The position numbers were made by a program, and so were the translations under genes. From positions 9,750 to 73,749 of the forward strand of contig CAKQBK010000003.1 of assembly GCA_934216155.1 (NCBI GenBank): 64,000 bases of DNA, given 5' to 3'. Source of the DNA: an uncultured Dialister sp. (GTDB taxonomy: Bacteria; Bacillota; Negativicutes; Veillonellales; Dialisteraceae). The notes beneath the pieces were generated by a model. It was not told the origin of the DNA, ran no database searches, and saw only the letters and a program-made list of their open reading frames with translations. Positions 1 through 64,000 of this stretch are shown one piece after another (within the stretch, counting starts at the first letter, position 1; every line of letters begins with the position of its first letter).

Positions 1-525
1 AAAAGGTACTTTATATAGTGGCTGGTCAATAATCTATACGCTCGATATTTACTGAGTATATGCAATGAAATTTTGTCATGGAGATGCATAGAAATACGGG
101 CTATACGCTAAATACCTTTGCATTATAGGTTTAAGGTTTATGTTCCGAGTCCATCATCCACAAATGATAGATCCTGAAAACGTCATTGGTTTAAGGTTTA
201 AATGCTGAATACCAAACCCTAAACCTTAAACCCTAAACCATTGCGATAAATAAATTTCAACAAAAGTGAATTAACAAGCAGTCACTATATAGGAGTTACA
301 AGTAATTTAGCTAAAAGAATTTGGGAGCATAAGAATAAAATCTTTGAAGGATTTACCAGTAGGTATCAAGTAGATCGATTGGTTTATTATGAAACCTATC
401 ATTCTATTGAAGAGGCTATAGTGCGAGAAAAGCAATTAAAGAAATGGTCACGAAGCAAAAAAGAATGGCTCATAACGAAAATGAATGTAGATTGGAAGGA
501 TTTAGCAGAAGAATGGGGGAATTGA
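1..525 (+). pseudogene. GIY-YIG endonuclease-like gene, interrupted and cut by the window edge
   Basis: Codons from 292 to the TGA at 523-525 read as the body of a small GIY-YIG (URI-domain) nuclease: GVTSNL, a WEHKNK segment, GFTSRY, LVYYE, AIVREKQLKKW and a C-terminal DWKDLAEEW. The bases before the element (3-16) read K-V-L-Y-I in the same frame. If the inserted element and one copy of ATAT are removed, the frame reads KVLYIGVTSNL, so the insertion falls inside the YIG catalytic motif. The 5' part of the gene lies outside the window. Small stand-alone proteins of this type are common and of poorly known function. The gene is almost certainly inactive as it stands. Frame and motif are seen directly; the family is known; inactivation is inferred. 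Confidence 0.8.
17..286. mobile_element. 270-bp MITE-like element (family RJ), copy 1
   Basis: The element begins AGTGGCTGGTCAATAAT and ends TTAACAAGCAGTCACT, giving imperfect terminal inverted repeats (AGTGnCTG at each end). It is flanked by ATAT at 13-16 and 287-290, a 4-bp target duplication. It has no coding capacity. The interior holds palindromic GGTTTAAGGTTT segments related to family RE. An apparently identical copy lies in reverse orientation at 63159-63428. The size, ends and lack of genes fit a non-autonomous transposon mobilised in trans; no transposase is in the window. Confidence 0.85.
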
Positions 526-726
526 TGTAGGGGAATTTCTGCCAATTTCAAGAAAACGAGAGAGTCACAAGATTTCTCCACTTCTGTCCAACATAGTTGC
601 AGAAACAGGATAGAATCAACAAGTACGAATCCCGTCGGTCGAAATGACGGTAGCGGATAGTGTCATATTTCCTAATTCCTAATCCCTAGCTACCAGTCAC
701 CAGTCACGAGTCACGAGCCACTAAAT
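526..726. repeat. Intergenic fragments of RD and RF repeats
   Basis: Between the broken nuclease gene and the terminator lie a partial RD arm (tacgaatcccgtcggtcgaa, near 623-642) and RF-like text (accagtcaccagtcacgagt, near 692-711). No reading frame here looks coding. Confidence 0.5.
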
Positions 727-757
727 TAAAAAGCGTCCCCAACGGGACGCTTTTTTT
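727..757. terminator. Bidirectional Rho-independent terminator
   Basis: AAGCGTCCC and GGGACGCTT form a perfect stem around a four-base loop, with T runs on both strands. It ends the minus-strand gene at 756-1265; the stop codon of that gene overlaps the hairpin tail. Confidence 0.85.
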
Positions 758-1265
758 AGCTCTTAGACGAAGACAGTGTGGTGTCGATTTTATTTTCTGG
801 TTTCTGAGAAATTTGAACAATTTCGCTTCTGATCTGTTCCATTTTTTCATTATTTTCCTGGGTCAATGTTTCAAGCACCACTTTGGTTTTATCCGCATTG
901 GTGAATGGGGTTTCCATAGTTTTGGAAACGGCGTTGTAGGAGAGGGTCATTTCTTTGGAACCATCTTTGGGAGTAATCACCAGCCGGCCGCCATCGACTT
1001 TGCCGACGCCGGTGAGGCTGCCATTGACTTCGCGGCTGCCTTGCTGCACTTTGTGGTCTACGGTGATGGTTTTATCTTCGTTCTGTGTGAAGGTAACGAT
1101 TTCTAAATTTTTGATATGATCGCCGGACCAGTTGACGCCTGCATCTTGAACGCCCCACCAGGTGCCTTGCCAGGGGCCACCGTTGGCGAAGTGGAAATAG
1201 GCAAAAAATCCGCCGCCTACCAGCACAACAAGGGCAATCAATCCGATTACCAGGTATTTTTTCAT
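756..1265 (-). CDS. Membrane-anchored hypothetical protein
   Basis: 169 aa. Residues 5-26 form one hydrophobic segment (signal anchor or uncleaved signal peptide), followed by WQGTWWG and a soluble beta-rich domain rich in K, T, D and N, then a charged helical tail. The ATG at 1265 was preferred over an upstream GTG because AAAAGGA lies about 10 bases before it. No family is recognised; the short domain after the anchor resembles small extracytoplasmic proteins that measure deviation from a substrate, but this is not evidence of function. It is monocistronic, with its own terminator. Probably faces the periplasm. Confidence 0.75.
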   Translation of the reverse strand: MKKYLVIGLIALVVLVGGGFFAYFHFANGGPWQGTWWGVQDAGVNWSGDHIKNLEIVTFTQNEDKTITVDHKVQQGSREVNGSLTGVGKVDGGRLVITPKDGSKEMTLSYNAVSKTMETPFTNADKTKVVLETLTQENNEKMEQIRSEIVQISQKPENKIDTTLSSSKS

Positions 1266-1344
1266 GGTCTGCACATCCTTTTCCGTGAAAATAGCAAATT
1301 TCTTTTATTATACAATATTTACGTTTAGGAAAACAATAGCTCGA

Positions 1345-1555
1345 AGGGCTATCCTTGAAAGGTTAGCCCTTCGGGCAGGTTATTATTCTGCTACATTCTA
1401 TGTCTCACAGAGAGCAATAACGGCTGGTGAAAGGTTATAAAAGGGTATGGGAAAACGGTATCCCCATACCCTATTTATAACCTTTATAACCTTGTCGCTA
1501 GCGATGATAGGAAACGTTTCACAGAGGAAATCTGCAGAATAATAACCTTTTACCA
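1345..1555. repeat. RC palindrome
   Basis: Outer arms ggttagcccttcgggcagg plus ttattattctgc on the left and gcagaataataaccttttac on the right; inner arms aaggttataaaagggtatgg and its complement ending ttataaccttgtcgc. Noncoding, imperfect nested palindrome. The rest of the 1275-2131 gap holds an RI unit and an RA element. Confidence 0.75.
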
Positions 1556-1691
1556 CATGCTTTCATGGGAAGTATGTGATGGACCATTTTTTACATTTCA
1601 CTGACTTTTAGTAGCATTTCTATTGTAAAAGGAATATAATAATTCTATACTATATCTTACAAATAGATACATATATGAGATTAGAGAATAT

Positions 1692-1760
1692 AAGGTTCTG
1701 TAGCGATGGCATGGCTAGGGGAACATGGAGAATTTAATCATTGCATGTTTTGCTAAAGGT
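1692..1760 (+). repeat. Single RI unit
   Basis: Begins aaggttctgtagcgatggca. The same unit is tandemly repeated at 9126-9490 and 52540-52725 with a 55-57 bp period; here only one copy is present. Confidence 0.6.
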
Positions 1761-1769
1761 AGAGAGGAT

Positions 1770-2030
1770 CGCCCCGTCGGGGGTAATGCTGTTAAGTTAA
1801 GGATTTGCGCCAGTAAGCATGATTTGGTTTGTGATTATAGGTTACTCAGGTTTCTCAAGTTGCTAAGGCTGCTCAGGTTCTTCGAATGCGCTGATAGACG
1901 CTAGCGTTATCATCTCATTTGGGGAACCTGAGAAACTTGAGAGTCCTGAGCAACCTGTCACCACTAGCGGAGTCATGTCTACTAACGCAAATCCTTAACT
2001 TAACAGCATTGCCCCGAAGGGGGGACTAAA
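1770..2030. repeat. Full-length RA palindrome
   Basis: Outer arms gtaatgctgttaagttaagg and ccttaacttaacagcattgc; inner arms are strings of 9-mers of the type GTTnCTCAG (left) and CTGAGnAAC (right), separated by a spacer with gacgctagcgttatcatctc. About 250 bp. This is the most complete copy in the window together with 35578-35832. Confidence 0.85.
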
Positions 2031-2131
2031 TAAAGTGTAAACTTACTTACCCTGAGAACCTTGAGAACCCTAAGAACCTTGAGCAACTTGAGTAACCTGA
2101 ACAACCTGTATCCTACTGAAAGGAGACGCTT

Positions 2132-2965
2132 ATGGAAAGTACGAAGTCTTGGAAACACAGCCTATTATTTCTGTGTCTCATGATGATTTTCTGTTTCCTT
2201 TTTTCTGGCTGCGGCAGGGAAGCAAAGTCAGAGACGGTGGAGACGAAGGAAAACTTACCTGTGGTGCGGGTGGGGCTGGAGTTGTATGCCCCCTTTGTCT
2301 ATCTGGACGTGAGCGGCAATTATGTAGGCATTGACATCGATATTGCCAAAGAAGCCTTTCACCGGGTGGGGTACAAGCCGGAATTTGTATTGATTAACTG
2401 GGAAGATAAAGATAAGCTCCTTTCTGACGGCGAGATTGATTGTATCTGGTGTTGTTATTCTATGTCGGGGCGGCGGTACTGGTATCGCTGGGCCGGGCCT
2501 TACATGAAGAGTCGCCAGGTGGTAGCGGTGAATCCTTATGTGGATATTCAGCATTTGTCTGATTTGAAAGACAAGGTGGTGGCGGTGCGGTCTACCACGA
2601 AGGCGGAAGGATTGCTGAATATTGCCGAAGAGAATGGGCTGGCTGTGGGAAATGTATACAGTTTCTATGATCGAAATCTGATGTTCACTTCTCTATACAA
2701 AGGCTACGTAGATGCCATTGCTGGTCATGAAGAAGCTCTTCGACAGTACATGAAAGATAACCAGTTGGATTTCCGTATTTTGCCAGAACCGTTGGAAGTG
2801 ACTGGGATTGGTGCGGCGTTCTCTCGGACCGATAGCCGAAAGATGATTGCTGATTTGGATGTTGCCATGAAAGATATGGCCAATGATGGAACCACAGAAG
2901 CTATTTTGAAGAAGTATCTTGATAATCCTTCTGATTTCTTGCAGGGGGTACGAAGCCATGACTAA
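2132..2965 (+). CDS. Lipoprotein of the bacterial extracellular solute-binding family 3, probable kinase co-sensor
   Basis: 277 aa. A lipobox LFSGC places the lipidated Cys at residue 27. The remainder is a type-2 periplasmic-binding fold of the amino-acid family: VRVGLELYAPFVYLD, GIDIDIAKEAF, then the hinge and second lobe ending in KKYLDNPSDF. Such proteins bind polar amino acids or similar small ligands. No permease or ATPase gene follows; the stop overlaps by 8 bp the start of a hybrid histidine kinase, so the two are translationally coupled. I infer that the binding protein delivers ligand information to the kinase rather than to a transporter. The ATG at 2132 has AAAGGAGACGCTT before it. 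Confidence 0.85.
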   Translation: MESTKSWKHSLLFLCLMMIFCFLFSGCGREAKSETVETKENLPVVRVGLELYAPFVYLDVSGNYVGIDIDIAKEAFHRVGYKPEFVLINWEDKDKLLSDGEIDCIWCCYSMSGRRYWYRWAGPYMKSRQVVAVNPYVDIQHLSDLKDKVVAVRSTTKAEGLLNIAEENGLAVGNVYSFYDRNLMFTSLYKGYVDAIAGHEEALRQYMKDNQLDFRILPEPLEVTGIGAAFSRTDSRKMIADLDVAMKDMANDGTTEAILKKYLDNPSDFLQGVRSHD

Positions 2966-5120
2966 GAAAATTTCTTTCTTTACATACGATTGGCTTCTGG
3001 TGGTTCTCATGACATTGGCATCGCTTGTGGTGCTTTCCGGGGTATACTATTTTGGTAGTAAGTCCGACTTGGAGCGAGCACGAAACGAAATGGTCGACAC
3101 GGCTCGGTATGTGAACGATGAATACCAGGTGTGTCAGACCTTTAACCAGGTGACGGTGATGCTAAACTTGAATCGCATCATCGACAAGCTCCACTTGGTG
3201 CAGAGAGAGCGCGATGAAGCGCCCATTTGGAATTCCCAGGAACTTCATGATTACGCCAGAGATCTTCGCGTCACCGGTTTGGTGGTGCTGGATAGCAAAG
3301 GAAATATTATTTCTTCCTCCCAGAAAGATGGCAGCCTGTACAAAGAACTGTATCGGAAAATCAATAAGAAATCCCTCCTGGATGTGAGCAGCAAAGTGAA
3401 GGAAACCTATGCAGAGCGTCTCTACATGGAGAATGATTCTGTGGTGGATGTGGCGGTGATGAAACTGCCCGGTACGGAGTACGTCCTGGTGGCCTATTAC
3501 CAGACCTCGTCTGGCTATGCGAGAGATTTTAATTTGTCTATCAATCGGTTGCTTTCGGGGCTCAAAAATTATATTGGCGGGAAAGTGGTCATCACCGATG
3601 GCCGGGATATTATCGCCAACAATGATTTGACCGACGAAAACAACCGGATGTATCGCGATTTGATAGGTCAGGTAAAGCAGTATAAAATCAACCACGGAGA
3701 TATTGCGGAAGGGGAATTGATTCCTCTTCGCTACGACAATCAGAAATACTACGCCTTGGTCAGCAATGGACGAAATTATTTCATTTATATTTTCGTTCCC
3801 GAAGGCAATGTGTATACGTCAAGAAATATCTATCTCATGGCGGCGCTGATTGCTTGCGTGCTTTTCATGAGTGTGGTGCTTTATTTCCGTCAGCGGGCCA
3901 ATGCGAAAGTACTGGCGGAGCAGAAACGGCGAGATGCCATCTATGAACAGAACTTGATGCAGAAAGCCCAGGAAGCGGATGTGGCGAACCAGGCCAAGAC
4001 CGATTTCCTGCGCCGTATGAGCCACGATATCCGGACGCCTATCAATGGGATTCGGGGCATGGTGGAAATCGCCGATCATTATCCTCATGACGAAGAGAAA
4101 CAGCAGGAATTCCGGCGGAAAATTTGGAATGCTTCTGGATATCTGTTGGAACTGGTCAATGAAGTGCTGGAAATTAACCGCTTGGAATCGGGGCAGTTGG
4201 TGCTGGAACAAAAACCGTTCAATCTGAATGAACTGTTCAGTGATGTACGCACTCTCACGGAAAAGCAAGCTCTGGTGGGACATATTTCTATCAAACAAAA
4301 GATTTTTGATTTGAAACATCATTGGTTCATTGGCAGTCCTTTGCATGTGAAGCGGCTTATGATGAATATCATCAGCAATGCCATCAAGTACAACAAAGAC
4401 TATGGCACCATCACGCTGAGCTTGCAGGAATTTGCCGTCGATGACACTCATTCCAGGATTCTCTTCATTTGTCAGGATACAGGCTATGGCATGAGCGATG
4501 AATTCCAAAAGAAAATGTTTGAACCATTCTCCCAGGAAGACACCGGCGCTCGTACCCATTTCACCGGCACTGGGCTGGGACTTTCCATTGTAAAGAAAAT
4601 GGTAGAAGCCATGGATGGCACCATCAGCTGCGTGAGCCAACTGGGACAGGGAACCACTTTCATGATTTCTTTGCCACTGGAACTGGATCCGCACGGAGAA
4701 GAACGGAAAATCCAAACCAAAGAAGCGGTGAAAGACATCACAGGCGTCCGGGCCCTTCTGGCGGAAGACAATGACCTCAATATGGAAATTGCCCAGTTCT
4801 TCCTGGAAAATGCAGGAGCTATGGTGGATAAAGCCACCAATGGGAAAGAAGCTCTGGAGAAATTCAAGGCTTCCGATATAGGTTACTACGACGTGGTTCT
4901 CATGGACGTGATGATGCCCGTCATGGACGGCTTGACTGCCACTAGAGAAATTCGTCACTTGATTCGAAGCGATGCCGGCACCGTGCCGATCATCGCCATG
5001 ACCGCCAACGCCTTCCAAGAAGACAGAAAGCGAGTCCTCGAAGCAGGCATGAATGAACATCTGACAAAACCATTGGAATCAGAAAAACTGATTGCTACCA
5101 TTGGACGGTACGTAAAATAG
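2958..5120 (+). CDS. Hybrid sensor histidine kinase with C-terminal receiver domain
   Basis: 720 aa from the ATG that overlaps the preceding stop. Membrane segment at about 10-30, a roughly 265-residue extracytoplasmic domain (Cache-like by layout), second membrane segment at about 297-318, short coiled coil, HisKA with RRMSHDIRTP (His356), HATPase with N box NIISNAIKYN, G boxes DTGYGM and GTGLGLSI, then a receiver domain whose phospho-acceptor is Asp650 in LMDVMMPVMDG, and Lys in LTKPL. No Hpt domain and no separate response regulator are nearby, so the output partner is unknown. Followed by a terminator. Family assignment is firm; ligand and output are inference. Confidence 0.92.
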   Translation: MTKKISFFTYDWLLVVLMTLASLVVLSGVYYFGSKSDLERARNEMVDTARYVNDEYQVCQTFNQVTVMLNLNRIIDKLHLVQRERDEAPIWNSQELHDYARDLRVTGLVVLDSKGNIISSSQKDGSLYKELYRKINKKSLLDVSSKVKETYAERLYMENDSVVDVAVMKLPGTEYVLVAYYQTSSGYARDFNLSINRLLSGLKNYIGGKVVITDGRDIIANNDLTDENNRMYRDLIGQVKQYKINHGDIAEGELIPLRYDNQKYYALVSNGRNYFIYIFVPEGNVYTSRNIYLMAALIACVLFMSVVLYFRQRANAKVLAEQKRRDAIYEQNLMQKAQEADVANQAKTDFLRRMSHDIRTPINGIRGMVEIADHYPHDEEKQQEFRRKIWNASGYLLELVNEVLEINRLESGQLVLEQKPFNLNELFSDVRTLTEKQALVGHISIKQKIFDLKHHWFIGSPLHVKRLMMNIISNAIKYNKDYGTITLSLQEFAVDDTHSRILFICQDTGYGMSDEFQKKMFEPFSQEDTGARTHFTGTGLGLSIVKKMVEAMDGTISCVSQLGQGTTFMISLPLELDPHGEERKIQTKEAVKDITGVRALLAEDNDLNMEIAQFFLENAGAMVDKATNGKEALEKFKASDIGYYDVVLMDVMMPVMDGLTATREIRHLIRSDAGTVPIIAMTANAFQEDRKRVLEAGMNEHLTKPLESEKLIATIGRYVK

Positions 5121-5129
5121 TAGTATAAC

Positions 5130-5160
5130 GTGCGGTGTCACTGCGGTGGCACCGCTTTTT
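5130..5160 (+). terminator. Rho-independent terminator after the kinase gene
   Basis: GCGGTGTCA and TGGCACCGC pair with one G-U and are followed by CTTTTTC. Confidence 0.75.
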
Positions 5161-5164
5161 CTTA

Positions 5165-5560
5165 TAGTGAGGAGTTAGGAATGAGGAGTGAGGAGTGAAG
5201 GCGGCGCATAAAATATGGAAGCGCCGCAAGTTTTATATAGAATGAGAATCAAGCGGTATATGCACTAGCGATTACCCCCTTTCGCTGAAAGGGGGGCAGG
5301 GGGGATAGCTCGCACTAGCGGAATGAAATAGGATGTGAGAATTATGATATAGGCATTTAGAAAAAGCGAAATTAAAAAATCTAAATTTCGATAGTGTCAC
5401 AGCTGTTAGCTTTTGGCTTCTAGCCGGCTAGTAGTTAGCAGCTGTGACGCTGAAGAAATTATAGCATCACCCCCCTATTTCCTAATCCCTAGGGCCTAGT
5501 TACTAATCCCTATTATCTATCAGTCCCCAGTCACTAAACCGAAGTATTTTCTCCTCTCCG
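5165..5560. repeat. Mixed repeats in a 490-bp gap
   Basis: 5165-5240 is a half RB element (ttaggaatgaggagtgagga, then GGCGGCGC...GCGCCGC). 5395-5450 is a separate palindrome, tgtcacagctgttagc... with ...gttagcagctgtgacg. A stretch near 5275-5305 (ccccctttcgctgaaagggg) recalls a third hairpin. A TATAAT-like -10 at 5574-5579 may serve the next gene. Nothing else coding is visible. Confidence 0.55.
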
Positions 5561-5610
5561 CTAGAATAGAAATGCTATAATAAAAGAAAAAGAAAAACGG
5601 AGGCGAGATT

Positions 5611-7044
5611 ATGGCTATCAGAAAGAAACGGGTGACCCGGCGGTCACAGAAAAGCAGTGGACATCCTTTTATGGTACTGCTCTTTTTCGTGTGTCTCATT
5701 ATGGGTTCCGCCTACATGACGGACCGCATGACCAATGCGCCGGATGCTCAACCAGCGGAGCAGGTGACGGCCATTCGTCATTTGTTCAATGATAAAGAAA
5801 TGCAGGGCTTGGTGCCGAAGGATGATCCGGGGACACCAGAAAGTGTGAAGGAAAAAATCAAAGCAGCCATCAATAAAGCAGTCACGGTGGAAGTGAAGGC
5901 CGACGATGAAACACCAGTGAAATCGAAAGAAGAAGCACCGGTCAAAGTAGCAGCCAAGTCGGAAACCACCAATGAAACGGAAAAGGCAGAAACACCGATG
6001 TCTAAGCCTTCCCAGACCGAAGAGAAGAAAGACACCTTCAGTGTGGCTTCTGTGATGGAAAAAATCACCGGCAAAAAAGAAACGAAACCAGAAGTGGAAA
6101 CCAAAGAAGTGAAGCTAGCTTCGGCCGCACAGAGCTCTTCTGTTTCTTCTAATACCACACCGGTAGAAAAGAAAGCGGAAACTAAGGCTGTAGAAACGAA
6201 AAAGACAGAAACGCCGGCGGTTTCTAAAAAAACAAATACTACAGAAAAAGCAGCCGTTTCTTCTTCGGAAGGAAAGAAATCCGTGCAGAGCACTACCAAC
6301 GAATCGACGAAAAAAGGAACCGAGAAAGCCGTACCGGCCAAAGCGGTGCCTATTTCTCCTGTAAAAGAAATGGCTAGCGGAAAAGTGACAGGAAAACTGG
6401 CGGTGGTCATCGATGATGCGGGCCGCGATCTGGCTTCTCAGGCCATTTACGAAAAAATGGGGATTCCCCTCACTTTGGCAGTCATGCCCAATCAGGTACA
6501 CACCAGAGAAGCAGCCGCTTCCTGGGCGGCTCATGGATTGCCCGTGATTATCCATCAGCCGATGGAATCGGTTTCCGGTATCGGCATGGAACCCCAGGTG
6601 ATTCTCACATCCATGAGCGATGAAGCCATGCGGCAAATGCTGAAGAGCTCCTTCTCCCAAGTACCGGAAGCGGTGGGCATGAATAACCACCAGGGCTCCA
6701 AAGCCACCACGGACCGGCATACCATGGACGTGGTGATGAATGAGCTGCATCATAGAAATATGTTCTTCTTCGATAGCCATACCAATAGCACCACCGAAGC
6801 GGATAAAGCCGCTGCAACTTACGGCGTGCGGTACGCTAAAAATGATCTTTTTGTAGATAACTCTGCCAACGAAGCAGATATTTGCCAGATGATTCAAGAA
6901 GGGGCCAACCGAGCTAAGAAAAATGGAGTCTACATCATTATAGGCCACTGTCGCCCCCACACCGCCGCCGCCTTCCAGACCATGGTGCCGAAACTGAAGG
7001 CGCAGGGGATAGAATTTGTTTACGTATCTTCTCTTTTACGATAG
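5611..7044 (+). CDS. Divergent polysaccharide deacetylase (YibQ/DUF610 family)
   Basis: 477 aa. A basic N-terminus and a membrane anchor at about 19-37 are followed by some 210 residues of low-complexity linker rich in K, E, T, A and S. The folded domain starts near residue 260 (KLAVVIDDAGRD) and continues through MPNQVHTREAA, IIHQPME, GMNNHQGSKAT, FFFDSHTN and YIIIGHCRPHT. These match the divergent NodB-like family found in diderm bacteria, where the role is unclear; amylase or deacetylase activity on envelope glycans is assumed. The long linker could span the peptidoglycan layer. Start has GGAGGCGAGATT upstream. Monocistronic. Confidence 0.85.
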   Translation: MAIRKKRVTRRSQKSSGHPFMVLLFFVCLIMGSAYMTDRMTNAPDAQPAEQVTAIRHLFNDKEMQGLVPKDDPGTPESVKEKIKAAINKAVTVEVKADDETPVKSKEEAPVKVAAKSETTNETEKAETPMSKPSQTEEKKDTFSVASVMEKITGKKETKPEVETKEVKLASAAQSSSVSSNTTPVEKKAETKAVETKKTETPAVSKKTNTTEKAAVSSSEGKKSVQSTTNESTKKGTEKAVPAKAVPISPVKEMASGKVTGKLAVVIDDAGRDLASQAIYEKMGIPLTLAVMPNQVHTREAAASWAAHGLPVIIHQPMESVSGIGMEPQVILTSMSDEAMRQMLKSSFSQVPEAVGMNNHQGSKATTDRHTMDVVMNELHHRNMFFFDSHTNSTTEADKAAATYGVRYAKNDLFVDNSANEADICQMIQEGANRAKKNGVYIIIGHCRPHTAAAFQTMVPKLKAQGIEFVYVSSLLR

Positions 7045-7129
7045 TGACAGACGGTTATGATACAAAAGAGATAAAAAGGGTATTATTGTGCAGACTACGT
7101 ATAGCTAGCATGTAGGTGAATTGGCTAGT

Positions 7130-7275
7130 GACAAGGTTATAAAGGGTTATAGAAGGTTATGGTGAAAGAACGTTTATCATAACCTTTTATAACCTTTTGC
7201 CTATCCGTTGGACCACAAGTGTCTCCAAAGAACAAGAAGAAATTATAACCTGCCCGAAGGGCTACCCTTTTATAA
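7130..7275. repeat. RC palindrome
   Basis: Left arm aaggttataaagggttatag, right arm ataaccttttataacctttt followed by aacctgcccgaagggctacc. It fills most of the 7045-7316 gap. Confidence 0.7.
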
Positions 7276-7316
7276 ATGGGTATGAAAAGTATATGCATCA
7301 GGAGGAATAAAAGTTT

Positions 7317-8042
7317 ATGATCCAAATCATTCTCATTTCCGGCGGAACGTCTGGCATCGGATTGGCTACGGCGGCTATTGTTGCCAAAGAGGGCTATCGG
7401 CCGGTGCTTTTGGGACGAAATGAAGCACGGGGAAAGGCAGCAGAAGCGAAGGTGCCGGGCAGTGTATTTGTTCCTTGCGATGTGACGAAAACAGAAGATT
7501 GTAAAAAAGCGGTACAAGTAGCAGCTGGGCTGGGGAAGATCACCGGCCTTGTGATTTCTGCCGGGAAGTATGAAGAAAAACTGCTGGAAAATACTACCGA
7601 TGAAGAAATGGAAGACTATTTCGCAGTCAATGTGTTCGGTGCTATGAAATTGACCAGAGAAGTGATTCCTTTCATGAGAGGAACCAAAGGAAGCATTGTC
7701 ACCGTAGCATCTGATGCGGCTATTCAGGGCAATGTACAGTGCAGCCTTTATGGCGCCACCAAAGGGGCCCTCGTGGCATTCACTCGCTCTTTGGCATTGG
7801 AACTGGCCGTAGAGGATATCCGTGCCAACGTGGTATGCCCCGGCGATGTGGATACGCCCCTTTTGGACAACCAACTCCAAACCTATGGCGGCAGTCGAGA
7901 AGAAATGGGCCAGTGGTATCCACTGGGGCGGATTGGAAAAGCAGAAGAAATAGGCGAAGTGATTGCTTTCCTGTTGTCTCCGAAATCGTCCTTCATGACC
8001 GGCGCAGTGATTCCTGTCGATGGGGGATTGACGGACTGGTAA
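7317..8042 (+). CDS. Short-chain dehydrogenase/reductase (SDR)
   Basis: 241 aa. Rossmann glycine motif GGTSGIG at residues 9-15, ISAG in the position of the NNAG motif, catalytic Ser in VASDAA, and YGATK with Tyr145 and Lys149. C-terminal PVDGGL is typical of classical SDRs. An NAD(P)-dependent alcohol or ketone oxidoreductase in the cytoplasm; the substrate cannot be told. It could be related to FabG, but fatty-acid genes are not adjacent. AGGAGGAATAAAAGTTT precedes the ATG. Ends shortly before an RB hairpin that doubles as terminator. Confidence 0.88.
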   Translation: MIQIILISGGTSGIGLATAAIVAKEGYRPVLLGRNEARGKAAEAKVPGSVFVPCDVTKTEDCKKAVQVAAGLGKITGLVISAGKYEEKLLENTTDEEMEDYFAVNVFGAMKLTREVIPFMRGTKGSIVTVASDAAIQGNVQCSLYGATKGALVAFTRSLALELAVEDIRANVVCPGDVDTPLLDNQLQTYGGSREEMGQWYPLGRIGKAEEIGEVIAFLLSPKSSFMTGAVIPVDGGLTDW

Positions 8043-8043
8043 T

Positions 8044-8122
8044 GTAAAGGCAGTTAGAAGTGAAAAGTTAGAAGTGAGAAATGGTAGTAGCGGCGCACAA
8101 ATTATAAAGCGCCGCCTTTTTT
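8044..8122. terminator. Half RB element acting as terminator
   Basis: gttagaagtgaaaagttaga is the RB arm; GCGGCGC...GCGCCGCC followed by TTTTTT forms a terminator for the SDR gene. This shows the RB core can double as a Rho-independent terminator. Confidence 0.65.
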
Positions 8123-8144
8123 GTCTTAGAGATATATGACTCTA

Positions 8145-8600
8145 GCCCAATACGTCATTTCGACCGGTCGTATTTGTGCGAGATGAAACATATGATATGA
8201 AACTGGATGTGTAGGAGAGTGGAGAAATCTCAGTAGCACTAGCGGGAAGGGCTTAAAGAATCAAAGCATAACGGTGAGACAAGATTTCGAGCCATGCGAG
8301 AAAGGCAGCTCTAGGGAAACGCTGATTTAATCAAAGAGTTTGAAATTATATGAATTTTTATCCAAAGCATCGTCAAGAAAATCCTTAAATAGCTTGCTAT
8401 TCGCGAATTTTCTTTCCTCGCTTTGAATAAAAATTCAAGAATAATTTCAAGCCATGATTAAATCAGTGTTTCCCTAGCGAGCTGTTTGATATGTGTCATC
8501 TAGCCCTTATCGCTACTGCTTTGAGATTTCTTCACTTTCCTACACATTGTGTTTTATTACTACTGTATCATTAAGCACAAATACAACCAGTTGAAACGAC
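8145..8600. repeat. RH element nested inside an RD palindrome
   Basis: RD outer arms: tttcgaccggtcgtatttgt on the left and ttgagatttcttcactttcc ... on the right, with cactagcgggaagggcttaa. Between the RD halves, about 8320-8478, lies a complete RH palindrome with ends ggaaacgctgatttaatcaa and ttgaaatgatta-type complement ending atcagtgtttccc. RH is also found alone at 24790-24957. Confidence 0.75.
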
Positions 8601-8749
8601 GATGACGGTTATCGGTACATGCAAGAGAACTGAGTAATAAGCAATTTATAATCTCTAAGGCATAATACAAAAGGCGACGCTTTCAAATTATGTGCGCCGT
8701 TACCACCACTCCTCACTCCTAATTCCTCACTGCATTTTCCGTAAGGAAA

Positions 8750-9035
8750 ATACAAAAAGCCCACACGAAAAACAGATCCCGGACTTGGTTGATGCAAATA
8801 ACCAAGGTACAATCTATTTCTCATGTGGAACTTTCTGAGAAAGGGGAAATTCTTCCCTCGTTTATGCAGTTTTGTACATTGTGAGACCTATGAAATTCAT
8901 AACCCTCACCCCGTTTGAGCAGCTGTGTCCAGCTGGGCCGTTTTATGGATTACTCATTGGGAGGTAGCTTACAGATCTTTCTCGCACTACGTTTTTTTAT
9001 CGGTACCGTGCGTAGCCGATACGGATCTCTTACCT
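8750..9035 (-). ncRNA. Structured ncRNA, paralogue of the RNA at 35856-36112 (class unidentified)
   Basis: Transcribed on the minus strand from a strong promoter at 9042-9070. The 5' domain has nested stems AGGTA/TACCT and AGATC/GATCT enclosing a likely H-type pseudoknot: TATCGG pairs with CCGATA, and CTACG (9011-9015 complement) pairs with CGTAG (8987-8991 complement) across a run of seven A. The loop carries the self-complementary octamer CGGTACCG. The 3' end is a long hairpin ending in GTGTGGGC and TTTTT. About 285 nt with no convincing ORF. A 6S-type RNA is possible, as many Firmicutes carry two, but the 5' pseudoknot does not fit; class is left open. Confidence 0.65.
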
Positions 9036-9041
9036 GATTGC

Positions 9042-9070
9042 ATTGTATCATAGGATCAAATAAAAATCAA
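9042..9070 (-). promoter_or_regulatory. Sigma70-type promoter of the 9.0-kb ncRNA
   Basis: On the minus strand TTGATT (9070-9065), 17-bp spacer, TACAAT (9047-9042). Confidence 0.75.
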
Positions 9071-9125
9071 GCGTTCTCTAGTGTATTTTTTTCGATTGCA
9101 TAACATAGAGATAAAGTGTGTATCA

Positions 9126-9490
9126 AAAGGTTCTGTAGCGATGAGCTGGTTGGAAAAACAGGGAGATGAGATGGGAATCATAGGGTTCTGTAGCGACGAT
9201 ATGTTTAGAATAACATGGAGGTGAGATGTGCATTTTAAGGTTCTGTTGTGCCGAAATTGTTGATGAAAAAGAAAAAAGGTTCCAAATGAATCTATACAAA
9301 GTACGATTCATTTAGAACCTTTTGATAGCGGAAGAATTATTATGTTGGCTAATCGAAAATGGTCTTCCCGAACCCTATGACAGCGGAATCAATTACCATG
9401 TTATCTAATCGGGAAATGGATTTCCAGAACCTTAGCATAGCGGGAATAGTTACTATGTTATCCAATCGACAAACGGCGTCCCAGAACCTT
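9126..9490. repeat. Mirrored tandem array of RI units
   Basis: Three forward units starting ggttctgtagcgatgagc at 9129, 9184 and 9239 (55-bp period) face reverse units whose AACC ends fall at 9319, 9374, 9431 and 9488 (55, 57 and 57 bp). The centre is a hairpin, aaggttccaaatgaatc with gattcatttagaacctt (about 9276-9321). The array stops at the last codons of the dehydrogenase gene. Confidence 0.75.
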
Positions 9491-10437
9491 TACCCCACAA
9501 TGATATTCTTCTGTTTTCCATCGATGAAGCTCTGCAGGTTATCCACCACAATGACGGCTCTGCGTTTCATGGCTTCTTCGGTATCAAAGCCGACATGGGG
9601 GGCCAGGATGGTGTGAGGAGCGGAAAGGAGGGGATAGTCGGCGGGAAGGGGCGGCTCGCCGTCGTATACGTCGATGCCTGCACCGGCGATTTTTCCTTCT
9701 TTCAGCAGGTGGGCCAATGCTTCATTATCGATGACGCCGCCGCGAGCGGTATTGATCAGAATGGCATCTTTCTTCATGAGGGACAATTTTTCTGCATTAA
9801 GCAAGTGGTGGGTGTCTGCAGTCAGTGGCAGATGGACAGAAGCGATGTCAGCGGTAGAAAGTAGTGTATCCAGGTCGGTGTATTCCACGTTGCTGGCTTT
9901 ATGAGAACGGTTGTATCCAAGCACTTTAGCACCGAAAGCATGGGCGATATCAGCCACTCTTTGACCGATGGCACCGGTACCGATGATACCGAAGGTGCGG
10001 TCTTTGATTTCAATGCCCATAAGGCCAGCGTTGTTCTGGCTATTTCTAGTGGCTTGGTCACATTCCTTCAATTTGCGGTACAGAGAAAGAATGAGGCCAA
10101 AGGTGAGTTCTGCCACCGATTCGGTGGAGTAGCCAGCACAGTTGGAAACAGCGATGCCTTTTTCCTGGCAGTAGGAAATATCCACATGGTCCACGCCGGT
10201 GAAAGCCACGCAGAGATAGGTCAGATGGGAAGCTTTTTCGAGGGCTTCTTTTTTCAGTGGATAATTGGCAATGACCGCCAAATCAGCGTTAGCCAGGCGC
10301 TGTCCCAAATCTGTCTGATCCTTCGGCAAGGTGTCGTAGGCGGTGATGGTATAGCCTGCTTTTTCCAAATCGGCTGTCAATTCATGAAGATAGTCCGAAG
10401 AAATACCCAATGGCTGGGAAATAACGATGTTTTTCAT
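9490..10437 (-). CDS. D-isomer-specific 2-hydroxyacid dehydrogenase
   Basis: 315 aa. N-terminal substrate lobe, then the NAD-binding lobe with GIIGTGAIGQR, NTARGGVID with the conserved Arg, GAGIDVYDGEP with the Glu, and APHVGFDT with the catalytic His. Reduces a 2-keto acid to a D-2-hydroxyacid or the reverse; candidates are hydroxypyruvate/glyoxylate, D-lactate or D-2-hydroxyisocaproate type enzymes and the sequence alone does not decide. Cytoplasmic. The ATG at 10437 follows GAAAGAAGG with 6-bp spacing. Flanked by repeats on both sides and so probably monocistronic. Confidence 0.9.
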   Translation of the reverse strand: MKNIVISQPLGISSDYLHELTADLEKAGYTITAYDTLPKDQTDLGQRLANADLAVIANYPLKKEALEKASHLTYLCVAFTGVDHVDISYCQEKGIAVSNCAGYSTESVAELTFGLILSLYRKLKECDQATRNSQNNAGLMGIEIKDRTFGIIGTGAIGQRVADIAHAFGAKVLGYNRSHKASNVEYTDLDTLLSTADIASVHLPLTADTHHLLNAEKLSLMKKDAILINTARGGVIDNEALAHLLKEGKIAGAGIDVYDGEPPLPADYPLLSAPHTILAPHVGFDTEEAMKRRAVIVVDNLQSFIDGKQKNIIVG

Positions 10438-10464
10438 GATATACCTTCTTTCAAACATATTTTT

Positions 10465-10690
10465 AAAAGTTAAAAGTTAGGAGTTAGGAGTGAGGAGTGG
10501 TGGAAGGGGCGCACAGCTTATAAAGCGCCCCAATACCCCTTATTTATAAAAGATGACTCTATTCATTTTTTTACTTCGGCGAGCTATATAAAAAAGAAAT
10601 CTTGCAATTTGTAGCTAATCGGTATAAGAGTAATTCGAGTGCTCGCCGCCTTCACTCCTAACTCCTCACTCCTAACTCCTAATTCCTCTC
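10465..10690. repeat. Full RB palindrome
   Basis: Left arm gttaggagttaggagtgagg and GGGGCGCAC...GCGCCCC; right arm GCTCGCCGCC then ttcactcctaactcctcact. Between convergent/codirectional minus-strand genes. Confidence 0.75.
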
Positions 10691-10694
10691 AAAA

Positions 10695-11564
10695 TTATCG
10701 CAATTTTAAGATGACTTTTCCCGGCAGTTGTGAGAGAAATACCCCCGCTGTCATAGCGATGACGCCTAGGAATTGGCGGGTGGTGAAGGTTTCGTCCAGA
10801 ATGAGGACGCCGGAAAGTCCGCCGAAGACCATTTCCATACTGAGAATCATGGAGGCCTCCGTAGGGGGTAAATATTTCTGTCCCACCGACTGCAGCGTGT
10901 AAGCTACGCCGGTGGAAAGAAGACCTGTGTAAAGAATGGGCCACATGGCACCTTCAATGCCAGTCCATGTGGGTGTTTCTAGAGTAAAGGCCAAAATCAG
11001 ATTCAGCACGCCGGCCACCATGAATTGTCCCGAAGACAGGATGATGGGGGAGAACCGCTGGGTGAGATAGGTCATCATGTGAATTTGAACGGTGAATCCA
11101 ACGGCACAGAGCAGCATCAAAAGGTCGCCGGAACTGATGGTGAATCCTTCTGTGATGGACATGAGGTACACGCCGAGAATCGCCAGAAGGGCGCCGATAC
11201 AGTGGGTGATGCTAAGGGCCTGCCCAAGGAAAATTCCTGCGATTGGTACCATCAGGATATAGGTGGCGGTGAGGAAGCTCGCTTTTGAAGCGGTGGTGTA
11301 TTGCAATCCCACTTGCTGCAGTGTAGCACCTGCAAAGAGGGGTAGCCCCACCATGAGACAAGCCAGCCACAGAGGGATGTTCGTCGGTAGTGGATTGTAT
11401 TCTTTCTTTGAAAAATAAATGATAGGAAATAGGGCCACCGAGCCAAGAATAAATCGAACCCCATTAAACGTGTAAGGACCAACGGAATCCATGCCCACCA
11501 CTTGGGCCACAAACGCCACGCCCCAAATCAAAGCCGCTAAGAGCAGCAGTAAACGATATTTCAT
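10695..11564 (-). CDS. EamA/DMT-family membrane transporter
   Basis: 289 aa with about ten hydrophobic segments in two homologous EamA halves; the first half starts LLLLLAALIWGVAFVAQ and the second near residue 145 (GDLLMLLCAVGF). Conserved features include GVRFILG, TASKASFLTATYI and the second-half PTEASMILSMEMVFGGL. The family exports or imports metabolites, often amino acids or nucleotide precursors; the substrate is unknown. Inner membrane. The last residues abut an RB palindrome. Start ATG has AAGGAGACG just upstream on the minus strand. Confidence 0.9.
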   Translation of the reverse strand: MKYRLLLLLAALIWGVAFVAQVVGMDSVGPYTFNGVRFILGSVALFPIIYFSKKEYNPLPTNIPLWLACLMVGLPLFAGATLQQVGLQYTTASKASFLTATYILMVPIAGIFLGQALSITHCIGALLAILGVYLMSITEGFTISSGDLLMLLCAVGFTVQIHMMTYLTQRFSPIILSSGQFMVAGVLNLILAFTLETPTWTGIEGAMWPILYTGLLSTGVAYTLQSVGQKYLPPTEASMILSMEMVFGGLSGVLILDETFTTRQFLGVIAMTAGVFLSQLPGKVILKLR

Positions 11565-11634
11565 AAACGTCTCCTTCTGTAGTATAATTGTGTTGGAAAT
11601 ATTATAACAGATATGTAAATAGTTGGCAGATGGA

Positions 11635-11665
11635 AGTTAGCAGTTAACAGTTAACTGCCAACCAA
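11635..11665. repeat. Short RG hairpin before the phosphatase gene
   Basis: gttagcagttaacagttaac followed by tgccaacc; a minimal member of the RG family. Confidence 0.5.
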
Positions 11666-11679
11666 TAAAGGAGCATACT

Positions 11680-12480
11680 ATGTCTATTCGATTGATTGCC
11701 ATTGATCTCGATGGGACTCTTCTTCATGATGATATGACGATTTCCGAGTATTCTCGTGATGTAGTACGAAGAGCCATGGAGAAAGGATACCACATCGTCA
11801 TTGCCACCGGGCGGATGTGGGATTCCGCCAAGCCCAAAGTGGATTTGCTCCATTTGGGCAACGTACCGGTCATTTGCTACACCGGTGCATGGATTATGAT
11901 GAGTGAAACAGGAGAAGCCATCTGGCAAGATGGGATTGATCCCACCTTAGCTACTGAAATTTTTCTAGAAGCCAAAGAAAAAGGCTGGGCTCCTACGGGA
12001 TTCTGGGGCGGCCATATTTACATGGAAAAGCCCACCGGAACAGAAGCGAAGTACCAGAAATATAGAACCCAGAAACCGATTTACCTTGGAGACGATTTCT
12101 ATCATCCGAAAGAAAAAGTCACTCGTATCGTTTTTGCTGACCCGACCCAGGAAGGAAAAGATGCGATCCGGAAAGATTTAGAAGAAAAATTTGCTGGAAA
12201 AATCGACGTCATTTATCCAGGTGATGACTTTGTAGATATCCATAAAAAAGGAATCAACAAAGCCAAGGCATTGCAGTATCTCATGAAAGAGCTGCATATC
12301 CAGCCAGAAGAAGTGATGGCCTTTGGAAATACTGAAAATGACGTGCCTATGCTGCAAATGGCAGGCCATTCCTATGCCGTAGCCAACGCCGACGACGTGG
12401 CGAAACAGGCCGCAAAGGAACTCTGTGAATCCAATGAAGACGATGGAGTGGCGAAGATGATTGAGCAGGAATTGTTATGA
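11680..12480 (+). CDS. Cof-type HAD-superfamily phosphatase
   Basis: 266 aa. Motif I IDLDGTLLHDD at residues 7-17 supplies the nucleophile Asp and the acid Asp; motif II is IATGRM; motif III Lys and motif IV GNTENDVPML close the active site. The C2-type cap between them marks the Cof/YidA branch, which dephosphorylates sugar phosphates, FMN, pyridoxal phosphate or similar small phosphates. Substrate undetermined. Cytoplasmic. Stands alone between an RG hairpin and an RC palindrome, divergent from the EamA transporter gene. RBS AAAGGAG lies 8 bases before the ATG. Confidence 0.9.
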   Translation: MSIRLIAIDLDGTLLHDDMTISEYSRDVVRRAMEKGYHIVIATGRMWDSAKPKVDLLHLGNVPVICYTGAWIMMSETGEAIWQDGIDPTLATEIFLEAKEKGWAPTGFWGGHIYMEKPTGTEAKYQKYRTQKPIYLGDDFYHPKEKVTRIVFADPTQEGKDAIRKDLEEKFAGKIDVIYPGDDFVDIHKKGINKAKALQYLMKELHIQPEEVMAFGNTENDVPMLQMAGHSYAVANADDVAKQAAKELCESNEDDGVAKMIEQELL

Positions 12481-12497
12481 GAAATAAATCAAATATA

Positions 12498-12705
12498 CAG
12501 GTAGTGAATAGGTTATAAAGGTTATTCTCTATGATTTCAACTTTTAACAAAGTAGTTTAATGGATTGTCAAAGGGTTATAAAGGGTTACATGGCAACTGC
12601 CCAGTCATATAACCTTTTATAAGCCTGTGAGAGGGTCAAGAATCGCTTTGTTAGAAATTTTGAAAATGCATATAATAACCTGCCTGAAGGGCTAACCTTT
12701 GGACT
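12498..12705. repeat. RC palindrome
   Basis: aggttataaaggttattctc on the left; cataataacctgcctgaagg then gctaacctttgg on the right, with an inner pair aagggttataaagggttaca / tataaccttttataagcc. Confidence 0.7.
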
Positions 12706-12744
12706 ATGTGAATGATATGGTATTGTAAGAGATGGAGACAGATT

Positions 12745-13497
12745 ATGTTTTTCAACCTATTTAGTAAAAACAAAGATGAATACATCATCGCCTATGCTGA
12801 TAAATTGGCCGAGGCGGCGCTGCATGATGACATGGATGGTATGCTGGATGAGCTCATTGCTTATGGGAAAGACAAAGGCCTCAATAACAAACAGTTGGCC
12901 CAGGCCCAGGGCATGGCTTGCGATAAAGTCTTTGAAGAACTGTACCATAATGGGTACATGGATGATGAAGATTTTGAACTGTACAAAGAACTGATAGCGC
13001 TGTGCTATATGATGAAAGATGATCAGAAATATCGGTATACTACCATCGCCAAGCGCTGCAATGCGGTTTACAAAATCCAAGAAAAAGGCATGCTTCCTAA
13101 AGTAAACAAAGACTATGCCAATGTGAAATATAGAGACGGCGAAAATTTGCACTTTGCTACCCCAGCCGTTTGGATGGAACGCAATGGAGACCTCACAGAA
13201 GGCATCGCCATTGCCAAAGGAAAACCGTTCAAGGCAGGCACCTTGGATGATCCATTCAATGGCAGTTGGAAAGAAACCAAAGGCCCCGGTGCGTTCTGGA
13301 TTACCACCGACCGTATCGGCTATCGTGGAAAAAACGGTTCCTTTACGGTGGAACTTTCCGACCTGGATCGGGTAGAACTGAACCACGGTCCCCTTCGGGT
13401 GTACGAAAAAGGAAAAGAAGAACCTTGGGCCGTAAAAATGGATGACTATGAAATGGCAGGGGTCATTTTATCCCAGCTATTGAATAAGAAATCGTGA
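12745..13497 (+). CDS. Uncharacterised cytoplasmic protein with helical N-terminus and PH-like C-terminus
   Basis: 250 aa, starting MFFNLFSK; GGAGACAGATT precedes this ATG, which was chosen over one 33 bp upstream. Residues 10-110 are predicted mostly helical and acidic (DDMDGMLDELIAYGKDKG). Residues about 175-250 (AFWITTDRIGYRGKNGSF, ELSDLDRVELNHG, then DDYEMAGVILSQLL) look like a bacterial PH-type domain: alternating strands followed by one helix. There is no signal peptide or membrane segment. I do not recognise a named family and do not assign a function. It precedes two nitroreductase genes on the same strand with a 70-bp gap. Confidence 0.75.
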   Translation: MFFNLFSKNKDEYIIAYADKLAEAALHDDMDGMLDELIAYGKDKGLNNKQLAQAQGMACDKVFEELYHNGYMDDEDFELYKELIALCYMMKDDQKYRYTTIAKRCNAVYKIQEKGMLPKVNKDYANVKYRDGENLHFATPAVWMERNGDLTEGIAIAKGKPFKAGTLDDPFNGSWKETKGPGAFWITTDRIGYRGKNGSFTVELSDLDRVELNHGPLRVYEKGKEEPWAVKMDDYEMAGVILSQLLNKKS

Positions 13498-13567
13498 CAA
13501 CATTTAGAAATTTCCTGTCATCATCTAAAAAATAAAACAGAAACAACCTAGGACAAGGAGGCAATCT

Positions 13568-14095
13568 ATGGAATTTTTCGATGTACTGGCCAGCCGGGTA
13601 TCTGTCCGGCGGTATGAAAAGACACCATTAACAGAAGAAGAAATCGCTAAACTTTTGGAGGCTGCCCAGCGCTCCCCTATCGGCCATTTCGATTACAAGA
13701 ATTATGCCATCGTTGTAGTGACCAATCCGGAGATACTGGCCCTCTTGGCCAAAGAAAATCAAGAAATTTCTGGCCAGGGAGATCCCATCTATGGAGCCCC
13801 GGCGCTTTTCTTGATTCTCAGAAGTCCGGAAGCAGAAAATGACACCGCCAAACTCAATGCAGGCATCATGGCCGAACACATTCACCTGGCTGCCACAGAC
13901 TTGGGCTTAGGTTCCCTTTGTGTGTATAGCTTCCTGAGAAACTTTGAAAAACAACCCGGTTACGGAGCCTACTGCCGTGCCCTCCATCTACCAGAAGGTT
14001 ACCAGCCCATCATGAGCGTAGCAGTGGGACATACGCCCATTCCGAAACGAATCCGCCGCATGACGCCTCGTTTGAAAGTTCTTCGCATCGAATAA
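13568..14095 (+). CDS. Nitroreductase-family flavoprotein (copy 1)
   Basis: 175 aa, the size of minimal nitroreductases. RVSVRRYEK near the N-terminus is the FMN phosphate-binding motif; AAQRSPIGHFDYKNY and AEHIHLAATDLGLGSLCVYSF form the flavin and dimer interface. FMN-dependent NAD(P)H oxidation coupled to an unknown electron acceptor (nitro compound, quinone or enone). Cytoplasmic, dimeric by family. ACAAGGAGGCAATCT precedes the start. Followed 17 bp later by a paralogue, indicating tandem duplication. Confidence 0.88.
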   Translation: MEFFDVLASRVSVRRYEKTPLTEEEIAKLLEAAQRSPIGHFDYKNYAIVVVTNPEILALLAKENQEISGQGDPIYGAPALFLILRSPEAENDTAKLNAGIMAEHIHLAATDLGLGSLCVYSFLRNFEKQPGYGAYCRALHLPEGYQPIMSVAVGHTPIPKRIRRMTPRLKVLRIE

Positions 14096-14112
14096 AGAAA
14101 GCAGGTATGGTT

Positions 14113-14631
14113 ATGGAATTTGATCAAGTATTAGCACAGCGGAAATCCATTCGTTCCTTCACCAAGGAACCAGTATCACAAGAAGATATAGACGCCCTTT
14201 TTCAGGCGGCCCAAAGCGCGTCGGTAGGGAAACACAATGATAAAGGCTATATGCTTTTGTCCGTCACAGATCCGGAACTCTTGGCTCTTATCGACAAAGA
14301 AGCCACCGAGAAATTAGGAAAACCCCATATGTTCTTCCAAGCGCCGGCGCTGCTTTTCATCTGCGAAACGTCGAATGCCTATGACCATTTGAAAGGCTTC
14401 GATGCGGGCATCATTGCGGAACATATCCATCTGAAAGCCACCGACATGGGATTGGGCTCCGTCATCTTATTTGGCTTCATCCATCATCTGGGCCATGAAG
14501 CGGACTATGTGAAAGCCCTGGATCTGCCAGAAGGCGTCTATCCGTACTTGGCTGTGGCTGTAGGACATAGCCCGGTGGCCCATAAGGAACGGAAAGAAAA
14601 CCGCCATTTTGAAATTCTCACAAGAAAATAA
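14113..14631 (+). CDS. Nitroreductase-family flavoprotein (copy 2)
   Basis: 172 aa. RKSIRSFTK, QSASVGKHNDKGYML and GIIAEHIHLKATDMGLGSVI align with the copy just upstream, so the pair arose by tandem duplication and then diverged. The start at 14113 leaves 7 bp between AGG and ATG; an ATG 6 bp earlier would leave almost none. Same type of FMN-dependent reductase; different substrate specificity is likely but not shown. The stop lies 27 bp before the promoter of the first cysteine T-box. Confidence 0.88.
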   Translation: MEFDQVLAQRKSIRSFTKEPVSQEDIDALFQAAQSASVGKHNDKGYMLLSVTDPELLALIDKEATEKLGKPHMFFQAPALLFICETSNAYDHLKGFDAGIIAEHIHLKATDMGLGSVILFGFIHHLGHEADYVKALDLPEGVYPYLAVAVGHSPVAHKERKENRHFEILTRK

Positions 14632-14657
14632 ATTTTGTGATTTGTTCAAAAAAATTC

Positions 14658-14686
14658 TTGACAGTCTTTTTGAATGGTGGTAAAGT
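14658..14686 (+). promoter_or_regulatory. Promoter of T-box leader 1
   Basis: TTGACA at 14658-14663, 17-bp spacer, TAAAGT at 14681-14686. Confidence 0.8.
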
Positions 14687-14692
14687 ACTCAC

Positions 14693-14950
14693 AACGAAAC
14701 GATGAAGGAAAGAGTAAGCACACCGATGACAGTAAAGCGAGCCTGGACAGTGAAAGCAGGCATGGATAGGATGCTGAAGTGCATTTCTGAGTTTGGTAGG
14801 TTGAAACGATAGTAGGCCTTCCCGGGAGCTCCCGATATAGAGTCAGGGTTTGATAGAACCTTTTAAGGTATACTTGGTGACAAGTGTATGAAATTGGGTG
14901 GAAACACGAAGCTATGGCTCTCGTCCCTTAGGGGATGAGAGCTTTTTTTA
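14693..14950 (+). promoter_or_regulatory. T-box riboswitch 1, cysteine (UGC specifier)
   Basis: Stem I contains AAGAGTAA, AGCGAGCCTGGACAGTGAAAG-type distal text and the specifier segment GAAGTGCATTT with UGC at 14780-14782. The antiterminator holds GGGTGGAAACACG; its bulge TGGA (14899-14902) pairs with the UCCA 3' end of tRNA-Cys, whose discriminator is U, an independent match to the codon. The terminator GCTCTCGTCCC/GGGGATGAGAGC with TTTTTTT ends the leader. Uncharged tRNA-Cys should allow readthrough into the 36-aa gene that follows. Confidence 0.92.
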
Positions 14951-14975
14951 TTTTCTAAAAGAGAGGATGATAAAG

Positions 14976-15086
14976 ATGGGTAAGCTGATTGCAAAAGAAC
15001 TGAATGATTTGAAATGGGGCGTTGCCAGCTGCCTGCTTTTCATCGGTATCTCCACTCCCGCATTTCGTCAGTTTTATAAAATGTAG
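14976..15086 (+). CDS. 36-aa membrane protein under cysteine T-box control (copy 1)
   Basis: Starts MGKLIAKELNDLKW, then one hydrophobic segment (residues about 14-30, containing ASC and GIST) and a basic tail RQFYKM. The ATG at 14976 is preferred because AGAGAGG lies 9 bp upstream; an ATG 9 bp earlier would have no spacing. It is the only gene between T-box 1 and T-box 2. A second copy at 20330-20440 is identical through residue 35 and also follows a cysteine T-box. Predicted single-pass inner-membrane protein with positive N-terminus. No known family recognised; a small accessory subunit of the cysteine uptake system is an inference. Confidence 0.8.
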   Translation: MGKLIAKELNDLKWGVASCLLFIGISTPAFRQFYKM

Positions 15087-15199
15087 TAGGCAGTTAGCAG
15101 TCAGTGGTTGGCAGTGAGCGATTGGTTTTCTTAACTACTAATCCCTGGTCCCTAATAAATAACAGGAAAGCAACATTTGAGTAAGAAGTAAAAATAAAA
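15087..15199. repeat. RG/RF repeat text after small gene
   Basis: taggcagttagcagtcagtg and taatccctggtccctaataa. The repeat starts directly at the stop codon of the small gene. A weak TTAACT-16-TAATAA near 15140-15166 could be a promoter for T-box 2. Confidence 0.45.
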
Positions 15200-15727
15200 A
15201 GTCACAGGCGAGGAAGAAAAGAGTACATGATTTGATGACGGCATAGCGAGTCCGGACAGTGAAAGCGGATACGGATAGGACATGGAAGTGCATTTCAGAG
15301 CCAATGAGCTGAACACCATAGGTCAGTAGGCTGTTCGGGAGACGCCCGTTATAGCGCAGGGGTACAGGAACGTATCTTTGGTTATGGAAGTGTAACGATT
15401 GGAGTCAACGAGAGAATTCCTGTTGTGCTCAAAGGTTTCTCAGGTTACTCAGGTTTCTTAAGTTTCTCAGGTTCGTCGAATGAGTAGATACATGCTAGTG
15501 TATTATGGCATATGTTTCTCTTTCGAGAACTATTAGCAACTTGAGCAACCTGAGAAACTTGAGGAACCTAAAACACTGGCGGAATTTTTCAAATTGACAC
15601 TATCCCATAACGGTAGTACCATCCATCCCTGTACCTTCTAAGGTTTGCCGAGTGATCGGCAGATGAATTTGGGTGGAAACACGGCATATCGTCCCAAGAG
15701 AGTGAAAGCTCTCTTGGGATTTTTTAT
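15200..15727 (+). promoter_or_regulatory. T-box riboswitch 2, cysteine (UGC specifier), enlarged by an inserted palindrome
   Basis: Stem I with GGAAGTGCATTTC gives UGC at 15289-15291. GGTACAGG (15361-15368) pairs with CCTGTACC (15628-15635), closing a helix in the stem II/III region; the 259 nt between them contain an RA palindrome. GGGTGGAAACACGG has TGGA at 15674-15677. Terminator ATCGTCCCAAGAGAG/CTCTCTTGGGAT then TTTTT ends near 15727. At about 525 nt it is twice the size of T-boxes 1 and 3. Controls the ABC transporter operon. Confidence 0.9.
15425..15595. repeat. RA palindrome inside T-box 2
   Basis: caggtttctcaggttactca-type 9-mers on the left and aacttgagcaacctgagaaa on the right, with the usual central cgaatgag and gctagtg text. 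Lies wholly between the paired bases that close the T-box helix. Confidence 0.85.
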
Positions 15728-15749
15728 TTGAAAAAAGGTGGAAATCATT

Positions 15750-16607
15750 ATGACAAAATTGACATGGAAAAAAGCAGCAGTTCTTACAGTAGCAACTCTT
15801 TTAACAGCAGGTTTTTTCGCTGGATGCGGTAATGATGAAAAAGCACCCGCTTCTAGTGCTGCCAATGGTAATAAAATCGCAGTGAAAACTTTGATTTCCA
15901 GTAATGAACCTCCGCTCAATTGGAAAGATGAAAATGGAGAACTGCATGGATATGAATATGAAATTCTAAAAGCAGTTAATACCAAATTGAAAGATTATAC
16001 ATTGGAAATTGATGCGGTTCCCGATGAAACAGTGGATGTCATGATGGAATCGGGAGAAGCAAAAGTGGCGGCTGGTGGTTATTACAGTAATAAGCAGAGA
16101 TTGGAGCAATTCATTTTGCCGGAAAATCCAATCGGTGCTTCCTCTTTGATGATTTATGTTAGAAAAGGAGAAGCTTCTAAATATGCCAACTTAGAGGATG
16201 TAGTCAATGCACATCTGAAGTTTGTTCCTTTTTCTCCTAATGGGGGAGCGTTCCGTATCATGACAGAATGGAATAATGCCCATGGGAATCCATTGCCAGA
16301 GATTCCGGTACAGGCTGATTTTTCTCAGACAGAAAGATTGAAGGGGCTGCAGAGTGGTCAATTTGATGCATTTGTTGTTCCGAACAATTTAGGCGTCCTG
16401 GATCATGCGGCTAAGCTGGGCGTTGAAATCGAAGCAGTGAAAGAACCAGTGAAAGTCAATAAGACCTATTTGCTGGTGAATAAGAAGGAAGAAAAATTGG
16501 CAGCTGAATTGAATGAAGCTTTGGGTGAGTTGAGAAAAGATGGCACCATTGCTAAGATTTCTGAAAAATATTACAAAGAAGATTTGATGGCATTGCTGAA
16601 AGACTAA
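15750..16607 (+). CDS. Cysteine/cystine-type ABC transporter, substrate-binding lipoprotein
   Basis: 285 aa. Signal peptide with lipobox FAGC, then an SBP family-3 fold: ISSNEPPLNW, GYEYEILKAVN, VMMESGEAKVAAGGYYSN, PNGGAFRIM, GTIAKISEKYYKED. The ATG at 15750 has AAAGGTGG 8 bp upstream. First gene after T-box 2 and followed by ATPase and two permease genes, so it forms a complete polar amino-acid importer. Cysteine or a cysteine derivative as ligand is inferred from the three UGC T-boxes. A paralogue lies at 20572-21429. Confidence 0.88.
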   Translation: MTKLTWKKAAVLTVATLLTAGFFAGCGNDEKAPASSAANGNKIAVKTLISSNEPPLNWKDENGELHGYEYEILKAVNTKLKDYTLEIDAVPDETVDVMMESGEAKVAAGGYYSNKQRLEQFILPENPIGASSLMIYVRKGEASKYANLEDVVNAHLKFVPFSPNGGAFRIMTEWNNAHGNPLPEIPVQADFSQTERLKGLQSGQFDAFVVPNNLGVLDHAAKLGVEIEAVKEPVKVNKTYLLVNKKEEKLAAELNEALGELRKDGTIAKISEKYYKEDLMALLKD

Positions 16608-16660
16608 AAGATAAAATTTAGCACATAAAGGCTTTGAGTGGACAAAGGAGTTGTTTGATA

Positions 16661-17425
16661 ATGAGTACATTACTTCGTTTGGATGGTTTAAAAAAGACAT
16701 TTGCTGGGAAAGAAATTCTTCATCATGTTTCTTTTTCTGCACAGAAAGGAGAGGTACTTTCTATTCTGGGACCATCTGGTACGGGGAAAACAACTCTTCT
16801 CCGCTGCCTGAACTATTTGGAAACACCAGATGCGGGGACTTTACGTATCGGAGATACATCGGTTGATTTCTCCCATATCTCGTCCAAAGAAGTGAGACAG
16901 TTGAGACAGAAATCAACCATGGTATTCCAGTCGTTCAATTTGTTCCGAAATCAAACGGTTCTTGAAAATGTAATGGCTGGATTGTTATATGGAAAGCATA
17001 TGAAAAAACAGGATGCCTATGAAATTGCTATGACAGAATTGGAAAAGGTGCATATGGATGCCTATAAAGATCGATATCCAGCGGAATTATCCGGCGGGAT
17101 GCAACAGCGTGTAGGCATTGCCAGAGCATTGGCTCCCAAACCGGAAGTTGTATTTTTTGATGAACCGACATCTGCTTTGGATCCAGAATTGGTGGGCGAG
17201 GTACTGGATACCATTTCTCATATTGCAGAAGAGGGAATTACCATGGTGATTGTTACCCATGAAATGAGCTTTGCTAGAGAAATTTCATCGAAAGTACTTT
17301 TCATGAATGGAGGACAAGTGGTAGAGGAAGGTTCTCCACAGGAAATTTTCTATCATCCGAAAGAAGAAAAAACAAAAGCTTTCTTGCAGAGAATGTTGCA
17401 GAGAGAACAGGTTTTAGCCATATAA
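16661..17425 (+). CDS. Polar amino-acid ABC transporter ATPase
   Basis: 254 aa. Walker [11 protein letters not shown] loop VFQSFNLF, signature [15 protein letters not shown], Walker [14 protein letters not shown] loop VIVTHEM. The sequence belongs to the GlnQ/HisP/TcyC class of importers. Start MSTLLRL at 16661 follows AAAGGAG with 10-bp spacing; an upstream in-frame ATG has no RBS. It lies 53 bp after the binding-protein gene and 12 bp before the first permease gene, in one operon under T-box 2. Confidence 0.93.
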
Positions 17426-17437
17426 AAGGGGGACGCG

Positions 17438-18139
17438 ATGCTGACATTTGAACCTACTTATTTTATTGAAATACTTCAAAAGCTGCTTACCGTAGTTCCC
17501 TTTACTTTCTATGTTGTATTGATTTCCGCTATATGTTGTGTGATTGGCGGTATAGTTGTTGCGGCCATTCGTATTCGCAAAATACCAGTACTATACGCCA
17601 TTACGGATTTCTGGCTTTCCTTTGTACGAAGTATGCCATTTGTATTATTACTGTTTCTCATGTATTTTTTGGTTCCCTTTCTGTTGAAGGTTTCTGGTCT
17701 AGTCTCTAACGGATTGGATAAAATCACCTACGTGTATATCACGATGGTATTTGCCTATGCGCCTGTCATTGCAGAAGTGATTCGTCCTGTTTATTTTTCC
17801 ATAGAAAAAGGGCAGAGAGAAGCGGCCGTTGTATTTGGAATGACACCTTTCCAAAGTATGATTCATGTGGTTTTACCACAAATGATTCCAGCACTACTTC
17901 CTCCACTGGTGAACCAGCTGATTGAAATCGTTAAAGATACCTCATTGATGTACATGATTGGCTTGATGGATCTAATGGGACGGGCCAACCTTCTCATTAC
18001 GGTACATCAGGGAATTGGTAAATTGGAAAGCTATGCAGCCGTGGCTGTGTTGTATTGGATTATGGTAGCTGCCCTTGAAAGTTTGATGAAATATTTGGAA
18101 AATAGACAAACTCGTATTTTAACTAGGAGGGTATCATGA
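17438..18139 (+). CDS. Amino-acid ABC transporter permease 1
   Basis: 233 aa, about five membrane helices. The HisMQ-type EAA loop is visible as KGQREAAVVFGMTPFQSMIHVVLPQ, and FVRSMPFVLLLFLMY matches the family's N-terminal core. Its stop overlaps the next start by 4 bp (ATGA at 18136-18139), so the two permeases are translationally coupled and probably form a heterodimer. Preceded by AAGGGGGACGCG. Codons here look less biased toward the set used in purine and ribosomal genes; this was not counted. Confidence 0.92.
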   Translation: MLTFEPTYFIEILQKLLTVVPFTFYVVLISAICCVIGGIVVAAIRIRKIPVLYAITDFWLSFVRSMPFVLLLFLMYFLVPFLLKVSGLVSNGLDKITYVYITMVFAYAPVIAEVIRPVYFSIEKGQREAAVVFGMTPFQSMIHVVLPQMIPALLPPLVNQLIEIVKDTSLMYMIGLMDLMGRANLLITVHQGIGKLESYAAVAVLYWIMVAALESLMKYLENRQTRILTRRVS

Positions 18140-18846
18140 GCATTGATTTTCCAGCAGTGATAGATGCATTCTTTTATATCCTAAAAGCGGTGCCGAATAC
18201 CCTGTTTATGGCAGCTGTTACATTAATTGGCGGCATTATCTTAGGTGCAGGGATTGCAGTGATTCGATTGGGACACCATCCCATTATCAATACATTGCTA
18301 GCCATTTGGGTATCCTTTACTAGATCGGTTCCTGCTATTGTACAGATTTTCATCGCTTATTATTCCATTCCTTATTTATTGGCTCCTGTATTATCTGTTG
18401 TTTATGGAACCACTGTTAAATTCTATGATGTAAGTCCTTATTGGACTGGATACATTTTATTCATTTTATTTCATGCAGCGTTTCAGTCTGAAAATATCAG
18501 AGGGGCCATCTTATCTGTACCGAAAGGTCAGTATGAAGCGGCGGTAACCGTAGGGATGTCTCCATTTATGGCCTACAAGAGAATTGTCTTTCCTCAGGCT
18601 TTGGCTGTGGTATTACCTACTTTTTTTACCTATTATCTTCATGCTATTAAAGGCATATCCTTATTATTTACCATTAAGGTAGTAGATATCTTTGCAGCAG
18701 CTAACTTATATGCGTCGTTGTATAGTCGAAGGACAGAACCATATATTGCTGATGCAGCTATTTATTGGATTCTGTGCATCCTATTAACATTTGTTTTTAA
18801 CTGGTGGGAAAAACAAATTCGTAAGCATGGCATGACAGAAGCGTAG
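18136..18846 (+). CDS. Amino-acid ABC transporter permease 2
   Basis: 236 aa, about five membrane helices. FTRSVPAIVQIFIAYYSIP and the EAA loop PKGQYEAAVTVGMSPFMAYKRI mark a HisMQ-family permease. Starts in the ATGA overlap with permease 1; AGGAGG lies 5 bp upstream. Pairs with permease 1 across the inner membrane and engages the ATPase through the EAA loop. The URO-D-fold gene follows after 21 bp. Confidence 0.92.
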   Translation: MSIDFPAVIDAFFYILKAVPNTLFMAAVTLIGGIILGAGIAVIRLGHHPIINTLLAIWVSFTRSVPAIVQIFIAYYSIPYLLAPVLSVVYGTTVKFYDVSPYWTGYILFILFHAAFQSENIRGAILSVPKGQYEAAVTVGMSPFMAYKRIVFPQALAVVLPTFFTYYLHAIKGISLLFTIKVVDIFAAANLYASLYSRRTEPYIADAAIYWILCILLTFVFNWWEKQIRKHGMTEA

Positions 18847-18867
18847 TCTGAAAAGGAGAATCCGTTT

Positions 18868-19881
18868 ATGAATAGAGAAGAACGTGTAAGAGCTGTAGTA
18901 GAAGGAAATACACCGGATCGCATTCCTGTATCTGTGTGGTACCATTTTTCCAAATATGATCAAGATCCAGTTTCTTTAGCAGAAGTGGAAGCTGATTTTG
19001 TGGAACATTACGATTATGATTTCATCAAAATGATGCCTTTTGGTAACTATGGTATTCAAGACTTTGGTGCCAAGCTGAATATTTATTGCCAAACTGGAAA
19101 ACCAGTGACTTTGGCAGCACCGGGCATTCAATCTATTGAGGATTATAAGAATTTAAAACCTATATCTGGATTGCAGGGAACGTATGGTAAACAGGTAGAA
19201 TTTGCTAGACTGTTGAAACAGAAGGTATCTCCCTATACACCGATTATTCAAACTATTTTCAGTCCATTGACGACACTTCATAAACTGACCGGCGGCAAAG
19301 TTTTAGATGATATAAAAGAGCATCCAGAAGAAGTGAAGCATGCACTGGATGTCATTACAGAAGTGACCAATGATTTTATCCAATACAATATCGAAGCTGG
19401 CGTTGATGGCTTTTTCTTTGCGACCCAAGATGCTAGAAAGGAAATCATTTCATTAGAAGATTTTCGGAAATATGGCGAACATTATGATTTGCAAGTAATG
19501 GATAGCTATGTGAAGAAAACCTGGTTCAATGTGGTGCATATTCATGGGTTGGATGTACATTATAAGGAAATCTTCTTCAATTATCCGGCAGCTGTACTTA
19601 ACTGGCATGATCAAAATACAGCTCCTTCTTTAGCTAAAGCAAGAAGAATGGTGGATACACCTTTCTTAGCTGGGATTCGAGCTGCTACCAAATTGGTAGA
19701 TGGAAAAGAAGTAAGAGATGATATCGTAAAAGACGGGACACCGGAAGAAATTATAGCGCAGATTCGGGAAGCCATAGATTCTATCCAAGGGAAAGGACTG
19801 ATGATTGGTCCAGGATGCGTAGTGGCACAAGATTGCAGTGAGGACAATTTGAAAGCTGTACGAAAAGCCGTAGAATATTGA
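18868..19881 (+). CDS. URO-D-fold protein (uroporphyrinogen decarboxylase / corrinoid methyltransferase-like)
   Basis: 337 aa. N-terminus NREERVRAVVEGNTPDRIPV is typical of the URO-D superfamily members related to MtaA/MtbA and MetE-like zinc methyltransferases. In those enzymes zinc is held by HxC...C; here the segment reads VVHIHGLDVHY, so the first Cys is replaced by His, while the late Cys is kept in IGPGCVVAQDCS. Whether zinc still binds is open. It is the last gene of the cysteine transporter operon, so its substrate is probably the imported sulfur compound, for example an S-methylated thiol. True HemE is unlikely: no haem genes are nearby. AAAAGGAGAATCCGTTT precedes the ATG. Confidence 0.82.
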   Translation: MNREERVRAVVEGNTPDRIPVSVWYHFSKYDQDPVSLAEVEADFVEHYDYDFIKMMPFGNYGIQDFGAKLNIYCQTGKPVTLAAPGIQSIEDYKNLKPISGLQGTYGKQVEFARLLKQKVSPYTPIIQTIFSPLTTLHKLTGGKVLDDIKEHPEEVKHALDVITEVTNDFIQYNIEAGVDGFFFATQDARKEIISLEDFRKYGEHYDLQVMDSYVKKTWFNVVHIHGLDVHYKEIFFNYPAAVLNWHDQNTAPSLAKARRMVDTPFLAGIRAATKLVDGKEVRDDIVKDGTPEEIIAQIREAIDSIQGKGLMIGPGCVVAQDCSEDNLKAVRKAVEY

Positions 19882-19885
19882 AGAA

Positions 19886-19970
19886 CTCAGTGACTCTTAC
19901 GTCAGATTAGCACGTTCGAGAAACCTGAGAAACTTGAGAACCCTTAGAAACCTGAGAAACTTATATAGCA
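19886..19970. repeat. Half RA element
   Basis: ttcgagaaacctgagaaact then tgagaacccttagaaacctg; right arm only, after the URO-D-like gene. Confidence 0.6.
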
Positions 19971-20006
19971 CATGGGAAAAGTGGTCAAATTTTTCAAGAA
20001 AAGGAT

Positions 20007-20035
20007 TTGACATTTCTTTTCTCATGTGCTATCTT
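20007..20035 (+). promoter_or_regulatory. Promoter of T-box leader 3
   Basis: TTGACA at 20007-20012, 17-bp spacer, TATCTT at 20030-20035. Confidence 0.75.
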
Positions 20036-20039
20036 ATTG

Positions 20040-20305
20040 ACATCGATAAGTGCTATGAAGAAAAGAGTAGTCAATCGGAAGACGGCAAAGCGAGTCCGGA
20101 GAGTGAGAGCGGGCACGGATAGGATGATGAAGTGCATTTCTGAGCATGTAAGGCTGAAATTGTAGTAGGTCTTCCGGGAGCTCCCGATACAGAGCTAGAG
20201 GTTTGTTGGAACCTTTAAAGGTATACTTGGTGACAGGTATATGAAATTGGGTGGAAACACGAAGCTATGGCTCTCGTCCCTTAGGGGATGAGAGCTTTTT
20301 TTTAT
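20040..20305 (+). promoter_or_regulatory. T-box riboswitch 3, cysteine (UGC specifier)
   Basis: AAGAGTAGTC, the GCGAGTCCGGAGAGTGAGAG-type distal stem I, and GAAGTGCATTTCTGAG with UGC at 20133-20135. GGGTGGAAACACG has TGGA at 20252-20255. The antiterminator-terminator part (about 20250-20300) is nearly identical to T-box 1, including GCTCTCGTCCC/GGGGATGAGAGC and the T run. T-box 1 and 3 together with their small genes look like a duplicated cassette. Confidence 0.92.
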
Positions 20306-20329
20306 TTTCTAAAAGAGAGGATGACAAAG

Positions 20330-20440
20330 ATGGGTAAGCTGATTGCAAAAGAACTGAATGATTTGAAATGGGGCGTTGCCAGCTGCCTGCTCTTTATCGG
20401 AATTTCCACTCCAGCATTCCGCCAGTTTTATAAAAGTTAG
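20330..20440 (+). CDS. 36-aa membrane protein under cysteine T-box control (copy 2)
   Basis: Same protein as at 14976-15086 through residue 35; only the last residue differs (Ser for Met), because each copy runs into a different repeat at its stop codon. Substitutions between the copies near the 3' end are synonymous (for example CTTTTC/CTCTTT), which suggests selection on the protein. AGAGAGG precedes the chosen ATG by 9 bp. It is followed by the second binding-protein gene. Confidence 0.8.
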   Translation: MGKLIAKELNDLKWGVASCLLFIGISTPAFRQFYKS

Positions 20441-20515
20441 TGACTGGTAGACTGGTGACTTGTGACTAGGACGTGAAATATATTTCTAGTCACCAGTCAC
20501 TAGTCACCGTTACAA
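20441..20515. repeat. RF palindrome
   Basis: tgactggtagactggtgact on the left and agtcaccagtcactagtcac on the right, beginning at the stop codon of the small gene. Confidence 0.75.
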
Positions 20516-20571
20516 GTATGGCATGAAAATCAATTGATTTCATAGAGAAGTATAGTAGGGAGGAAACAATT

Positions 20572-21429
20572 ATGAAAACATCTTTAAAAATCGCATCCAT
20601 TGTGGCAGCATCTGCTTTAACTATCGGACTCTTCGCTGGTTGCGGCGATGACCAGAAAGCGGCTTCTTCCAAAGCAGCGGCTGCAGATGGAAAGACTACG
20701 GTGAAATTGGTACTTTCTAGCACCGAAAGACCACTGTCCTGGGCCGATGAAAGCGGCAAGCTCCAGGGCTATGAATACGATATCTGGCAGGAAGTGAATA
20801 AGAATCTGAAAGATTATCACCTGGATATCCAGGCAGTTCCACCGGAAACACAGGATGTGATGATGGAATCTGGTGATGCGAAAGTGGCTTCCGGCGGTTA
20901 TTACAGAACCCCTCGTCGTGAAAAAGATTACATCGTACCAAAGACTCCGATCGGTGTTTCCTCTGTAGAAGTTTACATGAGCAAGGAAAATGCAGCCAAG
21001 TATCATAGCTTGGAAGATGTTATTAATGGCGGTGGCAAACTGGTACCGAATACACCAAACGGCGGTATCTACAAAGTACTCACCGATTGGAATGCAGCAC
21101 ACAACAATATCCTGAAAGAAGTACCGATCCAGGATGGCCTCACTCCGGCAGAACGTCTCACTTCCCTGAAAAATGGTCAGTATGATGCCCTGGTCTATCC
21201 GAACAACCTGGGCGTAGAAGACATTGCCAAAGCTATGAACTTTGAAATCGTTTCTTTGGACAAACCCATTAAAGTCAATGAAACTGTGGTTATTGTCAAT
21301 AAGAACGAACAGAAACTGGCCGATGAAATCGAAGCCGCTCTGGAAAAACTGGAAAAAGATGGAACCATGAAAAAGATTTCTGAAAAATGGTATCACAGAG
21401 ATCTGTTTGAACAGCTAAAAAAACAGTGA
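20572..21429 (+). CDS. Substrate-binding lipoprotein, paralogue of the cysteine transporter SBP
   Basis: 285 aa. Lipobox FAGC, then SSTERPLSW, GYEYDIWQEVN, VMMESGDAKVASGGYY, TPNGGIYKVLTDWN, YPNNLGV and GTMKKISEKWYHRD, aligning along its length with the protein at 15750-16607. It lacks its own permease and ATPase genes and follows T-box 3, so it probably feeds the same transporter with a second ligand or affinity. Its codon choice looks closer to the host set than that of the first SBP. GGGAGGAAACAATT precedes the ATG. The final codons join an RB arm. Confidence 0.88.
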   Translation: MKTSLKIASIVAASALTIGLFAGCGDDQKAASSKAAAADGKTTVKLVLSSTERPLSWADESGKLQGYEYDIWQEVNKNLKDYHLDIQAVPPETQDVMMESGDAKVASGGYYRTPRREKDYIVPKTPIGVSSVEVYMSKENAAKYHSLEDVINGGGKLVPNTPNGGIYKVLTDWNAAHNNILKEVPIQDGLTPAERLTSLKNGQYDALVYPNNLGVEDIAKAMNFEIVSLDKPIKVNETVVIVNKNEQKLADEIEAALEKLEKDGTMKKISEKWYHRDLFEQLKKQ

Positions 21430-21590
21430 GAAGTTAGAAGTGAGTAGTGAAAAGTGGTGGAAGGGGCGCACAACTTGAGAAGCGCCCCAATACTCCTTTT
21501 TCTATTTTGTAAAGTCATTGCGGTGCTTTATGAATTGTGCACCGCTTCCTCCATTTCGTACTTCTCACTTCTCATTTCTAACTATTTTCT
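21428..21590. repeat. RB palindrome
   Basis: agtgagaagttagaagtgag, GGGGCGCAC/GCGCCCC core, then right arm ttcgtacttctcacttctca. Starts inside the stop codon of the preceding gene. Confidence 0.75.
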
Positions 21591-21703
21591 GAAATGGTAT
21601 TTGTGAAAAGTGCGAATATACATCTAGTCAATATATATATATTGTTATAAAATAAGAGAGGGACGAAATGTCCCTCTTTTTTCCTATCAGGAGGTATTTC
21701 AAA

Positions 21704-23059
21704 ATGAATGAACATACAGAAAAATATGTGAAGCACTTGCAGGGGATTGTGCAGATTCCCACCGTGTCTTCGGTCAATGATTTGCATACGGACTGGTCCC
21801 AGTTTGATAAGCTTCATCAGTTTTTACAGGAAGCCTATCCTTTGATTTTTGAAAAATTGGAATGGACCACCATTGGCAAAGCCAGTTTGTTGTTCCATTG
21901 GAAATCGGCCCATCCGAAAAAGATGCCTGTGCTTTTCATGGCCCATCAGGATGTGGTACCGGCCATTCATGAAGACCAGTGGCGCCACCCGCCATTTTCT
22001 GCGGCCATCGATGACGGTTGCATTTGGGGACGAGGCAGTGAAGATTGTAAGTCCGTTTTGACATCTGAAATGGATGCCATCACAGAACTTCTGGAAGACG
22101 GTTTTGAACCGGATTTCGATATTTATCTTTCTTTTGGACACAACGAAGAGGTGCAGTGTGTGGACGAAAAGAAGGGATCCGTGCTGGCACCGAAATATTT
22201 ACAGGAAAAAGGTGTCAAGTTGGGATGCATTTTCGATGAAGGTGGCTATGTGGAAGAAAAAGGATTCCATGGCAATCCCACACCGGTGGCTCTCATTGGG
22301 CTGGCAGAAAAAGCGCCCAACGAATATGTGCTGTACAAAGACGGTGCCGGCGGTCATGCCAGCAAACCGGGGAGAGGCACGGTGCTGGGCGATGTGGCAA
22401 GAGCCATGGCGGCTGTGGAAGCGAACCCCATGCCCTATCGTTTGACACCACTGGTGAAAGCCCATTTGAAAGCCTTGGCACCCACCCAGGATAAGAAGGT
22501 AGCAAAAATTTATGCCCATCCGAAGAAACATTGGGACGAATTGGTGAAATTGGCCAAACAGGACCGCGAACTGGATGCGAAGTTGCACACCACTTTTGCT
22601 ATTACCATGGCAGAAGCCAGTGCCCAGGCCAATGTGCTTCCTTCCCATGCAGAAGCGACCATGAGTGTTCGTATTCTCCAGGGCGATACAGTAGAATCAG
22701 TAAAGAAATATTTGGAATCCATCATGCCCTGCGGCGTTCAGGTGAAAGCCACCTTTGCGGAAGATCCGAAACCAGCTTGCAGTGTGGAAAGCAAAGAATA
22801 CGCCCTTTTGACCGAAACCATCAAAGAAGTGTTTGGCGACGACACCCAGATTGTGCCAAACCTCATGCTGGGCGCTTCTGATTCCAGAAACTATTCCTCT
22901 GTATGCGACAACGTATTCCGCTTCAGTGCGCGGCTGAAAACAGAACAATGGGGCGAAGCCCATCAGGTAGACGAAAGAATGCCTGTGGAACATCTCGATG
23001 TACCGGTGAAGTTCTTTAAACGGTTTTTGAAGAAATACAATAAAGGCAGTGAGGAGTGA
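21704..23059 (+). CDS. M20-family metallopeptidase (dipeptidase/deacylase)
   Basis: 451 aa. Zinc ligands are visible: His and Asp in FMAHQDVVPA, Asp in GRGSEDCKS, Glu pair in FGHNEEVQ, Asp/Glu in IFDEGGYV and the late His in WGEAHQVDERMPVEHL. The lid domain includes AGGHASKPGRGTVLG. This matches the M20A branch with carboxypeptidase S-like or acetylated-amino-acid hydrolases; the exact substrate (dipeptide or N-acyl amino acid) is not clear. Start MNEHTEKY at 21704 follows AGGAGGTATTTCAAA. The last residues GSEE and the stop come from the adjoining RB repeat. Confidence 0.88.
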   Translation: MNEHTEKYVKHLQGIVQIPTVSSVNDLHTDWSQFDKLHQFLQEAYPLIFEKLEWTTIGKASLLFHWKSAHPKKMPVLFMAHQDVVPAIHEDQWRHPPFSAAIDDGCIWGRGSEDCKSVLTSEMDAITELLEDGFEPDFDIYLSFGHNEEVQCVDEKKGSVLAPKYLQEKGVKLGCIFDEGGYVEEKGFHGNPTPVALIGLAEKAPNEYVLYKDGAGGHASKPGRGTVLGDVARAMAAVEANPMPYRLTPLVKAHLKALAPTQDKKVAKIYAHPKKHWDELVKLAKQDRELDAKLHTTFAITMAEASAQANVLPSHAEATMSVRILQGDTVESVKKYLESIMPCGVQVKATFAEDPKPACSVESKEYALLTETIKEVFGDDTQIVPNLMLGASDSRNYSSVCDNVFRFSARLKTEQWGEAHQVDERMPVEHLDVPVKFFKRFLKKYNKGSEE

Positions 23060-23226
23060 GGAATTAGGAGTGAGGAGTGGTGGTGGCGGCGCACAAAATT
23101 GGAAAGCGCCGCAAATGATTATGAAATAGTTGATGAGAAAAGATGGCTTATTATAAATTGGCCTGGCTTTATGAATTGTGCCAGGCTACCTTCACTCCTA
23201 ACTCCTCACTCCTAATTCCTAACTAA
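23046..23226. repeat. RB palindrome
   Basis: cagtgaggagtgaggaatta, GGCGGCGCAC/GCGCCGC core, right arm ttcactcctaactcctcact. Supplies the last codons and stop of the M20 gene. Confidence 0.75.
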
Positions 23227-23256
23227 AATCGCAAGCGGATAAAGGAGAAACAAGTA

Positions 23257-24273
23257 ATGTATGTAAAACCAAAAATTGGCACGGTCCAGCTGGATGGTTG
23301 GGCGGTGTTGGCGCCTATGGCAGGGGTCAGTGACTTGGCATACCGAGTCATTGCCCGCCATCATGGGGCAGCCATGACCACAGCGGAAATGGTCAGTGCC
23401 AAAGGGTTATATTACAAAAATGAAAAGACTCAGGATATGCTAAAGATTGATCCAGGGGAACATCCTGTAGCACTGCAGCTTTTCGGAAGTGAACCGGAGA
23501 TCATGGCATTGGGGGCTAAGGAAATGGAAAAGGCTGGCCCCGATGTGATTGATATCAATATGGGCTGTCCCATGCAGAAGGTAGTCAAAAATGGGGACGG
23601 CTCAGCATTGATGAAAGATATTTCTAAAGCGGCAGCCATTGTGAAAGCCATGGTGGATGCGGTCCAGGTGCCAGTAACGGTGAAAATGCGTCTCGGCTGG
23701 TCTAGGGAAACGGAAAATTGTGTGGAATTGGCTCAGGCGGTAGAAGAAGCTGGCGCCGCTGCCATTACGGTCCACGGCAGAACCCGGGAGGATTTCTATA
23801 CCGGACAGGCAGACTGGAAGAAAATTGCTGAAGTGGTCCAAGCGGTACATATTCCTGTTTTCGGAAATGGCGATGTGGTAGACGGTCCGACAGCCAAAGC
23901 ACTGATGGATGAAACCGGTTGCGCTGGGGTAGCTATCGGTCGGGCTGCTTGGGGCAATCCGTGGATTTTCAGAGAAGTCAATACCTATCTGGAAACAGGG
24001 AAAATCCTTCCGAAACCTTCCTGGGAAATGCGGCTCGCTATGTCCAGAGAACATCTCCATGGTCTGGTGCTGGAAAAAGGGGAAAATCGGGCCATTCGAG
24101 AAATGCGTGCCCACGCGAGCCGCTATTTCTACGGCCTGCCAGCCGCCACAGCCCTTCGTCGAGATATTATGAAAGTTCTGACGGAAAAGGATTTCAATGA
24201 AATTTTGGATACTTACGAAGCAAGCCATGATCTGAAAGAACAGAATGAGTTAGAAGTGAGAAGTGAGAAGTGA
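23257..24273 (+). CDS. dusB: tRNA-dihydrouridine synthase DusB
   Basis: 338 aa. FMN-binding TIM barrel with APMAGVSDLAYR at the N-terminus, the catalytic Cys in DINMGCPMQKVV, KMRLGW, TVHGRTREDFYTG and GNGDV. Reduces uridine in the tRNA D-loop with NADPH. The end (ELEVRSEK and stop) is encoded by an RB repeat arm, so the original C-terminus was probably a few residues different. AAAGGAGAAACAAGT precedes the ATG. Monocistronic between repeats. Confidence 0.92.
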   Translation: MYVKPKIGTVQLDGWAVLAPMAGVSDLAYRVIARHHGAAMTTAEMVSAKGLYYKNEKTQDMLKIDPGEHPVALQLFGSEPEIMALGAKEMEKAGPDVIDINMGCPMQKVVKNGDGSALMKDISKAAAIVKAMVDAVQVPVTVKMRLGWSRETENCVELAQAVEEAGAAAITVHGRTREDFYTGQADWKKIAEVVQAVHIPVFGNGDVVDGPTAKALMDETGCAGVAIGRAAWGNPWIFREVNTYLETGKILPKPSWEMRLAMSREHLHGLVLEKGENRAIREMRAHASRYFYGLPAATALRRDIMKVLTEKDFNEILDTYEASHDLKEQNELEVRSEK

Positions 24274-24325
24274 GAAGTGGTGGAAGGGGCGCACAAATTA
24301 CAAAGCACCCCAATACCTTTTTTAT
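24246..24325. repeat. Half RB element overlapping the end of dusB
   Basis: gttagaagtgagaagtgaga then GGGGCGCAC...GCACCCC followed by ccttttttat; may act as the dusB terminator. Confidence 0.65.
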
Positions 24326-24344
24326 ATCTTACATTTCTTTATAG

Positions 24345-24565
24345 AGAGTCAAATTTCTGTAACGATTGTTGTTGGTTTATATGCCGGGGTCTTTTATGAC
24401 AACTTGCTATGCATGAAAGTGTCATTGGTTTAAGGTTTGAGGTTTGATTGTAACCCCTAAACCTTAAACCAATGACGCTTTGTGTTTGTGCAAATTGTGT
24501 CAAACGAACTCGGAGTATAAACCGTAAACCGTAAACTGTAAACTGTAAACAAACAACCACCAACA
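24345..24565. repeat. RE palindrome
   Basis: gttgttggtttatatgccgg and cattggtttaaggtttgagg on the left; aaaccttaaaccaatgacgc and caaacaaccaccaac on the right, with RG-like aaaccgtaaactgtaaac inside the right arm. Confidence 0.75.
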
Positions 24566-24681
24566 AGATAAAGATTTGTAAAAATGAAACGTAAAATAAT
24601 ATCAATATTAGTAAAAGCTGATATTGGTATTATTTTTGCAAAAAATGAGTGATTTGTGAGTCATAGAATCGTGTCAAATGA

Positions 24682-24710
24682 TTGACAAGGGAAAATGGAA
24701 ATATTAAAAT
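24682..24710 (+). promoter_or_regulatory. Promoter upstream of the purine cluster
   Basis: TTGACA at 24682-24687, 17-bp spacer, TAAAAT at 24705-24710. Confidence 0.75.
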
Positions 24711-24746
24711 ACTTATGGAATCTACGGAAAACATTGTGAGAATAAC

Positions 24747-24780
24747 AAGCTTGTGCAGGGGAAAGCGCGCAGGCTTTTTT
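24747..24780 (+). terminator. Terminator-like hairpin in the pur leader
   Basis: AAGCTTGTGC and GCGCGCAGGCTT pair with wobble positions and are followed by TTTTT. It lies only about 30 nt after the predicted start of transcription. I could not fit a purine riboswitch into this short stretch. Confidence 0.6.
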
Positions 24781-24789
24781 ATCTCATGC

Positions 24790-24957
24790 ATACGGAAACG
24801 CTGATCGAATCAAAGAGTTAGAAATTATATGAATTTTGAACCAAAGCTTCGTCAAGAAAATCCTTAAATAGCTCGCTATTCGCGGATTTCCTTTCCTCGC
24901 TTTGAATCAAAATTCAAGAATAATTTCAAACCATGATTCAATCAGTGTTTCCTTAGA
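24790..24957. repeat. RH palindrome
   Basis: ggaaacgctgatcgaatcaa on the left and ttgattcaatcagtgtttcc-type end on the right; about 165 bp, same family as the copy nested at 8320-8478. Confidence 0.8.
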
Positions 24958-24968
24958 GAGGAGCAATC

Positions 24969-25133
24969 ATGTCTGCTATGGAGTTCATTTTCTCAGACAG
25001 TTTAAAAAACGAAAAGAACTGGGCGCTTGCTGCGTTTCTCTTTATCATGCTATCTGTAAGTTCCTTGTATCATTGTAAATATAGGTATATGTATAGACTC
25101 CTTTTGCGTGGGACTATGCCTCTTATGGCGTAG
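24969..25133 (+). CDS. 54-aa putative small membrane protein or leader peptide before purE
   Basis: Starts MSAMEFIFSDSLKNEKNW, followed by a hydrophobic stretch ALAAFLFIMLSVSSLY and a basic tail. GAGAGGAG lies 6 bp before the ATG. Its last codons run into the 5' half of a large terminator-like hairpin (25096-25158), and the stop TAG is inside that hairpin. The layout K/N-rich start, W, LF and S-rich helix recalls the 36-aa cysteine-regulon proteins, but the resemblance is weak. Could be a real small protein, an attenuation leader peptide, or chance. Confidence 0.45.
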   Translation: MSAMEFIFSDSLKNEKNWALAAFLFIMLSVSSLYHCKYRYMYRLLLRGTMPLMA

Positions 25134-25158
25134 TGCGGCTTTGCAAAAGGAGTTTTTG
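25096..25158 (+). terminator. Large terminator or attenuator hairpin upstream of purE
   Basis: GACTCCTTTTGC pairs with GCAAAAGGAGT; inside, ACTATGCC pairs with GGCGTAGT. A T run follows (25153-25157). No second promoter is evident before purE, so expression of purE may depend on readthrough. Confidence 0.7.
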
Positions 25159-25194
25159 TTTTATGGCAAAGAGCTGTAGAGGGAGGAAATCATC

Positions 25195-25686
25195 ATGCAT
25201 GTAGGGATTGTTATGGGTAGTGATTCCGATTTGCCGGTCATGAAAAAGGCCTTTGGTATTTTGGATCAGTTTGGCGTGACCTATGACGTAACCATTGCTT
25301 CTGCGCACCGTACACCAAAGAAATTGGCTGAATTCGTGGCAGCAGAAGAAGAAAAAGGGGTAGGAGCTTTCATCGCTGGCGCTGGTATGGCAGCGGCACT
25401 GCCTGGTGTAGTAGCCAGTCTGACACTGAAACCAGTCATTGGGGTACCGCTTTCCGGTGCGAAATTGGACGGTATGGACGCTCTGTTTTCCATCGTGCAG
25501 ATGCCTTCTGGAATCCCGGTTGCAACCGTAGCCATTGATGGCACTAAAAATGCAGCCTTCCTGGCGGTAGAAATCGGCGCCGTTTCTGATAGAGAACTGT
25601 ATAGAAAATACAAAGAATACCGCGAAGAAGCAGCGGCAGAAATCTATCGGAAAGACGAAGTACTGCAGGAAGAACTGAAGAAATAA
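25195..25686 (+). CDS. purE: 5-(carboxyamino)imidazole ribonucleotide mutase
   Basis: 163 aa, normal for class I PurE. GSDSDLPVM at residues 8-16, SAHRTP with the catalytic His, and AGMAAALPGVVA are diagnostic. Converts N5-CAIR to CAIR in de novo purine synthesis; it normally works with PurK, which is not in this window. First gene of the purE-C-F-M-N-H-D cluster. AGGGAGGAAATCATC precedes the start. Confidence 0.95.
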   Translation: MHVGIVMGSDSDLPVMKKAFGILDQFGVTYDVTIASAHRTPKKLAEFVAAEEEKGVGAFIAGAGMAAALPGVVASLTLKPVIGVPLSGAKLDGMDALFSIVQMPSGIPVATVAIDGTKNAAFLAVEIGAVSDRELYRKYKEYREEAAAEIYRKDEVLQEELKK

Positions 25687-25721
25687 TGGGCTCCAGTAGC
25701 TACTAGTCCTTGATTTAAGAG

Positions 25722-25915
25722 AAGAAGGTTAGCCCTTCGGGCAGGTTATTAGCCATGATTTCGCTTGTTTCACAATAGCTGCTATGGATTGTCTAAAGGT
25801 TAAAAGGGGTTATGATATAACCTTTTATACCCTTTTTAACCTTGTAAGGAGCCATCATGTTGCAGTTGAGAAAGTAGGAATCTGTAGAATAATAACCTTT
25901 TAGCTAGTCGTTATA
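25722..25915. repeat. RC palindrome between purE and purC
   Basis: ggttagcccttcgggcaggt and aaggttaaaaggggttatga on the left; ataaccttttatacccttttt-type and gaataataaccttttagc on the right. Confidence 0.75.
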
Positions 25916-25951
25916 TTTCAAATGAATGAAAGTGTAAAAAGGAGATTTATC

Positions 25952-26815
25952 ATGAAAGAATACAAACCATTTAAATCCGGCAAAGTACGTGAACTGTATG
26001 ATCTGGGCGACAGCCTGGTGATGGTCTGCACCGACCGTATTTCTGCTTTTGATAACATTCTGAAATGCCCGATTCCGGAAAAAGGCTGCGTGCTGAACCG
26101 CATGTCCGAATTCTGGTTCAACCTGACCAAGGACATTGTGCCGAACCACATGATTTCCATCGATACCAAAGATATGCCAGAATTCTTCCAGACCAAAGAA
26201 TTTGAAGGCCGTTCCATGAAGACCCAGAAACTGAACATGATTCCAGTAGAATGCATTGTTCGTGGCTACATCACCGGTTCCGGCTGGGAAGGCTATCAGA
26301 AAGATGGCAAAGTTTGCGGCATCCAGCTGCCAGAAGGGCTGAAAGAATGCCAGAAGCTGCCACAGCCGATCTTCACTCCATCCACCAAAGCACCGGCTGG
26401 TGAACATGACCAGAATATTTCCATGGAAGAAGGAGAAGAATGGGTAAACAAGTTCTTCCCAGGAAAAGGCAAAGAATACATGGAAAAACTGTCTGAACTG
26501 ACCCTGGCTCTGTACAACAAGTGCGCTGATTATGCACTGGAAAGAGGCATCATCATCGCTGATACCAAGTTTGAATTTGGTCTTGATGAAGAAGGAAATA
26601 TCGTTCTGGGTGATGAAATGCTGACTCCAGATAACTCCCGTTTCTGGCCAGCCAAAGGCTATGAAGCCGGCCATGGACAGCCTTCCTATGATAAACAGTT
26701 TGTCAGAGATTACCTGAAAGCCAACCCAGGAGACACAGTTCCACAGGAAATCATCGACAAGACCATCGGCATTTACAAAGAAGCCTATGAACTCTTAACT
26801 GGTGAAAAGTTCTAA
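25952..26815 (+). CDS. purC: Phosphoribosylaminoimidazole-succinocarboxamide synthase (SAICAR synthase)
   Basis: 287 aa. GKVRELYDLGDSLVMVCTDR at the N-terminus binds ATP; NMIPVECIVRGYITGSGW, DTKFEFGLDEEG and DEMLTPDNSRFW are PurC signatures. Joins CAIR and aspartate with ATP. At 287 residues it is longer than the ~235-residue E. coli type and resembles the longer, eukaryote-like branch. Start MKEYKPFKSG at 25952 follows AAAGGAGATTTATC; an ATG 30 bp earlier lacks an RBS. Second gene of the cluster. Confidence 0.95.
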   Translation: MKEYKPFKSGKVRELYDLGDSLVMVCTDRISAFDNILKCPIPEKGCVLNRMSEFWFNLTKDIVPNHMISIDTKDMPEFFQTKEFEGRSMKTQKLNMIPVECIVRGYITGSGWEGYQKDGKVCGIQLPEGLKECQKLPQPIFTPSTKAPAGEHDQNISMEEGEEWVNKFFPGKGKEYMEKLSELTLALYNKCADYALERGIIIADTKFEFGLDEEGNIVLGDEMLTPDNSRFWPAKGYEAGHGQPSYDKQFVRDYLKANPGDTVPQEIIDKTIGIYKEAYELLTGEKF

Positions 26816-26821
26816 TTCTAA

Positions 26822-26893
26822 TTTGGTAGCTAGTGACTGGTGACCGGTGACTGGGAGTTTCCTAGTCACTGGTCACCAGTCACCAGTCACCCT
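26822..26893. repeat. RF palindrome between purC and purF
   Basis: gctagtgactggtgaccggt and gactgggag on the left, cctagtcactggtcaccagt and caccagtcacc on the right; almost the whole gap is palindrome. Confidence 0.8.
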
Positions 26894-26912
26894 GTTTAAA
26901 CAGGAGATAAGC

Positions 26913-28334
26913 ATGTACAAAAGTACAGAAATTTATGACGACAAGCCCCATGAAGAGTGTGGCGTCTTTGGCATCTTCGACCGTGACCTGTCTGCCGTTC
27001 ATGAAGTGTACTACGGCATTTTTGCCCTGCAGCACCGTGGACAGGAAAGTGCGGGCATCACCGTTACCGATGGCAAGGATATGGAAACATTCCGCGGTAT
27101 GGGTCTGGTGACCGAAGTGTTCCGCAATTTGCCAGAAAAAGAAGGCCATATCGGTATTGGCCATGTACGGTATTCCACCACCGGTTCTTCTATCCCGGCT
27201 AACGTACAGCCGCTGCAGGCAGATAGCATCGATGGTCCTATGGCATTGGCTCATAACGGGAACTTGGTCAATACCCTGAATCTGCGCCGCCGTTTGCTCT
27301 TGGAAGGTTCCACCTTTTCCACTTCGATGGATACGGAAGTCATCATCAAACTGCTTGCGAGAAGCCGTCGTCCGACCGAAGAAGAAAAATTTAAAGAATT
27401 GATGGATGAAATTCACGGTGCCTATGCCATTGTGGCTTGTACCAACAAAGCCCTCTACGGCTGCCGCGATCCATTCGGCTACCGTCCGCTGGTTTTGGGA
27501 AAAACAGAAACCGGCTGGGTATTGGCTTCTGAAACACCGGCGTTGGATGCTATTGATGCGGAATTTGTCAGAGATATCCTGCCAGGGGAAATCGTTTCTA
27601 TCGATGACAATGGAGTTCGCTCCACCATGTATTGCCCTGTAGATTCTCATAAACATGGCATCTGCTCTTTCGAATACATTTATTTCGCTCGTCCTGATTC
27701 CATCATGAACGGCCAGGATATTTACCAGGCTCGTCTAAACATGGGCAAAAAACTGTGGGAAGAAGCACAGTTTGATGGTGATGTAGTCATGAGTGTACCG
27801 GATTCTGGTAACGTGGCTGCTTTGGGATATGCCCAGGCTTCTGGCATTCCTTTCGTGGAAGGGCTGCTCAAAAATAAATACATGGGCCGTACCTTCATTC
27901 AGCCAGGACAGAAGAAACGTGAACGGGCTGTCCGTATGAAACTGAACCCGATCCGCATGAACGTGGAAGGCAAGCGAATCGTCTTAGTGGATGATTCCAT
28001 CGTTCGTGGCACCACCAGTGGCATTATTATCAACTTGCTCAGAAATGCAGGTGCCAAGGAAATTAAACTTTGCATCAGCTCTCCGCCTGTTAAGTATCCA
28101 TGCTTCTTCGGTATCGATACAGCAGAAAGAAAGCAGCTTATTGCAGCCAAATATTCGACAGAAGAAATCTGCAAAATGATCGGCGCCGATGCATTGCACT
28201 ACCTGTCCCAGGAAGGACTGGCAGAATCTATTTCCTGTATCAAGAAAGAAGATATGTGCTTCGCCTGCTTCGATGGGGTCTATCCGGAACACGTACCTCA
28301 TAACGGCCTGGGCACTATGGAAGATGAAGAATAA
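26913..28334 (+). CDS. purF: Amidophosphoribosyltransferase
   Basis: 473 aa. A propeptide of about 15 residues precedes Cys16 in EECGVFGIF, the Ntn nucleophile after cleavage. GIGHVRYSTTG, LAHNGNLVN and SMDTEVI belong to the glutaminase domain; VLVDDSIVRGTTSG is the PRPP loop. CSFEYIYFARPDS, YPCFFG and CFACFDG supply Cys residues for a 4Fe-4S cluster, as in the B. subtilis enzyme. Makes phosphoribosylamine from PRPP and glutamine, the committed step. The ATG at 26913 follows CAGGAGATAAGC. Confidence 0.96.
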   Translation: MYKSTEIYDDKPHEECGVFGIFDRDLSAVHEVYYGIFALQHRGQESAGITVTDGKDMETFRGMGLVTEVFRNLPEKEGHIGIGHVRYSTTGSSIPANVQPLQADSIDGPMALAHNGNLVNTLNLRRRLLLEGSTFSTSMDTEVIIKLLARSRRPTEEEKFKELMDEIHGAYAIVACTNKALYGCRDPFGYRPLVLGKTETGWVLASETPALDAIDAEFVRDILPGEIVSIDDNGVRSTMYCPVDSHKHGICSFEYIYFARPDSIMNGQDIYQARLNMGKKLWEEAQFDGDVVMSVPDSGNVAALGYAQASGIPFVEGLLKNKYMGRTFIQPGQKKRERAVRMKLNPIRMNVEGKRIVLVDDSIVRGTTSGIIINLLRNAGAKEIKLCISSPPVKYPCFFGIDTAERKQLIAAKYSTEEICKMIGADALHYLSQEGLAESISCIKKEDMCFACFDGVYPEHVPHNGLGTMEDEE

Positions 28335-28337
28335 AAT

Positions 28338-28495
28338 CAATTAGAAATGAGTAATGAGAAATGAGTAATGCTGGTGCGGCACATAACTTATGAAGTGCCG
28401 CAAAGAATATAAAATATTGAATAGAGCAGCGCTCCTTAATTTGTGCGCTGCATCCACAATTACTCCTTGCTCATTACTAATTGCTCATTAATTTG
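28338..28495. repeat. RB-type palindrome between purF and purM
   Basis: ttagaaatgagtaatgagaa and tgcggcacataacttatgaa on the left; gtgcgctgcatccacaatta and attgctcattaatt on the right. Confidence 0.75.
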
Positions 28496-28504
28496 GAGGA
28501 TTTT

Positions 28505-29566
28505 ATGAATAGTAAGAAAAAGGGTCTGACCTATGCAGAAGCTGGCGTAGATATCGACGCTGGTGAAAGAGAAGTCGAACTGATTAAAAAATCCGTACAG
28601 GCTACCTATACCCGTGGCGTCATGGGCGATCTGGGTGGTTTCGGCGGTCTGTTCCGTCTGAAAGATGAACTGTCTGATGACCCGATTCTGGTTTCTGGTA
28701 CCGATGGGGTAGGAACCAAGCTGCGTTTGGCTATTGAAATGGGTATCCATGATACCATTGGTCAGGACTGCGTTGCTATGAGTGTCAACGATGTACTGGT
28801 TCAGGGCGCACGTCCGCTGTTCTTCCTGGACTACATCGCTACTGGCAAATTGGAACCGGAATTGATGGCAGAAATCGTGAAAGGTGTAGCCAATGCGTGC
28901 ATCGAATCTGGTTGTGCTCTCCTGGGCGGGGAAACTGCAGAAATGGCTGGTTTCTATGCCAAAGGTGATTATGATGTAGCTGGTTTTGCCGTAGGTATCG
29001 TAGATCGCAAAGACATCATCACCGGCGAAGATATTTCTGAAGGCGATGTCATCCTGGGCCTGCCGTCCACTGGGGTTCATTCCAATGGATATTCCCTGGT
29101 TCGTCGTATCATCCAGGACAATGGACTGTCTTTGAAAGAAACCTATGAAGGATTTGATAAACCGCTGGGCGAAGTGCTGCTCACTCCGACCCGCCTGTAT
29201 CCGAAGCCGGTGTTGCCGGTACTGAAGGACACCAAGGTGAATGGCATGGTTCATATCACTGGCGGCGGTTTCTATGACAATATTCCTCGCGTGCTGCCAG
29301 AAGGCACTAGAGCAGTGCTCGATGCAGACAAATGGCCCATGCTTCCTGTATTCCCATTCCTGATGAAACAGGGCGGCGTGGAAGCTCATGAAATGTATCG
29401 TACCTATAACTGCGGTCTGGGAATGCTGCTCATTATGAAGCGGGAAGAAGCAGAAAAGGCGAAAGAAATTCTGGCTTCCATCAATGAACCGGTTTACGAA
29501 GTGGGCGAAATTACCAAAGGTGACCAGGATGTGATCGTAACAGGTGGTCTTTTCCATGAAGAATAA
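28505..29566 (+). CDS. purM: Phosphoribosylformylglycinamidine cyclo-ligase (AIR synthase)
   Basis: 353 aa. LTYAEAGVDIDAGE, GGFGGLFRL, SGTDGVGTKL, DCVAMSVNDVLVQGA, GGETAEM and GLPSTGVHSNGYSLVR are all PurM motifs. ATP-dependent ring closure of FGAM to AIR. Start MNSKKK at 28505 follows TTTGGAGGATTTT. Overlaps purN by 11 bp. PurL, PurS and PurQ, which make its substrate, are not in the window. Confidence 0.96.
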   Translation: MNSKKKGLTYAEAGVDIDAGEREVELIKKSVQATYTRGVMGDLGGFGGLFRLKDELSDDPILVSGTDGVGTKLRLAIEMGIHDTIGQDCVAMSVNDVLVQGARPLFFLDYIATGKLEPELMAEIVKGVANACIESGCALLGGETAEMAGFYAKGDYDVAGFAVGIVDRKDIITGEDISEGDVILGLPSTGVHSNGYSLVRRIIQDNGLSLKETYEGFDKPLGEVLLTPTRLYPKPVLPVLKDTKVNGMVHITGGGFYDNIPRVLPEGTRAVLDADKWPMLPVFPFLMKQGGVEAHEMYRTYNCGLGMLLIMKREEAEKAKEILASINEPVYEVGEITKGDQDVIVTGGLFHEE

Positions 29567-30179
29567 AAAAAGAATTCTGATTTTTGCATCCGGACGTGGT
29601 TCCAATGCAGAAGCCATCCATGAAGCGACTGTCAATGGCACCGTCAATGGCGAAGTGGTAGGCGTCATTTGCGACCATGGCGATGCCCAGGTGCTGGAAC
29701 GGGCCAAACGGTGGAACGTTCCCACCACCGTATTGGAACGGAAAGCCTTTGATTCCAAAGAGGCTTTCAATGCCGCTATTTTGGAAGCAGCGAAATCCTA
29801 TACACCAGACTTGATTTGCCTGGCTGGTTATATGAGAATCTGTGGGGAAGACTTGGTAAACGCATTCCCCAATCAGATCATCAATATCCATCCCGCCCTT
29901 CTCCCCAGCTTCCGTGGACTCCATGCCCAGCGGCAGGCTGTAGAAGCAGGCGTGAAAGTGGCAGGATGTACGGTTCATTTCGTAGGCACTGGTTTGGACG
30001 ATGGTCCTATCATTACCCAGGTGGCAGTACCGGTTTATGATGACGATACAGAAGACACCTTGGCAGACCGGATTCTTCAGCAAGAACATCCAGCCTATGT
30101 ACGGGCTGTCACAGCCTATTGCAATGATGCACTTCACATCGAAGGGCACCATGTATCGGGAATGCATACAAAGCAGTGA
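29556..30179 (+). CDS. purN: Phosphoribosylglycinamide formyltransferase
   Basis: 207 aa. GRGSNAEAI binds the phosphoribosyl group, LAGYMRI and NIHPALLPSF contain the catalytic Asn-His, and HFVGTGLDDGPII the Asp. Transfers formyl from 10-formyl-THF to GAR. The ATG overlaps the end of purM by 11 bp, indicating translational coupling. Its last codon and stop (CAG TGA) coincide with the beginning of an RB repeat arm. Confidence 0.95.
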   Translation: MKNKKRILIFASGRGSNAEAIHEATVNGTVNGEVVGVICDHGDAQVLERAKRWNVPTTVLERKAFDSKEAFNAAILEAAKSYTPDLICLAGYMRICGEDLVNAFPNQIINIHPALLPSFRGLHAQRQAVEAGVKVAGCTVHFVGTGLDDGPIITQVAVPVYDDDTEDTLADRILQQEHPAYVRAVTAYCNDALHIEGHHVSGMHTKQ

Positions 30180-30478
30180 GAAGTTAGAAGTGAGAAGTTA
30201 GAAAAGAGACTAGGTTGAAGTAGTAAACGGTTAGCAGTAGGCCGTTGGCGGTACCTTGCATCGTCATTTCGACCGATGGGATTTGTGCTTTATGGTTTAT
30301 CGCTTTTTTTCTACTATGTTAGAAAAAAGTGGAGAAATGTTATGATGCTAGTGAGGCTAGCGTTGATTGGCAGATTCGGGAAACCTGAGCAACCTGAGAA
30401 CCCTGAGTAACTTGAGCAATCTGTAATTTCTAGCGAATTTATACCTACTAACGCAAAACATTAGCAGCATTGAGATAA
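30180..30478. repeat. RB, RD and RA fragments between purN and purH
   Basis: 30177-30205 RB arm; about 30255-30345 half RD (atttcgaccgatgggatttg, aaagtggagaaatg); 30352-30478 right half of RA (cgggaaacctgagcaacctg, then ctactaacgcaaaacattag). The 312-bp gap has no coding potential. Confidence 0.65.
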
Positions 30479-30491
30479 GAAGGAGGAAAAC

Positions 30492-32033
30492 ATGACAATC
30501 AAAAGAGCGCTTATCAGCGTATCTGATAAAACTGGCGTCATTGAATTTGCCAAAGGTCTTCATGAACTGGGCGTAGAAATTATTTCTACTGGCGGCACTA
30601 TGAAAGCCATTGCAGACGCTGGCATTCCGGTGAAATCTGTTTCTGAAGTGACCGGATTTCCGGAAATGATGGATGGCAGAGTAAAGACACTGCATCCAAA
30701 AATTCACGGTGGCATTCTGGCCATTCGTGACAATCCAGAACATGTGAAAGCTATGAAAGAACATGGCATCACCGGCATTGACCTGGTAGCTGTGAATCTG
30801 TATCCGTTCCGTGAAACCATTGCAAAACCGAACGTCACTCGTGCAGAAGCTATCGAAAATATCGATATCGGCGGCCCATCTATGGTTCGTGCCGCTGCAA
30901 AGAACTACAAATATGTAGCCATTGTGGTCGATCCATCCCAGTATGGTGATATCCTGGAAAGAATCAAGACGGATACACTGACCGAAGATTTCCGTCTGGC
31001 ACTGTCCAGAAAAGCATTCCTCCACACCGGACTGTATGATTGTGCCATCGCTGATTACCTGACCAAGGAAGTCAACGGGGACCATGACGTACTACCTGAT
31101 GTGTACAGCCATGCCTATGTGAAGGTACAGGACCTGCGTTACGGTGAAAACCCGCACCAGAAGGCTGCTTTCTACAAAGACCCGGAAGTCAAAGGCGGTA
31201 TTGCCGATGCCAAACAGCTTCATGGCAAAGAACTGTCTTACAACAACATCGTAGATATGGAAGCCGCTTGGGACTTGGCTTCTGAATGGAAAGACCAGCC
31301 TGCCTGCGCTATTATCAAACACACCAATCCATGTGGCTGTGCCCTTGGCGAAAGTGCTCTCGATGCGTTCCAGAAAGCCTTTGCAGCAGACAGCAAATCT
31401 GCTTTCGGTGGTATCGTAGCTATGAACCGGGAATGCGATAAGGAAACAGCAGAAGCTATGAAACCGATTTTCTTTGAAGTCATCATGGCTCCGAAATTCT
31501 CTCAGGAAGCTTTTGATATTCTTTCCACCAAGAAAAATATCCGTCTCATCGAAGTACCAGCTTTGACTCATGAAGAACTGCAGGTACACAAAGTATCCGG
31601 CGGCCTTCTGGTACAGACCCAAGATAACAGCACTGAAACCAGAGCGGATTGCAAAGTAGTGACCAACCGCGCTCCGACCGAAGAAGAATGGAAAGCACTG
31701 GAATTTGCTTGGGTTATTGTTAAACACGTCAAATCCAATGCCATTGTTCTCACCAACAAAGACACCACCTTGGGCGTCGGCGCTGGTCAGATGAATCGTG
31801 TCGGTTCTGCCGATATCGCTATTGCAGAAGCTGGCGAAAAAGCCAAAGGCTCCGTCATGAGCTCCGATGCGTTCTTCCCCTTCGGTGATACCATCGAAGC
31901 GGCAGGCAAAGCAGGCATCACCGCTGTCATCCAGCCTGGCGGATCTATCCGTGACCAGGAATCCATCGACATGGCTAACAAGTACGGCATCGCCATGGTC
32001 TTCACTGGACATAGACATTTCAGACATAGTTAA
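30492..32033 (+). CDS. purH: Bifunctional AICAR transformylase / IMP cyclohydrolase
   Basis: 513 aa. The MGS-like IMP cyclohydrolase domain covers residues 1-200 (ALISVSDKTGVIEFAKGL, STGGTMKAI, GRVKTLHPKIHGG); the transformylase domain follows with RYGENPHQKAAF, IIKHTNPCGCA and KSNAIVLTNKDTTLGVGAGQ. Catalyses the last two steps to IMP. AAGGAGGAAAAC precedes the ATG. Length is normal. Confidence 0.96.
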   Translation: MTIKRALISVSDKTGVIEFAKGLHELGVEIISTGGTMKAIADAGIPVKSVSEVTGFPEMMDGRVKTLHPKIHGGILAIRDNPEHVKAMKEHGITGIDLVAVNLYPFRETIAKPNVTRAEAIENIDIGGPSMVRAAAKNYKYVAIVVDPSQYGDILERIKTDTLTEDFRLALSRKAFLHTGLYDCAIADYLTKEVNGDHDVLPDVYSHAYVKVQDLRYGENPHQKAAFYKDPEVKGGIADAKQLHGKELSYNNIVDMEAAWDLASEWKDQPACAIIKHTNPCGCALGESALDAFQKAFAADSKSAFGGIVAMNRECDKETAEAMKPIFFEVIMAPKFSQEAFDILSTKKNIRLIEVPALTHEELQVHKVSGGLLVQTQDNSTETRADCKVVTNRAPTEEEWKALEFAWVIVKHVKSNAIVLTNKDTTLGVGAGQMNRVGSADIAIAEAGEKAKGSVMSSDAFFPFGDTIEAAGKAGITAVIQPGGSIRDQESIDMANKYGIAMVFTGHRHFRHS

Positions 32034-32039
32034 TTATAG

Positions 32040-32145
32040 TAGGCAGTTAACAGTTTATAGTTTACAGTTTATAGTTTACAGTTAACAGTTTACAGTTAAC
32101 GGATAACTGTAAACCGTAAACCGTAAACCGTTAACCGTCTACTAA
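32040..32145. repeat. RG palindrome between purH and purD
   Basis: ggcagttaacagtttatagt and gttaacagtttacagttaac on the left; ggataactgtaaaccgtaaa and ccgttaaccgtctac on the right. Confidence 0.8.
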
Positions 32146-32157
32146 AAAGGAGTACAT

Positions 32158-33435
32158 ATGAGAGTATTAGTGATTGGAAACGGCGGCAGAGAGCATGCGC
32201 TTTGTTGGCGACTGGCACAAAGTCCATCCGTATCTGAAGTCTATACCATTCCGGGAAGCGATGGCATGAGCGATGTAGCCACACCGATTCCGGTGAAAGG
32301 GACAGAAGATATTTTGGACTTTGCCCGTCTGATGCAAGTGGACCTCACCGTAGCCGGACCAGAAACGGTTCTAACCGAAGGCTTGGCTGACCAGTTTGCT
32401 GAACAGGGCATGGCTTTCTTTGGACCCTCTCGCTTGGCAGCACGCATCGAAGGTTCCAAAGGATTTGCTAAAAATCTGATGAAGAAATACGGCATTCCGA
32501 CCGCTGCCTATGAAGTCTTTGACGACGAAGACAAAGCCGTGGCTTATTTGAAAGCCAATCAGAAATATCCGATCGTTATCAAAGCCGATGGCCTCGCTGC
32601 CGGCAAGGGCGTTATCATTGCCCAAACCGAAGAAGAAGCCATCGAAACCGTGAAAGATATGCTGGAGGGCCATACCTTCAGTGGCGCTGGTCGTTCTGTA
32701 GTTATCGAAGAATTTATGGAAGGCGAAGAAGCCAGCGTTCTCTGCTTCTGCGATGGCACCACCGTGGTGCCTATGGTATCTTCTCAGGACCATAAACGTA
32801 TTTTTGACGGTGACAGAGGTCCAAACACCGGCGGCATGGGTGCCTATGCTCCGGCACCGGTAATGACCAAAGAAATGACAGAAGAAGTGAATGTCCGCAT
32901 TCTTCGTCCTATCGTGAGCGCTATGCGTAAAGAAGGATATCCATTCAAAGGATGCCTCTATGCAGGCCTCATGATTACCGAAGAAGGACCGAAAGTGGTA
33001 GAATTTAACTGCCGCTTCGGCGATCCGGAAACAGAAGCCGTTCTGCCTCTCTTTGATGGAGACCTGGCAGAAGTGATGCTCGATTGCGTCTACGGTCGTC
33101 TCCGCGATGAAGACGTGAAATGGAAAAAAGGCTGCGCCGTTGACGTGGTCATTGCCTCCGAAGGCTACCCCGCTTCTCATTCTTCTGGTGAAGTCATCAC
33201 CGGCATTGAAGAAGCTAAGAAAACAGGTTGCCAGATTTTCCACGCAGGGACTGTCAAGAAAGACGGGAAATATGTGGTCAATGGTGGCCGCGTGCTGAAC
33301 GTAGTTGCCGTAGCACCTACCCTGGCAGAAGCGAAAGCCAAAGCCTATGAAGGGGTACAGAAAATTGCTTGGCGTGGCATGCAGTATCGTAAAGATATTG
33401 CCGATAAAGGCTTGCGTCATCTGGAAAAACAGTAA
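32158..33435 (+). CDS. purD: Phosphoribosylamine-glycine ligase (GAR synthetase)
   Basis: 425 aa, ATP-grasp enzyme. VIGNGGREHALCW at residues 5-17, GPSRLAARIEGSK, IKADGLAAGKGV, GPNTGGMGAYAP and FNCRFGDPETEAVL are PurD signatures. Joins phosphoribosylamine and glycine. Last gene of the cluster; a terminator follows at 33517-33576. AAAGGAGTACAT precedes the start. Confidence 0.96.
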   Translation: MRVLVIGNGGREHALCWRLAQSPSVSEVYTIPGSDGMSDVATPIPVKGTEDILDFARLMQVDLTVAGPETVLTEGLADQFAEQGMAFFGPSRLAARIEGSKGFAKNLMKKYGIPTAAYEVFDDEDKAVAYLKANQKYPIVIKADGLAAGKGVIIAQTEEEAIETVKDMLEGHTFSGAGRSVVIEEFMEGEEASVLCFCDGTTVVPMVSSQDHKRIFDGDRGPNTGGMGAYAPAPVMTKEMTEEVNVRILRPIVSAMRKEGYPFKGCLYAGLMITEEGPKVVEFNCRFGDPETEAVLPLFDGDLAEVMLDCVYGRLRDEDVKWKKGCAVDVVIASEGYPASHSSGEVITGIEEAKKTGCQIFHAGTVKKDGKYVVNGGRVLNVVAVAPTLAEAKAKAYEGVQKIAWRGMQYRKDIADKGLRHLEKQ

Positions 33436-33516
33436 TTGGGGATTAGGGATTGGTAGCTAGGGATTAGGAGCTATTTTCCTGGCTTGCAAGTACCTGTTTC
33501 ATGATTGTAACAACAA

Positions 33517-33576
33517 AGGCTATACAAGGCTGTGGGAAATCAACGATTTCTTACTTGACCTTGTATAGCTTTTTTC
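33517..33576 (+). terminator. Terminator of the purine cluster
   Basis: GGCTATACAAGG pairs with CCTTGTATAGC and is followed by TTTTTTC. Confidence 0.8.
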
Positions 33577-33611
33577 TTATTACTCATACTTCCCAATTTA
33601 GAAAGGGCATT

Positions 33612-34085
33612 TTACATTGATACGCTCTGGTCTCAAATGGTATTAAAACAAATAACAAATCCATTTATACACCAATAAACATTAGCGCTTTCATTGAGGC
33701 GTCATTTCGACCGGTCGTATTTGTGCTTGATGGTACAAAAGTAATGAAACTGGATGTGTAGGAGAGTGGAGAAATCTCGACGCACTAGTGGGAAGGGCTT
33801 TCTGATTCAAATCATAACGGTGAAACAACACTTCGAGCAAAGCGAGGAACGCAGCACTAACGAGCTGCCATGATATATGCTATCAAGCCCTTTCCGCTAG
33901 TGCTGCGAGATTTCTCCACTCAGGGATCCAAATCCATTTATACCTTCTTTTTTATTTCGCACAAATGTGATCGGTTGAAATGACGCTACGATGAAATCTT
34001 TTGTGTCAATTGGAGCAGAATGGATTGGCTGTTTGCTTTAAATACCATTGGAGACCAGCGTTATATCAATGTGAAATGAGATTTT
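33612..34085. repeat. RD palindrome nested inside another large palindrome
   Basis: Outer arms: acattgatacgctctggtct, aaatggtattaaaacaaata on the left and ttgctttaaataccattgga, gaccagcgttatatcaatgt on the right. The inner 33690-33995 is a full RD copy with tttcgaccggtcgtatttgt, cactagtgggaagggctttc and the complementary half. Fills the purD-34200 gap. Confidence 0.8.
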
Positions 34086-34199
34086 AAGGGTGGGAAGTTT
34101 GAGTTATTATTTCTTAAGTTGAAATAATAATCGATTTTTCTATGCGAAATTTGATACAATAAAAAATAGATTAGGTATTTCTTTATAAGGAGGCAGGTT

Positions 34200-35477
34200 A
34201 TGTATACAGATTCTCTCATGGAAAAAGGATTCCGCTATCGGGATGATCGGTTATGGAAAAAGTTAGGGGCAGAGCAGGTCTTTGCTATTACTTTTGATGA
34301 TGGTGAAATTGGATACCTACAGGTACTAGGAAATGTGGGGGAATTCAATGGATTCAATCTGTTCATTGGCAAAGAAGGGGTACATACCATGTACTTGGTG
34401 CCAGGAATGCTTCCGGATACAGCGGATGATTATATTGGTTTCCTTCAAGAAATGGAATTAAAGATGGAGCAGAATCGCATTTCTTTGGATTTGGTGACAG
34501 CTGCTGAATTGGATCCTGAGATTAAGAAGGCAGAATCTGCTTATGCAAAAGCCCATCAGATTACAATGCGAAGAAAACCGGCCTTTTTCGAGGCCTCCCA
34601 TTATATACCGCGTCATACACCTATGATACCTACGGGGAAAGCGGCTGCTTACTTAGAAGAAGCCTTGGATGCGACCCATGCGCTAGCAGAAATGCTGAAA
34701 AATAAAACGCTGAAGGTGAGAGATGTAGTTCGTCCGATTCCAGGAGAGCCAATGTTGTATCTGAAAAAAGAGGGGAACCAGTGGATTCCATCTACGATCA
34801 CAGCCTTTGAAAATGCGGAGCCAGAGTACCCAAAGATTCCTTTTGAAAATCAGGTACTAGCTACGAAAATTAAGACGGACTTGGCAGTTCGGAAGCGTCC
34901 GTCAAAACTCTCGAAAAAGGGCGTCTTACAATGTCTGGTCTTTAGTGTGCCTGCCTCTATTAAAGACCCAGAGATGGAAGGTGCCTATTTCCCATGGCTA
35001 CTGTTTTCTTTAAAAAAGCAGACCATGAAATTTATTAAAACGCCGAAAACGGTCAGAGAGTTAGATGAAGAATTGGTTGAGTCTTTTGCTGAAATTTTGG
35101 TGAAAGACAAGGAAATTCCCTTTAAAATCGAAGCTTTCGGGAAACGGACCTATTGTGCCTTGGAAGATTTTTGCCAGAAAACGGGCATAGAAATTACTCT
35201 TGTGGAAGATGAAGAGGAGGCCAGTGCATTGATTGATGCTGCCGATGAAATGGAAGCTCGTGTGAGAGGGGATAATAGAAATTCTTATGATGAGGAATCT
35301 CAAGTTCGTGCGGTCATGGAACAGTTGGCACGGCTTTCGGATAAAGAATTATTGCGTCTTTCTGACGACCAGAAAGGAATGCTAGAAATGATTGCTCTGA
35401 CTGGAATGATGCCTAAAGCAATGAAACAAAGATTGGCTAAATTGTATCATTGGGAGTTTCCTAGCAATCTTTTCTAA
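34200..35477 (+). CDS. Uncharacterised protein, possibly DUF7309/DUF6930-like
   Basis: 425 aa, soluble, no signal peptide. The N-terminal half has FDDGEIGYLQVLGNVGEFNG, LFIGKEGVHTMYL and RHTPMIPTGKAAAYLEEAL; the C-terminal half has ELDEELVESFAEILVKDKEI and a helical tail ending LAKLYHWEFP. The combination resembles proteins annotated with DUF7309 and DUF6930, but I am recalling layout rather than matching a profile. Function unknown. GGAGGCAGGTT precedes the start. AT-rich upstream text (attattatttcttaagttga) could hold its promoter. Monocistronic between large repeats. Confidence 0.7.
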   Translation: MYTDSLMEKGFRYRDDRLWKKLGAEQVFAITFDDGEIGYLQVLGNVGEFNGFNLFIGKEGVHTMYLVPGMLPDTADDYIGFLQEMELKMEQNRISLDLVTAAELDPEIKKAESAYAKAHQITMRRKPAFFEASHYIPRHTPMIPTGKAAAYLEEALDATHALAEMLKNKTLKVRDVVRPIPGEPMLYLKKEGNQWIPSTITAFENAEPEYPKIPFENQVLATKIKTDLAVRKRPSKLSKKGVLQCLVFSVPASIKDPEMEGAYFPWLLFSLKKQTMKFIKTPKTVRELDEELVESFAEILVKDKEIPFKIEAFGKRTYCALEDFCQKTGIEITLVEDEEEASALIDAADEMEARVRGDNRNSYDEESQVRAVMEQLARLSDKELLRLSDDQKGMLEMIALTGMMPKAMKQRLAKLYHWEFPSNLF

Positions 35478-35577
35478 TTTCCAGATGTTTCGCTTGGATT
35501 AATAGCATTACCAATATACCTTAATGATATAAATAGTGGGTGCTTGTTAATTCGTTTTTGTTGAAAATGTGCGTAGT

Positions 35578-35832
35578 GAGGTAATGTTGTTAAGTTAAGG
35601 ATTGGCGTTAGCAGGTATGATTCCACTAGTAGTGACAGGTTACTCAAGTTTCTAAGGCTTCTCAGGTTGCTCAGGTTCTCCGAATGTGCCGATAGACGCT
35701 AGCGTCATTAGCTCATTCGAGAAACGTGAGAAACCTAAGTAGCCTGAGAAACCTGAGTAACCTTGCATCAGCAGAAATCACCGCATATTTCACTTAACTT
35801 AACAGCATTGCCCGAAGGGGGGGGACTACATA
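35578..35832. repeat. Full-length RA palindrome
   Basis: gtaatgttgttaagttaagg and 9-mer arms aggttactcaagtttctaag on the left; cgtgagaaacctaagtagcc and acttaacttaacagcattgc on the right. Confidence 0.85.
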
Positions 35833-35855
35833 TGGTGTAAACTTATTTAGGCAAC

Positions 35856-36112
35856 AAAAAAAGCCCGCACGAAAAAGAGAATCCATCGAGTACAAATTGC
35901 GCTAAGGCAACCAGGCTCTCTCTTTCATGCGGACTTTTACATCCATGTTTCTTAAGTTGTTGCTCTACATCCTGAAGCCCCAGGGAGGTTCTTCAAGCGG
36001 GTGAACGGTGTGTAGGCACACCGGAGCTCTTATGTATTCTTCTTACCCGACAATTAAGTCCTTGCCAATGTTTTTTGTTCGGCGCCGTGCATTGGCGGTG
36101 TCCTAATCGCTT
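35856..36112 (-). ncRNA. Structured ncRNA, paralogue of the RNA at 8750-9035 (class unidentified)
   Basis: Minus-strand transcript from the promoter at 36119-36148. ATTAGG/CTTAAT encloses a hairpin or pseudoknot in which CCAATG pairs with CATTGG across a loop with the self-complementary CGGCGCCG (36080-36087) and seven A-rich bases. Further helices: CGGGT/ACCCG around CGGTGTG/CACACCG, and CTTGAAG/CTTCAGG with a CCTCCCTGGGG loop. It ends in a long hairpin, GTCCGCATGAAAGAGAG with CTCTTTTTCGTGCGGGC, and TTTTTTT. About 255 nt. Stem sequences differ from the 9.0-kb copy while pairing and the octamer palindrome are kept, which supports a real RNA. A 6S-like RNA is possible; not proven. Confidence 0.68.
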
Positions 36113-36118
36113 ATCTGT

Positions 36119-36148
36119 ATTATATACCATAGAGGATACAAGAGTCAA
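36119..36148 (-). promoter_or_regulatory. Promoter of the 36.0-kb ncRNA
   Basis: On the minus strand TTGACT (36148-36143), 18-bp spacer, TATAAT (36124-36119). Confidence 0.8.
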
Positions 36149-36207
36149 GCGTTTGTTTTACGATTTTTTCTATAACGAATCAAAACAGTTAGTGCGACTT
36201 CGCCAGT

Positions 36208-36590
36208 GGTTTAAAGTTTCTCAGGTTGCTCAAGTTTCTCAGGTTGCTCAGGTTCTCCGAATGTGCAGATGGATACTAGCGGAATCATCATGGTGTCATT
36301 TCGACCGGTCGTATTTGTGCTGGATGAGATAAATGATATGAAACTGGATGTGTAGGAGAGTGGAGAAATCTAAAAGCACCAGCGGTAAGGGCTTAAAGAA
36401 TCAAATCTATACGGTGAGACGACATTTCGAGGAATGCGAGAGGAACAACCCTAGCGAGTTGCAATGATATGATTCGTCAAGCCCTTACCTCTAGTGCTGC
36501 CAGATTTCTCCACTCAGGAGCGCATCTCATTTCAATCCACCTATGCCATTAAGCACCAATATGATCGGTCGAAATGACGGATACGGTGAT
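36208..36590. repeat. Left half RA followed by full RD palindrome
   Basis: 36208-36275: gtttctcaggttgctcaagt 9-mers ending at tactagcgg. 36290-36590: tttcgaccggtcgtatttgt, ggagagtggagaaatctaaa, caccagcggtaagggcttaa and the complementary half ending gatcggtcgaaatgacgg. Confidence 0.8.
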
Positions 36591-36637
36591 ACCGTAAGTG
36601 TTTCGTATCCCATGGAGAATTTTTCCAAAAATAAAAA

Positions 36638-36674
36638 GCGCTATCATCCATTGCTTCTTGATGATAGCGTTTTT
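36638..36674. terminator. Bidirectional terminator-like hairpin
   Basis: CGCTATCATC and GATGATAGCG with A run before and T run after. It separates the repeat block from the typA promoter; no gene clearly ends here. Confidence 0.6.
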
Positions 36675-36856
36675 ACATTGAAGTAGGAGTAACCTTTTAT
36701 AACCTTTTTCTAATACGATTTCATATCATTTGAGGAGAAAGGAATCAAAGCGTATCCCAAAATCCCTAAGGCCTAGCTACTAATCCCTAATCCCAAGTAC
36801 ACCAGTCACCAATCACAAGTCACTAGCCCAAGTAAAAAAATATTTCAAAAAATCAA

Positions 36857-36886
36857 TTCACAACCCTTGCGGAAATATGCTATAAT
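36857..36886 (+). promoter_or_regulatory. Probable typA promoter
   Basis: TTCACA at 36857-36862, 18-bp spacer, TATAAT at 36881-36886. The leader is about 95 nt. Confidence 0.55.
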
Positions 36887-36989
36887 AAATTGTATTTCAT
36901 AATAACAAAAGACAAAGTGTCAATGAAAGCATACAGATGGAATTTGCATCTGTAGCGTTATAGTTTGCCCGAGGGGGAAAAGGAAAGAA

Positions 36990-38810
36990 ATGAAAAGAGA
37001 AGACATCCGCAATATTGCCATTATCGCTCACGTCGACCATGGTAAGACGACTCTGGTAGATGCTATGCTGAAACAGAGCCACATTTTCAGAGATAATCAG
37101 AAGGTAGCTGAACGTGTCATGGACTCCAATCCACTGGAACGTGAACGCGGCATCACCATTCTGGCAAAGAATACCTCTGTAATGCACAATGGAGTAAAGA
37201 TCAATATCGTCGATACCCCAGGGCATGCGGATTTCGGTGGCGAAGTAGAACGAATCCTGAACATGGTAGACGGCGTTCTTCTTCTGGTAGATGCTCATGA
37301 AGGCCCGATGCCGCAGACCAAGTACGTACTGCGTAAGGCTCTGGAACATAAGCTGAAACCAATCGTTGTTATCAATAAAATCGACCGTCCTGACCAGCGT
37401 ATTTCCGATGTAGAAGGCGAAATTCTGGAACTGTTCATGGAACTGGAAGCAGACGATGACCAGCTGGATTTCCCGCTTCTCTATGCATCTGCTAGAAGCG
37501 GTATCGCTAAGCTTCATATGAATGATGAAGGCAAGAACCTGGACCCACTGTTTGATGCTATCCTGGAACATATCCCATGCCCGGAAGGCGATCCAGATGC
37601 AGGTCTGCAGGTGATGGTTACCACCCTGGAAGCTGATGATTACCTGGGCAAGATTGCTATCGGCCGTGTTACCCGTGGCACTGCTAAACAGGGCATGACC
37701 GTAGCTATCACTGATGGCGAAAAGATTAGAACCGACCATATCGGTGCTCTCTTCAACTGGCAGGGAATGAAACGTACTCCTGTAGATGAAGCTAAGGTAG
37801 GGGACATCATTGCTATGGCAGGTTTCAAAGATATCAATATCGGTGAAACAGTAGCTGATGCAAACAATCCGGAAGCACTGCCGGCTATTCATATCGACGA
37901 ACCGACTTTGTCCATGGTATTCCATGTCAACAAGAGTCCATTCGCTGGCCGTGAAGGGGATTTCGTTACTTCCCGTCACATCCGTGCTCGTCTCTATAAA
38001 GAAATCGAAACCAATGTGGCTCTTCGCGTAGAAGATACCGATACGTCCGATGCATTCAAAGTATCCGGCCGTGGTGAATTGCATCTGTCTGTTCTGATTG
38101 AAACCATGCGTCGTGAAGGCTTTGAATTGGAAGTTTCCAAGCCGCAGGTTATTTACAAAGAAATCAATGGCAAGAAGTGCGAACCACTGGAACGCCTCAC
38201 CATTGAAGTTCCGCAGGAATTCATGGGCGCTGTAATGGAAGGTCTTGGACCGAGAAGAGCAGAAATGATTTCCATGGAAGAACTGGCTGGCTACATGAAG
38301 ATGGAATTTTCCATTCCAGCTCGTGGCTTGATCGGCTTCAGAAATGAACTCTTGACCACCACCCGTGGCACCGGTATCATGTACCATGTATTCCAGGGCT
38401 ATGTACCATACAAAGGCGATATCCCGGAAAGAACCAGAGGTTCCCTGGTTGCCTTTGAATCCGGCACCACCACCGCTTACGGTTTGAACTCCGTTCTTGA
38501 CCGCGGTGAACTCTTCCTGGAACCAGGCGTGGAAGTATACGAAGGTATGATCATTGGTGAAAACTCCCGTGACCAGGATATGGATGTGAACCCATGCAAG
38601 AAGAAACATCTGACCAATACCCGTGCCGCTGGTTCTGATGACGCTATCAAACTGCCGCCATGCCGTAAGTTCACTCTGGAAGGCGCACTGGAATGGATCA
38701 ACGATGACGAACTGGTAGAAGTGACACCAGAAAGCATTCGTATGAGAAAGATGGTCCTCTCTCGCCAGGCTAGATATAAAAATGCAAATGTAAAGAAGAG
38801 CCAGCAGTAA
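36990..38810 (+). CDS. typA: Ribosome-associated GTPase TypA/BipA
   Basis: 606 aa, full length. G1 [10 protein letters not shown]2 region with RERGITI, G3 [13 protein letters not shown]4 NKIDR, G5 SARSG. The C-terminal half carries the EF-G-like domains III and V and the BipA-specific end with [12 protein letters not shown] and [16 protein letters not shown]. Binds the ribosome and assists assembly or stress translation, especially in the cold. GGGGAAAAGGAAAGAA precedes the ATG. Monocistronic with its own promoter and terminator. Confidence 0.96.
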
Positions 38811-38827
38811 TTGGTTCTTTGAAATAA

Positions 38828-38866
38828 AAAAGCTCGTGTGTGTATTTCACATGCGAGCTTTTTTAT
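38828..38866 (+). terminator. typA terminator
   Basis: AAAAAGCTCG/CGAGCTTTTTT with inner TGTGTG-type pairing; symmetrical A and T runs. Confidence 0.85.
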
Positions 38867-38875
38867 TTGGAAATA

Positions 38876-39565
38876 TTGGTCTCTCAGGTTTCTCAGGCTA
38901 CTGAGGTTTCTCACGTTTTTCGAATGAGCTAATGACGCTAGCGTCTATTGGCACATTCGGGTAACCTGAGCATCCTGAGCACCCTTAGAAACTTGAGTAA
39001 CCTGTTATCATTAGCGGAATCATACCTAGTCATGCAAATCCTTAATTTCATGGCATTGCTTTACTCAGGGGCGCATCTCACTTCATGACTGCTATAATAG
39101 TAACCAATAATAGGATTGGTCGAAATGACGGCTGCGGCTAGCGATACATTCGAGAACCCCTTAGAACCCTTAGTACCATTAACACAGAAATAATCATTGT
39201 ATAGTTCCTTAACAGTGTTTCCCTAGGGAAAATACTGCCACAGTCCCCTAATCCCTAGGGCCTAGCTACTAGCTACCAGTCACGAGTCACCAGTTACTAA
39301 CAACCAAGGTGTATAATAGAATCAAGTGTAAAATAAGGTGATTTGAAAGTCATGTTGTTAAGTTCATAGGTAAGATTCCACTAGAGGTTATAGGTTGCTT
39401 AGGTTTCTCAAGTGGCTAAGGTCTCTCACGTTTCTCGAATGTGCCAATACATGCTAGGGGTATCATCTCGTTCTAGGAACCTGAGCAACTTAAGCATCCT
39501 GAGCAACCTGAGAAACTTTGTCTCAAAAGAAATCATCCTATGTTTTACTTACCGTAATAGCATTG
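38876..39565. repeat. Two RA palindromes with RD and RF fragments between
   Basis: 38876-39056 RA (ctcaggtttctcaggctact; acctgagcatcctgagcacc). 39060-39135 half RD (gattggtcgaaatgacggct). 39235-39300 RF text (agtcacgagtcaccagttac). 39352-39562 second RA (gcttaggtttctcaagtggc; aacctgagcaacttaagcat). The 775-bp gap holds no other recognisable gene; an in-frame extension of the next gene through the RA arm is not coding. Confidence 0.75.
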
Positions 39566-39585
39566 ATTTTGAAAGGAGAAAGATC

Positions 39586-40191
39586 ATGAAAGCAGATTGC
39601 GCCAATTGTCCTCATCATGCCTGCTATGTGCATGGCACCAATTGTACGGGTGTGAAGGAAGAAGAAATCCGAAAGGCCTATACGCCGGAGGAACGGAAAA
39701 TTATGGAAGCCGCCGCCTATGTAGAAGGTACTTACTATAGTGATATTTGCCGTTTGCAGGAAACCGCAGAGTTTGCCAAGAAAATGGGCTATAAGAAATT
39801 GGGCCTGGCTTTCTGCATCGGCCTTCATAACGAAGCACGGTACATTGTGAAATATTTCTGTAACCAGGGATTTGAAGTGTATTCCGTGTGCTGCAAGAAT
39901 TGTTCCTTTGCTAAAAGTGAATTTGGGCTGAAACAAGTCCATCCAGAAGTAGAACACGAAGCCATGTGCAATCCGAAATTCCAGGCTCGGTTCTTGGCAG
40001 AAAAAGGGGTAGACCTCAATATCATCTGCGGCCTTTGCGTGGGCCATGATACGATTTTTACTTCCAACGCTAAGGGCCCGGTGACTTGCCTGGTCGTGAA
40101 AGATCGCCTTTTGGCCCACAATCCGTTGGGGGCTATTTATTCCAGATATTGGAGAAAGAAACTTCATATTATGGATGAGGGGGAAATTTGA
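39586..40191 (+). CDS. Cysteine-rich DUF1847-like metal-binding protein
   Basis: 201 aa with about 13 Cys: CANCPHHACYVHGTNC at the N-terminus, FCIGLHNEA, CCKNCSFAKS, EAMCNP, IICGLCVGHD and TCLVV. The spacing suggests iron-sulfur or zinc binding. This pattern matches proteins annotated as DUF1847, found mostly in anaerobes; function unknown, possibly redox. Start MKADCANC at 39586 follows AAAGGAGAAAGATC; the upstream open frame is derived from an RA repeat. Cytoplasmic. Confidence 0.82.
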   Translation: MKADCANCPHHACYVHGTNCTGVKEEEIRKAYTPEERKIMEAAAYVEGTYYSDICRLQETAEFAKKMGYKKLGLAFCIGLHNEARYIVKYFCNQGFEVYSVCCKNCSFAKSEFGLKQVHPEVEHEAMCNPKFQARFLAEKGVDLNIICGLCVGHDTIFTSNAKGPVTCLVVKDRLLAHNPLGAIYSRYWRKKLHIMDEGEI

Positions 40192-40193
40192 TG

Positions 40194-40456
40194 TAGCACA
40201 GGTTACTCAGGTTGATGTAGGACAGGGAACTCAGGTTGCTCAGGTTTCTCAGGTTTCTCAAGTTTCCCGAATGAGATGATAACGATAGCGTCTATGGGCT
40301 CATTGCAGAACCTTGAGAGCCCTCAGAACCTTGAGAACCCTCAGTACCCTCAGAACCTTGAGAACCCTTAGCACCTTGAGAACCCTTAGCACTTTGTAAC
40401 CAATATCGAAATCATATCTACTGACGCAAATCCGTAACTTAACAGCATTGAGTTAC
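40194..40456. repeat. RA palindrome with extended right arm
   Basis: ggttgctcaggtttctcagg on the left; a long right arm of ccttgagaaccctcagtacc-type 9-mers repeated about ten times (40310-40395), then ctgacgcaaatccgtaactt and aacagcattgag. The arm expansion is one-sided. Confidence 0.8.
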
Positions 40457-40553
40457 CTGAGCAACTTGAGAGACCTGTAAAACCTGAAAATTTGACATTC
40501 ATTTTCATTCGTCCTATAATGGAATTCGTTATTCCTTAAGGAGGATTCGTAGT

Positions 40554-41198
40554 ATGTCAAATACCAAACGATGGATTTTATTTCTTATAGCTGTGATTAT
40601 TCAATCATCAGGTATTGCGTTGGTGGTGAAAAGTTTTCTTGGCACGTCGCCTATTTCCAGTTTGCCCTATGTGATGAGTTTCACGTTTCCCTTTACTTTA
40701 GGGGAAACCACTTTTGCGGTGAATATGCTCTTTGTGCTGGGACAATTCTTGATTTTGAAAAAGAAATTCACCAAATTGCACGCCATGCAAATTCCAGCGA
40801 CTTTATTTTTTGCCGCTTTTATCGATTTCTTCATGCACCTATTCCAGTCAGTAGCTCCCGATTTCTATCTTTGGAAAATGGTGGTTCTTTTGATCGGGGC
40901 GTCCTTGGTTTCCTTGGGCATTTCCCTGCAGGGGATCGCCGATGTGCTGAAACTGCCTGGTGATGGCATCGTATATGTGATTTCTGATACGTACCACTTT
41001 GATTTCGGTAAAGTGAAAACCGCCAATGATGTGCTGCTGGTTTCTTTGGCCCTGCTTCTTTCCTATACCGCCATGGGAGATATCGAAGGCATCCGGGAAG
41101 GAACCATCATTTCTGCCCTCATCACCGGTGTGATTGCTCGATTCTTCCTGATGCATCTCAGTGATATGGAAGACGGCCGACGGGTACTTCGGTTCTAA
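40554..41198 (+). CDS. YczE/YitT-like integral membrane protein
   Basis: 214 aa with about five membrane helices: ILFLIAVIIQSSGIALVV, SSLPYVMSF..., AVNMLFVLGQFLIL, IPATLFFAAFIDFFMHL, MVVLLIGASLVSLGIS and a C-terminal helix. GIALVVKSFLGTSPISSLPYV and LPGDGIVYVIS fit the YczE/YyaS family. Function unknown; YczE homologues have been linked to surfactin production in Bacillus, which does not transfer here. AAGGAGGATTCGTAGT precedes the ATG. A TATAAT at 40515-40520 may be its -10 box. Confidence 0.85.
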   Translation: MSNTKRWILFLIAVIIQSSGIALVVKSFLGTSPISSLPYVMSFTFPFTLGETTFAVNMLFVLGQFLILKKKFTKLHAMQIPATLFFAAFIDFFMHLFQSVAPDFYLWKMVVLLIGASLVSLGISLQGIADVLKLPGDGIVYVISDTYHFDFGKVKTANDVLLVSLALLLSYTAMGDIEGIREGTIISALITGVIARFFLMHLSDMEDGRRVLRF

Positions 41199-41237
41199 TG
41201 ATAAAACGTGAGGCTCATCATATCCTTTTTATGAGAA

Positions 41238-41320
41238 ATAGTGAGGAGTTAGGAATGAGGAGTGAGGAGTGCTGGAAGGGGCGCACATAATTTGGAAGCG
41301 CCCCAATACCCCATTTTTAT
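41238..41320. repeat. Half RB element
   Basis: gtgaggagttaggaatgagg then GGGGCGCAC...GCGCCCC. Ends just before the RJ element. Confidence 0.7.
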
Positions 41321-41325
41321 ACAGT

Positions 41326-41550
41326 AGTGGATGTTCGATAATTCAAACGCCCGATATTTACTGAATATATGAAGCAAGATTTTGGTATTTAAGTATATAG
41401 AAACCTGTGCAATTGTGCAGATTTCTATGCACGCATTGTTGTTAGTTGATAGTTGTCGGTTGTTTGGTCCCAACAACAAACAACTAACAACCAGCAACAA
41501 TTGCCAATCGGATTTCTTGTTATTGAAAACCGAATTAACGAGCAGTCACT
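41326..41550. mobile_element. RJ MITE-like element, variant copy with different core
   Basis: Begins AGTGGATGTTCGATAATTC and ends GAATTAACGAGCAGTCACT. ACAGT flanks both sides (41321-41325 and 41551-41555), a 5-bp target duplication. The first ~80 and last ~35 bp align with the 270-bp copies, but the middle is a different palindrome (gttgttagttgatagttgtc ... caactaacaaccagcaacaa). 225 bp, noncoding. Confidence 0.8.
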
Positions 41551-41573
41551 ACAGTAGCTGGTTAGCCACTAAA

Positions 41574-41610
41574 AAAAGGATTCATCTCTTTTGGGAGATG
41601 AATCCTTTTT
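41574..41610. terminator. Bidirectional terminator
   Basis: AAGGATTCATCTC and GAGATGAATCCTT, four-base loop, A run before and T run after. Serves the minus-strand panC-carrier operon and possibly the YczE-like gene. Confidence 0.85.
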
Positions 41611-41687
41611 ATTTCACGAGTTAGCAGTTAGCCGTCAGCAGTTAACCGTAAACCGTCAACAGCCAACAGCCAACAGCCAACTTGTCC

Positions 41688-42653
41688 CTATTTCACGCTA
41701 GCCGTAGAAACCACGTCGGTTTCTTTTTCTGCTTCTTCATCCTGGCCCACGCAGTAGGAGGCGAAGAGGGAGCCGGACACGTTGTGCCATACGGAGAAGA
41801 TTGCACCAGCGATACCACCAGCGGCGGTGAAGTACATAAGAGCCAAGGTGGAAGCCAGGCCGGAGTTCTGCATGCCTACTTCAATGGTCATAGCACGGGT
41901 CTGGGCTTTGTTCATGCCAATCTTTTTGGCACAGAAATTGCCAAGCAGCATACCGCACAGGTTATGCAGAATCACAACGGCCAGAATCACCAGTCCATTG
42001 TCCAGGATGGTGCGGCCAGAGAGGGAGACCACGCAGCCTACGGTGATGATGACCACCAGGGCGGAGAACATAGGCATGAAGGTATTGACCTTTTTGACCT
42101 GTTTTGGGAAGAAATAATTGATTCCAACGCCAACGATCAGAGGCAGAAGAACCATTTTCACAATAGACATCATCATGGACATGAAATCGATATCCACCCA
42201 GGCACCAGCGATGAGCCATACCAGGAAAGGCGTCACGAAAGGAGCCAGGATAGTATTGACCATGGTCATAGATACGGACAGTGCTACATCGGCTTTGGCA
42301 ATGTAGGAAATGACATTGGAAGCGGTGCCGCCAGGGCAGCAGCCCACCAATACCACGCCGATCGCAATGGCCGGTGGCAAGTCGAAGAGCTTTACCAAGG
42401 CGAAGGCAGCAGCTGGCATGATGACAAATTGAAGCACTGTGCCAATGGCTACATTTTTCGGCTGCTTGAATACATTTTTGAAATCACCAGGGGTGAGGCT
42501 CATGCCCATGCCGAACATGATGATACCCAAAAGAGTTGGGATTTTTGGTGCGAATGGTTTCATCACATCGGGCCAGAAAATACTGAAAATACCAATCAGT
42601 ACCACGCCGATGGACATGTATTTTGTACAGAAACGAATGATAGATTGAATCAT
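41688..42653 (-). CDS. BASS-family (bile acid:sodium symporter) transporter, probable pantoate/ketopantoate carrier
   Basis: 321 aa with nine to ten membrane helices. IIMFGMGMSLTPGDF, GCCPGGTASNVISYIAKADVAL and EVGMQNSGLASTLAL are BASS signatures. The gene lies directly after panC on the same strand. PanS of enteric bacteria, a member of this family, takes up pantoate/ketopantoate; I infer the same role here so that PanC can use imported pantoate. No panB, panE or panD is in the window. A general organic-acid carrier remains possible. Start follows AAGGAGAACTTC. Confidence 0.88.
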   Translation of the reverse strand: MIQSIIRFCTKYMSIGVVLIGIFSIFWPDVMKPFAPKIPTLLGIIMFGMGMSLTPGDFKNVFKQPKNVAIGTVLQFVIMPAAAFALVKLFDLPPAIAIGVVLVGCCPGGTASNVISYIAKADVALSVSMTMVNTILAPFVTPFLVWLIAGAWVDIDFMSMMMSIVKMVLLPLIVGVGINYFFPKQVKKVNTFMPMFSALVVIITVGCVVSLSGRTILDNGLVILAVVILHNLCGMLLGNFCAKKIGMNKAQTRAMTIEVGMQNSGLASTLALMYFTAAGGIAGAIFSVWHNVSGSLFASYCVGQDEEAEKETDVVSTASVK

Positions 42654-42667
42654 GAAGTTCTCCTTTA

Positions 42668-42742
42668 TGAAAAGTTAACGGTTAACAGTAGACGGTAGAC
42701 AGTTTTCCGTAAACCGTTAACTGTAAACTGTAAACTGATAGC
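42668..42742. repeat. RG palindrome between panC and the carrier gene
   Basis: gttaacggttaacagtagac and ggtagacag; complement ccgtaaaccgttaactgtaa, actgtaaactg. Confidence 0.75.
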
Positions 42743-43591
42743 TTATCCAAGAACCACGTTATCAATCAGTCTTGTTTTGCCGAATTTGACTGCCAGAGCC
42801 AGGAGGACTTTGCCTTCGATGGTTTCGCCTACTTCTGGAAGTCCTGGCATGCCGTACATTTCTACGTAGTCGATGTCACTCATCGGTTCTGCCTGAATTT
42901 CTTTAGTCACCTGATCAATCAGTTTCTGTTTATTTCTTTCACCGGCTTCAAAGGTTTCTTTGGCGTGTTTGAGACTTCTGGAGAGAACCAGTGCAGCGGT
43001 GCGTTCTTCCTGAGACAGATATACGTTACGGGAGCTCTTAGCCAGGCCATCTGCTTCACGAACGATTGGCATAAGACGCAGTGTTACATTCATGAAAAGG
43101 TCTTCTACCATGCGCTGCAGCACCTGGGTCTGCTGGGCATCCTTCAGACCATAGTAAGCACGGTCACATTCGGTGAGGTTGAAGAACTTGGTGCAAACCG
43201 TAGCTACGCCGCGGAAATGAATCGGACGGGTGCGACCGCAAAGAACTTTGGTGATAGGACCGGTAACTTCTACCCAGGTCATATCTTTGTGTGGGTACAT
43301 TTCTGCCGGGCTAGGAGCGAAGAGCAGGTCTGCTCCAGCAGCTTCTGCAACTTTGGCGTCAGCGTCCAAGGTTCTTGGATAGGCTTCATAGTCTTCATTC
43401 GGTCCGAACTGGGTCGGATTGACAAACACCGTAGTGATGACGAAATCATTTTCAGCGCGAGCGGCTTTAATCAGAGAAGCGTGGCCTTCATGGAGCGCCC
43501 CCATGGTGGTAACCAGGCCGATGGACTGGCCGGCTTTTTTGCACTGATGAACGATTTCTTTCAATTCTTTGATGGTGTGAATGACTTTCAT
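42743..43591 (-). CDS. panC: Pantothenate synthetase
   Basis: 282 aa. TTMGALHEGHASLI contains the HIGH-like ATP motif; FVNPTQFGPNEDYEAYPRTL, FRGVATVCTKFFNL, YYGLKDAQQTQVLQRMV and SSRNVYLSQEER are diagnostic. Ligates pantoate and beta-alanine with ATP. Upstream gene of a two-gene operon with a BASS carrier. GGAAGTATTTCC-type RBS (AAAGGAAGTATTTCCA) precedes the ATG on the minus strand. Confidence 0.95.
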   Translation of the reverse strand: MKVIHTIKELKEIVHQCKKAGQSIGLVTTMGALHEGHASLIKAARAENDFVITTVFVNPTQFGPNEDYEAYPRTLDADAKVAEAAGADLLFAPSPAEMYPHKDMTWVEVTGPITKVLCGRTRPIHFRGVATVCTKFFNLTECDRAYYGLKDAQQTQVLQRMVEDLFMNVTLRLMPIVREADGLAKSSRNVYLSQEERTAALVLSRSLKHAKETFEAGERNKQKLIDQVTKEIQAEPMSDIDYVEMYGMPGLPEVGETIEGKVLLALAVKFGKTRLIDNVVLG

Positions 43592-43629
43592 TGGAAATAC
43601 TTCCTTTCGCAGAATGCTTGGAAGGCAGA

Positions 43630-43733
43630 GGGATTGGGTGACTGGTAGACTGGTGACTTGTGACTGGGAGCTTGTAGGGAAGAATCTTCCTATTACCCAT
43701 CAATCATTCACGAATCACCCGTTTTTTACAATA
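43630..43733. repeat. RF palindrome upstream of panC
   Basis: tgactggtagactggtgact on the left, catcaatcattcacgaatca on the right. Confidence 0.55.
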
Positions 43734-43762
43734 AAAAAACGCATTCCAAAAAGAATGCGGAA
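43734..43762 (-). terminator. Minus-strand terminator
   Basis: On the minus strand CCGCATTC and GAATGCG flank TTTTTG, with a run of seven T after. It implies a transcript arriving from above 43860. Confidence 0.7.
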
Positions 43763-43862
43763 TGATAAGACAACAGGTATTTCATGAGTGGAGACAAGTG
43801 TATATAGGGGCTGCCTAGTCACTAGTTACCAGTCACGAGTCACTTCATACCAAAGTTGCAAT

Positions 43863-44098
43863 AAAAAACACATCCCCAGGGATGCATTCGTATGTGAAAT
43901 CTCTGCATTCGTCTCGGTTTTGACAATCCAAGCGATATAATATTGGAGGTATACGGCTCATTTCTTTGTGAAGAGATACGTCGATACAGCTCAGCTGATA
44001 CTGCTCGATAAAACTCATTCCGTCAAAGAAAGGCACACTGCGGAGATTTCTTAGGACTCCCAAGGGATATCCCTGAAACAACAGCAGGACACCTGTCG
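43863..44098 (-). ncRNA. Candidate small RNA with promoter and terminator
   Basis: Minus strand: TTGACA (44133-44128), 17-bp spacer, TATTCT (44110-44105), then about 235 nt ending in ATCCCTGGGGAT with TTTTTT. Inside, GAAATCTCcGCA pairs with TGCaGAGATTTC, TTTCTTTG with CAAAGAAA, and ATCGAgCAG with CTGtATCGA, giving a long rod. An open frame of 86 codons from a TTG covers the same stretch without an RBS, so a decayed gene is the alternative. Confidence 0.42.
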
Positions 44099-44212
44099 AA
44101 TGCAAGAATACTCTATCTGGTCTCCGTTGTCAAGGATTTTGTGAAATTATGGGGGACTAGGGATTAGGAAACGACATTATGGGGATTAAGCGAAACATAC
44201 AATGATTCCTAT

Positions 44213-44560
44213 TGTGCCAAAGGTTCTGAGGCTTCTAAGGGTTCTGAAGGTTCTTAGGGGGCTTGAGCGAGATGATACGGCTAGGAAATATTTTAGATCA
44301 CCTTTACGTGAGAAATAAAAATACTCTTTCCATATTTTTCTGAATTTCATATAATAGAAAAAGAGAAAGGCACTGTTATTATGTGAAATGAAAGAATGTT
44401 GCTCTTTGTAAAGAGAAACATCTTCGGCTTTTGGAGCACAATGAGCTTATTTGCACGTTCGAGAGCCCTGAGAACCCTTAGTACCCTGAGAACCTTGAGA
44501 AACCTATAACATCTATGGGAATTATACCTACTGAATCAACTTCTTAACACAATAACAGCG
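44213..44560. repeat. Degenerate RA-type arms in the gap before the outer-membrane gene
   Basis: aaggttctgaggcttctaag and ttcttagggggcttgagcga near 44218-44265; ttcgagagccctgagaaccc, accttgagaaacctataaca near 44457-44510; then ctactgaatcaacttcttaa. Left and right halves are about 190 bp apart. Confidence 0.6.
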
Positions 44561-44581
44561 AAAAGAAAGGAGCGATGACAT

Positions 44582-45088
44582 ATGAAAAAAGCAATAACAA
44601 TGGCAGCGGCTTTGGCTCTGCTTTCTGGCGGACTGACCGCCTATGCCCTGGTACCAGGCATGGATATCGAAACGGGGTATGGATACAATACAGCAAAAGA
44701 TGGGATTCATCAAGTTCATGTAGCCATTACACCGATTCCGAAACTAACCGTAGGTGCGGAAGCACGGCACTGGAACCATGGCGGCAATGAAACCGATATT
44801 TATGGGAAATATAAAATTGGACAAATCTATGTGGGACTGGGCAATCGCAATTATTATGATAGAGATGCTCGTCTCTTTGGTTTGGTGGAAGGAAAAACCA
44901 ACGTATTAGGCCCTCTTGATGCCTATGCAGGACTCAAAGTGTCCAGTGAAGAAATCGAATACAAAGCAGGTTTGCAACTGGACCTGGTTCCCACCTCTTT
45001 TGATGTGGACCTGAACTACACCTACTACGATCGGGACGACGTGAAAAACGAAGGTGGCGTAGGGATTGGACTGAATTATCACTTTTAG
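44582..45088 (+). CDS. Small outer-membrane beta-barrel protein
   Basis: 168 aa. Cleavable signal peptide (MKKAITMAAALALLSGGL, cleavage after AYA near residue 22). The mature part alternates polar and hydrophobic residues in about eight strands (GYGYNTA, HQVHVAITPI, KLTVGAEARHW, DIYGKYKIGQIYVGLG, DAYAGLKVSS, EYKAGLQLDLV, FDVDLNYTYYD) and ends GVGIGLNYHF with the terminal Phe required by the Bam machinery. This is direct evidence for a diderm envelope. YfaZ-like by size; ligand unknown. AAAGGAGCGATGACAT precedes the start. Confidence 0.85.
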   Translation: MKKAITMAAALALLSGGLTAYALVPGMDIETGYGYNTAKDGIHQVHVAITPIPKLTVGAEARHWNHGGNETDIYGKYKIGQIYVGLGNRNYYDRDARLFGLVEGKTNVLGPLDAYAGLKVSSEEIEYKAGLQLDLVPTSFDVDLNYTYYDRDDVKNEGGVGIGLNYHF

Positions 45089-45144
45089 AGAGTCCGGAGC
45101 GAAGGGGTACATCATATTTGGAGGTGCCGCAAAATATGAAAAAA

Positions 45145-45338
45145 GGGTATTATTCTGCTGATTCCCATTTTTTAACATAGCGTATATATCCATTATCACA
45201 AGGTTAAAAAGGGTTATAAAAGGTTATGAGACTATCGGTTAGCTCATAACCCTTTATAACCCTTTTAACCTTGGTAAAAGCGGATTGAAATACTATGTTG
45301 GAAAAAGAAATCAGCAGAATAATAACCTTTAAATATCA
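45145..45338. repeat. RC palindrome
   Basis: gggtattattctgctgattc and aaggttaaaaagggttataa on the left; ataaccctttataacccttt and aatcagcagaataataacct on the right. Covers most of the 311-bp gap. Confidence 0.8.
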
Positions 45339-45399
45339 AATATCACTAAAACGATATAAATACCAATTGACTACTTACGACAATACGACAACACGACAA

Positions 45400-46191
45400 C
45401 TATACCCTATCAATCCCCGGTCTACGGTCTCGGTAGGTGTTGATTTTGGTGCGCACTTCGGTGATGGTGTCTGTATCGATGGTGCCAGTGGCGATTTCTT
45501 CTTGGTCCGACAGGTGGCAAAGGTCGTGGCCCCAGGGATCAAGCAGCATAGAATTTCCAGCATAGGTAGTATTTCCAGAAAGTCCGCCCTGGTTGACGCA
45601 GGCCAGGTAGAATTGGTTTTCTATGGCGCGGACTGTGTTCAGTGTGACCCAATGGTCTTTGCGAAGCATGGGCCAGGCTGCCGGGAGGAAGAACAGGTCT
45701 ACTCCCTGGAGGGCTTCTCTCCGGATCAATTCGGGGAATCGCACGTCATAGCAGATGGCCATGGAGCAGGACAGACCAGCCATTTGGAAATGGGGGATGC
45801 TTTGCCCCATCTCAAAATAGTCTGGTTCACCCGATAAAGAAAACCCATGAATTTTATCATAGGTAGAAATCAGATTTCCTTTTTCGTCAAATCCATAGGA
45901 ACGGTTGTATACCTTATTTCCTTCGGAAACGGCTACGGTGCCGCCCAGGATGGATACCTGGTGCGCTTTGGCAAAGGAGGATAAGAAATCTTTTGTTTCT
46001 TTCCCTTCTGTATCGGCCAATTCGAGTAAGTGATCTGCCGGAAAAAATCCCACGTTCCACGTTTCTGGCAGTACCAGAATATCAGGCTTCGTCTCCAGGG
46101 CTTTTTCCATCAGTTCCTGCGCATGGGAGAAATTGGCTTTCGGGTCACCCATGGTGACTTGCATTTGGATAAGAGAAATGGTGCGTTTCAT
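45400..46191 (-). CDS. Carbon-nitrogen hydrolase (nitrilase superfamily, omega-amidase-like)
   Basis: 263 aa. Catalytic triad visible: Glu in VLPETWN, Lys in TYDKIHGF, Cys in AICYDVRFPELIR. The FPELIRREAL text and overall length place it near the Nit2/YafV branch, which hydrolyses 2-oxoglutaramate, 2-oxosuccinamate or similar omega-amides formed by transaminases. Cytoplasmic. Start MKRTISLIQ at 46191 was preferred to one 54 bp upstream that lies in a repeat. Monocistronic on the minus strand. Confidence 0.88.
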   Translation of the reverse strand: MKRTISLIQMQVTMGDPKANFSHAQELMEKALETKPDILVLPETWNVGFFPADHLLELADTEGKETKDFLSSFAKAHQVSILGGTVAVSEGNKVYNRSYGFDEKGNLISTYDKIHGFSLSGEPDYFEMGQSIPHFQMAGLSCSMAICYDVRFPELIRREALQGVDLFFLPAAWPMLRKDHWVTLNTVRAIENQFYLACVNQGGLSGNTTYAGNSMLLDPWGHDLCHLSDQEEIATGTIDTDTITEVRTKINTYRDRRPGIDRV

Positions 46192-46203
46192 ATAGTATTG
46201 CGA

Positions 46204-46380
46204 GGCTCCTTTTCTTAGGAAAGGAGTGCGTAGTGCGTAATGCATAGTGCGTAATGGTGGTGCGGCGCATCAAGTTATATAGCGCCGCGAATTTTATATT
46301 TTATAAATAAGGGGTATTGGGGCGCTTCTAAATTGTGTGCGCCCCTTCCATCATTACGCACTACCCATTACGCACTACGC
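46204..46380. repeat. RB-type palindrome
   Basis: gagtgcgtagtgcgtaatgc, GCGGCGC/GCGCCGC on the left; GGGGCGC/GCGCCCC and cattacgcactacccattac on the right. Variant arm sequence (GTGCGTAATG instead of GAGGAGTGAG). Confidence 0.75.
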
Positions 46381-46383
46381 ACT

Positions 46384-46418
46384 CAAAAAAACGCTGAGAT
46401 GACACTCAGCGTTTTTTG
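46384..46418. terminator. Terminator of the M18 peptidase operon
   Basis: AAAAAACGCTGAG and CTCAGCGTTTTTT with a short loop; works on both strands. Confidence 0.85.
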
Positions 46419-46420
46419 TA

Positions 46421-47701
46421 TTATTTGTAAAAGTTTGTGATCGCATCCACTAGGTACGCCGTATCTTTGACGCCGGCTGTTTCATAAGAGGAGTGCATAG
46501 CCAGCTGAGGGAGACCGATATCAACGGTGGGCATAGCCACTCGGGTATTAGAAATATTTCCTAACGTAGAGCCACCGGGATTGTCACTGTGGTTGGTGAA
46601 TGTCTGGGTGGGGATGTCATGGTCGTTGCAAAGTTTTTTGAAATAGGCTGCAGAGAATGCGTCGGTGGCATATTTCTGCTGGGCATTGTACTTAATCACA
46701 ATGCCGCCATTGATGACTGGACGGTTCACCGGGTCTGCATATTCCGGATGGTTCGGATGGATGCTGTGGGCATTATCGGCAGAAATCATGAAACTTCTAG
46801 CAATCATAGCCATGGTTTCATCATAAGAAATCCCCATAGAAGCGGTGAGACGGGTCAGCACATTGTACAAGAACGTAGAACCAGCGCCCTGTGCAGTAGC
46901 ACTTCCCACTTCTTCGTTATTGAAGAGGGCGTAGACGGAAATATTCTTTTCCTTTTTGCCTAAGGTGAAACCACGGAAGCAGGAGAACGCACACTGCAGG
47001 TCATCCAGTTTGCCAGAGGAAATAAATTCCCGTTCTTCGCCCCAAATGGTGCCAGGCACGCGGCTGTACAGGTACAAATCGTGGGCGAGGATATCTTCTT
47101 TCTTCACTTTGGCAGCCGTTGCAATCACATCCATGAAAGGTGTTTTGCCGCTGGTCATGCCATAGAGAGGAAGCAAATCTTTCTGAATGCTCCAATCTTT
47201 GTGATGGTTCACATTGCGGTCCATGTGAATGGCCACAGAAGGAATCACCAGCATGGTACCATCGATAGCCACCAGTTTCTGTGCCAAGTGACCATTTTCT
47301 GTCACCATCAGGCGACCGGCCACAGACAGGGGGCGATCTAACCAAGTGCTCATTAGCATGCCGCCGTAGCCTTCTACATTGAGTTTCACATAGGGGCTTT
47401 CCTTGATTTCCGGATTTTCTTTGATTTTAAAGGTAGGGGAATCGCAGTGAGAGGCGGTGATATGGAAAGCGGTACCGCCATCTTCCGGAACGGCGAATGC
47501 AATGAGCGCACTGCCTCCGCGGGTGACTACATATTTCTTTCCTTTTTCAATGTGCCAGGTATCTTCTTCACGGATTTCTTCAAAACCAGCATAGAGAAGA
47601 GCTGCTTTGATGCCACGGACTGCATGAAATACAGAAGGGGATTTGGCAATGAAATGAATCAGGTCACGGCTGATATCTTCCGGTGTATTCAGCTGTTCCA
47701 T
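46421..47701 (-). CDS. M18-family aminopeptidase
   Basis: 426 aa. Zinc ligands: His in ITASHCDSPTF, Asp in KLDDLQCAF, Glu pair in LFNNEEVGS, Asp in MISADNAHSIHPNHPE and His near the end in AMHSSYETAG. HSDNPGGSTLGNI is family-typical. Removes N-terminal residues from peptides in the cytoplasm; homologues are ApeA/ApeB and aspartyl aminopeptidase. The ATG overlaps by 1 bp the stop of a secreted protein gene, so they are cotranscribed. Ends at a terminator. Confidence 0.92.
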   Translation of the reverse strand: MEQLNTPEDISRDLIHFIAKSPSVFHAVRGIKAALLYAGFEEIREEDTWHIEKGKKYVVTRGGSALIAFAVPEDGGTAFHITASHCDSPTFKIKENPEIKESPYVKLNVEGYGGMLMSTWLDRPLSVAGRLMVTENGHLAQKLVAIDGTMLVIPSVAIHMDRNVNHHKDWSIQKDLLPLYGMTSGKTPFMDVIATAAKVKKEDILAHDLYLYSRVPGTIWGEEREFISSGKLDDLQCAFSCFRGFTLGKKEKNISVYALFNNEEVGSATAQGAGSTFLYNVLTRLTASMGISYDETMAMIARSFMISADNAHSIHPNHPEYADPVNRPVINGGIVIKYNAQQKYATDAFSAAYFKKLCNDHDIPTQTFTNHSDNPGGSTLGNISNTRVAMPTVDIGLPQLAMHSSYETAGVKDTAYLVDAITNFYK

Positions 47702-48084
47702 TATTTCTTATTTCCTACCTTTTTCTGATAGACTGCTTCCGCCATCTTGGCACGTTCTCTGATGACTGGGTTGGAAGAATTGACAGAAGTAGGGGTGAAA
47801 TTGCTCTTGTAATGAAGCTTCTTGGTTTCCTTTTCCATTTCTACCACCTGGATGGTACCAGCGGTACGATCATAGGCATAGGTGTAGGTGCAAGTGCCGC
47901 CTTCGATGGCTTCTACAGCAACGAAATTCAGGATTTCATGACCGTTGGTGGTCTTTTTGATATTGGTTTCCTGCATATCGATGGTGATGGTGTCATTGTA
48001 TTTCCAAAGACTAGCTGCGGAAACAGACATGGAACCAGCAGCAATAGCAGCTGCCAAACCTAAAGCAATGCACATTTTTTTCAT
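47701..48084 (-). CDS. Small secreted hypothetical protein
   Basis: 127 aa. Sec signal peptide MKKMCIALGLAAAIAAGSM with likely cleavage after VSA near residue 23. The mature part (SLWKYNDTITIDMQETNI, then CTYTYAYDRTAG) is beta-rich and basic at the C-terminus. The ATG at 48084 has GAGAG 8 bp upstream and was preferred to a GTG 9 bp earlier. Stop overlaps the M18 start by 1 bp. Short exported proteins of this type recur in Negativicutes, but I recognise no named family. Location: periplasm. Confidence 0.75.
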   Translation of the reverse strand: MKKMCIALGLAAAIAAGSMSVSAASLWKYNDTITIDMQETNIKKTTNGHEILNFVAVEAIEGGTCTYTYAYDRTAGTIQVVEMEKETKKLHYKSNFTPTSVNSSNPVIRERAKMAEAVYQKKVGNKK

Positions 48085-48431
48085 AAGATTCACTCTCTTT
48101 CAGAATATATCAAAATGTAAACTATATTACCCTCTTTTTTGGTTTATAACCTTTCTTATTATATCATATCTAGGAATATGGTAAAATAAAGGAAATTTAA
48201 ATTTCAAACAACAGAAGCATCTTTTGCTGAAAAAGTCAGTACAGAGGAAATATAACGGAAAGAGTTAGAAGTACTTCCCGTTTGATTGCTTTGGATAAGG
48301 TTATACATGAGGATAGGGCTTGTTATTTCAAAATATGGTTATGGATAACCTGCCGGAGGCATAATCTTGCCCGAAGGGCATACCCTTTATGCATTTGAAA
48401 TCAACTCATTGTTAGAAAATAGGAGTTAATT
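48085..48431. repeat. Intergenic gap with partial RC text
   Basis: aacctgccggaggcataatc and gcccgaagggcatacccttt near 48345-48395 are RC end sequences. The AT-rich part near 48115-48195 probably holds divergent promoters. No other feature is visible. Confidence 0.5.
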
Positions 48432-49169
48432 ATGTCAAACTATTCATTTATTGTCTCTTACGATGGCAGTCGCTACGAAGGGTGGCAGCGGCAGAATCGG
48501 ACCACCGAAACCATTCAGGGGAAAATAGAAACCGTGCTATCATCTCTTGTTGGAGAACCCTGTCAAGTCATTGGCGCTGGTCGCACCGATGCAGGAGTCC
48601 ATGCCAAAGGACAATGTGCCAATGTGCATCTTCCGGTGAAATTACCACCGGCACAATTACAAGAAGAAATGAATCGCATGCTGCCTGATGATATTGGCAT
48701 TTCTTTTTTGAAAGAAGCAGGAGAACGCTTCCACAGCCGGTTCTCTGCGAAAGGAAAACTCTATCGCTATCGGATTCGCATCGGCCAAGAGAAAAATGTA
48801 TTTGAGCGGCGCTATGTGTGGCAGCTAGGAGAGACGCTGGATCTTTCTACTATGGAAGAAGCAGCTCGCCTCTTAGAAGGAACCCACGACTTCACGTCCT
48901 TTTGTGGAAATAAGCATATGAAAAAATCCGCTGTCCGGACCGTAGAAGAAATTTCCCTTCACGTTAGTGGAGGAGAACTGTCTATCGACTTCATCGGTGA
49001 CGGTTTCCTGCAAAATATGATTCGTATCCTGGTAGGCACGTTGGTCGAAGTGGGAGAGGGGAAAAAGAAAGCCTCTGACATGACAACCATTTTGGAAGCC
49101 AAAGATAGAAGTAAAGCCGGCTTTACCGCTCCGGCTATGGGACTTTGCTTGATGAAGGTGTTTTATTAG
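48432..49169 (+). CDS. truA: tRNA pseudouridine synthase A
   Basis: 245 aa. VSYDGSRYEGWQRQ at the N-terminus, catalytic Asp in GAGRTDAGVHAKGQ, and DFIGDGFLQNMIRILVGTLV near the end. Isomerises U38-40 in the tRNA anticodon stem. ATAGGAGTTAATT precedes the ATG. Monocistronic; in many Firmicutes truA sits in a ribosomal-protein/ecf cluster, so the isolated position is notable but not unusual. Confidence 0.95.
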   Translation: MSNYSFIVSYDGSRYEGWQRQNRTTETIQGKIETVLSSLVGEPCQVIGAGRTDAGVHAKGQCANVHLPVKLPPAQLQEEMNRMLPDDIGISFLKEAGERFHSRFSAKGKLYRYRIRIGQEKNVFERRYVWQLGETLDLSTMEEAARLLEGTHDFTSFCGNKHMKKSAVRTVEEISLHVSGGELSIDFIGDGFLQNMIRILVGTLVEVGEGKKKASDMTTILEAKDRSKAGFTAPAMGLCLMKVFY

Positions 49170-49212
49170 AGAAATTGGGCTTCGTTAGGCGAAGTATGGG
49201 ATGATTTCTTTT

Positions 49213-49345
49213 ACATCAAAGGTTCTAAGGGTTCTAAAGGTACAAAGGGTTCTCAGGTTTCTCAAATGAGCCAATGGATGCTGGCGTTATCATCTCATTG
49301 GGGGCTCCTTAGAACCTTTAGTACCCTTAGAACCTTGTACACAGA
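49213..49345. repeat. RA palindrome
   Basis: ggttctaagggttctaaagg and tctcaggtttctcaaatgag on the left; ggggctccttagaaccttta, acccttagaaccttg on the right. Confidence 0.75.
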
Positions 49346-49375
49346 AGAAATTATCGGAAATCTCACTTTAGAAAA

Positions 49376-49409
49376 CAAAAAAGCACTCCTTTCGGAGTGC
49401 TTTTTGAAT
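49376..49409. terminator. rpsD terminator
   Basis: AAAAAGCACTCC and GGAGTGCTTTTT around TTTC; active on both strands. Confidence 0.85.
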
Positions 49410-49422
49410 AATCTTATGCAGA

Positions 49423-50016
49423 TTATTTGGAGTACAATTCGACGATGTTGGTTTCGTTGACTTCGTCTTTGTATGGGAGTTCGTCTCTCTGTGGGAAACG
49501 GGTCAGGGTAGCGGTCCAGTTGTCGAAGGATTTTTCGATGTATGGAAGATCGAAAGTCTTCAGTTCCTGGAAGGACTGTTTGAACATTTCGTTAGCTCTG
49601 TAAGCTTCGCGGAGGGAGATGACCTGTCCTGGGCGAACCGGGTAGGAAGGAATGTCTACTCTCTTGCCGTTTACGTTGATCAGGCCGTGGGTAACCATCT
49701 GACGAGCCTGACGGATGGAACGTGCGAAGCCTGCACGGTATACGAGGTTGTCCAGTCTGGTTTCCAGCAGGGACAGCAGGTTTTCACCTACGACGCCGGA
49801 CATTCTCTTTGCTTTATCATAATAGCGGTAGAACTGCTTTTCAAGCAGGTTGTACATCGCTTTAACTTTCTGTTTTTCTGCGAGCTGAATGCCGTATTCA
49901 GACTGTTTTTTCTGATGAGCATCTGCTACTTGCCGTTTTAACGCTTTCGGATGGCCGTATACATTTACGCCGAAACGTCTGCTGGTCTTAAAACGGAGAT
50001 TTCTGTTTGTTGCCAT
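49423..50016 (-). CDS. rpsD: 30S ribosomal protein S4
   Basis: 197 aa. The start at [16 protein letters not shown] lacks the zinc-binding Cys residues of the C+ type. The S4 domain reads [20 protein letters not shown] and [16 protein letters not shown]. Primary 16S rRNA binder and assembly initiator. AGAGAGGTGATTTACACA precedes the ATG; an upstream ATG 81 bp away was rejected. Monocistronic rather than in the alpha operon with rpsM, rpsK and rpoA. Strong codon bias fits high expression. Confidence 0.96.
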
Positions 50017-50119
50017 TGTGTAAATCACCTCTCTAAAAATATCGCTATTCGAATTAAATAGCTTTTTTATTATAAATGGTTTTGATAGGGATGTCAAATG
50101 TTTTTTTATATTCCTTTTG

Positions 50120-50395
50120 AGGCAAAGTTGCTTAGGATTCTTAGGATTCTTAGGATTCTTAGGTTTCTTAGGCTCCCTGAATGAGATGATAACTCTAGCA
50201 TTTATATGTACATTCGAGAACCCTTAGAACCTTCAGAACCTTGAGAGCCTTTTAACTTCCATCGGAATCATGACTACTAATTCAAATACTTACTTAATAA
50301 CAAGTAATGCCCCTTTTTAACCTTGTCGCAATTGTTAGAAGTTCTTTGTGAGTTATCGAAATCAGCAGAATAATAACCTTTTTCCCACTTGTTTC
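50120..50395. repeat. RA palindrome plus half RC element
   Basis: ttcttaggattcttaggttt-type 9-mers and acccttagaaccttcagaac (50135-50300); then cctttttaaccttgtcgcaa and gaaatcagcagaataataac (50310-50385). Fills the rpsD-trpG gap. Confidence 0.7.
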
Positions 50396-50426
50396 ATGTG
50401 AAACTTTTCTCTAATAGACACGGGGA

Positions 50427-51005
50427 TTAATCCTTAGCTACTATATCAAAGAAGTTTTTAAGAATCACAGCACCCTTAGGCGTCATGATGGATTCAGGAT
50501 GGAATTGCAGGCCGTAGATGGGATAGTCTTTGTGTTCTACTGCCATGATTTCTCCGTCAGAAGTATGGGCAGTGATTTTTAAGGTATCCGGCATGGTGGA
50601 TGCTATTGCGGCGAGGGAGTGGTAGCGGGCAGCGCGGATGATGGGTGGGAGGTTTTGGAAAAGCGGACTTTTTGTATCTATGGTGATGTCGTAGGATTTC
50701 CCGTGAACCAGTTCTTTGGCGTAGGAAATGGTGGAACCGAAGGCTTGGCAAATGGCCTGGTGGCCTAAGCAGACACCCAGAATGGGAAGTTTTCCGGCAA
50801 AGTAGGAGACCGCCGGAAGGGAAATGCCCGCATCTTCTGGTTTTCCTGGTCCTGGAGAGATAATGATAGCTTCTGGATTCATGGATTCAATTTTTTTGAG
50901 AGTGTAGGCATCGTTTCGAATGACTTTGATATCTGGATAGATGCTTCCTGCCAGTTGGTACAGGTTGTAAGAAAAGCTGTCGTAGTTGTCTATGAGAATA
51001 ATCAT
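50427..51005 (-). CDS. trpG: Anthranilate synthase component II (glutamine amidotransferase)
   Basis: 192 aa. [18 protein letters not shown] start, oxyanion loop PGPGKPEDAG, nucleophile Cys in LGVCLGHQAICQAFG and His-Glu in LQFHPESIMT. Supplies ammonia to TrpE. The ATG overlaps the trpE stop (TCAT at 51002-51005 on the plus strand). The sequence alone cannot exclude PabA, but the upstream tryptophan T-box favours tryptophan synthesis; the subunit may be shared. No trpDCFBA follows. Confidence 0.92.
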   Translation of the reverse strand: MIILIDNYDSFSYNLYQLAGSIYPDIKVIRNDAYTLKKIESMNPEAIIISPGPGKPEDAGISLPAVSYFAGKLPILGVCLGHQAICQAFGSTISYAKELVHGKSYDITIDTKSPLFQNLPPIIRAARYHSLAAIASTMPDTLKITAHTSDGEIMAVEHKDYPIYGLQFHPESIMTPKGAVILKNFFDIVAKD

Positions 51006-52489
51006 GCCAATCCTCCTTCTGCTGCTTCGATGGCTGTCACCATGGCTTTGGCTTTGTTCATACATTCCTGGTATTCTTTTTCCGGATTGCTGTCCGCTAC
51101 GATGCCCGCACCTGATTGGACGCAAAGGATTCCATTTTTCTTATAAGCCAATCGAATGCCAATGCAAGTGTCCATATTTCCTGAGAAATCCAAGTAACCA
51201 ATGGCGCCGCCGTAGACACCGCGTTTTCGGTTTTCTTGTTCTTCAATGATTTGGCAGGCTCTGAATTTGGGCGCTCCCGATAAGGTGCCGGCTGGCAGCA
51301 CCGCATCAATGGCGTCGACTGCGTCTTTATCTTCTCGGATTTGGCCTTCCACGGTGGAACCGATATGTATCACGTGGGAGAAACGGAGAATATCCAAGTA
51401 GCGATCCACTTTGACGGTGCCAATTTGACTGATTTTTCCTAAATCATTTCTTCCCAGGTCGACGAGCATATTGTGTTCTGCCAATTCTTTTTCATCGGCT
51501 AGCAGTTCTTTTTCTAACGCATCGTCTTCGGTGGCATTTTTCCCTCTTGGACGGGTGCCTGCCAGGGGGAAGGTGTAGAGCATGCCATCTTGCAGTTTGG
51601 CCAATGTTTCCGGAGAGGCACCGGCCATTTCCATTTTGTCACTGGTGAAATAGAACATATAAGGAGAAGGATTTAAAATGCGCAGGGTACGATACACATC
51701 AAAGAGGCTGCCTGTGGCTTTGGCAGTCAGTGGATTGGATAGGACCACTTGGAAAATATCTCCTTCTAAGATATGATGCTTGGCTTTTTCTACCATGGCA
51801 CTGTATTCTTTCTGATTGTTGGCCGGCGTGAGGGGCGTTTCTAAGTGGAGCGGGCGATCCACCGTGCGAGCCCCGCTTTTTAGCAACTTCGCCATGTCGT
51901 CTAACCTATCCTGGGCTTTCTGATAGGATGTTTCTATGTCTTTGGTACTTACGCCGGTGATGAGCAAGATTTTCTGTTTGTACCCATCGAAAACGATGAG
52001 TTTATCAAACAGCATCAAATCTGCATCATTGAAATCAGAATTTTCCTCATTTTTGAGTTTCAGATGGGGCTCTGCATACTTGATATAGTCGTAGGAGAAA
52101 TAGCCCACCAGTCCGCCTGTAAAAGGAGGCATGTTTTCTAATTTGGGACTTTTGTGGTCAGCCAATATGCGTCGAAGGATTTCACCTGGATGGTCTACTT
52201 GGTGCGTTTCCACGGTTTTCGTTTCTTCTTCGTGGCCGGTGGTGATGGTTACTGTGCCATTGAGGCAGGTAATTTCCATGGTGGGGTCATATCCCAAGAA
52301 GGAGTACCGGCTCCAGGGCTGTCCGTTTTCTGCACTTTCTAACATAAAGCAATGATGGCTAGCGGCCTGAAGAGTCCGCATGACTTCGATGGTAGTGAAT
52401 CGATCAGCCATGATTTCTTGACACACGGGAATTCGTTTGTACTGACCAGAAGCAGCCAGTGCTTTCACTTCGTCTAGGGTGGGATACAT
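51002..52489 (-). CDS. trpE: Anthranilate synthase component I
   Basis: 495 aa. Chorismate-binding domain with [52 protein letters not shown] and [13 protein letters not shown]. The N-terminal part contains [18 protein letters not shown], whose position matches the LLES tryptophan-feedback motif. Converts chorismate to anthranilate with TrpG. The gene follows a 315-bp leader carrying an RI array after the T-box terminator. GAAAGGAGCCTTCCT precedes the ATG on the minus strand. Confidence 0.94.
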
Positions 52490-52539
52490 AGGAAGGCTCC
52501 TTTCGTAGATACAAGAAAGACAGGTTACGAAAGTAGATC

Positions 52540-52785
52540 AGGGTTCTGTAGTGATGGAGCAGTTAGGCATAACATAGAAGTCGAAATGGTTATGCAAAGG
52601 TTCTGTAGCGATGGAATAGGAAGTGCACAACATGAAGTTGAAATGGCTATGCAAAGGTTCTGTCGCAATAGAACGGGGAGCATACCATAGAGCTAAATTG
52701 GTTATGCAAGGGTTCCGTAATAATGAGAACCTTTAGAACCTTCAGAACCCTAAGCAACCTGAGAAACTTGAAAAACCTGTCTAAA
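52540..52785. repeat. RI tandem array plus half RA in the trpE leader
   Basis: GGTTCTG/GGTTCCG unit starts at 52542, 52599, 52656 and 52711 (57, 57 and 55 bp); each unit has cataacatagaagt-like middle text and ends atggttatgcaa. 52722-52785 has agaacctttagaaccttcag and cctgagaaacttgaaaaacc, an RA arm. Confidence 0.75.
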
Positions 52786-52805
52786 CTTTTCACAACGTCA
52801 GGACA

Positions 52806-53077
52806 AATAAAAAATCCGTCCTGACAGATGAAAATGCTGTCAAGGACGGATATGATTCCGCGGTGCCACCTTGTTTCAGAGACAATCTCTGCACTTAGCG
52901 AGGTACCAACATACCTCCGGCAACTGACGTATGCCCTACGTTGCAGGATACTAGGCGTTTGCCGTTTGCTGCACCCTCAGCGGTCCATTTGGCAGTCTGC
53001 GTTCCGATCCATTCTCATCAGGTAGGACTCTCTGTGCGTGCATATACTGCTTTGATCTCCGCTTCAACGGTTTTGTT
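52806..53077 (-). promoter_or_regulatory. T-box riboswitch, tryptophan (UGG specifier)
   Basis: On the minus strand stem I has AAGCGGAGATCAAAGCAGTA and the specifier text CAAATGGACCGCTGAG with UGG at 52987-52985. The T-box AAGGTGGCACCGCGG has bulge TGGC (52868-52865), pairing with GCCA of tRNA-Trp (discriminator G), in agreement with the codon. Terminator ATCCGTCCTTGACAG/CTGTCAGGACGGAT with TTTTTT ends near 52806. Regulates trpEG. Confidence 0.93.
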
Positions 53078-53083
53078 GTTTGT

Positions 53084-53112
53084 AGAATATAATGGTTTCT
53101 CTGGTTTGTCAA
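53084..53112 (-). promoter_or_regulatory. Promoter of the trp T-box leader
   Basis: Minus strand TTGACA (53112-53107), 17-bp spacer, TATTCT (53089-53084). Confidence 0.75.
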
Positions 53113-53144
53113 GAAAAATATAGAAATTTGTCATGAAACGTTTT

Positions 53145-53435
53145 CTTAAAAGGTTATTGTTCTGCTGATTCCATTTGTAGCAGTTGCTGCTTTGTGATTT
53201 GTCAAAAGGTTATGATTCTACGGGATTCATTGCCATAACAAAGAAAATATACGGCCTTTATGAAGGTTATAAAAGGTTATTACAAACAAAACATAACCTT
53301 TTATAACCTTGGTCGGAGCGGGCTATTTCCTTTGTGGAGCGAAAGAAATCAGTAGAATAATAACCTTTTTACCAATGGGCATATATGATTCGTATTGGTA
53401 GCGGAAGTAGCAGAATCATAACCCTTTTTACCAGC
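53145..53435. repeat. RC palindrome, extended
   Basis: aaggttattgttctgctgat and ctttatgaaggttataaaag on the left; ataaccttttataaccttgg and aatcagtagaataataacct on the right, with extra outer units (gtcaaaaggttatgattcta; gcagaatcataaccctttt). Confidence 0.7.
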
Positions 53436-53456
53436 GGAGTCTTGCTAATGAACGAA

Positions 53457-55277
53457 TTAGCGGCTAAGACACCAAACGTATGGCTCTCCCTTTTCATCTT
53501 CGTGGACGCCTACGATTTCTGGAGAGAAGGCGGGGAAGGCTTTTTTGTATTTCTCTAAGAAAAGAAAATAGGATAGGATTTCTTCGGTCCATTGTTCTCC
53601 GGCGGCAAGCACTACGATGCCTGGTGGATAGGGGAGGAGCGATTCCAATGCAATGTCTCCAAGAGCTTTATGAAGGGGGGTTCTTTTTCGTTTTCCCTTA
53701 ATGAAGGCCTGATTGGCTTCCCGTCCTGTGAGAGGAGCCGGTGGAAAATGAGATTCTGAAAAGAGGGCTTGTTGCAGGGATAGAGCATTTTCTTGTAAAA
53801 GAAAGTGCTGGTATCGTTGACTGAAATCACGAAGCCCTTCACCGGGAAGATGAGGGATAGTGGGAAGCCAATCCAGTGTATCGAGGGGGAGATTTTTCTC
53901 GTAGGCCTTCTCAATGGATTGCAGCAATTCCAATAGGGTTTCCCATTTGCTAGGTGTATCTCCTGGTTCCACTAATAACAATAGACTATAGAAATCTGAT
54001 TTTTCTGCTGTGATGGAACATTTTTCCAACGCAGCAGCAATGAGCGGAGCCGGAATGGAAGGGAATCCTTTTTTCATAGATCCGGTGGTGAGAAGAATTT
54101 TGCAAGGGTCTGTCATGTATCCATCAGATAGGATATGAGAGAACCCGTGCCAGGTTTCGTTGCTATCAATGGCAAAAAAAGCGGGATCTTTCATGATGGT
54201 ATCGACAGCATAGGATTCCCACGGTTTCCCATGCACCGTTGGCGGAACAAAGGGATGGATGATGCGAAGGGTTTGAAGATATTTCTTCTTGTATGTAGTG
54301 GCCAAGTGAAAGGCCTTTGCCCAAAGTACGTCTCCGCTGGTGACATGGATGTGGGCATTCATTTCCAGCCCCGCCAGGAGAGGATAGTAAGGCGATGTAG
54401 AAATATGCATCAAGTAGGTATTCTGCAACAGGTCATCAGGGAGGTAGCGACTTTGTCCTTTGATGTGACTATCCTTTTTGTGTAGTTGGGATGTCATGGA
54501 GAATCCAGCCAATTGTTTATGCACCGATTGGGTCACCAGAAGGCCCGGGTTATTTTCATTCAGAGGTAAGGTGAGTACCGCTGATTTTTGGAGCAGAGGA
54601 ATGAAATTTTCATATCCGGCCCAGGCCGCATCGAATAAAATGTAATCACAAAGGTTGGATAATTTCCTCAAAATCTTTTCGGCGTTAAGAAATAGTCCAT
54701 CGTAGGTGGCAAGTTGCAAGCAAGCCAAACGATAGGGACGCTTTTTGTGAGCCGCAGTGGGACAAAGAGCTACAGCTTTTTGTCGGAGTATTTCTTCTTT
54801 GAGACTTTCCTCTGTGAGGCCACCAATGACGCCTTCTTCATTTCGCTCCGCTTCCAAATAGACCGGAATGGCACCGGCTTGGAGTAAAGCCCCTTGGTAA
54901 GTGGATTTGTGATTATTTCTATCAAATAGTACCAAGTCCCCTTCGGCAAGAAGGGCATTCACGGTGATGCGATTGGATGTAGAGGTGCCGCCTAAAATGA
55001 AGAAACAGCGATCACTGTGCCATGTCTTGGCAGCCAGCTTTTCAGCTTCACCGGAAACCCCTTCATGGGAAGAGGGATCTCCAATGACGGAAGAGGAATC
55101 GGAGATGTCCGCTGTAAACATAGCGGAGCCTAAATGATCTACAAAGGTGGCACCGGCTTCTGTTATGCGGAAAAAAGAACCACTGTGATGGCCCGGTGTA
55201 TCGAAATCTAAACGCTCTTTCTTAGCAAAGTCCAGTAAGGCTTTGGTCAAAGGCGGAAGCTGATCAAATGAGTTCAT
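53457..55277 (-). CDS. Orn/Lys/Arg decarboxylase family (PLP-dependent, fold type I)
   Basis: 606 aa. FDTPGHHSGSFF near the N-terminus, GGTSTSNR, DRNNHKS, DAAWAGY and the PLP lysine in TQSVHKQLAGFSM. The family decarboxylates arginine, lysine or ornithine to polyamines or cadaverine. The sequence is longer than the ~480-residue SpeA-like Firmicute type and lacks the N-terminal wing domain of the inducible enterobacterial enzymes; the extra length is in the C-terminal part (about 400-606). Substrate undetermined. No antiporter gene is adjacent, so a biosynthetic rather than acid-resistance role seems likelier. Monocistronic. Confidence 0.9.
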   Translation of the reverse strand: MNSFDQLPPLTKALLDFAKKERLDFDTPGHHSGSFFRITEAGATFVDHLGSAMFTADISDSSSVIGDPSSHEGVSGEAEKLAAKTWHSDRCFFILGGTSTSNRITVNALLAEGDLVLFDRNNHKSTYQGALLQAGAIPVYLEAERNEEGVIGGLTEESLKEEILRQKAVALCPTAAHKKRPYRLACLQLATYDGLFLNAEKILRKLSNLCDYILFDAAWAGYENFIPLLQKSAVLTLPLNENNPGLLVTQSVHKQLAGFSMTSQLHKKDSHIKGQSRYLPDDLLQNTYLMHISTSPYYPLLAGLEMNAHIHVTSGDVLWAKAFHLATTYKKKYLQTLRIIHPFVPPTVHGKPWESYAVDTIMKDPAFFAIDSNETWHGFSHILSDGYMTDPCKILLTTGSMKKGFPSIPAPLIAAALEKCSITAEKSDFYSLLLLVEPGDTPSKWETLLELLQSIEKAYEKNLPLDTLDWLPTIPHLPGEGLRDFSQRYQHFLLQENALSLQQALFSESHFPPAPLTGREANQAFIKGKRKRTPLHKALGDIALESLLPYPPGIVVLAAGEQWTEEILSYFLFLEKYKKAFPAFSPEIVGVHEDEKGEPYVWCLSR

Positions 55278-55299
55278 TGTATTTCCTTTCTGTTGTATC

Positions 55300-55825
55300 C
55301 TATGGGTAATGCTGTTAAGCTAAGGATTTGAGTTAATAGATATGATTCCGCTAGAGATTATAGGTTGCTCAGGTTTCTCAAGTGGCTAAGGTCTCTCACG
55401 TTTCTCGAACGTGCCAATACACGCTAGCGTTATCATCTCATTCGGGGAACCTGAGAAACTTGAGAATCCTGAGCAACCTGAGAAACTTTGCCATAAAAGA
55501 AATCATCCTATGTTTCGCTAACCTTATTGTAGCATAGACTGGCTTTCTCTCGATAAATTTGTTTCTATATGATAATATATATAAGAATTATTGGGGATGT
55601 AAATCGTTGTTAGTTATTAGTTGTCTGTTATCGGTTTATGCTCCTGGCTCGTGTAGCACATTTCGCACAAAAGCAAAGCCTTATTGGTTTAAGGTTTGGG
55701 GGAGGGAATACTGATCAAACCTTAAACCCTAAACCAATGCCACTTTCGTCAAGGCAATTTGTTCACCAACGGACTTGGCACGTAAACCCAACAACCAACA
55801 ACCAACAACCAACAACTAATCCCAG
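55300..55825. repeat. RA palindrome followed by RE palindrome
   Basis: 55303-55525 RA (gtaatgctgttaagctaagg, gttgctcaggtttctcaagt; aacctgagaaacttgagaat). 55605-55825 RE (gttgttagttattagttgtc, attggtttaaggtttggggg; aaaccctaaaccaatgccac, caaccaacaaccaacaacta). No gene in the gap. Confidence 0.8.
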
Positions 55826-55858
55826 TCACCCATTTATTACCAACCAGAAGGAGGTCCC

Positions 55859-56566
55859 ATGGCAGTGGATACCGAATACCAAATCAATATTCCAGTGTTC
55901 GAGGGGCCTTTGGATTTATTGCTTCACTTGGTGACGAAAAATCGGATTGATATCCATGATATACCGATTCATTTGATTACGGACCAATACTTGGCATATT
56001 TACATGCGGCCCAGCGATTCAATCTGGAGCTGGGAAGCAGTTTCTTTACCATGGCTTCTACGTTGCTTTTGATTAAATCGCGTATGCTCCTACCGAAACG
56101 ACGGCAGGAAGAGACCGATGAAGCGGAGGATCCACGGCAGGAACTGACTCGTTCGTTGGAAGAATTCAAACGGATGAAAGAAATCAAAGCACGAATCGAA
56201 GAATTGATGGAAGAGCAGCGGCCCTATCGTGGGAAGGAACCGGAAATGATTCGGGGCGGTTTGTATACAGGGAAAATTTCTCTTTTGAAATTACAGGCGG
56301 CTTTCTTTTCTCTCTATGATGCCCTTCATGAAGAGACGGAGGAAACCTTGTCTTCGGAAGAAGTTTCCTTGGACGAAGCCATGGATGTGTTGGAAAATAC
56401 ACTGAAGCGCTTGAAATCCATTTCCTTTGTGTCCTATTTCCGAAAGCAAAGAACCCGTCTTCGTCTGGCGGTGACTTTAATGGCTCTTTTGGAATTGGTT
56501 CGGCTGGGTCAAGTGACTATCCGAGATAGCGCGGAAGGGCTTTTGATAGAAGGAAAAGTCCATTAA
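55859..56566 (+). CDS. scpA: Segregation and condensation protein A
   Basis: 235 aa. VFEGPLDLLLHLVTKNRIDI is the ScpA N-terminal motif that contacts the SMC neck; the middle is acidic and coiled; the C-terminal winged helix (FVSYFRKQRTRLRLAVTLMA, LLELVRLGQVTI) contacts the SMC head. Kleisin of the SMC-ScpAB complex for chromosome segregation. AAGGAGGTCCC precedes the start. Followed by scpB after a repeat. Confidence 0.95.
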   Translation: MAVDTEYQINIPVFEGPLDLLLHLVTKNRIDIHDIPIHLITDQYLAYLHAAQRFNLELGSSFFTMASTLLLIKSRMLLPKRRQEETDEAEDPRQELTRSLEEFKRMKEIKARIEELMEEQRPYRGKEPEMIRGGLYTGKISLLKLQAAFFSLYDALHEETEETLSSEEVSLDEAMDVLENTLKRLKSISFVSYFRKQRTRLRLAVTLMALLELVRLGQVTIRDSAEGLLIEGKVH

Positions 56567-56600
56567 TCATTTGAGTTATTGGACGTGATTTTGATAGAAA

Positions 56601-56705
56601 TTACAGGTTGCTCAGGTTCCTTACTTGAAATGATATCGTTAGCGTTTATTGGCACGTTTATAAGACCTGAGTATCCTGGGCAACTTGAGCAACCTGAGTA
56701 ACTTT
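56601..56705. repeat. RA palindrome between scpA and scpB
   Basis: caggttgctcaggttcctta on the left; taagacctgagtatcctggg, caacttgagcaacctgagta on the right. Short arms. Confidence 0.75.
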
Positions 56706-56733
56706 TGAACGAAAAGAGGAGATCTGATTCATC

Positions 56734-57267
56734 ATGCGAGGGCTGATGCATTTGGCAGCGCTCATAGAAGCTTTTCTGTTTGCCAAGGGCAATCCGGTTA
56801 CATTGACGGAGATGACCCGGGCTATGGAAGAAGATTCCCAGGAAATAGAAAAAGCGCTGGAGCTTTTGAATGAAAAATATGAGAGACCTGATTCGGGCAT
56901 TATGCTTCACCATACAGGGGCAGGGTATGCATTGACCACAAAGAAACAGTATGATGGATGGCTTTCGTCTTTATTGGGGAAGCAGACGCCATTATCTCCG
57001 GCGGCACTGGAAACATTGGCTGTGATTGCCTGCAAGGAACCGGTGACCCGAGCGGAGATAGAAAAAATTCGTGGCGTTTCCGCCGGTCGTGTGCTTGGCA
57101 TGTTGCTGGATAAAGGTTTGGTAGAAGAAAGAGGTCGCTTGGAAGTGCCAGGCAGACCTATTTTATATGGTACAACGAAGCGTTTTTTGCAATGTACCGG
57201 TTTATCTGATGTGAGTGAACTCCGAATGCGGTGGAGAGACCGCTTGGAGGAAGGAGAATTATTTTGA
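56734..57267 (+). CDS. scpB: Segregation and condensation protein B
   Basis: 177 aa. Two winged helices: LAALIEAFLFAKGNPVTLTE and PAALETLAVIACKEPVTRAEIEKIRG, then the family-typical GRLEVPGRPILYGTTKRFL. Dimer that binds the ScpA middle region. The ATG at 56734 follows AGAGGAG by 15 bp; a second ATG at 56746 is possible. Stop TGA overlaps the start of rluB. Confidence 0.94.
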   Translation: MRGLMHLAALIEAFLFAKGNPVTLTEMTRAMEEDSQEIEKALELLNEKYERPDSGIMLHHTGAGYALTTKKQYDGWLSSLLGKQTPLSPAALETLAVIACKEPVTRAEIEKIRGVSAGRVLGMLLDKGLVEERGRLEVPGRPILYGTTKRFLQCTGLSDVSELRMRWRDRLEEGELF

Positions 57268-57986
57268 AAGAGCGTTTACAGAAAGTGTTGAGTCACGCAG
57301 GGATTTGTTCCCGTAGAAAAGCGGAAGAAATGATCCAGGCAGGCCAAGTTCGTGTCAATGGAAAAGTGGTCCGTGAACTGGGCAGTGAAGCCGACCCGGT
57401 GTCTGATCGCATTGAAGTGATGGGACAGCGGATTCGTCCGGAAAGAAAACGGTATTTCCTTTTCTATAAACCAGACAACGTGATTACTTCCGTAACCGAT
57501 CCGCAGGGACGGCGGACTGTGATGGATTATTTCCGAAATATCCGAGAAAGAATTTTCCCAGTGGGACGTCTGGATTATCATTCTGAAGGGCTACTGCTCA
57601 TGACCAATGATGGGGAATTGGATAACTTATTGACCCATCCGAAGCATGAAGTGAAAAAAGTATACGAAGTTACTGTCAGAGGAAAATATTCCATGAAGCT
57701 GGCAGAAAAGATGTCCAAAGGGGTTCGCATCGATACGGGGATGACTGCTCCCTGTGAAATCGAAGTGTTGGGTTATGATAAAGAAAAGAACAAAACCCAG
57801 GTACGGATGACTCTTCATGAAGGAAAGAATCGGGAAATTCGTAAAATGATGGCAGCATACCATTATCCGGTGTTTGCTCTGAAGCGGGTGAAATATAGTT
57901 TCCTCACATTGAATGGTTTGGGACGAGGCGAGTATCGCCGGTTGTCCATCGAGGAGGTCAAGAAGCTCTATGAGCTCTACAAATAA
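57264..57986 (+). CDS. rluB: 16S/23S rRNA pseudouridine synthase (RsuA/RluB family)
   Basis: 240 aa from a TTG at 57264 that overlaps the scpB stop (TTGA) and has AAGGAG 8 bp upstream. S4 domain at residues 1-60 (ERLQKVLSHAGICSRRKAEE), then catalytic Asp in PVGRLDYHSEGLLLMTNDGEL and KTYEVTV-like KKVYEVTV, EGKNREIRKM. The genomic position after scpB is the usual Firmicute position of rluB. Modifies a uridine in rRNA. Confidence 0.9.
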   Translation: MKERLQKVLSHAGICSRRKAEEMIQAGQVRVNGKVVRELGSEADPVSDRIEVMGQRIRPERKRYFLFYKPDNVITSVTDPQGRRTVMDYFRNIRERIFPVGRLDYHSEGLLLMTNDGELDNLLTHPKHEVKKVYEVTVRGKYSMKLAEKMSKGVRIDTGMTAPCEIEVLGYDKEKNKTQVRMTLHEGKNREIRKMMAAYHYPVFALKRVKYSFLTLNGLGRGEYRRLSIEEVKKLYELYK

Positions 57987-59217
57987 AAAAATCGCCATCA
58001 TTGGTGGCGGTGTGGCAGGACTTCTGGCAGCGGTCACCGCAGCCGATGAAGGTGCGAAGGTGTCTCTATTTGAAAAAATGCCCAAAGTGGGATTGAAAAT
58101 GGGCATTACCGGAAAGGGACGTTGCAATATTACCAACAGTGCGCCCATTATGGATTTCATTGCCAAAACACCGGGCAATGGGAAATTTTTGTACAGTGCC
58201 TATGAAGCGTTTTCCAATGAAGATTTGCTGGATTTGCTTCACAGCTATGGACTGGTGACCAAAGTGGAACGGGGCGGCCGTGTATTTCCTGCCAGTGATG
58301 ATGCCCAGGAAGTGCGTCATCTGTTTATGAAGCTTTTAAGAGATAAAAAAGTGGATTTGCACTTGGAAGAACCGGTGTCTCATATCGTTGTGATTGACGG
58401 AGAAGCCAAAGGGGTGGTGACCGTTAAAGGTCGGTATGACACAGACGCAGTGATTCTTTGCACCGGCGGTGCGTCCTATCCACGGACTGGATCCACCGGC
58501 GATGGATACCGTATGGCGAAAGAAGTAGGCCATAAAGTGACTACTATCCGCCCGGCCTTGATTCCTCTGGTGTGCCAGGAAGAGTGGTGCAAGGAACTGC
58601 AGGGCTTGTCTCTTAAAAATGTCACTCTGTCTTTAGATGGAGGCGGCCGCAGAAAAAGCGAAGAATTTGGGGAAATGCTTTTCACCCATTTCGGTATTAC
58701 AGGTCCCATTGTACTGTCTCTTTCGGATAAAGCGTCACTGTGGCTTTCTCAGGGGCATGAGGTTACCGGTTCCATTGATTTGAAACCTGCATTGACCCAG
58801 GAAGTGCTGGATAAGAGAGTGCTTCGGGATTTGGAAAAGCACCATTTGAAACAGATGGCAGGGGCGTTGCAAGAATTGATGCCCCATCGGATGATTGATG
58901 TGGTACTAGAGTTGGCGGGGATTCCAAGAGATCTTCCTGTGAGTGAACTCAAAAAAGCACAACGGGTATCTTTGGTACAGACCATGAAGTCCATGAAACT
59001 CACCATCACAGGGACCCGTCCTATCGAAGAAGCCATCGTGACGGCCGGCGGAGTATCGGTGAAAGAAGTAAATCCATCTACCATGGAATCAAAAAAAGTG
59101 AAACATTTATACTTGGCAGGGGAAGTCTTAGATATCCATGCCTTCACCGGCGGGTACAATTTGCAGGCTGCTTTCTCTACAGGGCATATGGCAGCGGTAA
59201 GTGCAATTAGAAATTAG
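57970..59217 (+). CDS. BaiN/RdsA-like NAD(P)/FAD-dependent oxidoreductase (HI0933 family)
   Basis: 415 aa. FAD-binding IAIIGGGVAGLLAAVTAADEG, then GLKMGITGKGRCNITN, GGRVFPASDDAQEV, CTGGASYPRTGSTGDGY, THFGITGPIVLSLS and a C-terminal AGEVLDIHAFTGGYNLQAAF. A flavoprotein of uncertain substrate; the BaiN name comes from bile-acid clusters and should not be taken as function. GAGGAGG lies 12 bp before the ATG; overlaps rluB by 17 bp, so it is coupled to scpB-rluB. Its last residues abut an RB arm. Confidence 0.88.
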   Translation: MSSTNKKIAIIGGGVAGLLAAVTAADEGAKVSLFEKMPKVGLKMGITGKGRCNITNSAPIMDFIAKTPGNGKFLYSAYEAFSNEDLLDLLHSYGLVTKVERGGRVFPASDDAQEVRHLFMKLLRDKKVDLHLEEPVSHIVVIDGEAKGVVTVKGRYDTDAVILCTGGASYPRTGSTGDGYRMAKEVGHKVTTIRPALIPLVCQEEWCKELQGLSLKNVTLSLDGGGRRKSEEFGEMLFTHFGITGPIVLSLSDKASLWLSQGHEVTGSIDLKPALTQEVLDKRVLRDLEKHHLKQMAGALQELMPHRMIDVVLELAGIPRDLPVSELKKAQRVSLVQTMKSMKLTITGTRPIEEAIVTAGGVSVKEVNPSTMESKKVKHLYLAGEVLDIHAFTGGYNLQAAFSTGHMAAVSAIRN

Positions 59218-59515
59218 GAATGAGGAATTAGGAATGGTGGTAGCGACGCACATCATTTGAGAGCGTCGCAATTTATAGATTTAATGATTAGTAACAAGAA
59301 AATAGATTCGTGATGGTTGTTAGCTGTCTGTTGTTGGTTTATACTCTACGTTCTTATTGCACAATCAGCACAAATACAAAGTGTCATTGGTTTAAGGTTT
59401 GGGGGGAGCATTCTAATTTTAAACCCTAAACCTCAAACCAATGCTTCTTTACGACATGGCAAGTTAGTATAAAGGAACTCGGCGAGTAAACCAAACGACT
59501 AACAACTAACAACAT
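59214..59515. repeat. Half RB followed by RE palindrome
   Basis: gaaattaggaatgaggaatt, GCGACGC/GCGTCGC near 59247-59270; then gttgttagctgtctgttgtt, cattggtttaaggtttgggg; aaaccctaaacctcaaacca, cgactaacaactaacaac. Confidence 0.75.
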
Positions 59516-59567
59516 GGAATGTAACAGTATTTGCTTAATAGCATATATAGGAAATGAGGTATACAAG

Positions 59568-60251
59568 ATGATGCGTAAATTATCCATTGCTATCGATGGC
59601 CCGGCGGGGGCTGGGAAGAGCAGTGTGTCAAAAATTTTAGCCGCTCGTTTGGGCTATGCTTACTTAGATACCGGTGCTATGTACCGGGCGGTCACGTATG
59701 AAGCATTGAAACAGGGGCTGACGGCGGACGAAGATATTATTTCCATGACAAGAAAGATTGATATGGAAGTGAAACCGGGCAAATCGACCATGCACGTTAT
59801 CGTCAATGGAGAAGATGTGACCGATTTCCTTCGTACACCGGAAGTGTCCAGCCATGTATCGGCTGTTTCTGCTATCGGAGAAGTGCGTGAAGCCATGGTG
59901 GACATCCAGCGGAAACAGGCAGAAAAAGGCGGTATCGTTTTGGATGGTCGTGACATCGGCACTACGGTACTGCCAAAGGCGGATGTGAAAATTTTCCTCA
60001 CCGCTTCCGTTCATACCCGTGCCCTTCGCCGGTTTGAAGAAATGAAAGCAGCCCATCCGGAAATGACGTTGGAAGATGTGGAAGCCGATGTGGCAAAGAG
60101 AGATTACATGGACAGTCATAGAGAAATTTCCCCGCTCAAACAAGCCGCAGATGCGATTCTTTTGGACAATGGGGAACTGACATTGGAAGGAACTGCCGAT
60201 GCCATGATTGCTATTTGCAAGAAGAAGTTTCCAATGTTAGTAGGCTGTTAG
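59568..60251 (+). CDS. cmk: Cytidylate kinase
   Basis: 227 aa. P-loop DGPAGAGKSSVSK, LDTGAMYRAVTY, the CMP-binding insert, DGRDIGTTVLPKADVKIFL and RDYMDSHREISPLKQAADA. Phosphorylates CMP and dCMP. Start MMRKLSIAI at 59568 follows ATGAGGTATACAAG. The last residues (LVGC) and stop are encoded by the RG palindrome that follows. In Firmicutes cmk, plsC and ispH-rpsA are commonly consecutive, as here. Confidence 0.95.
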   Translation: MMRKLSIAIDGPAGAGKSSVSKILAARLGYAYLDTGAMYRAVTYEALKQGLTADEDIISMTRKIDMEVKPGKSTMHVIVNGEDVTDFLRTPEVSSHVSAVSAIGEVREAMVDIQRKQAEKGGIVLDGRDIGTTVLPKADVKIFLTASVHTRALRRFEEMKAAHPEMTLEDVEADVAKRDYMDSHREISPLKQAADAILLDNGELTLEGTADAMIAICKKKFPMLVGC

Positions 60252-60303
60252 CAGTAGGCAGTTTGCAGTTTGCTGCCCACCGCTAACGGCTAACTGCCTA
60301 TTT
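60240..60303. repeat. RG palindrome between cmk and plsC
   Basis: gtaggctgttagcagtaggc and agtttgcagtttgctg; complement cgctaacggctaactgccta. Confidence 0.75.
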
Positions 60304-60324
60304 TGCAAGAAGGAGTTGAACCAT

Positions 60325-60924
60325 ATGGGATATAAAATTGTTCGTGCTATTTTGAATTTCTTCTTCTTTGTTATCTTTGGATTGCATGTGGAAGGAAGAG
60401 AAAATATACCCCAGACCGGTGCCATTATCGTCGCACCGAACCACAAAAGTTATTGGGATCCGCCTGTGATTGGGGTGGCTTTTAATACCAGAATTATTCA
60501 CTACATGGCCAAAGAAGAACTGTTCAAGAATCCTCTCTTTGGCTGGCTCATTCGCCAGTTTGGCACCTTTCCGGTTAAAAGAGGCAGCGTCGATCGTACC
60601 GCTATCCGTCAGGCCATTCGGGAACTGAAAGCAGGAAATCCTTTGGGGATTTTCCCAGAAGGCACCCGTATTCGCAAAGAAGGACTAGGCCGTTTCCATT
60701 CCGGTATGGCCTCTCTGGCGCTGATGACAGGAACACCGGTCATTCCTGTGGCCGTCATTGGTTCCAAAGACTTGCCCCATAAAAAAGGACCACTGGCCGT
60801 TCTCATCGGCAAGCCTATCGAAGTGAAAAAAGACAAACCTAGCGATGAAAAAGTGGCAGAACTGAATGACCTTGTTAAAGGAGAAATTCAGAAACTGATG
60901 GATGGGTATAAAAGTAGGCAGTAG
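60325..60924 (+). CDS. plsC: 1-acyl-sn-glycerol-3-phosphate acyltransferase
   Basis: 199 aa. A hydrophobic N-terminal helix, then HX4D as NHKSYWDP, the FPVKRGS block, FPEGTR and VIPVAVIG. Adds the second acyl chain to make phosphatidic acid at the inner membrane. ATG at 60325 has AAGGAG with 9-bp spacing; an upstream TTG has no spacing. Ends SRQ-stop inside an RG repeat. Confidence 0.93.
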   Translation: MGYKIVRAILNFFFFVIFGLHVEGRENIPQTGAIIVAPNHKSYWDPPVIGVAFNTRIIHYMAKEELFKNPLFGWLIRQFGTFPVKRGSVDRTAIRQAIRELKAGNPLGIFPEGTRIRKEGLGRFHSGMASLALMTGTPVIPVAVIGSKDLPHKKGPLAVLIGKPIEVKKDKPSDEKVAELNDLVKGEIQKLMDGYKSRQ

Positions 60925-60990
60925 GCAGTAGACAGTTAACAGTTAACAGTTAACTGTTGACTGTAAACCGTTAACTGCTAACTGCTAACC
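60910..60990. repeat. RG palindrome between plsC and ispH-rpsA
   Basis: gtaggcagtaggcagtagac, agttaacagttaacagttaa; complement ctgttgactgtaaaccgtta, actgctaactgctaacc. Confidence 0.8.
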
Positions 60991-61064
60991 AAAACGCTAT
61001 TGAACTTTTTTATTAGCAAATGCATATCTATTTATAGCAAATCATAGAATTGAGAATTTAAATC

Positions 61065-62954
61065 ATGGAAATTTACAAAGCAAACGTGCTTGGGTTTTGT
61101 TATGGCGTCAAAAGAGCCATGAAAATCGCGGAAAATGCGGCGAATTCTGGGATTAAGGCGGTAACTTACGGTCCTATTATCCATAACCCTCAGGTGGTTG
61201 GAAAGCTGGCTGAGAAGGGCGTTCGCCCGGTGGATGATTTAGATGCATTAACCGATGAAACTGTCATAATTCGCTCGCACGGAGTGGGCCCTTCGTGTTA
61301 TAATAAACTCAAGTGCAAAAATCTGGCCCTAATGGACGCCACATGCCCCTTTGTGAAACGAAATCAGGAAGTTACAAGACAACTGGTGGAGCAAGGGAAG
61401 CAGGTGGTACTCATCGGTGAAAAAAAGCACCCGGAAATGAAAAGTGTAGCAGAATGGGCGGTGGGACATTCTTTCCTGGTTGAAACCATGGAAGATGTAG
61501 ATGCACTTCCACCTATGGAAGAAGCCCATATCGTGACACAAACCACGTTTTCGGTGGCTTTAGCTGACCAGTTGATCGATGCGATTCGCCAAAAGGTGAA
61601 TCAGGTGTACGTCAACAAATCCATTTGTGACGCGACCATGCAAAGACAGCAGGCAGCACGTGAGCTGGCGAGGAAAGTAGATGTGATGATTGTCATCGGC
61701 GGGCGCAATAGCGCTAATACCGGTCGACTGGCAGAAGTCTGCAGAAGCGAAGGCGCTGCAGTCCATCATATCGAAACGGCGGAAGAACTAAAATTGGAAT
61801 GGTTCCGAAGCCGGGACAAGATTGGCATCACCGCCGGTGCATCCACACCGGACTGGATCATAGAGGAGGTAGTTTGTATTATGGAAAACATGAAAGAAAT
61901 GCTGGATCAGGAAGAAATGAACCTGGACGTGCATAAAGGTAGCGTAGTAGAAGGGGAAGTTGTTGATCTTTTCGACGACAAAGCATACATTTCCTTCGGC
62001 TACAAAACAGAAGCTGTTCTGCAGGCTCATGAATATTCTTTCCCGGCACCAGCATCTCTGAAAGACGTACTCAAAGTTGGCGATAAACTTCGCGTACAGA
62101 TCGTAAGCGGTGTCAAAGAAGACAGCACCATTTACGTATCCAAGATCAAAGTTGATCGTCTGGCTGATTGGGACGTAGTTGAAGAAGCATTCGAAAAAGG
62201 CGAACCTGTAGAATGCGAAGGTATCGAAGCTATCAAAGTTGGCCTTCTGGTTCAGCTCAAATCCCTGCGCGGCTTTATTCCGTTGTCTCAGGGCGATCTC
62301 CGCTTCGTACATTCCCTGCAGAGCCTGGTTGGAGTTAAATTCCCAGCTAAGATTCTCGAAGTAGACCGCACAAAGAACAGACTGGTTCTTTCCCGTAAAG
62401 CTGTACTGGAAGACCAGAGAAATACAGAAATGGATGAAATCGAAGCTGCTTATGAAAACGGCGATGTTCTCCAGGGCACTGTAAAGAAGATTATGCCATA
62501 CGGCGCATTCATTGGCATCAATGGCGTAGAAGGCCTGCTCCACATTTCCGATATCTCCTGGAAGAAGATCGGCAAAGTGGAAGATGTTCTCAAACCGGAA
62601 CAGGTTATTGACGTAAAGATCAAATCCTTCGACCGTGAAAAACAGAGAATCTCCTTCACCCACAAAGACTGCCTGCCGAACCCATGGGAAACCGCTATTC
62701 ATGACCATGCTATCGACGACGTAGTTGCTGCTAAAGTCGTAAAGATTCTTGAATTCGGCGTTATCGTTGAACTCGAAGACGGCCTCACCGGTCTGCTCCA
62801 CATCAACGAAATGACTGATGACCACAACAAGAAACCGGGAGACATCTGCCAGGTTGGCGATGACATCCAGGTTAAGATCATCAACATCGACGAATCCCGC
62901 AGAAGAATCTCCTTCAGCCTCGTTGAAGCTGCTGCTCATGACGATGCAGAATAA
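61065..62954 (+). CDS. ispH-rpsA: Fusion of 4-hydroxy-3-methylbut-2-enyl diphosphate reductase and ribosomal protein S1
   Basis: 629 aa. Residues 1-270 are IspH: Cys12 (GFCYGV), Cys94 (DATCPFV) and Cys188 (SICDATMQRQ) ligate the 4Fe-4S cluster; HNPQVV, IRSHGV, TQTTFS are family motifs. It makes IPP and DMAPP in the last MEP-pathway step. From residue 273 on there are four S1 RNA-binding repeats (GEVVDLFDDKAYISFGYK; CEGIEAIKVGLLVQLK; QGTVKKIMPYGAFIGINGVE; AAKVVKILEFGVIVELEDGL). This fusion is known in Clostridia and Negativicutes. An internal AGGAGG (61864-61869) and ATG at 61881 could also give S1 alone. Confidence 0.95.
   Translation: MEIYKANVLGFCYGVKRAMKIAENAANSGIKAVTYGPIIHNPQVVGKLAEKGVRPVDDLDALTDETVIIRSHGVGPSCYNKLKCKNLALMDATCPFVKRNQEVTRQLVEQGKQVVLIGEKKHPEMKSVAEWAVGHSFLVETMEDVDALPPMEEAHIVTQTTFSVALADQLIDAIRQKVNQVYVNKSICDATMQRQQAARELARKVDVMIVIGGRNSANTGRLAEVCRSEGAAVHHIETAEELKLEWFRSRDKIGITAGASTPDWIIEEVVCIMENMKEMLDQEEMNLDVHKGSVVEGEVVDLFDDKAYISFGYKTEAVLQAHEYSFPAPASLKDVLKVGDKLRVQIVSGVKEDSTIYVSKIKVDRLADWDVVEEAFEKGEPVECEGIEAIKVGLLVQLKSLRGFIPLSQGDLRFVHSLQSLVGVKFPAKILEVDRTKNRLVLSRKAVLEDQRNTEMDEIEAAYENGDVLQGTVKKIMPYGAFIGINGVEGLLHISDISWKKIGKVEDVLKPEQVIDVKIKSFDREKQRISFTHKDCLPNPWETAIHDHAIDDVVAAKVVKILEFGVIVELEDGLTGLLHINEMTDDHNKKPGDICQVGDDIQVKIINIDESRRRISFSLVEAAAHDDAE
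61864..61883 (+). promoter_or_regulatory. Internal Shine-Dalgarno and ATG at the IspH/S1 junction
   Basis: AGGAGG at 61864-61869, 11 nt, then ATGGAAAAC in frame exactly where the S1 part begins; a 357-aa S1 protein would result. The IspH frame reads through it as EEVVCIMENM. Confidence 0.5.
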
Positions 62955-62965
62955 TTTCTAATGCT

Positions 62966-62999
62966 AAAAAAAGACCGCTCTCGTAGCGGTCTTTTTTTG
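62966..62999 (+). terminator. ispH-rpsA terminator
   Basis: AAAAGACCGCT and AGCGGTCTTTT around CTCGT, followed by T run. Confidence 0.9.
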
Positions 63000-63004
63000 T
63001 GGGA

Positions 63005-63475
63005 ATTTTGTTGATGGTTGTTGGTTTATCGGCCGAGGCCTTTTGAGACAACTTGCTTTGAAGAAAGTGGTATGGGTTTGGGGTTTAAGGTTTAGGGGCC
63101 ATCATTCAAACCATAAAGCTTAAACCAATGGAGCTTTGTTTTTGTGTAGATTGTAACTAGTGACTGCTTGTTAATTCACTTTTGTTGAAATTTATTTATC
63201 GCAATGGTTTAGGGTTTAAGGTTTAGGGTTTGGTATTCAGCATTTAAACCTTAAACCAATGACGTTTTCAGGATCTATCATTTGTGGATGATGGACTCGG
63301 AACATAAACCTTAAACCTATAATGCAAAGGTATTTAGCGTATAGCCCGTATTTCTATGCATCTCCATGACAAAATTTCATTGCATATACTCAGTAAATAT
63401 CGAGCGTATAGATTATTGACCAGCCACTAACTAAAGAATGCGGAGAGTAAACCTAACAACTAACAACAAAATGAA
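63005..63475. repeat. RE palindrome split by an RJ element
   Basis: Left part 63005-63158: gttgatggttgttggtttat, ggtttaaggtttaggggcca, ttaaaccaatggagctttgt. Right part 63433-63475: taaagaatgcggagagtaaa, cctaacaactaacaac. Joining them gives the same right arm seen in the RE copy at 59305-59515. Confidence 0.8.
63159..63428. mobile_element. 270-bp RJ MITE-like element, copy 3 (reverse orientation)
   Basis: AGTGACTGCTTGTTAATTC ... ATTATTGACCAGCCACT, flanked by AACT at 63155-63158 and 63429-63432. Read on the minus strand it matches copy 1 at 17-286 base for base as far as I could check, with the same length. Confidence 0.85.
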
Positions 63476-63534
63476 AATTTTTCAAATTTGGTGTTGTGAT
63501 TTTGAGGCACTTCTGCAATTTTAATATATAGAAA

Positions 63535-64000
63535 GGCAGTGAGAAGTTAGAAGTGAGATGTTAGAAGTGGTATAAGTCCCATAACGGATTGTCGTACCGT
63601 TAGTGTTTTATGCCGCTAGAGCTGCCCCCTCAGCCTTCGGCAGCTCCCCCGACAGGGGAGCCGAGACAGCGGTGTAAACTTACTTAGCGGCGCACAAGTT
63701 AAAAAGCGTCGCGAGTTAGAAATAAGCTTAACGAAAATCTAATAGTAATAGGTTGTTTTTTGACATGGCTATTTCGTTTATATAGATAGAGGAATAAGTA
63801 AGCAGTTGGCTGTTAGCAGTAGGCAGAAAACAAGGCGAACCGTTAACTGCTAACAGCCAACTGCAAACTGAATTTCGTTAGGTATGATTTTGAAGGGCTG
63901 GTGCAATTTTAATATATGGAAGAGGAAATGTTGTTGGTTGATGGTTTACCCACCAAGTCCGTTTGGGGCAACTTGCCTTGGTGAAAGAGGCAATGGTTTA
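63535..64000. repeat. RB, RG and RE elements to the window end
   Basis: 63535-63565 RB arm (agtgagaagttagaagtgag); 63620-63670 gctgccccctcagccttcgg hairpin; 63685-63715 GGCGGCGCAC...GCGTCGC-like core; 63795-63870 RG (agcagttggctgttagcagt; ccgttaactgctaacagcca); 63930-64000 left RE arm running off the edge. No gene in the last 1 kb. Confidence 0.65.

Follow-up and report, generated by a model that had tools for sequence, protein, structure and literature searches.

Few natural RNAs are known to act as homodimers (PMC7357161), and the best bacterial examples, OLE, ROOL and GOLLD, are very large (PMC12286853). In OLE (bridge B3) and GOLLD (bridge B8), symmetric kissing loops are supported by palindrome switching in evolution (PMC12286853). 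The main texts of three genome-wide non-coding RNA discovery papers (PMC8632094, PMC6429828, PMC11109978) do not name Dialister; the Negativicutes or Veillonella motifs noted in the former two lie upstream of genes, and the third mentions neither Dialister nor its relatives. The main text of a further study with thousands of human-microbiome candidates (PMC8040213) is also without Dialister, while its supplements could hold the RNA described below as an unnamed candidate. A literature search at the level of titles and the openings of abstracts found no Dialister structured RNA of such kind.

Two RNA genes and their copies in Dialister

The window, by which we mean the whole 64 kb stretch of DNA analyzed, is a Dialister-type chromosome segment with a GC content of 44.8% that carries PurH, PurD and TypA genes, and its TypA is 94% identical to that of Dialister succinatiphilus. 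Two structured RNA genes, called W1 and W2 here, were located in it with the following promoters.

35856..36112, minus strand: W1, structured RNA gene, copy 1, about 257 nt (match to covariance model R1; fold z −2.91)
8753..9035, minus strand: W2, structured RNA gene, copy 2, about 283 nt (match to R1; fold z −4.92)
36119..36148, minus strand: W1 promoter, TTGACT (36143-36148), 18 nt, TATAAT (36119-36124); 11/12 consensus, strong
9042..9070, minus strand: W2 promoter, TTGATT (9065-9070), 17 nt, TACAAT (9042-9047); 9/12 consensus, moderate, with TG before the −10 box

W1 is intergenic between a plus-strand DUF7309/DUF6930 gene (ending at 35477) and typA (starting at 36990), and W2 between a plus-strand SDR gene (ending at 8042) and a minus-strand 2-hydroxyacid dehydrogenase gene (9490-10458). 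Judged from spacing, transcription would start near 36112 for W1 and probably near 9035 for W2. An earlier reading made from the sequence alone (the sequence-only reading) had given both genes a strong promoter, which holds for W1, while that of W2 is only moderate. Promoter-like sites in the two RNA regions do not exceed shuffle expectation (1 versus 4.3 expected and 2 versus 3.5 expected). What lends weight to the −10 box is its constant spacing: in eight of the nine copies described below, W2 included, it lies 6-7 nt ahead of the conserved 5’ end, with the sequence TATAAT in six of these eight, TACAAT in W2 and CATAAT in L096. W1 is the exception in spacing, its TATAAT being only 2 nt ahead of the matching AGAT.

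Several other features of the window were observed around these genes. The SDR and 2-hydroxyacid dehydrogenase genes flanking W2 (7317-10458) have their best matches in Dialister-group genome G013 about 195 kb apart, which places W2 at a site of rearrangement between the two genomes. The W2 promoter is immediately preceded by three tandem copies (9102-9266) of a 55-nt unit containing GGTTCTGT. A 9-nt-periodic repeat of the CTCAGGTTTCTCAGG type gives 44 matches in the window (up to two mismatches) against 0.17 expected, frequently as inverted pairs and with clusters that flank W1 on both sides; its sites include 1845-2065, 15430-15563, 30384-30416, 35643-35757, 36220-36252, 38883-38997, 40197-40262 and 55368-55482, among others. 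A pan motif (RF01749) lies on the minus strand at 43905-44007 (39.1 bits versus a gathering score of 36.2).

Seven further copies of the RNA were found in three Dialister-group genomes, with three in D. succinatiphilus (G001), three in Dialister sp. UBA1703 (G008) and one in G013. A DNA search of 12 family genomes with W1 matched five of them at E <=0.1 in six places, four of which are true copies (L082, L083, L086 and L087); the short matches L084 and L085 were judged by eye not to be copies. At the four true copies, which lie in three genomes, the match was a 23-24-nt piece around the bulge of helix P3. W2 as query gave 13 short matches in six of the 12 genomes (best E 0.15). Covariance model R1 was then built from the seven copies outside the window only, covering the 5’ domain in 126 positions. 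In the 64 kb window, searched up to E 10, R1 reported only W2 (8908-9035, 41.8 bits, E 6.5e-10) and W1 (35995-36109, 23.9 bits, E 7.6e-5), with E-values that are rough because of a short calibration. Model R2, comprising the R1 copies plus W2 and leaving W1 out, found W1 with 28.0 bits (E 8.3e-4) in 593,076 bases, where the sole other match besides W2 had an E of 7. W1 was kept out of R2, and of the eight-row alignment A5 that contains W2, because its loop comes out of place in a full-length MAFFT alignment as well as in the alignment produced by the model itself. By sequence comparison, W1 and W2 are thus diverged paralogues of one structured RNA, and the claim of a pair of paralogous structured minus-strand RNAs is borne out by a window-independent model that finds exactly these two.

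Within the family, the RNA was found in three of the 12 genomes; G013, searched nearly whole (2.40 of 2.41 Mb), holds one copy, and the model search found none in G002. Weak R1 matches in G002, G014 and G006 (E 0.014, 0.40 and 0.51) were rejected by eye. The loop pattern with up to one mismatch gave a single match in 11 genomes (L081 in G011). In Negativicutes, the bulge motif (up to one mismatch) gave 10 matches in six of 380 genomes, the seven true copies in three genomes among them, and matches L088, L089 and L093 were rejected by eye because they are without the hairpin. R2 matched only G001, G008 and G013 among 61 genomes of the order, a scan run with stricter filters, and only G001 among 40 genomes of the phylum. 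Diverged copies like W1 could be missed because the first look of these scans passes on limited candidates. A position shared at typA was rejected: in the 1.5 kb upstream of typA in D. succinatiphilus and Dialister sp. UBA1703, no RNA was seen by eye, and the model matched nothing in L001-L006, L012 and L017. A phage or plasmid origin was rejected, as phage sequences gave three 27-30-nt matches for W1 (E 0.3) and none for W2, plasmid sequences matched neither the W1 region nor W2, and L083 only once, over 29 nt (E 0.07), and two pattern scans of IMG/VR gave zero matches. The RNA family is apparently restricted to the genus Dialister.

The copies lie at different loci. Those outside the window occupy five kinds of locus, adjoining an SRP54-type GTPase gene (read as ftsY) together with a CobN-type gene (L082, L083), or lying near the gene for ribosomal protein S15 (L095, L096), ribonucleotide reductase (L097), a solute-binding protein (L087) or a helix-turn-helix protein read as a transposase (L086), and none of these neighbors matches those of W1 and W2. 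Because the copies adjoin different genes, the RNA is likely trans-acting. In eight of the nine copies, the first gene downstream that matches a protein family runs on the strand opposite to the RNA (L086 was not judged), as called directly for W1, W2, L083, L087, L095 and L097 and by the same or a near-same protein for L082 and L096. A riboswitch or other cis-acting leader was rejected because of this gene orientation. Between the RNA and the next matched gene are short unmatched frames of 60-92 aa, some of them on the strand of the RNA.

Conserved fold and the palindromic loop octamer

The copies outside the window share one order of parts, in which a TATAAT-like box and then AGATGAGA precede the hairpin that bears the palindrome and the A-run, and the CATAAGAG bulge and finally a long terminator come after it. 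The fold scheme consists of P1, an internal loop, inner helices and P2 closing a 19-nt loop, followed by P3 with its bulge, P4 and the terminator P5. These parts lie in the window as follows.

36050..36110, minus strand: W1 5’ hairpin, P1 GCGATTAGG/CTTAATTGT; P2 GCCAATG/CATTGGC (36090-36096 / 36064-36070) closes the 19-nt loop
36071..36089, minus strand: W1 19-nt loop CACGGCGCCGAACAAAAAA, octamer CGGCGCCG at 36080-36087, then AACAAAAAA
35998..36049, minus strand: W1 P3 helix CGGGT/ACCCG with conserved bulge GAATACATAAGAGCTC (36024-36039) and apical hairpin (36006-36023)
35971..35997, minus strand: W1 P4 hairpin of the predicted fold, loop with CCTCCC
35856..35934, minus strand: W1 P5, long terminator hairpin (35863-35934) ending CGTGCGGGC, then T-run
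8962..9035, minus strand: W2 5’ domain, P1 AGGTA/TACCT, inner helix, P2 GCTACG/CGTAGT (9011-9016 / 8986-8991) around the 19-nt loop
8992..9010, minus strand: W2 19-nt loop CACGGTACCGATAAAAAAA, octamer CGGTACCG at 9001-9008, then ATAAAAAAA
8936..8955, minus strand: W2 P3 conserved bulge GAGTAATCCATAAAACGGCC
8882..8908, minus strand: W2 P4 hairpin of the predicted fold
8753..8831, minus strand: W2 P5, long terminator hairpin (8759-8831) ending CGTGTGGGC, then T-run

The helices covary. In A5, 94.0% of the cells pair and 15 of 31 base pairs carry two-sided changes, against none of 500 shuffles and 1 to 3 in slid controls, with the fold having been hand-drawn from these same sequences and the alignment fitted to it. 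This support depends on the comparison with W2, since in A3, the seven-row alignment without W2 and W1, two-sided changes fall to three of 31 pairs, a count that 62 of 500 shuffles equal or exceed. P1 is AGATG/CATCT, with the variant AGGTA/TACCT in W2, and the predicted folds of L096 and of the open form of L095 are without P1 as drawn. The P3 bulge reads CAUAARA in all nine copies and contains CAUAAGAG in eight; a short reading frame in it (Asn-Thr or -Pro, then stop) was dropped because it follows from the bulge motif itself. CCTCCC, a Shine-Dalgarno complement, occurs in P4 of W1 (35971-35997) and of L087 and is by eye missing from the other seven P4s. Full-length W1 and W2 fold better than 200 of 200 shuffles (z −2.91 and −4.92), much of which the terminator hairpin supplies, and z ranges from −1.18 to −5.74 across copies. 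For the first 130 nt, z is between +0.15 and −2.68, close to shuffles, and predicted folding energy alone is weak evidence for structure in the 5’ domain.

All nine copies have a loop of 19 nt and a closing stem with 5/5 Watson-Crick pairs, which in P2 of W1 is again 5/5 with yet another sequence. The octamer occupies loop positions 3-10 with the A-rich tract directly after it, in the same place in every copy. It occurs in four forms, CGGCGCCG (W1), CGGTACCG (W2), GAGGCCTC (G013) and GTGGCCAC (six copies), and is perfectly self-complementary in 9/9 copies, while the other 8-nt frames of the 29-nt hairpin are palindromic in none; the hairpins were compared ungapped by script because MAFFT put gaps into them. 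Three of the four symmetric pairs of the octamer vary, both sides always changing together, and one is constant. The palindrome has thus been kept through changes. Under a random-substitution model, keeping it through 2, 2 and 6 changes has probabilities of 0.048, 0.048 and 0.0052 (product about 1e-5), an argument that rests on about three evolutionary steps because one octamer is common to six of nine copies, and permuting octamer columns among the four types left all of them palindromic in 253 of 200,000 trials.

Much of what the sequence-only reading had said of the two RNAs survives this comparison. The self-complementary 8-base core of the shared loop motif is present at 36080-36087 and 9001-9008, the bases of the stem change and still pair (GCCAATG/CATTGGC in W1 versus GCTACG/CGTAGT in W2), and compensatory change in both stem and octamer, which it had put forward, agrees with four octamers that are all palindromic and P2 stems that differ and pair nonetheless. 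A long 3’ terminator hairpin followed by a T-run, also claimed for both RNAs, is present at 35863-35934 and 8759-8831, and a simple terminator scan of W1 and W2 listed neither of them. The seven A's that it had counted in each loop are found in W2, whereas W1 has six (AACAAAAAA).

Within the 64 kb window, the loop motif without mismatch occurs only in W1 and W2; with up to three mismatches there are five window matches, a number that 10 of 100 shuffles also attain. A descriptor of palindrome, stem and A-run is unspecific, with dozens of unrelated matches in 1.26 Mb and 166 records, each true copy being listed several times, in 2.59 Mb, whereas adding the downstream CATAA motif confined the matches to the RNA family and three unrelated places (L146, L153 and L158). 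Given that palindrome, stem and A-run alone are frequent by chance, what counts is the recurrence of the octamer at one place in a homologous RNA.

A proposed kissing homodimer and competing explanations

We consider it reasonably probable that W1 and W2 represent a free-standing, trans-acting RNA of the Dialister lineage, about 255-300 nt in length, that forms a kissing homodimer via its loop octamer. Transcription of the RNA would begin at a promoter of its own and stop at its long terminator hairpin, and its 5’ hairpin would present the 8-nt palindrome in the 19-nt loop. Two RNA copies could then pair loop to loop through the octamer, giving a symmetric kissing homodimer in which the octamer helix would stack on P2 through the 2-nt 5’ linker, while the 9-nt A-rich 3’ linker would cross the 8-bp octamer helix in the minor groove with A-minor contacts, a geometry reasoned from general knowledge of RNA structure. 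Such an arrangement would account for the conservation of both the linker length and its A's. Contacts with a protein or a target RNA may be made by the P3 bulge and by the P4 loop, which is variable. Octamer self-duplex energies of −13.0 to −16.5 kcal/mol are compatible with such pairing, and the kissing dimers that the sequence-only reading had thought possible gain support as a possibility from the 9/9 palindromic copies. On this evidence, dimerization through the loop is the most likely reading of the octamer, and the RNA probably works as a pair.

The octamer might in addition serve as an identity code, with each lineage or paralogue carrying a self-complementary octamer of its own and so pairing with its like in preference to a diverged paralogue within one cell, yielding separate homodimers with the A-rich strand clamping the helix. 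Duplex energies are −16.5 kcal/mol for W1 with W1, −13.0 for W2 with W2 and −8.6 for W1 with W2. We hold this extension to be doubtful, as the three copies found in G001 share one octamer, and so do the three in G008. If the homodimer is real, a compact bacterial RNA of this size (255-300 nt), which has one to three copies in a genome and an eight-base self-pairing loop that has stayed palindromic despite repeated changes, would offer a small, tractable system for the role of RNA dimerization in bacteria, and an RNA family absent from Rfam 15 would be present in a gut and oral genus.

The main rival is a base-pairing sRNA of the Hfq type, with or without dimers, because Hfq is present in the three carriers; it was found in four of five genomes tested, including G001, G008 and G013. 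In such an RNA, the A-rich tract and U-tail would bind Hfq and the CAUAAGAG bulge or a C-rich P4 would bind mRNAs, with the palindrome being secondary. A free-standing gene with a strong terminator is the usual layout of an sRNA, as seen here, and CCUCCC in the P4 region of W1 and L087 would suit pairing with mRNAs; however, the other seven copies are by eye without CCUCCC in P4, and G002 has Hfq although no RNA copy was found there. Since this explanation leaves both the palindromes kept through change and the constant 19-nt loop unexplained, we regard it as rather unlikely. Recognition of the octamer by a protein dimer, which would bind it as RNA or as a DNA operator close behind the promoter, appears improbable. 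A two-fold symmetric protein would fit the perfect 8-bp dyad that all copies carry at about +26 to +36 of the transcript, but a sequence-specific protein is expected not to tolerate a dyad in which only one of four symmetric pairs is constant, whereas the hairpin around the dyad and the length of the loop are constant. Among the family genomes tested for Hfq, D. micraerophilus (G005) gave no match, and the four others have one.

Half of the octamer could instead pair with a segment of its own RNA, as an intramolecular switch or a pseudoknot. In five of nine copies (L083, L086, L087, L095 and L097) the isolated 5’ segment (62 or 76 nt) does fold somewhat better using part of the octamer, so that keeping it open costs 0.3-2.7 kcal/mol, and the minimum-energy fold of full-length W2 also pairs part of it. 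By contrast, for W1, W2, L082 and L096 the minimum of the isolated segment is the open loop, and its energy is kept when the octamer is forced open. The partners are short and differ between copies, none of the four distinct octamers has a complementary site longer than 5 nt elsewhere in its own RNA, and the two-fold symmetry would go unexplained, making this alternative very improbable. A palindrome of neighboring loop bases cannot pair with itself inside a single chain, and the same pattern served to support the symmetric kissing loops of OLE and GOLLD (PMC12286853). The pseudoknot of the sequence-only reading is therefore unsupported, whereas palindromic octamers with no own-RNA partner above 5 nt support a symmetric kissing homodimer.

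A diverged 6S RNA (RF00013), which the sequence-only reading had named as its nearest idea, would likewise be bacterial and free-standing, measure a few hundred nt and have a promoter of its own. 6S RNA forms a long rod that has a large central bubble and is closed where its 5’ and 3’ ends pair, and the predicted folds of W1 and W2 differ in having separate 5’ and terminator hairpins, with ends that are not paired into one long rod. Moreover, 6S scored above the Rfam cut-off in seven of eight genomes examined (none was found in G008), and two carrier genomes have a separate 6S gene apart from the RNA copies (C1:863910-864092 in G001 and C1:893764-893943 in G013). With W1 and W2 giving no 6S match even at E 10, we set this idea aside as extremely improbable.

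Comparison with known RNA classes

None of the nine copies was assigned to an Rfam family at the gathering threshold, including 6S, OLE, ROOL and GOLLD, with permissive matches staying below threshold, and ARAGORN detects neither a tRNA nor a tmRNA in the window. The sequence-only reading had been unable to match the pair to tmRNA, SRP RNA, RNase P or a known riboswitch, and had named an Rfam assignment as what would speak against it; no such assignment occurred.

OLE RNA is about 600 nt long. Many GOLLD RNAs exceed 800 nt (PMC12286853), while the Dialister RNA has about 255-300 nt. raiA/ModT RNA is a structured Bacillota RNA in a similar size class with a sigA promoter motif, but its model consists of two pseudoknots and eight helices (PMC11706538), and the Dialister RNA is without an Rfam match to it. 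The retroviral dimer initiation loop forms a kissing dimer through a hairpin-loop palindrome with flanking purines (PMC7357161). Its palindrome, however, has six nt and belongs to a viral genomic RNA, whereas the palindrome of the Dialister RNA measures eight nt, belongs to a bacterial RNA gene and is followed, within its 19-nt loop, by a long A-rich linker on the 3’ side. The likeness is one of device only.

The closest resemblance in device is with OLE and GOLLD, structured bacterial RNAs whose loop pairs with its counterpart on another copy and changes from one palindrome to another in evolution (PMC12286853). The Dialister RNA shows the same mark of a symmetric loop, with four different octamers that are palindromic in 9/9 copies, which means that it would work alike and is not a sign of membership. 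Its palindrome is 8 nt in length, whereas theirs are tetra- or dinucleotides (PMC12286853), and it differs from both in that no further intermolecular contact was identified and no Rfam match was obtained. Taken together, the Dialister RNA is a new family that probably shares one device, the palindrome-switching kissing loop, with OLE and GOLLD.
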